From IMG/VR virus record IMGVR_UViG_3300021961_000400, positions 1 to 30,715 of that record: DNA of 30,715 nt; one strand, given 5' to 3'. The translations under genes and the position numbers were made by a program. Of the stretch, positions 1 through 30,715 are shown one piece after another. The DNA comes from a virus. The notes under the pieces are model-generated. The model was given only the letters and a program-made list of their open reading frames with translations. It ran no database searches and was not told the origin of the DNA. Numbering within the stretch: the first letter of the stretch is position 1; the number at the start of each line of letters is the position of its first letter.

Positions 1-41
1 GCACCTGCACCTCTTAGCATAGTTCTGCGATTTAAAAGCAT
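1..41 (-). CDS. Partial gene with twin-arginine (Tat) signal peptide, possibly DUF1552-type
   Basis: Only the first 13 codons and part of the next are in the window. They read MLLNRRTMLRGAGA, which has the RR-x-x-L core of a twin-arginine export signal and the start of a small-residue stretch. A strong ribosome site (AGGAGA) precedes the ATG at 41 on the minus strand by about six bases, so this is a real start. A late promoter octamer lies about 105 bases upstream (146-153). From family knowledge, the NRRT-x-LRGAGA pattern is common at the start of secreted DUF1552 proteins, which often accompany c-type cytochrome proteins. That link is inference from 13 residues, and any Tat-exported protein would fit. 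Tat export in a T4-like phage is unusual. Confidence 0.55.
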   Translation of the reverse strand, partial: MLLNRRTMLRGAG

Positions 42-145
42 ACCTGTCTCCTGTAATTTAAATTACTTTTGACAGTTAGCGATATTATCACAATAAGCTA
101 ACCTGTTCGTAAAGGGTCATTAGCCCCTACTAAAAGTTTGTTTAC

Positions 146-153
146 TATTTATA
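146..153 (-). promoter_or_regulatory. T4-type late promoter octamer TATAAATA (minus strand)
   Basis: The plus strand reads TATTTATA, which is the exact T4 late promoter core on the minus strand. It lies immediately after the stop codon of the methyltransferase-like gene and points at the left-edge Tat-signal gene, whose ATG is about 105 bases downstream. The 100-base leader between them holds no other gene that I can see. Confidence 0.65.
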
Positions 154-810
154 CTATTTTGTACCTATAGCCATAAATCTATCATAATAAACTTTGCCTT
201 CCCAGTTATAATATGATTGTTCGGCTACACCCTTGTATAAAACATTAGTGATTCCTGTGTTGTCTAAGTGTCTTTCTATGGTATCTACACAGTTTATACC
301 GTACATTTCCTGTATTACGTTACTTGATTGTAGCGCAAAAATACAATCAGTATTAGTAGTGGTCAACTCTTTGAGAGGATACATCTGTTCACATCCAAGT
401 GAAATAACAATGTCAGTATTAAGAGCATTTATGTTATGGAAAGCAAAGGGTATATCTAAACATAAATGATTTATGTCTACACCGTTATCTACATAGTATT
501 TGTTAAACACTTTAGAAAGTTCTAAAGCCTCATTATCAATATCAATTAAGTCCATATGCTTAACTTTTATATTTTCACATATGAGGGGCACAAGAGGAAA
601 CCCTAACCAAGAATTTAAAACAATAATATTGTATTCTTTTTCCGAATCTAAATATTTAACAAGCTCTTCCATTAACCATACAGACGCATCCATAGTGTTA
701 GGATTCATAGACTTTCTAAAGTCCTCGTGTTTGTGAGGCATTTCGTGTTGTATTTTTTCAAGCGCCATGCCCCAATATCTAAAACTTGTTAGAAAATTAT
801 AGTTTAACAT
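154..810 (-). CDS. Class I SAM-methyltransferase-like protein
   Basis: The product has 218 residues. A segment near residues 68-100 resembles the SAM-binding core of class I methyltransferases: a hydrophobic strand (NIIVLNSWLGFP) followed by a second strand ending in acidic residues (MDLIDIDNEALELS). The usual Gly-x-Gly motif I is replaced by NSWLGFP, so catalytic activity is uncertain. I chose the ATG at 810 rather than the in-frame ATG at 834 because GGAGAG lies eight bases before it. This start overlaps the upstream glycosyltransferase-like gene by 14 bases, so it is the last gene of that minus-strand operon. It may modify a sugar or surface glycan made by its neighbours, which is inference from context. 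It could also be a degenerate fold homologue. Confidence 0.5.
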   Translation of the reverse strand: MLNYNFLTSFRYWGMALEKIQHEMPHKHEDFRKSMNPNTMDASVWLMEELVKYLDSEKEYNIIVLNSWLGFPLVPLICENIKVKHMDLIDIDNEALELSKVFNKYYVDNGVDINHLCLDIPFAFHNINALNTDIVISLGCEQMYPLKELTTTNTDCIFALQSSNVIQEMYGINCVDTIERHLDNTGITNVLYKGVAEQSYYNWEGKVYYDRFMAIGTK

Positions 811-1492
811 CTTGCGGTCTCTCCATTGAATCATATAAACAGATGAAAGGTGTTTCTCTGTATTTAAATTGTTCTACATCATTTGGATATTGATATCCAT
901 AGTTATAACTGTATACCCACCCGCTGGGGAATGTTGAAATATGTTCGTGGTTGAATCTATTATAAAAAAGATTGTCCAACCCTCTATAATAAAAAAACAT
1001 TTGACTTGGGTAATCCTTCGTCATTTTTAAAAACTTTGTCATAGATTCTGTTTCCATCAACGAATCATTCCATCTCAGTATACTTGAGTTTAGGTTAGTA
1101 TATGCGTGGGGTATATGTTTTGTTTCTTCTTTTATTTTTTCTAAATCGTGCCATTCTGTTTTCACAAATATTAGTTTGTCATAACAAGGATAATCTATGA
1201 AAGCATTTAAATTTCTCTGTATTGTAATGTCCAAATCTAAAAATAGTTTTTCCCCTTCTTGCCACACAATATCTGTATCAAACAAATACATTTTGTTCCA
1301 CCACTTTTCATAGTAGTTATCCTTAGGAATTGTTAGAGGAACAATATCAGGGTGTAAGTCTTTGGGATCTTCTGTTATGCAATAAAAAATAAAATTTCGT
1401 GTGACATGGTGCCTACACTGTTTGTATATTTCATTTACATGAGAGGAAGGATATTTTGTTCCCCACTTGACTGTGTATATGTGTAAACTCAT
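797..1492 (-). CDS. Glycosyltransferase-like protein, paralogue 1 (DxD motif)
   Basis: The product has 231 residues and is one of four tandem paralogues. Shared landmarks are an N-terminal strand ending KWGTKY (about residues 9-14), the nucleotide-sugar/metal motif LDLD (residues 85-88, D86 and D88) followed by ITIQRN, an NSS-x-L-x-W-x-D block near residue 136, a GLDN block near 170 and a C-terminal VYSYNYG block. DxD after a hydrophobic strand is typical of GT-A fold glycosyltransferases. The sugar and the acceptor cannot be read from the sequence. The start overlaps the stop of the upstream paralogue (ATGA), so translation is probably coupled. Targets may be virion proteins, host LPS or modified DNA. 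Confidence 0.65.
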   Translation of the reverse strand: MSLHIYTVKWGTKYPSSHVNEIYKQCRHHVTRNFIFYCITEDPKDLHPDIVPLTIPKDNYYEKWWNKMYLFDTDIVWQEGEKLFLDLDITIQRNLNAFIDYPCYDKLIFVKTEWHDLEKIKEETKHIPHAYTNLNSSILRWNDSLMETESMTKFLKMTKDYPSQMFFYYRGLDNLFYNRFNHEHISTFPSGWVYSYNYGYQYPNDVEQFKYRETPFICLYDSMERPQDVKL

Positions 1493-2307
1493 TTCCAGTG
1501 CGCTAATAAGTAAGGATCTACTAATTGATCTTGTTTTGTTTTGCCTCTACTTGAATCTTCAAAAGGCAATAAGTCAATATTGAATACACAGAGAATACAC
1601 CCTTTACGATAGGTGTCTACTCTCAAATCGTCAGCATCCCAGTCTCTGCCTCTATTGTAAGAGTAGGCCATCCAACTTGGGAAGTGTCCCCATAAAGGAG
1701 TCTTACTAAACTCACCCCAACGCCAACTGTGATAGTTATCAGTTCCATCAGTAAATGTAAACCATATTTGTTCTTGATGTTTCAATACATCTTTCCATAT
1801 ACATTCGCATTGGTCATCCGACCACACTTGACAGGAACCGTTTGTGTAAGCCCCGTGTGCAAGTTTAAATTGTCTTGACTTCATTGGTTTTGGATCTTGC
1901 CACCAACTTCTAAGTTTTGTAGGTCTATCTAAATCATATGTAATAATAGGACCCATATCATTTTGTATGATAACATCTAAGTCTAAGAAAACGAAACGCC
2001 CCGTAGGCTTATCGTCAGCGAAGTTATGAGTATTAAAAACAAAAGTTTTAGGACGATCCCAGCAGCGAGCCATTCCATACTTGAAACTATCAGAACCAAA
2101 CCAATACTTAGGGTGAATATTAGGAATGTCAGGAAAGTCAATAACTTTAATCCCAGGATCAAGGCCTTCAGGAAGATCGGTATAACAGTAAAAGTGAAAA
2201 TCAAAAATGCTATGGTCAGTGTTACGTTTAGCCATTGAATATAGTTTATTGACAAAATGTGGTCCATACTTTGTTCCCCACTTACAGCAGATATAATTTA
2301 CTCGCAT
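1489..2307 (-). CDS. Glycosyltransferase-like protein, paralogue 2 (DxD motif)
   Basis: The product has 272 residues and is the longest of the four paralogues. It keeps the N-terminal CKWGTKY block, the FLDLDVIIQND metal/nucleotide-sugar motif near residue 110, an NGS-x-Q-x-W block, a GTDN block and a C-terminal YSYNRG block. The extra length lies mostly before the DxD motif. An ATG at 2313 is also open, but GAGG lies eight bases before the ATG at 2307, and that start aligns better with the paralogues. It overlaps the upstream gene by ten bases and the downstream gene by four, which indicates one polycistronic message. The GT-A type assignment rests on motifs only, and the substrate is unknown. 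Confidence 0.65.
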   Translation of the reverse strand: MRVNYICCKWGTKYGPHFVNKLYSMAKRNTDHSIFDFHFYCYTDLPEGLDPGIKVIDFPDIPNIHPKYWFGSDSFKYGMARCWDRPKTFVFNTHNFADDKPTGRFVFLDLDVIIQNDMGPIITYDLDRPTKLRSWWQDPKPMKSRQFKLAHGAYTNGSCQVWSDDQCECIWKDVLKHQEQIWFTFTDGTDNYHSWRWGEFSKTPLWGHFPSWMAYSYNRGRDWDADDLRVDTYRKGCILCVFNIDLLPFEDSSRGKTKQDQLVDPYLLAHWK

Positions 2308-3056
2308 TTCCATAACCTCAATAATTCTTTATCCTTCAATCCCTCAAGTTTAATCTGTTTTTTTGCTTTAGGGTCTGGCGTTAGGTCTGTGTTAAATAAA
2401 CAAACTTTAGCATCAGGGCGGTATTTAAAAGGTGCAATGTCTTTAGGAAACTTCATTCCTCGGTTGTAACTATATATCCATTCAAAAGGAATGTTTTTCC
2501 AAAACTCTCTCTGTCTCCAATAATGATAGTTATCAGACCCTTTGAAGAATGTTTTAAAAACCATTTCTTCTTCCATTAAAACATCATAATATATTTGTTT
2601 AGTTTGTTCATCATCCCAGCACATCATACTGCTATTAAAAAACGTGCCTCTAATATCAATAAAAAGCCTTTCGTGTTTTTGTTTTGGGTCTTGCCATTCA
2701 CTATAAATTATTCTTGGTCTGGTTGCTAATTTGTCTAACTCGTCTATATTATTTTGAATGATAACATCGAGATCAAAATAGCACCACTGGCCTTCATATC
2801 CTAACCACTCTTTAGAGTTAAACACAAGAAACTTTGCTCGGTCCCAGCAATACTTTTCTTTACCGAACCAATAGTCAGGGTGAAGTAAACCATCATCAGG
2901 TATAGGGTGTGTGTCACATTCTAATCCCTCATTCTCATCTGTATAACACGTAAAGGTAAAGGGTTTCGTATAGTTTCTTTTAACCATACGATACAAATTG
3001 TTTACGTATTCTGGGGTATACTTATTTCCCCATTTTATACAAACGAAGTTCATCAT
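2298..3056 (-). CDS. Glycosyltransferase-like protein, paralogue 3 (DxD motif)
   Basis: The product has 252 residues. It shows the same ordered blocks: IKWGNKY near residue 10, FDLDVIIQNNID with the DxD pair near residue 95, FNSSMMCWDD near 145, a GSDNYHYWR block near 175 and WIYSYNRG near 200. It is closest to paralogue 2, with which it shares DVIIQN and SYNRG, and this suggests a recent duplication. The frame is open to a TTG at 3068. The tandem ATGs at 3056 and 3053 are likelier because GAAG lies six bases before the first. It overlaps the upstream paralogue by about 35 bases, which is long for phage overlaps. The substrate is unknown. Confidence 0.65.
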   Translation of the reverse strand: MMNFVCIKWGNKYTPEYVNNLYRMVKRNYTKPFTFTCYTDENEGLECDTHPIPDDGLLHPDYWFGKEKYCWDRAKFLVFNSKEWLGYEGQWCYFDLDVIIQNNIDELDKLATRPRIIYSEWQDPKQKHERLFIDIRGTFFNSSMMCWDDEQTKQIYYDVLMEEEMVFKTFFKGSDNYHYWRQREFWKNIPFEWIYSYNRGMKFPKDIAPFKYRPDAKVCLFNTDLTPDPKAKKQIKLEGLKDKELLRLWKCE

Positions 3057-3672
3057 AATATTCTTCAACTAAATTGGGAAAGTCTGCTTGTCCGTTAAGT
3101 AATGCTATAGTAGCATTTGGTTGATACTTATCACCGGCAAATTTATAAGAATAGATCTCACCCTCAGGCCAATGTTTAAATGTAAAGTTTTCATGGTAGA
3201 GAAATCTATCATCACCCGCATACTTTACCATGTAATAATCTTGATCTTTTTTCCAGTATTCATATATATGTCTTGCATCTTCCCACAACATTACACTTGA
3301 GTTAAAATTACTTAGATAATTGTACGACCATCGCTCATCTTTATGATAGGGAAAATTTTTATCCTTCCAATAAGTATAACAAATCATTGGTTGGTTGTCA
3401 AGACAATTAAACAAATGGTCAATGTTTTTTTGTATGGCCACGTCTAAATCTAAGTACAAAGTTTTGCCAAAATGATATTGGAAAAGTTTTATTTTCTCCC
3501 AGTGGCCTTCAGGTTCACCGTCAATCGGAATAGTATAAATATCAGAACGTAGCCCTTTAGGGTTATCGGTCACACATACATAATTGTACTTGCCATTTGT
3601 GTCAATATATATGCGGTTCACATCATCTGCTGTGTATTTGTCACCATACTTTAGTGTCAAAATAGTTTTCAT
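3022..3672 (-). CDS. Glycosyltransferase-like protein, paralogue 4 (DxD motif), first gene of the operon
   Basis: The product has 216 residues and is the shortest and most divergent of the four. It has LKYGDKY near residue 10, YLDLDVAIQKNID (DxD pair) near residue 75, FNSSVMLWED near 125, a GDDRFLY block in place of the DN block of the others, and IYSYKF near 180. The ATG at 3672 is preceded directly by an in-frame GTG, and ATG is the better choice. A minus-strand late promoter octamer at 3722-3729 lies about 50 bases upstream and no octamer occurs between the five minus-strand genes. One late transcript probably carries this gene, the three paralogues and the methyltransferase-like gene. Confidence 0.65.
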   Translation of the reverse strand: MKTILTLKYGDKYTADDVNRIYIDTNGKYNYVCVTDNPKGLRSDIYTIPIDGEPEGHWEKIKLFQYHFGKTLYLDLDVAIQKNIDHLFNCLDNQPMICYTYWKDKNFPYHKDERWSYNYLSNFNSSVMLWEDARHIYEYWKKDQDYYMVKYAGDDRFLYHENFTFKHWPEGEIYSYKFAGDKYQPNATIALLNGQADFPNLVEEYYDELRLYKMGK

Positions 3673-3688
3673 CACAAGTCCAAAAAGT

Positions 3689-3696
3689 TATAAATA
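3689..3696 (+). promoter_or_regulatory. T4-type late promoter octamer for the fibre operon
   Basis: Exact TATAAATA, 33 bases before the ATG at 3729. The predicted start near 3703 gives a leader of about 26 bases. It faces the minus-strand octamer at 3722-3729. Confidence 0.8.
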
Positions 3697-3721
3697 ACAA
3701 GATACATTAATACTTATAAGA

Positions 3722-3729
3722 TATTTATA
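3722..3729 (-). promoter_or_regulatory. T4-type late promoter octamer for the glycosyltransferase operon
   Basis: The plus strand reads TATTTATA, the exact late core on the minus strand, 50 bases before the ATG at 3672. It shares its last base with the ATG of the plus-strand gene at 3729. Predicted starts of the two opposed late transcripts (about 3703 plus, 3715 minus) cross, so their 5' ends would be complementary over roughly 12 bases. Confidence 0.7.
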
Positions 3730-4055
3730 TGGCAACAATACAAAACATTGTAATAGATCAAGGCACGACCTTTAGCTTTACTTTCAGTTTGGATAATCCT
3801 GACGGTACTAATAAAAATCTTGCTGATTATACTGTTGCCGCTCAAATAAGAAAAAGCTATCAAACAAATACAAAGGTTGATTTTACTATTGCAAAAGTGG
3901 ATGCAACCGGAGAAATTACTATTAGTTTGACTGCAACACAGACGTCTTCTTTGAGGTCTGGCAGATATGTATATGATATTGAAATAGCAAGTAGTTCTGA
4001 AACTATTAGAGTATTGGAAGGAATTATCACGGTAACCCCAGAGGTAACACGATAA
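3729..4055 (+). CDS. Small virion-associated protein, BppU-N-like
   Basis: The product has 108 residues and is beta-rich, with no signal peptide. The opening (NIVIDQGTTFSFTFSL), the central LADYTVAAQIRKSY and the ending SGRYVYDIEI resemble the small beta-sandwich domains at the N-terminus of phage baseplate upper proteins (BppU type). These contain a 'dQGatf' strand and an 'ytv.aqiR' strand. The family call is from pattern memory, so it is moderate. It is the first gene of the tail-fibre operon behind a late promoter, and its stop overlaps the next start (TAATG). It probably joins fibres to the baseplate or is a small tail component. Confidence 0.5.
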   Translation: MATIQNIVIDQGTTFSFTFSLDNPDGTNKNLADYTVAAQIRKSYQTNTKVDFTIAKVDATGEITISLTATQTSSLRSGRYVYDIEIASSSETIRVLEGIITVTPEVTR

Positions 4056-4300
4056 TGGCAATAAAAGTAACTATACCAAGTTCAAGTGTTAGCACAAGAA
4101 CCCCTAAAGTAGTAACGTCTACTTCAAGGGTCATTACGGCAACTAATTTGGAAGGGTTAGCGAATGTTGATTTAACCGGCGCCCAAGATGGATATACTTT
4201 TACCTTTGATGCAGATACGAATAAGTGGGTTGCGAGCCCTGTTTCAAGTTTAGCAATTGATTCCTCGCAGGTATCAAATTTAGACGGCGGTACATATTAA
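4055..4300 (+). CDS. Small tail-fibre-like protein ending in LDGGTY
   Basis: The product has 81 residues. It is rich in Ser, Thr and Val with no hydrophobic segment. A stretch near residues 38-57 (DLTGAQDGYTFTFDADTNKW) resembles linker modules of phage fibres that report 'function of interest' strands, and the C-terminus is SNLDGGTY. Two neighbours, ending at 5852 and 6841, carry the same terminal motif (LDGGSY, LDGGTF). It is translationally coupled to the preceding gene through TAATG. I do not recognise a named family. A virion or fibre-joining role is inferred from composition and place. Confidence 0.55.
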   Translation: MAIKVTIPSSSVSTRTPKVVTSTSRVITATNLEGLANVDLTGAQDGYTFTFDADTNKWVASPVSSLAIDSSQVSNLDGGTY

Positions 4301-4334
4301 AAATAATAACAAAAGCTAATAAGAGGAGAAATCA

Positions 4335-5852
4335 ATGGCTACAGTTATTCAAATTAAACGTTCGGCAGGATCAGCAGCACCTACTACTGGACAATTAGAA
4401 GAGGGCGAATTAGCTTATAGCCAAGACCAGTCAGGTTCTGGTGCAGCAGCTAAACTTTATATTGAGTCTCTTGGCTCTGATGGTAGCACTCCCGTCATTC
4501 ATACTATTGGTGGTAAGTTCTACACTGATGCTATTGACGCAGCTACTGATTCAAACACAGCAAGCACTATTGTAGAACGTGATGCTTCTGGTGACTTCAG
4601 CGCAGGCACTATCACTGCTACCCTAACTGGTAACGCAGACACTGCTACTGACGCAGATGGTTTATCAAGCGCTGTAACTGTTGCACTTAGTGGCGATGCT
4701 ACTGGTTCTGCAACATTCCAGGATGCTGGTGACACTGCAACTGTAGGAGTGACACTTGCTAACTCTGGTGTTACAGCCAACACTTACGGTTCGTCTTCAG
4801 CGATTCCTGTAATTACGGTTGACGCAAAAGGTCGTGTTACAAGTGTAACAACTGCTACAACCAGCTCTACACTGACTATCGGTGACGGTTCTACAACTGA
4901 TGACGTAACTGTTGGTACTGATACATTAGTATTTGCAGGCGGCACAGGTATTACTTCTACTGTAACTAACAATAATGTTAGCATGGCTATTACTGCTGGC
5001 GGTGTAGGTACTACAGAGTTAGCCGCAGATGCGGTAACGGGCGCTAAGATTGCTGATGATGCAGTCGATTCAGAGCACCTTGTTGACGGTTCTGTAGACA
5101 ATGTTCACTTAGCAAACAGCTCTGTAACACTTGGTTCAACTTCTGTTTCTCTTGGTGATACTGCAGCAAGCTTAGCAGGTCTTACAAATGTAACTGCTTC
5201 AGGTACAATTGAAGGTGGTACGGTAACTGATGGTACTGCTTCATTATCAGGCGGCGCTCTTACAGGTGCTACTACTGGTGCTTTCTCAAGCAACGTAACT
5301 GTTGGCGGTGACGCTACTATTACCGGTAACTTAACTGTAAACGGTACAACTACTACTGTTGCTACAAATAATACTGTTGTTTCTGATACACTTTTGGAAC
5401 TCGGTAACGGTACATCTGCAGCTGCTAACGATTCAGGTCTTGTTATTGAACGTGGTAGCACTGGCGACAACGCTTTCATCGGTTGGGACGAGTCAGAAGA
5501 TAAGTTCACCATGGGTACTACTGCTGCTACAGGCGCCTCTACTGGTGACCTGACTATCACTGTTGGTACACTTGTTGCTAACTTAGAAGGTGACGTAACT
5601 GGTGACGTAACTGGTGACTTGACTGGTGACGTAACTGGTTCATTGACTGGTGGTACTGTTTCAGGCTTGTCAGCGGAGATTCTCGTTGCAGACGGTGGTA
5701 CTGGCGCAGGTACATTTACAAGCAATGGTATTATTTACGGTAACGGAACCGGTGCTCTTCAGGCTACTGCTGCAGGTACTAACGGTTACATCCTTTACTC
5801 AAACAGCGGAACCCCTGCCTGGACAAATACTTTGGACGGTGGTTCTTACTAA
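4335..5852 (+). CDS. Tail fibre-like structural protein with TG-repeat and Mtd-N-like head
   Basis: The product has 505 residues. Residues 1-60 form an adapter module (VIQIKRSAGSAAPTTGQLEEGELAYS) of the kind at the N-terminus of the major tropism determinant and many marine phage fibres. The middle is Thr/Ser/Gly/Ala-rich beta-structure with frequent TVGG, TVTG and NGTTTT motifs. A fibre module occurs near residues 325-400 (LTVNGTTTTV, then LLELGNG, then FIGWDESEDKF). Five four-residue GDVT-type repeats follow from residue 419, and the end is LDGGSY. It has a strong ribosome site (AGGAGA). It is likely a trimeric fibre binding a host surface molecule, but the receptor is unknown and there is no enzymatic motif. 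Confidence 0.75.
   Translation: MATVIQIKRSAGSAAPTTGQLEEGELAYSQDQSGSGAAAKLYIESLGSDGSTPVIHTIGGKFYTDAIDAATDSNTASTIVERDASGDFSAGTITATLTGNADTATDADGLSSAVTVALSGDATGSATFQDAGDTATVGVTLANSGVTANTYGSSSAIPVITVDAKGRVTSVTTATTSSTLTIGDGSTTDDVTVGTDTLVFAGGTGITSTVTNNNVSMAITAGGVGTTELAADAVTGAKIADDAVDSEHLVDGSVDNVHLANSSVTLGSTSVSLGDTAASLAGLTNVTASGTIEGGTVTDGTASLSGGALTGATTGAFSSNVTVGGDATITGNLTVNGTTTTVATNNTVVSDTLLELGNGTSAAANDSGLVIERGSTGDNAFIGWDESEDKFTMGTTAATGASTGDLTITVGTLVANLEGDVTGDVTGDLTGDVTGSLTGGTVSGLSAEILVADGGTGAGTFTSNGIIYGNGTGALQATAAGTNGYILYSNSGTPAWTNTLDGGSY
5589..5648 (+). repeat. Short tandem array of 12-base units encoding G-D-V-T
   Basis: Five consecutive 12-base units encode GDVT, GDVT, GDLT, GDVT and GSLT (residues 419-438 of the fibre protein). 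The same unit is expanded to 22 copies at 7245-7508. Confidence 0.85.
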
Positions 5853-5887
5853 TATTTTTTTATTGATGACTTTGTAAGAGGCTTGTG

Positions 5888-6277
5888 ATGGAACAAAATA
5901 ATGAAACTATGGTGAATGAATACATTAATGTATTGATAAAAAAGGTTAACGATATGTCTTTAGAGCTTGTAATGGCTCAGACAAAAGCTAATTTAGCTGC
6001 GAAAGAGAAGGAGCAAGCACTAAAGACTATCGAAACTTTAAAGAAAGAAATAGAGGATAGCAAGGCAGAAGTTTTAAGAGAAAGAGAAAAGCCACCTGAA
6101 ATTAAAGAAGTAATTAAAGAAGTAATTAAAGAAGTGGTTGTTGAGAAAGAAGTTACTAATGATGAAGCTCTTAAAGATGAAGCCAAATTTTTGAAAAAAG
6201 AATTAATCCAAGCCGAAAATAAAATAGAAAAATTAAAAAAAGAGCTTAAGGAGATAAGAGATGGCGGTGGTACTTAA
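5888..6277 (+). CDS. Coiled-coil protein within the fibre operon
   Basis: The product has 129 residues, highly charged, with Lys/Glu heptad patterns over most of its length (about residues 15-70 and 95-125). The two helices are separated by KPPEIKEV and a perfect three-fold IKEV repeat. A long, probably trimeric or dimeric, coiled coil is the clearest prediction. The frame is open one codon further to a GTG at 5885, but AAGAGG lies six bases before the ATG at 5888. It overlaps the next gene by 17 bases. Set among fibre genes, it may be a fibre hinge, a trimerising clasp or an assembly chaperone, which is inference. I recognise no named family. Confidence 0.65.
   Translation: MEQNNETMVNEYINVLIKKVNDMSLELVMAQTKANLAAKEKEQALKTIETLKKEIEDSKAEVLREREKPPEIKEVIKEVIKEVVVEKEVTNDEALKDEAKFLKKELIQAENKIEKLKKELKEIRDGGGT
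6101..6136 (+). repeat. Three tandem 12-base units encoding I-K-E-V
   Basis: ATTAAAGAAGTA occurs twice, followed by ATTAAAGAAGTG, in the middle of the coiled-coil gene. The identical codons suggest recent slippage. Confidence 0.85.
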
Positions 6278-6614
6278 ACCGAAAAGATCGGAAACAGCGA
6301 GTTCCGTTCCTACAACAAGCGATCTTGCTGTAGGCGAAATGGCAATAAATACCGCGGATCAAAAGTTATATATCAGAGATTCTGCTAATAACATTAGGTC
6401 TATAGGCGGTGGCCTCACTGTAACTGATACTGACTCCACAGCAGACGTAGGAACTATTAAGTTTGCTGACACCGTGGATGCACTCTTTACTATTGATACA
6501 GCGTCAGAATCAAATACAGCTATTGTTAGAATGAATTACAATTCGGATCAAGATTATGGGTCAATTGCTGACAGTGTAGGTTCCGGTAACAATATAGATT
6601 ACGGGAGCATATAA
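6261..6614 (+). CDS. Short fibre-adapter protein, type A (copy 1)
   Basis: The product has 117 residues. The N-terminal 45 residues (KPKRSETASSVPTTSDLAVG, then EMAINTADQKLYIRD) form the adapter module seen in tail fibres of marine phages: a basic R/K-R-S strand, a GE-x-A-x-N strand and a strand ending in D-x-x-N-x-I. A near copy opens the protein at 8110. The rest is a short Thr/Asp-rich tail ending in GSGNNIDYGSI, with no room for a receptor domain. AAGGAG lies seven bases before the ATG, inside the end of the coiled-coil gene. It is probably a virion protein that caps or joins fibres. Confidence 0.6.
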   Translation: MAVVLKPKRSETASSVPTTSDLAVGEMAINTADQKLYIRDSANNIRSIGGGLTVTDTDSTADVGTIKFADTVDALFTIDTASESNTAIVRMNYNSDQDYGSIADSVGSGNNIDYGSI

Positions 6615-6616
6615 AC

Positions 6617-6841
6617 ATGGCAGCACGAATTAGATTTAGACGAGGTAGTACAGCCCAGCACTCTACATTTACAGGTGCTTCAGCTGAGATTACCGTAAAC
6701 ACAACTAAAAACACAGCAGTCGTACACGATGGTTCTACAGCAGGTGGGTTTGAGCTGTGCCGGGCGGACTTAGATAATTTAAGTTCTTCAGCAGTTATAC
6801 CAGGTTCTCAAGTTGATACGCTTGACGGTGGAACATTTTAG
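6617..6841 (+). CDS. Stand-alone Mtd-N-like module, type B (copy 1)
   Basis: The product has 74 residues. It is almost only an adapter domain: RIRFRRGSTAQHSTFTGA, then EITVNT and then VVHDGSTAGGFEL. From family knowledge this matches the N-terminal domain of the major tropism determinant, where RRGT-x-A, GE-x-x-V-x-T and VHDG-x-T-x-GG are the hallmarks. It ends in TLDGGTF. The first 50 residues are nearly those of the next protein (6852), so the two arose by duplication. One carries a long fibre shaft and this one does not. It starts three bases after the previous stop. It is perhaps a minor subunit of a mixed fibre or a remnant of a fibre cassette. Confidence 0.65.
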   Translation: MAARIRFRRGSTAQHSTFTGASAEITVNTTKNTAVVHDGSTAGGFELCRADLDNLSSSAVIPGSQVDTLDGGTF

Positions 6842-6851
6842 GAGATAAACT

Positions 6852-8099
6852 ATGCCAACAGTATTACAACTTAGACGGGGAACCACAGCCCAACACTCGA
6901 CTTTCACCGGTGCTGAAGGTGAGGTTACCGTCAATACAACTAAAGACACCCTTGTAGTCCATGATGGTTCTACAGCGGGTGGTTTTGAAATAGCATTAGC
7001 TGATTTAAGCAATACTTCAGCTATTGATCTAACAGATTTAAGTGTAACTGACGCCGGCGGTGACGGTTCACTTTCATACAATAATAGCACAGGTGTGTTT
7101 ACATACACCGGACCAAGTGCAGCAGAAGTACAAGCACACATTACAGCAGGAACAGGTGTTAGTATTTTATCTGGTGCTGTTAGTATTGGTCAGGCAGTAG
7201 GCACTGGTGACAGTGTTACATTTGTAGGTGTTACAGCACCTCTTACAGGCAACGTAACAGGCAATGTTACTGGCGATCTCACAGGTGATGTTACTGGCGA
7301 CTTAACAGGTAATGTCACAGGCAACGTAACAGGTAATGTAACTGGCGATGTAACTGGTGACTTAACTGGTGATGTAACTGGTAATGTTACAGGCAACGTA
7401 ACTGGTAACCTCACTGGTAATGTTACAGGTGATGTAACTGGTGACTTAACTGGTGATGTAACTGGTAACTTAACTGGTAATGTTACAGGCAACGTAACTG
7501 GTAACGTAGACGGTATTGTTGGTGGTACAGCTCCAGCAGCCGGTACATTTACTACTGTTAGTACCTCAGGTGATGTAACAGTAGGTGGTAACTTTACTGT
7601 AAACGGTACAACTACTACTATTAATTCTACTACATTAACTGTAGATGATAAAGAGGTTGTATTAGCCAGCGGTGCAGCAGATTCAGCAGCAGCCGATGGT
7701 GCAGGTATATCAGTAGACGGAGCAGGCGCTTCTATATTGTATGACCACACTGGAACACAGTGGGAAATTAATAAACCACTTGAGGTTACTGGTGCTATTT
7801 TACCAGCAGCTAACATAACATATGACTTAGGTTCTTCAAGTTTAAGATGGCGTGACTTATATTTGTCAGGCTCTACACTTGACCTTGGCGGTTCGACTAT
7901 ATCAGTAAGTGGCGGTGCTTTTGAGATGACCTCTCTTAATGTCACTTCCACACTTACACTTGATAGTGTTGGTCTTACAGCAGTACAGACAAGCGGTGAG
8001 GCATTTGCTGATAATGACACAAGTGTTATGACTTCAGCAGCGGCCAATGATAGATTTAGAATTGATATTTACAATGCGGCTGGGACTTTATTGAATTAA
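6852..8099 (+). CDS. Tail fibre protein with 22-copy TG[N/D][V/L] repeat
   Basis: The product has 415 residues. Residues 1-50 are a clear Mtd-N-like adapter (LQLRRGTTAQHSTFTGAEG, then VVHDGSTAGG). Residues 50-130 form a beta-rich linker. Residues 132-219 are 22 uninterrupted four-residue units TGNV/TGDV/TGDL. Then come a fibre module (FTVNGTTTTI, EVVLASG, then GTQWEINKPLEV) and a C-terminal region with QTSGEAFADNDTSVMTSAA, a common ending block of marine phage fibres. AGGAG overlaps the preceding stop. The repeat most likely forms an extended shaft. The C-terminus is short, so receptor binding may need a partner protein. Confidence 0.75.
   Translation: MPTVLQLRRGTTAQHSTFTGAEGEVTVNTTKDTLVVHDGSTAGGFEIALADLSNTSAIDLTDLSVTDAGGDGSLSYNNSTGVFTYTGPSAAEVQAHITAGTGVSILSGAVSIGQAVGTGDSVTFVGVTAPLTGNVTGNVTGDLTGDVTGDLTGNVTGNVTGNVTGDVTGDLTGDVTGNVTGNVTGNLTGNVTGDVTGDLTGDVTGNLTGNVTGNVTGNVDGIVGGTAPAAGTFTTVSTSGDVTVGGNFTVNGTTTTINSTTLTVDDKEVVLASGAADSAAADGAGISVDGAGASILYDHTGTQWEINKPLEVTGAILPAANITYDLGSSSLRWRDLYLSGSTLDLGGSTISVSGGAFEMTSLNVTSTLTLDSVGLTAVQTSGEAFADNDTSVMTSAAANDRFRIDIYNAAGTLLN
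7245..7508 (+). repeat. 22-unit tandem repeat of 12 bases encoding T-G-[N/D]-[V/L]
   Basis: There are exactly 22 in-frame units of 12 bases. Third codon positions vary (GTA/GTT, AAC/AAT, ACA/ACT), so the array is old enough to have drifted while the peptide pattern was kept. The order of the units (NV, NV, DL, DV, DL, NV and so on) shows sub-blocks such as NV-DV-DL-DV that recur. Confidence 0.9.
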
Positions 8100-8109
8100 G
8101 GAGTGAGTA

Positions 8110-8421
8110 ATGGCTATAGTCATAAAACCTAAAAGAAGTGAAACTGCTTCTTCAGCCCCGACTACAAGCGATCTTGCAGTCGGGGAGTTGGCCGTAAATA
8201 CAGCAGACAAAGTAATATATACTAAGTCCTCTTCAGGTAATATTATTGAACTTGCAAACTTTGCTGTAGCAGATCCTTCTCTGACTTTCCCAACAGGAGA
8301 TCTTGGAGATTTATCTTCGCTGAATACAGATTCTTTTGGGCAGACTATAGGGTCATCCTTTGATAGTTTGGATACCCCCTCAGGAACATTGACAACTCAA
8401 GATTTAGGAGCCCTTACCTAA
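8110..8421 (+). CDS. Short fibre-adapter protein, type A (copy 2)
   Basis: The product has 103 residues. Its opening (KPKRSETASSAPTTSDLAVG, then ELAVNTADKVIY) is a near copy of the protein at 6261. The tail differs, being rich in Asp, Ser and Leu with GDLGDLSSLNTDSFG and ending in TTQDLGALT. AAGGAG overlaps the preceding stop. Its stop overlaps the next start (TAATG), so it is coupled to the large fibre gene. It is probably a small virion protein that mates with the neighbouring fibre. No enzymatic signal is seen. Confidence 0.6.
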   Translation: MAIVIKPKRSETASSAPTTSDLAVGELAVNTADKVIYTKSSSGNIIELANFAVADPSLTFPTGDLGDLSSLNTDSFGQTIGSSFDSLDTPSGTLTTQDLGALT

Positions 8422-9971
8422 TGGCAGACCGCAGAACCAGAGTAAATACAAAGACAGCCGCCACATGGACCTCAAGCAATCCTGTTTTAGCAGTCGGTGA
8501 GGTAGGACATGAGTCCGATACCGGAAAAATAAAAGTAGGAGATGGCTCTTCTTCGTGGAGTGCGTTGTCATATACTTCTGCTACAACAGATACTTCTTCT
8601 GCTACTAACTTCACAAGCACATTACAGGTCAATGGCAGTGACGTTACTACAGATGCTGATATAGGCAGTACAATACAAGCATACGATGCTAACCTAACAG
8701 GGTTTGTAGCTGCGTGTAATCTACCAACATCAGATGGTACTGCGGATCAAGTATTAAAAACTGACGGAGCGGGTACAATATCATTCGCTACACAGTCCGG
8801 CGCCGGCGGTTCACTTTCAGACCAAGGTGTAACAGCATCCGCGTCTGAACTCAATACCCTCGACGGTATTACTGCTACAACGGCAGAACTCAATACCCTC
8901 GACGGTATTACTGCTACAACGGCAGAATTAAATTACTGCGATGGCGTAACAAGTAATATTCAGACACAGCTTGATGGTAAACAACCAGTAGACTCTAATC
9001 TATCGTCATTCTTAACAGCGTTAGATTTACCTACTTCTGATGGCACCAACGGACAAGTATTAGCAACTGACGGAGCGGGTAATATTACTTGGACTTCGGC
9101 TGCTGGCGGCGGCGCAAGTTCTGATCCTAACAATGTTGCCAATTATGTTCAACTCTCAGATGGTAGTGGCGGTTTTAAGTATGTTGACGATGGTACAACT
9201 ACTTATATGAAGTATAATACGACAGACAAGGCTTTACAAGTAAGCGGCCTCGATGCGCCAAGTCTAAGAAATACAGATCCAGGTTCTGTTGGTTTAAGCA
9301 ATACGACCAGATCACCTTCGATACTAATAACCTATTGGCTCGGTTCTACCAAATGGACTGACACTGTATTGGGATTCGGCGGCAGTGTAAGCGGGGGTCT
9401 CCCGGCAAATAAATACGCTCAAGCATATGGCATCTGGTGGTGGCCGAGTGGTGATAGCACAGGCGCTCAAGGGATTGACTTAGGAACATACCCTGATGCG
9501 ACATTGAGCCTCGCTAAAGTCAACCGAAAACATACTGTGGTATCCGTAGTCGGAGCAGGAACTAAGCTGTTTGATGCTAAATATGGTTATAACTTTATTG
9601 TTAATCAACCGGCCGGAGACTTTACCTGCAACTTTAGAAACATGAAAGACGAAAGCGATAATCAGCAACCGTTCCCATCAGGTGGTGGTTACTTTACCAA
9701 TGGTAGATGGATTGCAGGAGGAGTAAATAACGGTGATCGTATTGGAGCAATCACAGTAGAAATTATGATAATACAAGGCAGCACAGCATATATGCCTACA
9801 GCCGTTCAAATAGACGGAACTCCACATACTATAACCTGGGAAGGTAACAGTGCTCCAAGCGGAACAGCAAACGGTAAAGACATTGTGTATTTTGATATGT
9901 ATAAAATAGGCACGTTTGCAAGTCATACTATTCATGTACTGGGTCGTAGCAAATCGTTTGGCGGTGTGTAA
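8421..9971 (+). CDS. Tail fibre protein with a large unique C-terminal domain
   Basis: The product has 516 residues. Residues 1-50 form an adapter module (RRTRVNTKTAATW, then VGEVGHESDTGKIKVGDGS). The middle has shaft modules: LDLPTSDGT-x-x-QVL-x-TDGAG occurs twice, and the ELNTLDGITATTA motif is tandemly repeated. From about residue 290 the composition changes to a domain rich in Trp, Gly, Tyr and Lys (YWLGSTKW, GIWWWPSGDS, ending HVLGRSKSFGGV) that resembles nothing I recognise. A C-terminal domain of about 220 residues after a repetitive shaft is where phage fibres carry receptor binding, so this is the best candidate for the host-range protein. It is the last gene before gp13. Confidence 0.75.
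   Translation: MADRRTRVNTKTAATWTSSNPVLAVGEVGHESDTGKIKVGDGSSSWSALSYTSATTDTSSATNFTSTLQVNGSDVTTDADIGSTIQAYDANLTGFVAACNLPTSDGTADQVLKTDGAGTISFATQSGAGGSLSDQGVTASASELNTLDGITATTAELNTLDGITATTAELNYCDGVTSNIQTQLDGKQPVDSNLSSFLTALDLPTSDGTNGQVLATDGAGNITWTSAAGGGASSDPNNVANYVQLSDGSGGFKYVDDGTTTYMKYNTTDKALQVSGLDAPSLRNTDPGSVGLSNTTRSPSILITYWLGSTKWTDTVLGFGGSVSGGLPANKYAQAYGIWWWPSGDSTGAQGIDLGTYPDATLSLAKVNRKHTVVSVVGAGTKLFDAKYGYNFIVNQPAGDFTCNFRNMKDESDNQQPFPSGGGYFTNGRWIAGGVNNGDRIGAITVEIMIIQGSTAYMPTAVQIDGTPHTITWEGNSAPSGTANGKDIVYFDMYKIGTFASHTIHVLGRSKSFGGV
8847..8924 (+). repeat. Perfect 39-base tandem duplication in the fibre shaft
   Basis: Two identical 39-base units (8847-8885 and 8886-8924) begin GAACTCAATACCCTCGACGG and encode ELNTLDGITATTA. 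A degenerate third copy follows (ELNYCDGVTS). The identity at every base implies a very recent duplication. Confidence 0.9.
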
Positions 9972-9989
9972 TAAAGGATAAATAGTAAC

Positions 9990-10961
9990 ATGGCATTAGC
10001 ATCAAGACAAGAACTAATCGACTACTGTTTACGCAGGCTTGGTTTTCCAGTAATTGAAATTAACGTAGACGACGATCAGATATCTGATCGCATTGATGAT
10101 GCCTTGCAGTTTTGGTACGAGTATCATTTTGATGGTCGTCAAAAGACTTTTATTAGCCACCAGATAACTGGTGACACAATAACCCTCGCTTCTATTTTAA
10201 GTAGTCTATTTACAGTGGGTGAAACAATAACAGGAAGCACATCGGGTGCTACCACAGTTATTAAAGCCATTCCATCTGTAAATACCTTTACTACAGAAAA
10301 CACTAAGGGAACTTTTGTTAATAGTGAGACCGTTACCGGTTCAATCTCAGGAGCAAGTGTAGCCCTTCATTCTTCTACAGGATTTACTGCAGGAGATATG
10401 TCTAACAAATATATTGCAGTTGGTGACGGCGTTCTTTCTATTACACGTATGTTTAACTTTGGTGGGGCAGTAAACTCAAACACTACTGGCGGTAACATAT
10501 TTGATATTATGTATCAGTTTAGGCAAAATGATATGTACAATTTGCTCGGTGCTGATATGATTTATTACTCGATGGTTCAAAGCCACCTGTCAACCCTTGA
10601 ACAGTTACTTGTAAATCAAAGACAGATTCGGTTTAACAGAAAAATGAATCGTGTGTATATTGATGCTGACTGGGATATTACATTCAATCCAGGTGATTAC
10701 ATTATATTTGAAGCATACAGTATTGTAGATCCAGCAGAATTTTCCGAAGTGTATGACGATATGTTTTTGAAAAAATACGCCACTTCTCTTATCAAAAGAC
10801 AGTGGGGTGAGAACATGAAGAAGTTTGGAGGCATACAACTTCCAGGTGGCGTTACACTCAACGGAGATAAAATATTCGAGGAGGCAATAACTGAAATAGA
10901 TCAGATAGAAAGAGATATGCAGTTAAAGTACGAGCTTCCTCCGACATTCATGGTGGGGTAA
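9990..10961 (+). CDS. gp13: Neck protein gp13
   Basis: The product has 323 residues (T4 gp13 has 309). The N-terminus (SRQELIDYCLRRLGFPVIEI, then NVDDDQISDRIDDALQFWYE) is the diagnostic opening of gp13 of marine T4-like phages. The gp13/gp14 neck closes the filled head and receives the tail. Residues of about 60-130 look inserted: a beta-rich stretch with two GETITGSTSGA / SETVTGSISGA units, also found in virion proteins of related phages. The C-terminal part (residues 150-323) returns to conserved sequence with YDDMFLKKYATSLIKRQWGE. It is followed four bases later by gp14, matching T4 order. AAAGGA before the ATG serves as ribosome site. Confidence 0.9.
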   Translation: MALASRQELIDYCLRRLGFPVIEINVDDDQISDRIDDALQFWYEYHFDGRQKTFISHQITGDTITLASILSSLFTVGETITGSTSGATTVIKAIPSVNTFTTENTKGTFVNSETVTGSISGASVALHSSTGFTAGDMSNKYIAVGDGVLSITRMFNFGGAVNSNTTGGNIFDIMYQFRQNDMYNLLGADMIYYSMVQSHLSTLEQLLVNQRQIRFNRKMNRVYIDADWDITFNPGDYIIFEAYSIVDPAEFSEVYDDMFLKKYATSLIKRQWGENMKKFGGIQLPGGVTLNGDKIFEEAITEIDQIERDMQLKYELPPTFMVG

Positions 10962-10964
10962 ACG

Positions 10965-11711
10965 ATGCCCACTAACTTTTACTTTCAATCAGGAAATACC
11001 AGCGGTACTACAGCCGAACAACGGCTGATAGAAGACCTGATTATTGAAAGTCTGAAAATATACGGACATGACGTATATTATCTACCTCGCACATTAGTAG
11101 ACGAGGACGAAATATTTGACGAAGATACACTGAGTAAATTTACCCAGGCATATCCTTTGGAAATGTATCTTGAAAATGTAGATGGTTACGAAGGTGAGGG
11201 AGATTTGTTTACACGTTTTGGTATAGAGATACGAGACCAGGCAACCTTTGTTGTTGCAAGACGTAGATGGCAGGAGATGGTACAGACTACTGATGGTATT
11301 TTTCAGTTAGATACTCGTCCAGTAGAAGGCGATCTTTTATACTTTGAAAAAACAAACTCCCTATTTGAAATTAGACTTGTACAGTTTCAAGATCCATTTT
11401 ATCAGGCCGGAAAATTATACGTATTTAAATTACAGTGTGAATTGTTTGAATACAGCAGTGAAGTTATTGATACAGGCATTACTAAACTTGACGCAATTTA
11501 CACAGATGAAAACATTGATATGTTGGTGCATCAGTTTAAACTTGAAACAGGTGATTTGTTTTTACTTGAGGATAGTTCCTCATTGATACTTGAATCATAT
11601 TCGAGTGACACTGATGCCGCAAGAACTGATGGAGCAGACTTCCAAGAATTCAATGACCTGGAGGGCATTATAGACTTCTCAGAGGTTAATCCGTTTGGGG
11701 AGATTGTATAA
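10965..11711 (+). CDS. gp14: Neck protein gp14
   Basis: The product has 248 residues (T4 gp14 has 256). It begins TNFYFQSGNTSGTTAEQRLI and continues with IYGHDVYYLPRTLVDED and FGIEIRDQATFVVARRRW, which are conserved marks of gp14. It assembles with gp13 on the filled head, forming the neck to which the tail attaches. It sits between gp13 (three-base gap) and gp15 (one-base overlap, ATAATG). The acidic C-terminus (DLEGIIDFSEVNPFGEIV) is typical of the marine versions. Nothing is missing. Confidence 0.9.
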   Translation: MPTNFYFQSGNTSGTTAEQRLIEDLIIESLKIYGHDVYYLPRTLVDEDEIFDEDTLSKFTQAYPLEMYLENVDGYEGEGDLFTRFGIEIRDQATFVVARRRWQEMVQTTDGIFQLDTRPVEGDLLYFEKTNSLFEIRLVQFQDPFYQAGKLYVFKLQCELFEYSSEVIDTGITKLDAIYTDENIDMLVHQFKLETGDLFLLEDSSSLILESYSSDTDAARTDGADFQEFNDLEGIIDFSEVNPFGEIV

Positions 11712-12739
11712 TGTTTAAAAATCAACAGTTTTACCATGAGCATATTAAGAAAGCAATTACTGCTTTTGGTATGATATTTACAAACATCAATATCAATCGT
11801 GTTGACGGAAGCAATGTAACACAACAGGTATTAAGAGTTCCTTTATCTTATTCAACTAAGCAAAAGTTTTTGTCGAGGATTGCTCTTATATCAGATGCCG
11901 ATGGCCGTGGCGATATAGCAATTAGTTTACCTCGCATGGGTTTTGAAATCCAAGGGTTTGATTTCGATGCCTCACGAAAAGTATCTCCTATACAAAAAAA
12001 CAAAGCGATTATTGGCGGACAAGCAGTATCAGGAGTGAATAGAACATATGTTGCTACTCCCTACAATATGTCTTTATCCTTGTATATCTTTGCTAAAAAC
12101 CAAGAAGACGGTCTGCAAATTGTAGAACAAATAATGCCTTTCTTTAATCCGGATTTTAATATTACAGTTAATGAATTACCTGAGTTAGGAATTAAAAGAG
12201 ATATTAATATTACATTAGATAGTGTAGATTATGATGATGACTATGAAGGCGAGTTTGCTAAAAGAGTATCTATTATATGGACTTTTAATTTTACAATGAA
12301 ATTAAATTTCTATGGATTTGTGGCGAATCAAAACATTATTAGAACAGCCATTGCAAACGCATATGCCTCACCTGCAACGCTCGTAAGCTCTAATGACTAC
12401 ACAAAGGTTACCGCTTCAATTGGAGCAACAACTGCTACTGCATATGCTTTAATTTCAAGTGGTTCGGTTAGTAATATTTTTATGACATATAACGGTGCTG
12501 GTTATGTTAATCCTCCCACAGTCACTATAACAGGAGGCGGCGGTTCTGGTGCTACAGCTACAGCGAAACTAAATACTGATGGTACTGTAAATAGTTTAGT
12601 AATAACAAATTCAGGGTCTGGGTATACCTCAGCTCCTACAGTGGTTATAGAGAATCCACCAAACTATGTTGCATCACCTACAGCAGCAGATCCATATAGA
12701 TTTATTGCTGAATTTGAAAATGTGTTTGAGGGTGTATGA
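11711..12739 (+). CDS. gp15: Tail sheath stabiliser gp15 with C-terminal repeat extension
   Basis: The product has 342 residues (T4 gp15 has 272). The first 220 residues carry the family pattern: a short N-terminus (NQQFYHEHIKKAITAFGMIF), VPLSYSTKQKFLSRI, LPRMGFEI and MSLSLYIFAKNQEDGLQIVE. In T4, gp15 forms a hexameric ring that caps the tube and sheath and joins the tail to the neck. The added part, about residues 240-325, has two copies of a module, VSNIFMTYNGAGYVNPPTVT and VNSLVITNSGSGYTSAPTVV, with a GGGGSGATATA linker. This is a recurrent beta-module of virion proteins and may decorate the tail. It is coupled to gp14. Confidence 0.87.
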   Translation: MFKNQQFYHEHIKKAITAFGMIFTNININRVDGSNVTQQVLRVPLSYSTKQKFLSRIALISDADGRGDIAISLPRMGFEIQGFDFDASRKVSPIQKNKAIIGGQAVSGVNRTYVATPYNMSLSLYIFAKNQEDGLQIVEQIMPFFNPDFNITVNELPELGIKRDINITLDSVDYDDDYEGEFAKRVSIIWTFNFTMKLNFYGFVANQNIIRTAIANAYASPATLVSSNDYTKVTASIGATTATAYALISSGSVSNIFMTYNGAGYVNPPTVTITGGGGSGATATAKLNTDGTVNSLVITNSGSGYTSAPTVVIENPPNYVASPTAADPYRFIAEFENVFEGV

Positions 12740-12742
12740 TGA

Positions 12743-13120
12743 ATGCTAATAAAATACAAATTAAAACGTAGAGTTATAGAGAAATTAAGAATTGTTTACG
12801 CTTCTGGTTATGTACACGAACTGTGGGTATACAATTTAAAAGTCAGTAAAGATGGACAATATACTTGGTTGCACTACGATCCGGGCAATAGAATTATAGA
12901 TTTACAACCTGAAAATATAATTTCAATTTTTGTTGTAAAAAGAAAAACTCGTTTCTATTGGTCAAAGATAAGAGTGAGGAAACCTCCTACGCCTAAAATG
13001 GTATTAGATCAATTTAAACCTAAACCATCTACTAAAAAGGACGTTAATCAGTTAGTAAAAGTTTCAGATGATGTGCATTTAGAATTGACCACTAATGACC
13101 CAAATAAATTCGGATATTAA
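12743..13120 (+). CDS. Conserved-position unknown protein between gp15 and gp16
   Basis: The product has 125 residues and is basic, with no signal peptide or membrane segment. The N-terminal 75 residues alternate hydrophobic and charged residues (RIVYASGYVHELWVYNLKV, NIISIFVVKRKTRFYW), suggesting a small beta-barrel. A proline/lysine-rich linker (RKPPTPKMVLDQFKPKPS) and a short acidic tail follow. GAGGG lies about nine bases before the ATG. Being inside the neck-terminase block suggests a late role in head completion or packaging. I recognise no family. Confidence 0.6.
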   Translation: MLIKYKLKRRVIEKLRIVYASGYVHELWVYNLKVSKDGQYTWLHYDPGNRIIDLQPENIISIFVVKRKTRFYWSKIRVRKPPTPKMVLDQFKPKPSTKKDVNQLVKVSDDVHLELTTNDPNKFGY

Positions 13121-13121
13121 T

Positions 13122-13562
13122 ATGAGTACATTTGACAGTTTAGACGACACATTTAAGACTAAGCCTACTAAGGCTTTAGATGCCAACTTGAAAAAGGTAA
13201 GAGAAGATAACAACTTGCCTGCACCTCCTCACGATGCCAATAAAGATTTGGAAGACGATTTCCAAGAGGCAAGAGAAATGCTGAAGAGGACTGCCGAATA
13301 CAGTGAAGAAGCAGTAAAAGGTATTTTACATATTGCTAAGAACAGCGACCATCCAAGAGCATATGAAGTAGCAGGACAACTAATAAAAACAATGCAAGAA
13401 AATGCTAAGGATATGTTAGACGTGCAGGAGAAAAAGAAAAAGGTTGATGCTGAAATGGGCAACAACAAACCTGCGGGCGGTGTAACTAATAACAATTTGT
13501 TTGTGGGAAGTACAAAAGATCTATTAAGAGCATTGAATAAAGACGTTATAGACCATGAGTGA
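13122..13562 (+). CDS. gp16: Small terminase subunit gp16
   Basis: The product has 146 residues (T4 gp16 has 164). After a disordered acidic N-terminus comes the helical core (DLEDDFQEAREMLKRTAEYS, then AYEVAGQLIKTMQENAKDML), which in T4 forms the ring that recognises DNA and stimulates gp17. The C-terminus (NNNLFVGSTKDLLRALN) is the conserved tail of this family. The frame is open to 13095 inside the preceding gene. The ATG at 13122, one base after the previous stop, matches the family start MSTFD. It overlaps gp17 by eight bases, as expected for subunits made together. Confidence 0.88.
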   Translation: MSTFDSLDDTFKTKPTKALDANLKKVREDNNLPAPPHDANKDLEDDFQEAREMLKRTAEYSEEAVKGILHIAKNSDHPRAYEVAGQLIKTMQENAKDMLDVQEKKKKVDAEMGNNKPAGGVTNNNLFVGSTKDLLRALNKDVIDHE

Positions 13563-15207
13563 TGAACGTACTTCTTATCATGGGAACCCTAATCTAAAAA
13601 ATATAGGGTACGAACATTCTTTCACTAAAGAACAGCTCCAAGAGTATGTTAAGTGTCAGAAAGATCCGATCTATTTTATCGAAAACTATGTTCAGATTAT
13701 TACACTGGACAGGGGTCTACAGCCTTTTAAACTTTACGAATGTCAGAAGAAAAAAGTAGAACTCATACTTAATAATCGTAAAGTTATTTTGATGGAAGGC
13801 AGACAGCAGGGTAAGACTGTAACAGCGGCGGCCTGCATACTTCATTATACTATATTTCAAAGCGACAAGACTGTTGCTATCATGGGTAACAAAACAGCAT
13901 CAGCAAGAGAGGTGTTGGCACGTTATCAAACTATGTACGAAAACCTGCCCATATGGATGCAGCAGGGTGTAAAGACATGGAACAAGGGTGACGTTGAATT
14001 AGAAAATAATTGTAGAATATTCACAGCAGCAACGACTACTTCAGGTATTCGTGGTAAGTCTGTAAACTGGCTATACATTGACGAGGCGGCAATCATTCCA
14101 AACAATGTTGCGGATGAGTTCTTTGCTTCTGTATATCCTACTATTTCTGCTGGTGAAACTACAAAGATTCTACTCACATCTACACCATTAGGATACAATC
14201 ACTTTTGGAAGTTTTGGAACGAGGCAGAAAAGAAAGCGAACGGGTTTATTCATCATTTTATTCCGTACAAAGAAATACCCGGTAGAGATGAGAAGTGGGC
14301 AGAAGAACAACTTAAACTTCTTGGCGAACTAAAGTTTAACCAAGAGGTTCTATGTGAATTCTTAGGTTCATCCAACACACTTATCAATGCAAGAACTATC
14401 GCTACATTGAGTTCCAAAGAACCTATTTTTTATAATGATGACGGGTTGAGAATATACGAAGAACCAAAAGAAAATCATTATTACTGTATTACTGTTGATA
14501 CTGCTCGTGGTATTGGCGGTGACTATTCTGCTTTTGTGGTTAACGATATAACAGAAATGCCATACAGGGTAGTAGCTACATATAGAAATAACAAGATAGC
14601 ACCTCTATTGTATCCTGAGGTTATAGCTAAGTTAGGTAGAGACTTCAATAATGCTTACATATTATGTGAAAACAATGATATAGGCGGACAGATAATTGAA
14701 ATTCTACATGAAGAAATAGAGTATGAGAACCTATTTAGTACAGTTACCGAAAAGGCCAGACAGTATGTTACTCCTGGTTTTGGTAGATCTGCACGTTTAG
14801 GTGTTAATACTTCTAAACAAGTAAAGAGACAGGGTTGTTTTAACTTCAAGTCTCTTATGGAAGAAAAGAAACTATTGGTATTTGACGCAGAGATTATACA
14901 TGAAATTTCTACGTTTATTGAGAAAGGTCAAGGGTATCAGGCTGATGAAGGCTACCACGATGACCTTGTTATGTGTATGGTTCTGTTTGGGTGGTTGTCT
15001 ACTATGCCGTTCTTTAAAGAATTAGTAGATATTAACACAAGAGATGCTTTATATAAGAGAGAGATGAAATCAATTTCACAAGATCTTACTCCTTTTGTTC
15101 ATGTAAAATCAAATGACAAGCCAAAGGGTGAGGTTATTTCCGGCGATTACTGGATAACAGATGAATCATACGCAGAAAAAATTAAAGAGTTAGGATACAA
15201 ATACTAA
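13555..15207 (+). CDS. gp17: Large terminase subunit gp17 (packaging ATPase and nuclease)
   Basis: The product has 550 residues (T4 gp17 has 610). The ATPase domain has the Walker A variant GRQQGKT (residues 82-88) and Walker B LYIDEA with D176 and catalytic E177. The C-terminal RNase H-fold nuclease has D315 in VDTARGIGGDYSAF, a second acidic strand with E372 (CENNDIGG) and the HDD motif at 468-470. All key residues are present, so the enzyme should pump DNA into the prohead and cut the concatemer. It overlaps gp16 by eight bases. The gene ends before a late promoter that restarts transcription for gp18. Confidence 0.96.
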   Translation: MSDERTSYHGNPNLKNIGYEHSFTKEQLQEYVKCQKDPIYFIENYVQIITLDRGLQPFKLYECQKKKVELILNNRKVILMEGRQQGKTVTAAACILHYTIFQSDKTVAIMGNKTASAREVLARYQTMYENLPIWMQQGVKTWNKGDVELENNCRIFTAATTTSGIRGKSVNWLYIDEAAIIPNNVADEFFASVYPTISAGETTKILLTSTPLGYNHFWKFWNEAEKKANGFIHHFIPYKEIPGRDEKWAEEQLKLLGELKFNQEVLCEFLGSSNTLINARTIATLSSKEPIFYNDDGLRIYEEPKENHYYCITVDTARGIGGDYSAFVVNDITEMPYRVVATYRNNKIAPLLYPEVIAKLGRDFNNAYILCENNDIGGQIIEILHEEIEYENLFSTVTEKARQYVTPGFGRSARLGVNTSKQVKRQGCFNFKSLMEEKKLLVFDAEIIHEISTFIEKGQGYQADEGYHDDLVMCMVLFGWLSTMPFFKELVDINTRDALYKREMKSISQDLTPFVHVKSNDKPKGEVISGDYWITDESYAEKIKELGYKY

Positions 15208-15211
15208 AACT

Positions 15212-15219
15212 TATAAATA
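15212..15219 (+). promoter_or_regulatory. T4-type late promoter octamer for gp18
   Basis: Exact TATAAATA in the 67-base gap between gp17 and gp18, 56 bases before the ATG at 15275. Confidence 0.85.
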
Positions 15220-15274
15220 ATCAGATGAATTAACGTAAGTAAATTATGTCTGATTTTTAACGAGGAGAATAAAT

Positions 15275-17227
15275 ATGGCTTTTCAGCTATCACCTGGCGT
15301 ACAGGTAACAGAGACAGATTTGACCTCTGTTGTGCCTGCGGTTGGAACCTCTATTGGGGGAACTGCAGGTACTTTCACATGGGGTCCTATAGATGAAATC
15401 GTCGATGTTAGCAATGAAACTGAATTCGTAAACCGTTTTGGCAAACCACCTGCTTTATCATCGGATTACGGTACTTTCTTTGCAGCGTCTTCATTTCTTT
15501 CATATACTGGAGCTTTAAAAGTAATTAGAGCATCGGATACAGCGGCAAAAAATGCCTATGTATCTAATGATTATGCGGTATCAGGTTCACGCACAGCTGT
15601 TCTTATTAAGAATGAGAGCGCATATGATTTAACATATGCCAGCGGCAATAGCGATGCGCAGGGTATGTGGGCCGGTAAATACGCAGGAGTGCTTGCAAAT
15701 GGTATTGTTGTGGGTATGTCTGACGGCGCTAATGCGTCAAAAGCACTTACAGGTACTTGGACAACCACACTTGGAAGCACAGCATTTACAGGAACAACCG
15801 GTGCAGCAACTACTGAATTATATGTTGGTGCTACAATTTATGACGCAACCGATGCTCTTATTGGTACAGTAGCTTCTATTACTGACGCTAATAATGTTGT
15901 TTTAGCAGCAAACGCAGCAGTAGCAATTACAGCAGCCGTCGCTACACGTAAATGGGAATACTTATCACAGTTTGATTACACTCCCGGCACTACTGCTTGG
16001 GCAACCAATGCAAGTGTTACCGCTGATGAAGTACACATTGTTGTAGTAGACAGTACAGGCGGCATCACTGGTGTAGCAGGAACTATTATTGAAAAGTTCC
16101 AGGGTGTTTCTAAAGCATCAGATGCTAAAAACTCTTTCGGTGAATCTAACTATTACCGCACAGTAATTAATGATAGATCATCTTGGATTTGGTGGATGGA
16201 CCACCCTTCGTCTGAAACTGTGTCCGGCACAGCACCTTGGGCATCTACTACAACTGTTGCAAATGGAACTACCAACAAATCATTCACTACTACACTGTTA
16301 CCACATGAATTAAGAGCGGTTCTTACAGGCGGTGTTGGTACCAATCCTTCTGCAGGCGATATTGCAACAGCTATGCAACTGTTTGCTAATGACGAATTAA
16401 TAGATGTTAATTTGATCTTCTGTGGCGGTCTTGAAGTTGCTAACTGTAAGTCAGTTATTGATAACGTAGCAGATATTCGTAAAGACTGTTTAGTTTTTGT
16501 ATCTCCTGACAGAGATTCAGTAGTAGGACAAACCACAGGACAGGCTGCTAACATTCTTGCTGACATTACTGGCGCGGCCCTTACAAGAAGCTCGTATGCT
16601 GTTATGGATTCTGGGTGGAAGTATATGTACGATAGATACTATGATCGCTATGTATGGGTACCATGCAATGGTGATACAGCAGGTCTATGTGCAAGAACTG
16701 ACGCAGATGCAGATCCTTGGTTCTCACCTGCAGGTTATAACAGAGGGCGCATTAAAAATGCCGTTAAACTTGCATACTCACCTAACAAGACAGATAGAGA
16801 TACTCTGTACAAAGCCGGTGTGAATCCTATTGTAGGCTTCCCTGGTTCAGGTATTGTACTGTTTGGTGATAAAACTCTGCTTGAAAAGCCGAGTGCATTT
16901 GATCGTATCAATGTTCGCAGACTGTTCATTGTACTTGAAAAGGCTATTTCTACAGCATCTAAATTCCAGTTATTTGAATTCAATGATGAGTTTAGTAGAG
17001 CTCAGTTTAAAAACTTAGTAGAGCCTTTCCTGAGAGATGTACAAGGTAGAAGAGGTATCTATAACTTCCGTGTAGTTTGTGATTCAACAAATAATACACA
17101 GCAGGTTATTGATTCCAACTCTTTTGTTGCAGATATTTTCATACAGCCAGCACGTTCGGTTAACTTCATTACTCTGAATTTTGTAGCAACACGTACAGGT
17201 ATTCAGTTTGAAGAAGTTGGCGCGTAA
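15275..17227 (+). CDS. gp18: Tail sheath protein gp18
   Basis: The product has 650 residues (T4 gp18 has 659). The N-terminus (LSPGVQVTETDLTSVVPAVG) and C-terminal region (FVEPFLRDVQGRRGIYNFRV-like, with IFIQPARSVNFITLNFVATR) are family hallmarks. The protein forms the contractile sheath around the gp19 tube. A Thr/Ala-rich stretch at about residues 165-230 (TELYVGATIYDATDALIGTV) interrupts the fold. It looks like a surface-domain insertion, and such insertions are the variable part of sheath proteins. It has its own late promoter and an AGGAG ribosome site. Confidence 0.95.
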   Translation: MAFQLSPGVQVTETDLTSVVPAVGTSIGGTAGTFTWGPIDEIVDVSNETEFVNRFGKPPALSSDYGTFFAASSFLSYTGALKVIRASDTAAKNAYVSNDYAVSGSRTAVLIKNESAYDLTYASGNSDAQGMWAGKYAGVLANGIVVGMSDGANASKALTGTWTTTLGSTAFTGTTGAATTELYVGATIYDATDALIGTVASITDANNVVLAANAAVAITAAVATRKWEYLSQFDYTPGTTAWATNASVTADEVHIVVVDSTGGITGVAGTIIEKFQGVSKASDAKNSFGESNYYRTVINDRSSWIWWMDHPSSETVSGTAPWASTTTVANGTTNKSFTTTLLPHELRAVLTGGVGTNPSAGDIATAMQLFANDELIDVNLIFCGGLEVANCKSVIDNVADIRKDCLVFVSPDRDSVVGQTTGQAANILADITGAALTRSSYAVMDSGWKYMYDRYYDRYVWVPCNGDTAGLCARTDADADPWFSPAGYNRGRIKNAVKLAYSPNKTDRDTLYKAGVNPIVGFPGSGIVLFGDKTLLEKPSAFDRINVRRLFIVLEKAISTASKFQLFEFNDEFSRAQFKNLVEPFLRDVQGRRGIYNFRVVCDSTNNTQQVIDSNSFVADIFIQPARSVNFITLNFVATRTGIQFEEVGA

Positions 17228-17231
17228 GGCG

Positions 17232-17239
17232 TATAAATA
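17232..17239 (+). promoter_or_regulatory. T4-type late promoter octamer for gp19
   Basis: Exact TATAAATA five bases after the gp18 stop and 22 bases before the gp19 ATG at 17261. The leader would be only about 15 bases but still contains the AGGAGA ribosome site. Confidence 0.85.
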
Positions 17240-17260
17240 AAATAAAAACAGGAGAGATAA

Positions 17261-17776
17261 ATGAATATCACAGAATTTAAAGCAAGGCTTGGAGCTGGTG
17301 GTGCGCGTCCCAATCAGTTTAGAGTGCTTTTAGGATTTCCAAGTTATGTAACGGGTGTAGATACTTCATATAGTTTGTTGGTTACCGGGGCAGCAGTCCC
17401 GGCATCCACTGTTAACCCAGCGATTATTCAGTACAGAGGTCGTGAGGTTAAGTTAGCTGGTGAACGTATTTTTGATCCTTGGACAGTAACCATTGTAAAT
17501 GACACTGACCAGTCTCTACGTAGACCGTTTGAACAATGGATGGAAGGACTAAATTCTACTGCGAGTAACACAGGAGTTCTTACTCCCGCTGACTACCAAG
17601 CAGACATTGTTGTACAGCATTTAGATAGAAATGATGAAGTGTTGCCTGGTGGTACTTACACACTACGCAATGCTTTCCCAATACAGATGAGTGAGATTGC
17701 ATTAGCATACGCACAGAATGACATTTTGGAAGAATTTACGGTTACTTTCCAATACCAACACTACGATAACTTTTAA
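17261..17776 (+). CDS. gp19: Tail tube protein gp19
   Basis: The product has 171 residues (T4 gp19 has 163). It shows the tube fold pattern: NQFRVLLGFP, VTGAAVPASTVNPAIIQYRG, the strand ERIFDPWTVTIVND and the helix RRPFEQWMEGLN, ending in FTVTFQYQHYDNF. It polymerises into the inner tube through which DNA passes. Its own late promoter and strong ribosome site fit the high copy number needed. A second protein of the same superfamily lies at 26441. Confidence 0.94.
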   Translation: MNITEFKARLGAGGARPNQFRVLLGFPSYVTGVDTSYSLLVTGAAVPASTVNPAIIQYRGREVKLAGERIFDPWTVTIVNDTDQSLRRPFEQWMEGLNSTASNTGVLTPADYQADIVVQHLDRNDEVLPGGTYTLRNAFPIQMSEIALAYAQNDILEEFTVTFQYQHYDNF

Positions 17777-17796
17777 TCGTAGCTTAGGGATATAAT

Positions 17797-19338
17797 ATGA
17801 ATATATTTGGGTTTGAGATAACTCGTGCTAAAGTGCCACAAACGGAGAAATCCTTTGTGGCACCTACGGATGATGGCGGTGTCCAAAGTATACGAGCAGG
17901 TGGCTATTACGGCACTTACTTAGATATTGAGGGCGTCGCTAACACCGAAGCACAGTTAATTAAAAGGTATCGAGACATTGCCATGATGGCGGATGTTGAT
18001 GCTGCTATTGAAGATATTGTGAATGACTCAATAGCAAACTTAGATGATGAACCTGCATTGAAGTTAGACTTAGATCATACTGGATTGTCGAATAGTATTA
18101 AGAATAAAATACATTCAGAGTTTGAGTTTATTTTGTCCTTGATGCAATTTAATGATAGGGCTCAGGATTATTTTAGACGTTGGTATATTGATGGTAGAAT
18201 GTACTTTCATAAAGTAATTGATACTGACAAGCCACAAGAAGGCATTAAAGATATACGCTATATTGATCCTCGTAAAATGACGAAGATCAAAGAGGTAAAG
18301 AAAGAAAAAAATCCACAGGGTGTTTCTTTCGTTAAAAGCACAGAAGAATATTTTATTTTTAATGAAAAGGGTTTATCTGAAAAACCCGGACAATACAAAG
18401 CAGCTGACTCCGACAACGCTTTGAAAATTACAAAGGATGCAATTGTGTATTGTCCGAGTGGTCTGATAGATCAGGACAAAAACATTCCAATGTCCTATCT
18501 ACATAAAGCAATTAGACCTGCTAACCAACTTAGAATGATGGAGAACGCAGCGGTCATTTATCGCATAACACGAGCTCCTGAAAGAAGAATTTTTTATGTT
18601 GACGTTGGTAACTTACCAGCAAATAGAGCAGAACAATACCTGAAGGATATCATGGATAGATATCGTAACAAGTTAGTGTATGACGCTAACACAGGTGAAG
18701 TTAGGGACGACAAAAAGTTTATGTCTATGTTAGAAGACTTTTGGCTTCCACGTAGAGAAGGCAGTCAGGGTACAAGTATTGATACACTGCCAGCAGGACA
18801 AAACTTAGGACAAATAGAAGATATAGAATACTTCCAGAAGAAGTTATATCAGTCTTTGAATGTTCCTGTATCAAGATTAGAGCAGCAGGCGGGTCTAAAC
18901 TTTGGCCGAGCAGCTGAAATTAACAGAGATGAATTAAAGTTTACCAAGTTTGTTTCTAAGTTAAGAAGAAAATTCTCTGTCATGTTTGATGATCTTTTGA
19001 AAACTCAGTTAATACTTAAAAATGTAATGACTGAAGAAGATTGGAAAGGCATTAAAGAAAAAATTGTATACAAGTATGCGCAAGATGCGTACTATACTGA
19101 ATCAAAGAATCAGGAAATTTTGAGAAGTAGGTTTGAAGTGTTACAAGGTGCTTCTTCTTATATTGGCTCATTGTTTAGCAAAGAGTATGTACAAAAAGAA
19201 ATACTCATGCTTACAGATGAGCAGATAGAAGAAATTAATATGCAGATGCAGATGGAAGAACCTTTTATGACACAGGATCAAGAACACGAAATGGCAATGC
19301 AGCAACAGGCTGCCGGTGAAGACACAGGAGAACAATGA
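17797..19338 (+). CDS. gp20: Portal vertex protein gp20
   Basis: The product has 513 residues (T4 gp20 has 524). Conserved segments include AMMADVDAAIEDIVNDSI, YIDPRKMTKI, IYRITRAPERRIFYVDVGNL, FWLPRREGSQGTSIDTLPAG and LNVPVSRLEQQAG, all typical of T4-like portals. It forms the dodecameric ring at one head vertex, starts prohead assembly and docks the terminase. The C-terminus is Met/Gln/Glu-rich (MQMQMEEPFMTQDQEHEMAM), a low-complexity tail common in marine homologues. It overlaps the next small core gene through ATGATG. Confidence 0.95.
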   Translation: MNIFGFEITRAKVPQTEKSFVAPTDDGGVQSIRAGGYYGTYLDIEGVANTEAQLIKRYRDIAMMADVDAAIEDIVNDSIANLDDEPALKLDLDHTGLSNSIKNKIHSEFEFILSLMQFNDRAQDYFRRWYIDGRMYFHKVIDTDKPQEGIKDIRYIDPRKMTKIKEVKKEKNPQGVSFVKSTEEYFIFNEKGLSEKPGQYKAADSDNALKITKDAIVYCPSGLIDQDKNIPMSYLHKAIRPANQLRMMENAAVIYRITRAPERRIFYVDVGNLPANRAEQYLKDIMDRYRNKLVYDANTGEVRDDKKFMSMLEDFWLPRREGSQGTSIDTLPAGQNLGQIEDIEYFQKKLYQSLNVPVSRLEQQAGLNFGRAAEINRDELKFTKFVSKLRRKFSVMFDDLLKTQLILKNVMTEEDWKGIKEKIVYKYAQDAYYTESKNQEILRSRFEVLQGASSYIGSLFSKEYVQKEILMLTDEQIEEINMQMQMEEPFMTQDQEHEMAMQQQAAGEDTGEQ

Positions 19339-19604
19339 TGGATAGACAAGAAGCAATCAGAGACATGATGCAGTCTATGGCCCAAGGTAAGGCCAGTGAA
19401 GTACAAGACAAGTTTAATAACATCATGCAGGCAAGAGCCGGCGATGCTCTTAATGATTATAAACAAGAGCTTGCAAGAAGTGTTTTTAAGAATCCAGAAT
19501 TAGAAGCAATGGGTTTGGCAGATGGCGAAGAACATATTCTTGAGGTAGACCCTGCCGCCGAGCCTGAAACAGTCGAAACAGGAGACGATAATGAAGACGT
19601 TTAG
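19335..19604 (+). CDS. Small prohead core protein, gp67-like by position
   Basis: The product has 89 residues. The N-terminal half is helical and amphipathic (RQEAIRDMMQSMAQGKASEV, then FNNIMQARAGDALNDYKQEL). The C-terminal third is strongly acidic (DPAAEPETVETGDDNEDV). T4 has gp67, an acidic prohead core protein of 80 residues, at this place between gp20 and gp21, and size and charge agree. Sequence identity with T4 gp67 is not obvious to me, so the name rests on position. HILE-V near residue 70 resembles the (I/L)-x-E cut site of the gp21 protease but lacks a following Ala or Gly. The start could be the ATG at 19335 or 19338. Confidence 0.65.
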   Translation: MMDRQEAIRDMMQSMAQGKASEVQDKFNNIMQARAGDALNDYKQELARSVFKNPELEAMGLADGEEHILEVDPAAEPETVETGDDNEDV

Positions 19605-19890
19605 ACAATTCAGAGAAGGCGTTGAAGTAGAAATTTCAGAAGCGCCAGTAGATGGAGTGGCCAAAGGATCACTTCCTAATGATGACCATATGTGTGCTAC
19701 TAAAATTTTCAAAGAAGGTTTTGGTGAAGGCACCCCTATTTTTGGTGAGCACGCTTTACCTGATGATGAAGGAAATGTTGCTTGGTATAAGGTCATGTTT
19801 GAGCATGGTATCGAAACAGTAGAGGTTTCTGACGACGATGTTAAGGTCTTAGAAGAAAGCTCTCACGGCTCACATAAAAAGAAAAAGTAA
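19591..19890 (+). CDS. Small prohead core protein, gp68-like by position
   Basis: The product has 99 residues. It opens MKTFRQFREGVEVEISEAPV, and the MKTF-x-QF pattern recurs at the start of small head proteins in many T4-like phages. ISE-A at about residues 16-19 fits the (I/L)-x-E cut consensus of the gp21 protease, so the N-terminal peptide is probably removed on maturation. The middle is a small mixed fold (GEGTPIFGEHALPDDEGNVA), and the end is His/Lys-rich (HGSHKKKK). It overlaps the previous gene by 14 bases with AGGAGA as ribosome site. The T4 counterpart by order is gp68, but direct homology is uncertain. Confidence 0.55.
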   Translation: MKTFRQFREGVEVEISEAPVDGVAKGSLPNDDHMCATKIFKEGFGEGTPIFGEHALPDDEGNVAWYKVMFEHGIETVEVSDDDVKVLEESSHGSHKKKK

Positions 19891-19900
19891 GGGGAAATAA

Positions 19901-20290
19901 ATGGCGGTCACAGTAGACGTACTAAAGTTGACACAGGTCCAGGGTGTTGTGGCCGTCAGAGGCACAGCCGACACAGGTACCATAGCTTTAGCAACAACAT
20001 TAAAAAAAGGGACAGAAACACAGTCAAGCCCCGCTGTTAATATCAAAGGACTACAGTGGACACTGTCGTCTGGAGCGCGTGCTTATGTTCAGCGTAATAG
20101 CAAAATTTTATACGAACTAATAGAATCGGGTGTTTTAGATTTTTACGGTTGGGCGGACAATGACGAAAACGATCAGGACATTGAGGTAGTTATTTCAGGC
20201 GGTACTGGCGGAACTGTTATAGTTGATTGTGCTAAAGTATCTGGTTATGGCTCACAGGAACACCAAGGCGCTGACGGAGATTTAGGCTAA
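19901..20290 (+). CDS. Unknown virion or core protein before gp21
   Basis: The product has 129 residues with no signal peptide. It looks like a compact beta-sandwich: TVDVLKLTQVQGVVAVRGTA, NIKGLQWTLSSGARAYVQRN and IEVVISGGTGGTVIVDCAKV, ending in a Gly/Asp-rich tail. No T4 gene of this kind lies between gene 68 and gene 21, so it is an addition relative to T4. Possible roles are a capsid decoration protein or an extra core protein. GGGG precedes the ATG, and its stop overlaps the gp21 start (TAATG). I recognise no family. Confidence 0.6.
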   Translation: MAVTVDVLKLTQVQGVVAVRGTADTGTIALATTLKKGTETQSSPAVNIKGLQWTLSSGARAYVQRNSKILYELIESGVLDFYGWADNDENDQDIEVVISGGTGGTVIVDCAKVSGYGSQEHQGADGDLG

Positions 20291-20952
20291 TGAGACTAAT
20301 AAAAGAACTCAATGAAGACCTACAGTTTATTGTAGAAGAAAATGCTGAAACAGGCAAAAAGAGCTTGTTTATTGAAGGTGTTTTTTTACAGTCTAATTTA
20401 CAGAACAGAAACGGTCGAGTCTATCCCAGAGAAATAATGGCGAAGGAAGTAGATCGTTATGTTACTGAACAAGTAAACACTAAGAGAGCATACGGTGAGT
20501 TAGGGCACCCAGACGGTCCGAACATTAACTTGGACCGTGTATCACATATGATTGTATCTCTCAAAGAAGATGGAAACAATTGGATAGGCAAGGCCAAAAT
20601 ACTTGATACTCCAATGGGTAATATTGCAGCAAGCCTTATTAAAGAAGGCGCTGGACTTGGGGTTTCTTCACGTGGACTCGGTTCACTTAAAGAGAACAGA
20701 GACGGTATCAATGAAGTACAAGACGACTTCATGCTTGCCACAGCAGCTGACATTGTAGCTGACCCTTCAGCTCCTGATGCTTATGTACAGGGCATCATGG
20801 AAGGCAGAGAATGGGTATACGTTAAAGGCGTATGGCAAGAAAGAGAAATTGAAGAAACAAAACAGTTTATTAAGAAAGCAAATGCAAAAGATCTCAATGA
20901 GGCTAAAATGCGTGCTTTCAACGAGTTTTTAAATAGGCTATCTAATATTTAA
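20290..20952 (+). CDS. gp21: Prohead core protease gp21
   Basis: The product has 220 residues (T4 gp21 has 212). The serine protease signature is intact: RNGRVYPREIM near residue 40, H73 in GELGHPDG and the serine pair S126-S127 in GLGVSSRGLGS. It is made inside the prohead, cuts itself, the scaffold and gp23 at (I/L)-x-E followed by Ala or Gly, and so triggers head expansion. The C-terminal helix (FIKKANAKDLNEAKMRAFNE) probably directs it into the core. It is coupled to the preceding gene through TAATG. Confidence 0.95.
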   Translation: MRLIKELNEDLQFIVEENAETGKKSLFIEGVFLQSNLQNRNGRVYPREIMAKEVDRYVTEQVNTKRAYGELGHPDGPNINLDRVSHMIVSLKEDGNNWIGKAKILDTPMGNIAASLIKEGAGLGVSSRGLGSLKENRDGINEVQDDFMLATAADIVADPSAPDAYVQGIMEGREWVYVKGVWQEREIEETKQFIKKANAKDLNEAKMRAFNEFLNRLSNI

Positions 20953-20956
20953 TTTG

Positions 20957-20964
20957 TATAAATA
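20957..20964 (+). promoter_or_regulatory. T4-type late promoter octamer for gp22
   Basis: Exact TATAAATA five bases after the gp21 stop and 41 bases before the gp22 ATG at 21005. Confidence 0.85.
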
Positions 20965-21004
20965 TATCAGACAGTTTTAAATCTAACCGAAAGGAGATAT
21001 AACA

Positions 21005-22141
21005 ATGGGTGTAGAGTCTAAAATCAGAGAGCTTATGGAAGGTTCAGCAAACCGTCCTAAAGACAAGCTCACTGCTCGTGACGATAGCAACCCTACCCAA
21101 GGCGATTCAAACGCAAACCCTGAGCAGCAGGACCTTAGTGGTGCTGATTCAAAGGGTGGTTTGACTTCTGCCGTAGGTAAGGCTGCTTCTGCTAAAGCGA
21201 GCAAAGACGGTACTCTTCCTGCAGGAAACGGTGCTAAAGAAGCTCCTGCAAACTATGTCAATGACAAGCCAAGCGAAACTGATGTAATGAAGAAGGCTTC
21301 TGCCGGAAACGTACACCAGGAAGAAGCAGAACTTGAAGATGATGAAGTTCTTGCAGAAGACGAAGCCGTTGAGGAAGATGCTGAAGAAATTACTGAAGAA
21401 GAAGTTGCAGTAGATGACGATGTCCTCTACGAAGAAGATCTTGCAGCTCTCTTTGAAGGTGATGAAAACCTCACAGAAGAATTTAAAGTTAAGGCAGCTG
21501 AAATTTTTGAAGCTGTTGTTACCTCCAGAGTAGCAAACGAAGTAGAAGCCATCGAGGCAGAACTTGAAGAACAGGCTAACGCTGAGTTTGAAATCAAACT
21601 GGATGAAATGGTTGAGAACATCGACAAGTACCTCAACTATGTAACAGAAAATTGGATGAAGGAAAACGAACTTGCTGTTGAAAACGGCCTTCGTAACGAG
21701 ATCACTGAGTCCTTCATTAAGGGTATGCAGCAGGTATTTACCGAGCACTACATTGAAGTACCCGAAGAAAAATATGACGTAATGACTGAAATGCAGACTA
21801 AGATTGATGAACTTACTGAAAAGCTTGATGAGCAGGTTCAGAAGAACATTGACCTTAACGAAGAAGCGGTCTACTTGAAGAAGCAGAATATTTTTGCTGA
21901 AATCTCTGAAGACTTAGCCGACACAGATGCAGAAAAGTTTGCTGTAATGGTAGAAGATATTTCTTACACCAGTGCAGAGTCATATGCAAACAAGTTAAAG
22001 GTAGTTAAAGAAAATTACTTCCGTAAAGAATCTATTGATTCTTCTGATAAATTAGAAGATACTGTAGATGAGGTTTCTTTGACTGAAAATACTGTTATGA
22101 GCAGATATGCAAATGCTCTTAGCAAGGTTCAAAAGTTTTAA
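21005..22141 (+). CDS. gp22: Prohead core scaffold protein gp22
   Basis: The product has 378 residues, longer than T4 gp22 (269). The first 100 residues are disordered (Ser/Asp/Asn/Lys-rich). Residues 100-150 are extremely acidic (EEAELEDDEVLAEDEAVEED), and residues 150-310 are long helices with coiled-coil character (MQTKIDELTEKLDEQVQKNI). LME-G near residue 12, LFE-G and IFE-A near residues 150-170 fit the gp21 cut consensus, as expected for a scaffold degraded on maturation. The end, MSRYANALSKVQKF, is the conserved tail that links to gp23 or gp20. It has a very strong ribosome site (AAAGGAG). Confidence 0.92.
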   Translation: MGVESKIRELMEGSANRPKDKLTARDDSNPTQGDSNANPEQQDLSGADSKGGLTSAVGKAASAKASKDGTLPAGNGAKEAPANYVNDKPSETDVMKKASAGNVHQEEAELEDDEVLAEDEAVEEDAEEITEEEVAVDDDVLYEEDLAALFEGDENLTEEFKVKAAEIFEAVVTSRVANEVEAIEAELEEQANAEFEIKLDEMVENIDKYLNYVTENWMKENELAVENGLRNEITESFIKGMQQVFTEHYIEVPEEKYDVMTEMQTKIDELTEKLDEQVQKNIDLNEEAVYLKKQNIFAEISEDLADTDAEKFAVMVEDISYTSAESYANKLKVVKENYFRKESIDSSDKLEDTVDEVSLTENTVMSRYANALSKVQKF

Positions 22142-22144
22142 TAT

Positions 22145-22152
22145 TATAAATA
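22145..22152 (+). promoter_or_regulatory. T4-type late promoter octamer for gp23
   Basis: Exact TATAAATA three bases after the gp22 stop and 39 bases before the gp23 ATG at 22191. Confidence 0.87.
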
Positions 22153-22190
22153 GTAAAGTTAGTTTATAACAACAATAAGGAGAAACTTCA

Positions 22191-23456
22191 ATGTTTTTAT
22201 CTGAACAGTTAGAGAAGAAGTGGGAACCTGTTCTTAAGCACGAGTCAATGACTGAAATCACTGACCCGTACAAAAGATCGGTAACTGCGGTTGTTCTCGA
22301 AAACCAAGAAAAAGCACTGCGCGAAGAAAAGCGTGCATTGTTTGAAGCAACACACGAAAACGCCACTGGCGCTTCAATCGACAACTACGATCCTATTCTT
22401 ATCAGCCTGGTTAGACGTGCTCTTCCCAACCTGATGGCTTATGACGTAGCTGGCGTTCAGCCTATGACTGGTCCTACTGGTTTGATCTTCGCTATGAAGT
22501 CACACTATGCAAGCCAGACTGGTACTGAAGCTCTGTTTAACGAAGCTGACACTGATTTCTCTGGTGCTGGTACTCACGCAGGTACTAACCCTGTCGATGG
22601 TACTTACACTACTGGTACTGGTGTTTCTACTGCAACTGCTGAAGGTTTCGGCGACTCAACTACTTTGCAAGAGATGGCTTTCTCAATTGAGAAGACCACT
22701 GTAACTGCCAAGTCTCGTGCTCTGAAAGCAGAATACACTGTTGAACTTGCCCAGGACCTGAAAGCAATTCATGGTCTTGACGCAGAAAGCGAACTGAGCA
22801 ACATTCTTTCTCAGGAAATTCTCGCTGAAATTAACCGTGAAGTTATTCGTACAATCTACAAAGTCGCTAAGCCTGGTGCAGCATCTACTGCAACTGCCGG
22901 TACTTTCGATCTTGACGTTGACTCAAACGGACGTTGGTCTGTAGAGCGCTTTAAAGGCCTCATGTTCAACATTGAGCGTGATGCTAACGTAATTGCACAA
23001 GATACTCGTAGAGGCAAAGGTAACTTTATCATTTGTTCTTCTGACGTAGCTTCTGCACTTGCAATGTCAGGCGTTCTTGACTATACTCCTGCTCTTAGCA
23101 CCAACCTTCAGGTTGACGATACTGGCAATACTTTTGCTGGTGTTCTTAACGGTCGTTACAGAGTATACATCGACCCTTACAGTGCTAACACTGGTGCAGC
23201 TTCTCAGTTCTATGTAGCTGGTTATAAAGGTACTTCACCTTATGACGCTGGTTTATTCTACTGTCCTTACGTCCCATTACAGATGGTTCGTGCAATTGAC
23301 CCTAACACCTTCCAGCCAAAAATCGGCTTCAAGACTCGTTACGGCATGATTGCTAACCCATACGTAACTCAGTCTGATGGTACTACTGACGGTGATACAT
23401 TCACTGCAGCACGTAACCAGTATTACAGAAAAGTTAAAGTAACTAACTTGATGTAA
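22191..23456 (+). CDS. gp23: Major capsid protein gp23
   Basis: The product has 421 residues, shorter than T4 gp23 (521). Family blocks are RRALPNLMAYDVAGVQPMTG, GLIFAMKSHYA, FSIEKTTVTAKSRALKAEYT, ELAQDLKAIHGLDAESELSN and KIGFKTRYGMIANPY. LFE-A at residues 50-53 matches the gp21 cut rule, predicting removal of about 52 residues, close to the 65 removed in T4. It has its own late promoter, a strong AGGAG site and a strong terminator directly after it, fitting the most abundant virion protein. The sequence should be good for placing this phage in the g23 tree. Confidence 0.97.
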   Translation: MFLSEQLEKKWEPVLKHESMTEITDPYKRSVTAVVLENQEKALREEKRALFEATHENATGASIDNYDPILISLVRRALPNLMAYDVAGVQPMTGPTGLIFAMKSHYASQTGTEALFNEADTDFSGAGTHAGTNPVDGTYTTGTGVSTATAEGFGDSTTLQEMAFSIEKTTVTAKSRALKAEYTVELAQDLKAIHGLDAESELSNILSQEILAEINREVIRTIYKVAKPGAASTATAGTFDLDVDSNGRWSVERFKGLMFNIERDANVIAQDTRRGKGNFIICSSDVASALAMSGVLDYTPALSTNLQVDDTGNTFAGVLNGRYRVYIDPYSANTGAASQFYVAGYKGTSPYDAGLFYCPYVPLQMVRAIDPNTFQPKIGFKTRYGMIANPYVTQSDGTTDGDTFTAARNQYYRKVKVTNLM

Positions 23457-23490
23457 GAATAAAAAGAATCCCAATAGGGACGTTTTTGAA

Positions 23491-23515
23491 GGGGCTATTC
23501 GTAGCCCCTTTTTTT
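23491..23515 (+). terminator. Rho-independent terminator after gp23
   Basis: GGGGCTA, loop TTCG, TAGCCCC, then seven T. This is a perfect seven-base-pair stem closed by a UUCG-type tetraloop, 35 bases after the gp23 stop. It is the only textbook terminator I see in the window and isolates the virion genes from the haem-copper gene pair. Confidence 0.95.
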
Positions 23516-23534
23516 ATCTATAGTATAAATTGTG

Positions 23535-23542
23535 TATAAATA
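23535..23542 (+). promoter_or_regulatory. T4-type late promoter octamer for the haem-copper gene pair
   Basis: Exact TATAAATA 20 bases after the gp23 terminator and 59 bases before the ATG at 23601. A near copy, TATAAATT, lies at 23524-23531. It places the accessory genes under the phage's own late control. Confidence 0.82.
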
Positions 23543-23600
23543 GTGTAAACCCGCTGAGATAGCGCTACGATTCCTGTAATGGATAATACGGAGAATTCAC

Positions 23601-24869
23601 ATGAAGAAATTTTTACTTCTTATGTTACTACCTTTGACAGTAACAGCACAAACATACACAGACGGTGTTGCTGATATTATTAACAACAACTGTGTAGTAT
23701 GTCATCGTCCTGGTGGCATAGGACCAATGAGTTTTGAAACCTACGAACAAGTAAGACCTTGGGCACCTCTTATACAAATGCGAGTAGCAAACAGAGAAAT
23801 GCCTCCTTATGCTTACGACCATGGCATTGGTATACAAGACCTTCAAGGCGATTGGCGTCTATCACAAGAAGATATAGATACTGTTGTTGCCTGGGTAAAC
23901 AACGGCTCACAGTATGGTAATGCTGATGTGGTAATACAACCACCTGAATTGCGAGATCCAGAAGCATGGAACTTTGAAAGTGACTTTGGCGCACCAGACG
24001 CAATCATTCCTTCAGTAGCAATAGACATTCCTGCAAGTGGTAATGATATGTGGCACAAGCATTTAGTACCAACAGGGTTAACTGAAGACCGTTGTATCAA
24101 AGCAGTACAAGTTAAACCACGTGGCAATGCTAAGTCAGTTGTCCATCACGCTAACTCAAGCATTATCACAGCGGAAGGGCGTGAAGGCATGCTCACTGAG
24201 TATGCTATGGGAAAGTGGGGAGAGATCGTGCCAGAGGGAGTGTGTCGCACGATCCCAGCAAACGCAGAAGTGTCGTGGGACATTCATATGTTCCCCGGTG
24301 GACTTGGCGCAATGGCTCCAGGAGCGGTTATCAAAGACAACGTAGTGGAGATTGGACTCTGGTTATATACCGAAGAGGAAAGCAAACAATTAAAATACAA
24401 ACAAGATTTGAGTTTGTATCGCCTTGGCGCCCAGGAAGACTTAATAGTCCCACCCAATGGATATGCAATGACGCAGGGCTTTCACAGTTTCGATCATCCT
24501 GTACGTTTAGATAGTTTTCAACCACACGGACACCTGCGTATGAACGCAGCAAGTCTTGAAATCTTCTACCCACAAACAGGACGCACAGAAGAAATTAGTC
24601 AGATAAGCAACTGGAGTGCAACATGGCATCACAGTCACTTATACGATCCTGATGTAGCACCATTAATACCAACAGGTGCTGTTATCATTCTCAAGCAATG
24701 GTATGACAACACAGCAGCCAATCCAAATAATCCAGATCCAGACTTTTGGGTAGTAGGCGGTAGTAGAACTGCGGATGAGATGACTCACGCTTGGCTTGCC
24801 ATTACACACTTAGATGAAGAAGGATTCGAGCAATTGAAAGCACAAAGAACTATTATGGGAGATGATTAA
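23601..24869 (+). CDS. Exported haem c / type II copper monooxygenase-like protein, copy 1
   Basis: The product has 422 residues. A Sec signal peptide (residues 1-16, cut after TVTA) leads to one c-type haem site CVVCH (31-35) followed by GGIGPMSFETYEQVRPWAP and REMPPY, the usual cytochrome segment of this protein group. Residues 130-410 match the copper type II ascorbate-dependent monooxygenase fold (PHM/DBM family). Likely CuA ligands are H182, H183 and H229, and likely CuB ligands are H309, H311 (PHGH) and M394 (ADEM). The usual HHM is HHA here. The reaction is unknown, but the family hydroxylates C-H bonds using copper, and the haem may pass electrons. It has a good ribosome site (CGGAGA) and a late promoter, and is coupled to copy 2. 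It acts in the periplasm. Confidence 0.82.
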   Translation: MKKFLLLMLLPLTVTAQTYTDGVADIINNNCVVCHRPGGIGPMSFETYEQVRPWAPLIQMRVANREMPPYAYDHGIGIQDLQGDWRLSQEDIDTVVAWVNNGSQYGNADVVIQPPELRDPEAWNFESDFGAPDAIIPSVAIDIPASGNDMWHKHLVPTGLTEDRCIKAVQVKPRGNAKSVVHHANSSIITAEGREGMLTEYAMGKWGEIVPEGVCRTIPANAEVSWDIHMFPGGLGAMAPGAVIKDNVVEIGLWLYTEEESKQLKYKQDLSLYRLGAQEDLIVPPNGYAMTQGFHSFDHPVRLDSFQPHGHLRMNAASLEIFYPQTGRTEEISQISNWSATWHHSHLYDPDVAPLIPTGAVIILKQWYDNTAANPNNPDPDFWVVGGSRTADEMTHAWLAITHLDEEGFEQLKAQRTIMGDD

Positions 24870-26101
24870 TGAGTAGGATAAATTCTTTCACAGCTACTAT
24901 TGGCATTGTAGTATTGTTGCTGGGGCTTAGAGCCGAAGCAAACGAGTACGTAGATAAAGTGGCGCCTATACTGATAGAGCAATGTCAAATGTGTCACAGA
25001 GAAGGTGGCATTGCTCCTTGGGCTATGAGTAACTATCAAGTAGTACAGGCATTTGCTCCTGCAATCAAAGAGGCTATTGTATCAAGACGTATGCCTCCTG
25101 GACAGATTAATCCCAAGTACAGAGACACTATTATCAATCACAGAACATTAAGTGATGATGAAATGAAAACTCTCGTAGATTGGGTTGATGCAGGTGCACC
25201 TGTTGAAGGTGTAATAGATCCTCTAACTCAAACAGTATACCCTGATTCAGAATGGGTACACGGTGAACCTGATATGATTGTTGAAGTACCTGCACAAGAA
25301 ATACCTGCAGGCCCATCAGCAATACCTTATCGCTACGTAGGAGTAGACTTAGGCCTTACAGAAGATAAGTGGCTACGAGGTTCAGAGTATTTGCCTTCAG
25401 AGCCTACTGTAATGCACCATATGCTAAACTCAGTTTCAATACCTGGTGAGCGCAACGGTAACATCTTAGGCACACAAGGCGCTGAGCAGCAGAACATGGA
25501 CTATGCAAGTATCAGTGCTTATGTTCCTGGTGGCGATCCTGACTTCTATGATGAAAACACAGGTGGACTATTGCGAGCAGGCAGTAAAGTAAACTTGCAA
25601 CTACACTATACGCCAGACGGCACACCACGTACTGATAAAGCACGTATCGGTCTGTACTTCCATGACGAAGGCGTAGTACCAGAAGAAAGAATGGCAGGCG
25701 ACTGTGCGTGTATCTTCCCAGACAAGTGGACACCGATTCCTCCATACGATCCTAACTTTATGCAAGAAGCTGAGATTGTACTAAAGAATGATGTAATGCT
25801 GCACACATTCTTACCACATATGCACTTCCGTGGTAAAGCAATGCGAGCAACAGCACACTACCCAGATGGTACAGACGAAGAGCTTATTGATATTCCACGT
25901 TATGAATATGCTTGGCAACTATCATACACATGGAGAGAGCCTAAGTTTTTACCACAGGGTACACGATTACACGTAAAAGGTTGGTTTGATAATTCGGCCG
26001 ACAATCCTATGAACCCTGATCCAAGCAGAGAAGTACCTTGGGGACAAATGTCGGAGGACGAAATGTTCTTCGGTGCGTTTACGTGGAAAAATATTGAATA
26101 G
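24869..26101 (+). CDS. Exported haem c / type II copper monooxygenase-like protein, copy 2
   Basis: The product has 410 residues. A Sec signal or membrane anchor (residues 7-24, then EANEYVDK) precedes haem site CQMCH (39-43) with GGIAPWAMSNYQVVQAFAP and RRMPPG. The monooxygenase part has the full ligand set known from PHM: HHM at 183-185, H246 in LQLHYTPDG, PHMH with H317 and H319, and M399 in the SEDEM block near the end. DNSADNPMNPDPSREVPWG is the typical C-terminal signature. It shares its whole architecture with copy 1, so the two are tandem paralogues that may form a heterodimer. TAATG overlap with copy 1 and GGGAG seven bases before the ATG indicate coupled translation. The substrate is unknown. 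Confidence 0.85.
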   Translation: MSRINSFTATIGIVVLLLGLRAEANEYVDKVAPILIEQCQMCHREGGIAPWAMSNYQVVQAFAPAIKEAIVSRRMPPGQINPKYRDTIINHRTLSDDEMKTLVDWVDAGAPVEGVIDPLTQTVYPDSEWVHGEPDMIVEVPAQEIPAGPSAIPYRYVGVDLGLTEDKWLRGSEYLPSEPTVMHHMLNSVSIPGERNGNILGTQGAEQQNMDYASISAYVPGGDPDFYDENTGGLLRAGSKVNLQLHYTPDGTPRTDKARIGLYFHDEGVVPEERMAGDCACIFPDKWTPIPPYDPNFMQEAEIVLKNDVMLHTFLPHMHFRGKAMRATAHYPDGTDEELIDIPRYEYAWQLSYTWREPKFLPQGTRLHVKGWFDNSADNPMNPDPSREVPWGQMSEDEMFFGAFTWKNIE

Positions 26102-26104
26102 GGC

Positions 26105-26133
26105 TTGACAAGTCTTAAAAAATCGTTTATTAT
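26105..26133 (+). promoter_or_regulatory. Host-type sigma70 promoter (TTGACA, 17, TATTAT)
   Basis: The -35 box TTGACA (26105-26110) is perfect, the spacer is 17 bases and the -10 box TATTAT (26128-26133) has one mismatch. It begins four bases after the stop of the monooxygenase pair. The predicted start is near 26140, directly before a strong hairpin. It should be active before gp55 is made. Confidence 0.75.
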
Positions 26134-26142
26134 ATATAGTAC

Positions 26143-26169
26143 GGAAAGTAGCACTATGTGTTACTTTCC
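26143..26169 (+). ncRNA. Strong 5' stem-loop in the leader of the small membrane peptide gene
   Basis: GGAAAGTAGCAC, loop TAT, GTGTTACTTTCC forms 12 pairs (one G-U). The predicted transcript starts only about three bases before it. No T tract follows, so a terminator is unlikely. The likely role is protection of the message 5' end, or a small structured RNA. This is a structure-based call only. Confidence 0.55.
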
Positions 26170-26199
26170 TATACACACCCGTATAACTAACGATTAAAG

Positions 26200-26232
26200 A
26201 TGCCCACAAGGCAAGGACTTAAAAAGAAATGA
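26200..26232 (+). CDS. Possible ten-residue leader peptide (MPTRQGLKKK)
   Basis: A minimal open frame of ten codons whose stop overlaps the start of the membrane peptide gene (ATGA). The peptide is basic. Its ribosome site is poor. It may be chance, or a coupling or attenuating leader peptide. Confidence 0.2.
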   Translation: MPTRQGLKKK

Positions 26233-26333
26233 GAAAGCGCGATTACACTTTAGCAACAATCCAGTCATTAGCAACTGTCATTATAGCATTCGGTTTACCG
26301 GCGGCCATTGTATATGCTAATTACGGTTTCTAA
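26229..26333 (+). CDS. 34-residue single-pass membrane peptide
   Basis: The peptide begins MRKRDYTLATIQSLATVIIA and ends in FGLPAAIVYANYGF. The N-terminus is basic (RKR), and residues 11-29 are hydrophobic enough for one membrane helix with the N-terminus inside. AAGGA lies about 11 bases upstream. Upstream are a sigma70 promoter (26105-26133) and a 12-pair hairpin, so it is probably an early gene set among late ones. Small early membrane peptides of T4-like phages often act on the host envelope, for example in superinfection exclusion or lysis timing. That role here is inference. The gene is short enough to be missed by automated callers. No family is recognised. Confidence 0.55.
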   Translation: MRKRDYTLATIQSLATVIIAFGLPAAIVYANYGF

Positions 26334-26408
26334 AGTATCTATATTATATATTATGTTCTGTATCCATTTATCTGTTAATAACGATTTTGTACCCCGTTTG
26401 ACAGGTAT
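26334..26408 (+). other. AT-rich intergenic spacer
   Basis: About 75 bases between the small membrane peptide gene and the next late promoter. I see no gene, terminator or repeat. TTGACA occurs at 26398-26403 with TACAAT 18 bases on, but that start would exclude the ribosome site of the next gene. Confidence 0.5.
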
Positions 26409-26416
26409 TATAAATA
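26409..26416 (+). promoter_or_regulatory. T4-type late promoter octamer for the tube-like gene
   Basis: Exact TATAAATA 25 bases before the ATG at 26441. The predicted start near 26423 keeps the AAGG ribosome site (26429-26432) in the leader. Confidence 0.82.
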
Positions 26417-26440
26417 GTAGATACAATCAAGGTAACTACT

Positions 26441-27019
26441 ATGGCATACACACCGATAAACAATATAACTGAAGCATCATTTGATGCGGGAAATCCGAGT
26501 GAACTTGATTACTTAAAACCGAATGGTTTTCGTTTTCAGGTTCACAACCTGCCAAATGTTTCTTTTTTCTGCCAGTCGGCAAATATACCTGACATTACTA
26601 TAGGTGAAGCACAGAAAGCAACACCTCTTGCAGATTATTTTATGCCAGGCGAAAAGCTATCTTTTGGTCAGCTCAATATACGTTTCTTAATACAAGAAAA
26701 TATGGCTAACTATAAAGAGCTATACAACTGGCTTATTGGTATGGGCAATCCTGAAAAAACAGAGCAATACACTAACTATCTTCAAAGTCAGTTATATAGA
26801 TTCCCAGGAAAAAATGTAACTAAAACTATTGATGGTTTATTAAGTGACGCAAGTTTGTTTGTATTAGACTCTAATGATAATCCATCTACGGAAATTATAT
26901 TTCAAGATGCTTTTCCTACAGCATTGAGTGGTTTAGATTTTGATCTGACCGACTCAGAATATTTTGTTGGTCTTGCATCATTTAGATATAGGCAATATAA
27001 AATAAATGCTTTGAGTTAG
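26441..27019 (+). CDS. Tail-tube superfamily structural protein (gp19/gp54/gp48-like)
   Basis: The product has 192 residues. The pattern follows gp19 of the same phage: NGFRFQVHNLP aligns with NQFRVLLGFP, then CQSANIPDITIGEAQKATPL, a strand KLSFGQLNIRFLIQEN and a helix YKELYNWLIGMGNP. A C-terminal strand block follows (GLDFDLTDSEYFVGLASFRY). From family knowledge, T4 gp54 (tube initiator) and gp48 (tube cap) share this fold with gp19. A baseplate tube-initiator role is therefore likely, but which one cannot be fixed from sequence alone. It has a late promoter 25 bases upstream and no overlap with the next gene. Confidence 0.65.
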   Translation: MAYTPINNITEASFDAGNPSELDYLKPNGFRFQVHNLPNVSFFCQSANIPDITIGEAQKATPLADYFMPGEKLSFGQLNIRFLIQENMANYKELYNWLIGMGNPEKTEQYTNYLQSQLYRFPGKNVTKTIDGLLSDASLFVLDSNDNPSTEIIFQDAFPTALSGLDFDLTDSEYFVGLASFRYRQYKINALS

Positions 27020-27023
27020 TTTT

Positions 27024-27695
27024 ATGTTTGATAATGTTAGCGTGATGAGTTCTGGGACTACCGGAAAACCAAAGTTATATTACCAACCTCCACAAAAATT
27101 AATTGCTGCTTCTCAGGTAGCAATTGATGTATTAAAACTAACCCCTGAAAGTAAAGTATATACGTGTTGTAAACTAACACACGCCGGAGGGTTATTGGTA
27201 ACAAAACTACCATGTGAAGTGATAGGTTGTAAAAATACTATTGTAAAGTTTAGTGCATATGACTTTGTTAAAGACATACGATTGTATACTCATAGTCATA
27301 TTACACCCGATCATGCAAGAGCCATTATGGGTACTAAGGGATTTCGTAATTTAGATCTTACAGGCATAACAATAATGTGCGGCTCTGACAGAGTAACATG
27401 GGATATTATTGAGGCGTTCGTAAGTAAAGGTTGTAGGTTCATAACTAATTGGGGTATGAGTGAGATAGGACCTGTTGCAATCAATCATACTTTTGATAGT
27501 ATAGAAGAAGTGTACAGAGTAAAAGAAATATGCCCTGAAAATATGACTGTTTTGGGTGGGCATAAATATTGTGAATATAGGGTTGATAAAACTCTTTGGG
27601 TAAAAGGTGAATTATGTATCTATGACGATTGGTATAACACAAAAGATGTTGTAACCGAAATAGATAATATATTATTTTATATAGGTAGAGTATGA
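27024..27695 (+). CDS. Truncated acyl-adenylating (ANL superfamily) enzyme
   Basis: The product has 223 residues, under half of a normal acyl-CoA synthetase. It begins directly at the phosphate-binding loop: SSGTTGKPK at residues 9-17 (motif A3). It continues to the adenine/Mg block NWGMSEIGP at 142-149 (A5) and ends LWVKGELCIYDDWYNTKDVV, then FYIGRV (A7-A8). The N-terminal A1-A2 region and the C-terminal lid with the A10 lysine are missing. Since A3 and A5 are intact, adenylate formation may survive, but thioesterification should not without a partner. It has no clear ribosome site and overlaps uvsY by four bases (ATGA). The substrate is unknown. Confidence 0.75.
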   Translation: MFDNVSVMSSGTTGKPKLYYQPPQKLIAASQVAIDVLKLTPESKVYTCCKLTHAGGLLVTKLPCEVIGCKNTIVKFSAYDFVKDIRLYTHSHITPDHARAIMGTKGFRNLDLTGITIMCGSDRVTWDIIEAFVSKGCRFITNWGMSEIGPVAINHTFDSIEEVYRVKEICPENMTVLGGHKYCEYRVDKTLWVKGELCIYDDWYNTKDVVTEIDNILFYIGRV

Positions 27696-28135
27696 TTACA
27701 TTGAATGAACTGCAAGAGGAGTGGAAGTCCGATTGCAAAATTGATGAGCTAAATCTGGGCAGTGAATCAACTAAAACACCAGAGCTACACGCTAAGTATC
27801 TCAACTATCTAACTACTTTTAAATTACAGCTACGTAAATACGAAGCACAGATGTTATCTTTGCGTAGAATTAAAAGTAGATACTTTCGTGGCGAGCTAAG
27901 CAAAGAAGAACTTGAACAACTTGGATGGGAACAATACTTAGGCAACCAGCCTTTAAAGCAAGAGATGCAAGAGTATTTAGATAGCGATCCAGATGTAATA
28001 AAAATTGTTGATAAAGTAGAGTATATACGTGCTTGTCTTTATCAGTGTGAATTCGTAATGAAATCCTTGAGCAGCAGAACTTGGGATATTAAGAATGCCG
28101 TGGAATGGACCAAGTTTACTAATGGTTTAATGTGA
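27692..28135 (+). CDS. uvsY: Recombination mediator UvsY
   Basis: The product has 147 residues (T4 UvsY has 137). It opens TLNELQEEWKSDCKIDELNL, like the LEDLQEELKKDVFID start of T4 UvsY, and keeps the helical core (HAKYLNYLTTFKLQLRKYEA, then RYFRGELS) and the C-terminal helix. UvsY loads the UvsX recombinase onto gp32-coated single strands in recombination-driven replication. UvsX is not in this window. The start overlaps the adenylating-enzyme stop, and the stop overlaps the uvsW start (ATGTGA), so the three are read together. Confidence 0.85.
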   Translation: MITLNELQEEWKSDCKIDELNLGSESTKTPELHAKYLNYLTTFKLQLRKYEAQMLSLRRIKSRYFRGELSKEELEQLGWEQYLGNQPLKQEMQEYLDSDPDVIKIVDKVEYIRACLYQCEFVMKSLSSRTWDIKNAVEWTKFTNGLM

Positions 28136-29616
28136 TAAAAGTCAGTAAGAAAAATGAAGTATATCTAAGGATACAAACAGAGCCGGGAATTTCACAAGAG
28201 CTCAATGACTTTTTTACCTTTGATGTACCCGGTGCTAAGTTTATGCCACTGTATCGTAATCGTATGTGGGATGGCAAAGCACGTTTATATAATATGTACA
28301 GGCAAGAATTGTACGTAGGCTTGTTGCCTTACCTAAAAGAATTTGCAGACACATTAGAGTACAAATTAGAAACAGAGATAAAAGATATTGGCGACCCTGT
28401 ATCAACGCAGTACGTTGAGAACTTTGCTAAAAAACTAAAACTGCAAAGCAACGGAAAAGACATTGAAATCAGAGACTATCAAATCGAGGCTGTCAGACAT
28501 GCTATCAACGAAGGGAGAACACTCTTACTATCCCCCACTGCATCTGGGAAGTCTCTTATCATTTATAATCTTCTTCGCTATCATCAACATCTTAATCGCA
28601 AGCAGCTCATCATTGTGCCAACAACCTCCCTCGTTGAGCAAATGTATGGGGACTTCCAAGACTATGCAACAGCAGATGCCTGGCAGGTCTCTGAGAACTG
28701 TCATAGAATCTACGGAGGCAAAGAAAAGTCAAACGAATACCCCGTAACGATTTCTACTTGGCAATCAATCTACAAGTTTCCCAGGTCCTGGTTCGAGCAG
28801 TTTGACGTAGTATACGGTGACGAGGCTCACCTATTCAAAGCAAAATCTCTTACTACCATATTAGACAAGTGCGTAAACACACCGTACCGTATTGGCACAA
28901 CAGGCACACTTGATGGGACAAAGACCCACAAGCTCGTGTTAGAGGGTGTGTTTGGTACAGTAAAGAAAGTTATTACTACAAAAAAATTGATGGACACTAA
29001 TCAAGTAGCAGACCTAAAAGTCGTTGCTATGGTTTTAGACTACCCTGACGCTGACAGAAAGACAGTTAAAGGTATGACGTATCAGGAAGAAATGGATTGG
29101 CTTGTATCTAATCACAGTCGTAATCTTGTTATACGTAACTTGTCTATCACACAAAAAGGCAATACACTTGTGTTGTTTCAGTATGTAGAAAAGCACGGGC
29201 AAATACTGTATGATATGATAGAGAAAAAGGTCGGCGATGAGCGCAAAGTGTTTTTTGTATTTGGTGGTACTGATACTGATACAAGAGAACAAATACGTGC
29301 AATCACAGAGAAAGAAACAGACGCTATAATTATTGCGTCATACGGGACATTTTCAACAGGCATAAATATTCGTAACTTACATAATATTGTTTTTGCTTCA
29401 CCGAGTAAAAGTCGAGTGCGAAACTTACAAAGTATCGGTAGAGGATTAAGAAAAGGAGACAACAAAGTCTCTTGTAACTTGTTTGACATTGGTGATGATT
29501 TGCAATGGAAGTCAAAGAAAAACTATACGCTGTTACACATGGTTGAGCGTATAAAATTATATAATGAAGAAGGATTCAACTACAAACTTGTAAGGGTGCC
29601 AATAAATGCAGAATAA
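28132..29616 (+). CDS. uvsW: DNA/RNA helicase UvsW
   Basis: The product has 494 residues, close to T4 UvsW. The N-terminal domain (PGAKFMPLYRNRMWDGKARL) matches T4, and then come the superfamily 2 motifs: Walker A PTASGKS (135-141), GDEAH (229-233), the GTTGTLDG motif III, FGGTDTDTREQIRAI, and SIGRGLRKG from 434 (motif VI). UvsW unwinds branched DNA and R-loops, shifting the phage from origin-dependent to recombination-dependent replication. The start codon is GTG at 28132, inside ATGTGA at the uvsY stop. No other start is available nearby, so efficient translation probably needs coupling to uvsY. Confidence 0.95.
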   Translation: MIKVSKKNEVYLRIQTEPGISQELNDFFTFDVPGAKFMPLYRNRMWDGKARLYNMYRQELYVGLLPYLKEFADTLEYKLETEIKDIGDPVSTQYVENFAKKLKLQSNGKDIEIRDYQIEAVRHAINEGRTLLLSPTASGKSLIIYNLLRYHQHLNRKQLIIVPTTSLVEQMYGDFQDYATADAWQVSENCHRIYGGKEKSNEYPVTISTWQSIYKFPRSWFEQFDVVYGDEAHLFKAKSLTTILDKCVNTPYRIGTTGTLDGTKTHKLVLEGVFGTVKKVITTKKLMDTNQVADLKVVAMVLDYPDADRKTVKGMTYQEEMDWLVSNHSRNLVIRNLSITQKGNTLVLFQYVEKHGQILYDMIEKKVGDERKVFFVFGGTDTDTREQIRAITEKETDAIIIASYGTFSTGINIRNLHNIVFASPSKSRVRNLQSIGRGLRKGDNKVSCNLFDIGDDLQWKSKKNYTLLHMVERIKLYNEEGFNYKLVRVPINAE

Positions 29617-30022
29617 TTATATGGTAGTACGCCTTTTGAACAATACAATTATTGTTGGAGAAGCTGTGTATACTCCTGAGGATATTCTCATATCAAATCC
29701 TTTAGAGGTATCTGCAAAGCCGATACACGACAACAATGGTAAAATTGTTGGAGAACAAATGGTATTAAGACCTTTATTGATTATGACTGCTGAGAATAAC
29801 GTGGTCATTGACACTTATAATGTACTGTATTCAAATGTGTTAGATGAAAAACTTATCAGAACATATGAAGAAATGGTAAATACGGTTTACAGTAGAGGGC
29901 TGGAATATGACGGGAATGCTTTTATAAACGAAGAAGAAAGTGAAGAATATACAAAAGAAGAAGCAGAATATATGAAAGAAGTATTAGATGGGTTGTTGGA
30001 CAAGGATAAAACATTTCATTAG
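29606..30022 (+). CDS. Unknown protein, possible Sm-like barrel with acidic tail
   Basis: The product has 138 residues. The N-terminal 75 residues are strand-rich with a pattern like small Sm-type barrels (NYMVVRLLNNTIIVGEAVYT, then ILISNPLEV and LRPLLIMTAENNVVIDTYNV). Short proteins of this shape are frequent near uvsW in marine T4-like phages. The C-terminal 40 residues are very acidic (NEEESEEYTKEEAEYMKEVL). AAGGG lies nine bases before the ATG, and the gene overlaps uvsW by 11 bases. An RNA- or protein-binding role is possible, but no function can be given. Confidence 0.65.
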   Translation: MQNNYMVVRLLNNTIIVGEAVYTPEDILISNPLEVSAKPIHDNNGKIVGEQMVLRPLLIMTAENNVVIDTYNVLYSNVLDEKLIRTYEEMVNTVYSRGLEYDGNAFINEEESEEYTKEEAEYMKEVLDGLLDKDKTFH

Positions 30023-30048
30023 AGCTATCCTTTAATGCCTACAGCACA

Positions 30049-30077
30049 AGTATAACAATCAAGTGAATGGATGTCAA
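30049..30077 (-). promoter_or_regulatory. Divergent sigma70-like promoter (minus strand)
   Basis: On the minus strand TTGACA (30077-30072), a 17-base spacer and TATACT (30054-30049, one mismatch) form a near-consensus promoter. It points into the 3' end of the preceding plus-strand gene, with no minus-strand gene behind it. It may be a by-product of the inverted repeat or drive an antisense RNA. Confidence 0.4.
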
Positions 30078-30097
30078 GCATTATTTAGCGCTTGACA
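30072..30097. repeat. Inverted repeat TGTCAAGC / GCTTGACA
   Basis: Perfect eight-base arms (30072-30079 and 30090-30097) with a ten-base spacer. Each arm holds a -35 box. It could be an operator, a hairpin in read-through RNA from uvsW, or the source of two opposed promoters. Confidence 0.7.
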
Positions 30098-30120
30098 ATA
30101 AATAATTTTAACTATATAAT
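30092..30120 (+). promoter_or_regulatory. Perfect-consensus sigma70 promoter for gp55
   Basis: TTGACA (30092-30097), 17 bases, TATAAT (30115-30120). This is an exact match to the bacterial consensus with ideal spacing, predicting a start at about 30126-30128. Confidence 0.88.
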
Positions 30121-30129
30121 GGTGTTAAT

Positions 30130-30715
30130 ATGAGTAAAAGTACAGCACATTACATTGACAACAAAAAGTTTTTCCAAGCCATGAAGGACTGGAAGGACGA
30201 ACTTGCCGTCGCTGAAGCAGCCGGTGACCCTAAACCTCAGTGTACAAACTATTTGGGTGAGTGTTTTGTAAAAATTTCTAACCACTTGGCCTATAAGTCC
30301 AACTTTGTAAATTATACTTTCCGAGACGAGATGATACTTGACGGTATTGAAAACTGTCTAAGGTATGCTGACCGCTTCAACCCTGACAAATCAAACAACC
30401 CTTTCGCATATTTTACACAGATAACTTATTATAGTTTTATCCGTAGAATAAAGAAAGAGGCCAAACAATCTGAAACTAAACTCAGATATCTACAAAGCAT
30501 CGACCTTCAACAACTACTCGATGAGATCGAAGGTGATAGTGGCAACTATGAATATTTAAACTGGATACAAGAACAGTTAGATCAAACTGCTCGAGATAAA
30601 GAAGAACTCAAAAAGACCGGTCCGGCCGTGCCGAAACGCAGGCCAAAATATTTTGATAAACCGGCCGAAGATGATGTAGAAGATGTGAAATTAGATGAAG
30701 AAGTGCTTGACAACG
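30130..30715 (+). CDS. gp55: Late-transcription sigma factor gp55 (partial, right edge)
   Basis: At least 195 residues are present and the frame is open at the window end (T4 gp55 has 185). The N-terminus (HYIDNKKFFQAMKDWKDELA) aligns with T4 gp55 YVNNKELLQAIIDWK. The sigma region 2-like core is clear: FVNYTFRDEMILDGIENCLR, then NPFAYFTQITYYSFIRRIKK. gp55 redirects host RNA polymerase to TATAAATA late promoters, of which this window has nine. The conserved N-terminus supports the ATG at 30130. That start lies only about three bases from the predicted transcript start and has no ribosome site. The C-terminal part is Lys/Asp/Glu-rich, longer than in T4. Confidence 0.92.
   Translation, partial: MSKSTAHYIDNKKFFQAMKDWKDELAVAEAAGDPKPQCTNYLGECFVKISNHLAYKSNFVNYTFRDEMILDGIENCLRYADRFNPDKSNNPFAYFTQITYYSFIRRIKKEAKQSETKLRYLQSIDLQQLLDEIEGDSGNYEYLNWIQEQLDQTARDKEELKKTGPAVPKRRPKYFDKPAEDDVEDVKLDEEVLDN

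Follow-up and report, generated by a model that had tools for sequence, protein, structure and literature searches.

The stretch of DNA analysed here, referred to as the window, is a 30,715-nt fragment from IMG/VR that originates from a T4-like myophage. It keeps the T4 gene order (gp17, gp18, gp20, gp21, gp22, gp23, tail-tube gene, UvsW), and between gp23 and the tail gene it carries two plus-strand ORFs, gene A (23601..24869, 422 aa) and gene B (24869..26101, 410 aa), which share a single base (TAATG). This overlap and the T4 core neighbours agree with the first-pass annotation, which had described two coupled genes in a T4-like core region. The upstream flank of the A-B pair is the major capsid protein gene gp23 (22191..23456, plus strand; Pfam PF07068, E 1.8e-142), and the downstream flank encodes a tail-tube-like protein (26441..27019, plus strand; phrog_45, E 2.6e-34). 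By gp23, the nearest cultured relatives are Methylophilales phage Melnitz (69% identity) and the Pelagibacter phages Mosig and HTVC008M, all within 68–69%. The A/B site is empty in these three phages, where the next gene starts ~75–95 bp after gp23; the A-B pair of the window is therefore a clean insertion.

A terminator-like hairpin (GGGGCTA-TTCG-TAGCCCC followed by a T run; 23488..23511, plus strand) was read in the sequence 3' of gp23, and TATAAATA, a late promoter element of the T4 type, is located at 23535..23542 (plus strand), ~60 nt 5' of gene A, just as the earlier claim of a late promoter after a gp23 terminator had stated. The window contains 10 copies of TATAAATA against 3.3 expected, a number reached in none of 100 shuffles. 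Six of the 10, all on the plus strand, lie just 5' of late genes: besides that of gene A, they are found ~30–65 nt 5' of gp18, gp19, gp22, gp23, and the tail gene at 26441, which has its own element at 26409-26416 (plus strand). Among phage homologues, the element was present 5' of 20 of 64 A genes (~1.6–1.9 expected) and 5' of none of 52 B genes. This promoter evidence suggests that A and B are expressed late in infection. Directly 3' of gene B (26105-26333, plus strand), there are a near-consensus sigma-70 promoter (TTGACA-17-TATTAT), a hairpin, and a membrane-like ORF of 34 aa (26229-26333, plus strand); this arrangement is possibly a small RNA or an early mini-gene.

Both proteins consist of a hydrophobic N-terminus, one CxxCH motif, a distal methionine in an MPP motif, and then ~300 residues with the pattern HH, H, HxH, M. 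In A, these features correspond to a Sec signal sequence (residues about 1–17), a mono-haem c domain (CVVCH 31-35, M67), and a dicopper domain resembling that of peptidylglycine monooxygenase (PHM), with the putative ligands H182, H183, H229, H309, H311, and M394. In B, they correspond to a Sec signal sequence (residues about 1–25), a mono-haem c domain (CQMCH 39-43, M75), and the putative ligands H183, H184, H246, H317, H319, and M399. The signal sequence, single CxxCH, and His/Met pattern noted at first for each copy were thus recovered, the ligand positions given for the second copy were correct, and the residues listed above for A are their equivalents. All ten ligand positions (four haem, six copper) were invariant across the full-length sequences compared (129 of A and 110 of B, the window's own included), which means that both the CuH set (His-His plus His) and the CuM set (His-x-His plus Met) are retained throughout. 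The only invariant non-haem cysteines are C165 and C215 in A and C279 and C281 in B. Animal PHM has conserved disulphides, and these were not matched in the A and B alignments. The dN/dS values of A and B were about 0.05–0.11, showing that both genes are under strong purifying selection. Searches with the window proteins gave only weak cytochrome c matches in Pfam and no match in PHROGs or NCBIfam.

The first-pass annotation had likened the His/Met pattern to that of copper monooxygenases of the PHM/DBH type, and two lines of evidence agreed on this. One is structural. The AlphaFold models had a mean pLDDT of 57 (B) and 50 (A) with a TM of about 0.44, a low quality arising because the predictions used shallow alignments of close relatives. 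Even as a weak model, B retrieved only PHM or DBH at ranks 1–30 in a Foldseek search of the PDB (probability 1.00, E down to 9e-8), and the likewise weak model of A had DBH as its best match (E 1e-4); at low confidence, both models match the two-domain jelly-roll fold of PHM/DBH. The geometry of the sites is only a prediction because of the weakness of these models. The other line is a profile built from relatives in phages and bacteria, which matched human DBH with E 3e-6. In this alignment, the HH, H, and HxH of the family fall on H262/H263, H333, and H412/H414 as counted along the alignment, residues that we take to be copper ligands of human DBH. The methionine of the sixth ligand falls outside the DBH alignment; in the two bacterial relatives that were checked, it falls within the PF03712 match or at its end. 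PF03712 matched 17 of 45 relatives weakly (best E 2.6e-4), those with listed scores falling below the cutoff. The window proteins themselves gave no match to PF01082 or PF03712 at the curated cutoff, a profile of the C-terminal part alone found no PHM in the PDB, and a BFVD search found no convincing viral PHM-like fold. We conclude that the domain of A and B is homologous to PHM/DBH, yet lies outside the curated family.

The cassette is not confined to the window. In IMG/VR, patterns for B found 118 stretches and those for A found 261; neither INPHARED phages nor plasmids gave a match. The 153 loci fetched were reduced to 75 contigs by merging overlapping ones. In these contigs from T4-like phages, the cassette occupies at least six genomic contexts: it follows gp23 or lies next to a tail fibre gene (with IscA and UvdE), lysozyme (with PhoH), Hsp20, RNR, or tail-sheath and CHASE2 genes. 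The order gp23-A-B-tail recurs in other metagenome assemblies. A is first and B second on the same strand in 58 of 58 unique pairs, and at least 13 contigs with more than 2.5 kb of downstream sequence have A without B. A is the core of the cassette and B is optional, and A/B is a widespread mobile phage cassette. In 11 merged contigs, a small cytochrome c gene precedes B (Pfam Cytochrom_C, E 2e-8). This gene, situated between A and B, encodes a membrane-anchored mono-haem cytochrome c of family f13 (L032:223-588 and about 20 loci), and the relatives of the family in the Pseudohongiellaceae genomes searched are distant, at 46% identity or less. Other exported proteins were seen beside the cassette. 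FecR-like, CHASE2-like, and curlin-repeat-like proteins, recognized by eye, flank A/B in one T4-like group (L037, L039, L041; contigs up to 340 kb), and the lysozyme/PhoH-context cassettes adjoin a large exported protein without a Pfam match (L031:3610-5703) or one with extremely abundant Asn/Thr/Ser repeats (L029:5503-6534).

Homologues were also found in bacteria. A-type genes up to 83% identical to those of phages are present in 99 of 119 sampled Pseudohongiellaceae genomes, mostly in 10–20 copies per genome and in one genome in up to 40, and they are rare elsewhere (3 of 399 genomes sampled across Pseudomonadota). Among cellular sequences, those closest to B come from Gammaproteobacteria, mainly Pseudomonadales (Pseudohongiella, OM182-like); they share about 54% identity with phage B and bear an extra AhpC/TSA (redoxin) domain that phage B lacks. 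Because of this distance and the missing redoxin domain, the function of phage B may have shifted. In the tree, phage A and B nest among Pseudohongiellaceae genes. The phage B sequences group in a single, fully supported clade on a long stem, and those of phage A branch at two or three positions within the bacterial A genes, although a single clade for phage A was not rejected (AU p 0.31). Tree topology thus speaks for A having been captured two or three times, with B in one clade. Judged from the tree, the source of the phage genes is a paralogue family in Pseudohongiellaceae, and this gene ancestry alone points to Pseudohongiellaceae-like hosts for the phages. The North Sea HTCC2089 clade, which is related to these bacteria, has been described as oxygenase-rich (PMC8371827).

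The idea that phages copied A-B in one piece from a paired bacterial locus is unsupported because phage A and B belong to different paralogue lineages and phage B is without the redoxin domain. A MAG contig that carries A-B (L156) was set aside as a possible donor, its A being truncated and the contig a patchwork. A T4-like gp23 was co-binned in a Pseudohongiellaceae MAG (G507), with no A/B adjoining it in the stretch read. One Pseudohongiella chromosome has five A-type genes in tandem (L260; G007:C1:1829500-1849000) and about 40 genes of the A/B superfamily in all, a large expansion of uncharacterised paralogues.

The neighbours of bacterial A genes often include an exported protein of ~310 aa, a redoxin-type B, and an MFS transporter. 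Some clusters also have a PQQ dehydrogenase, a GMC oxidoreductase with gluconate-2-dehydrogenase subunit 3, a cupin, a molybdenum aldehyde oxidase, or an acyl-CoA ligase; dehydrogenases are frequent neighbours, not constant ones. Hydroxylation followed by alcohol and aldehyde oxidation and then CoA activation is an order that would fit the needs of a catabolic route. The ~310-aa exported protein, which has no Pfam match and usually adjoins A-type genes (L261:8921-9874 and relatives), is a candidate partner or substrate-binding protein; none was seen next to phage A/B.

The most likely role of A and B is periplasmic oxidation chemistry. Our preferred reading, to which we assign a probability of about 0.55, is that they form a host-derived auxiliary metabolic cassette for periplasmic C-H hydroxylation late in the infection of Pseudohongiellaceae-like hosts. 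The proteins would be made late from the phage promoter, exported by Sec, given haem c by the host machinery, and loaded with two coppers in the periplasm. The PHM/DBH-like domain would then activate O2 at two uncoupled coppers and hydroxylate a C-H bond of a small, dissolved organic substrate. Electrons could come from the host respiratory chain via the fused haem c domain, replacing ascorbate, and in some phages the separate small cytochrome c could deliver them as well. PQQ or GMC dehydrogenases of Pseudohongiellaceae-type hosts would oxidize the hydroxylated product further, and the phage would in this way sustain the first step of host catabolism once host gene expression fails. Two features expected of auxiliary metabolic genes were found: A and B occur repeatedly among phage genes on viral contigs (75 merged contigs), and they have ancestry in cellular metabolic genes, as seen in the tree and the dehydrogenase neighbours. 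These results suggest that phages with A/B alter host oxidation of organic compounds during infection.

The strongest rival is that A and B modify the host envelope: by oxidizing some component of the periplasm or outer membrane late in infection, they would prevent superinfection or aid lysis and would not serve catabolism. This reading holds its rank because some phages set A-B beside lysis genes. The cassette of several phages lies next to genes for a T4-type lysozyme and for small membrane proteins, the FecR-, CHASE2-, and curlin-like neighbours of one phage group are exported, and predicted export under a late promoter would suit this function too. However, the neighbours in most contexts are unrelated to it (gp23, tail fibre, IscA, RNR, PhoH, Hsp20), and bacterial relatives adjoin dehydrogenases and transporters, not envelope genes; we consider envelope modification unlikely. 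It is quite unlikely that A and B are instead redox or copper-handling proteins, acting as an O2 or electron sink or protecting against copper or oxidative stress with no hydroxylase turnover. The haem c domains, the separate cytochrome c in 11 contigs, and the redoxin domain on bacterial B relatives point in that direction, but six catalytic-type ligands would be needless for a simple carrier or sink and yet are invariant, and the redoxin domain has been lost from phage B.

The first-pass annotation had also considered placement on virions. Capsid and tail genes flank A/B in the window and have the same type of late promoter; nevertheless, this placement is unsupported and a structural role appears very improbable. 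The location of the cassette varies and is not tied to the structural module, close relatives that share the phage core (Melnitz, Mosig, HTVC008M) are without it, and A and B have Sec-type signal sequences, which, to our knowledge, T4 structural proteins do not have. A chimeric assembly of bacterial DNA at 23550-26100, raised at the outset as an artefact that might explain the locus, is consistent with the bacterial nearest cellular relatives of the genes (A up to 83%), but it is refuted by the recurrence of the same gene order in independent metagenome assemblies, and the phage copies form their own lineages, bear phage late promoters, and occupy at least six phage contexts. We regard its probability as negligible.

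Compared with known systems, the periplasmic hydroxylation cassette that we favour shares the two-domain fold (by Foldseek) and six copper-ligand positions, five of them aligned to human DBH, with PHM/DBH (PF01082 plus PF03712); it differs in the N-terminal haem c domain, the bacterial and phage origin, the few cysteines, and scores below the Pfam cutoff. The uncharacterised redoxin-cytochrome c-PHM-like proteins of Pseudohongiellaceae are direct homologues, with identities of up to 83% to A and up to 54% to B, from which phage B is set apart as a long-stem clade lacking their AhpC/TSA domain. The closest precedent is phage-encoded PmoC and AmoC, for example, the pmoC of large freshwater phages (PMC7674155), likewise a host-derived copper monooxygenase gene with retained copper ligands. 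PmoC, however, is one membrane subunit of pMMO, whereas A and B are predicted to be two soluble exported proteins, each bearing haem c together with the full set of PHM-like sites. Related marine T4-like phages, the pelagimyophages, also carry extra envelope-directed genes, for example, csgGF curli pores (PMC7029224, PMC9004378), but these proteins are unrelated to A and B, and the main texts of the two reports mention no monooxygenase or cytochrome. The main texts of two AMG surveys likewise do not mention a PHM-like or haem c-PHM protein. In agreement with the initial remark that no such phage system had been described, none was found in PMC open-access full text. A/B would be host-derived oxygenase cargo, a known kind, with a chemistry and architecture unreported in the phage literature searched.

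If the reading is true, dicopper chemistry that activates O2 and has electron transfer built in would join the known phage cargo, and the phages concerned are so common that IMG/VR yields hundreds of matches. A wider proposal is more tentative, and we hold it to be somewhat less than an even bet: a widespread group of marine T4-like phages would deploy a self-contained periplasmic oxygenase, made up of PHM-type dicopper enzymes fed by their own haem c and at times by a separate cytochrome c too. It would have been captured from uncharacterised paralogues that serve as a main oxidative toolkit of Pseudohongiellaceae, and infection would directly control the oxidation of marine dissolved organic matter. 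The bacterial family, with 10–40 copies per genome in Pseudohongiellaceae and no curated model above cutoff in the libraries searched, may be central to organic matter consumption by these marine bacteria. The phage copies single out the paralogue that may be limiting for the host, and they are compact proteins suited to expression.

Elsewhere in the window, an overlapping block of minus-strand genes (154-3675) gave no Pfam match for the three genes tested. A mini AMP-binding (ANL) protein of 223 aa (27024-27695, plus strand) with the motifs SSGTTGKPK and NWGMSEIGP (PF00501 positions 170-374, E 4.7e-12) is flanked by the tail-tube gene and the gene at the UvsY position; its N-terminus appears too short for an acyl-CoA ligase, and it has no match in INPHARED. 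A 516-aa protein (8421-9971, plus strand) has an N-terminal major tropism determinant domain (PF18454) and is likely receptor-binding.
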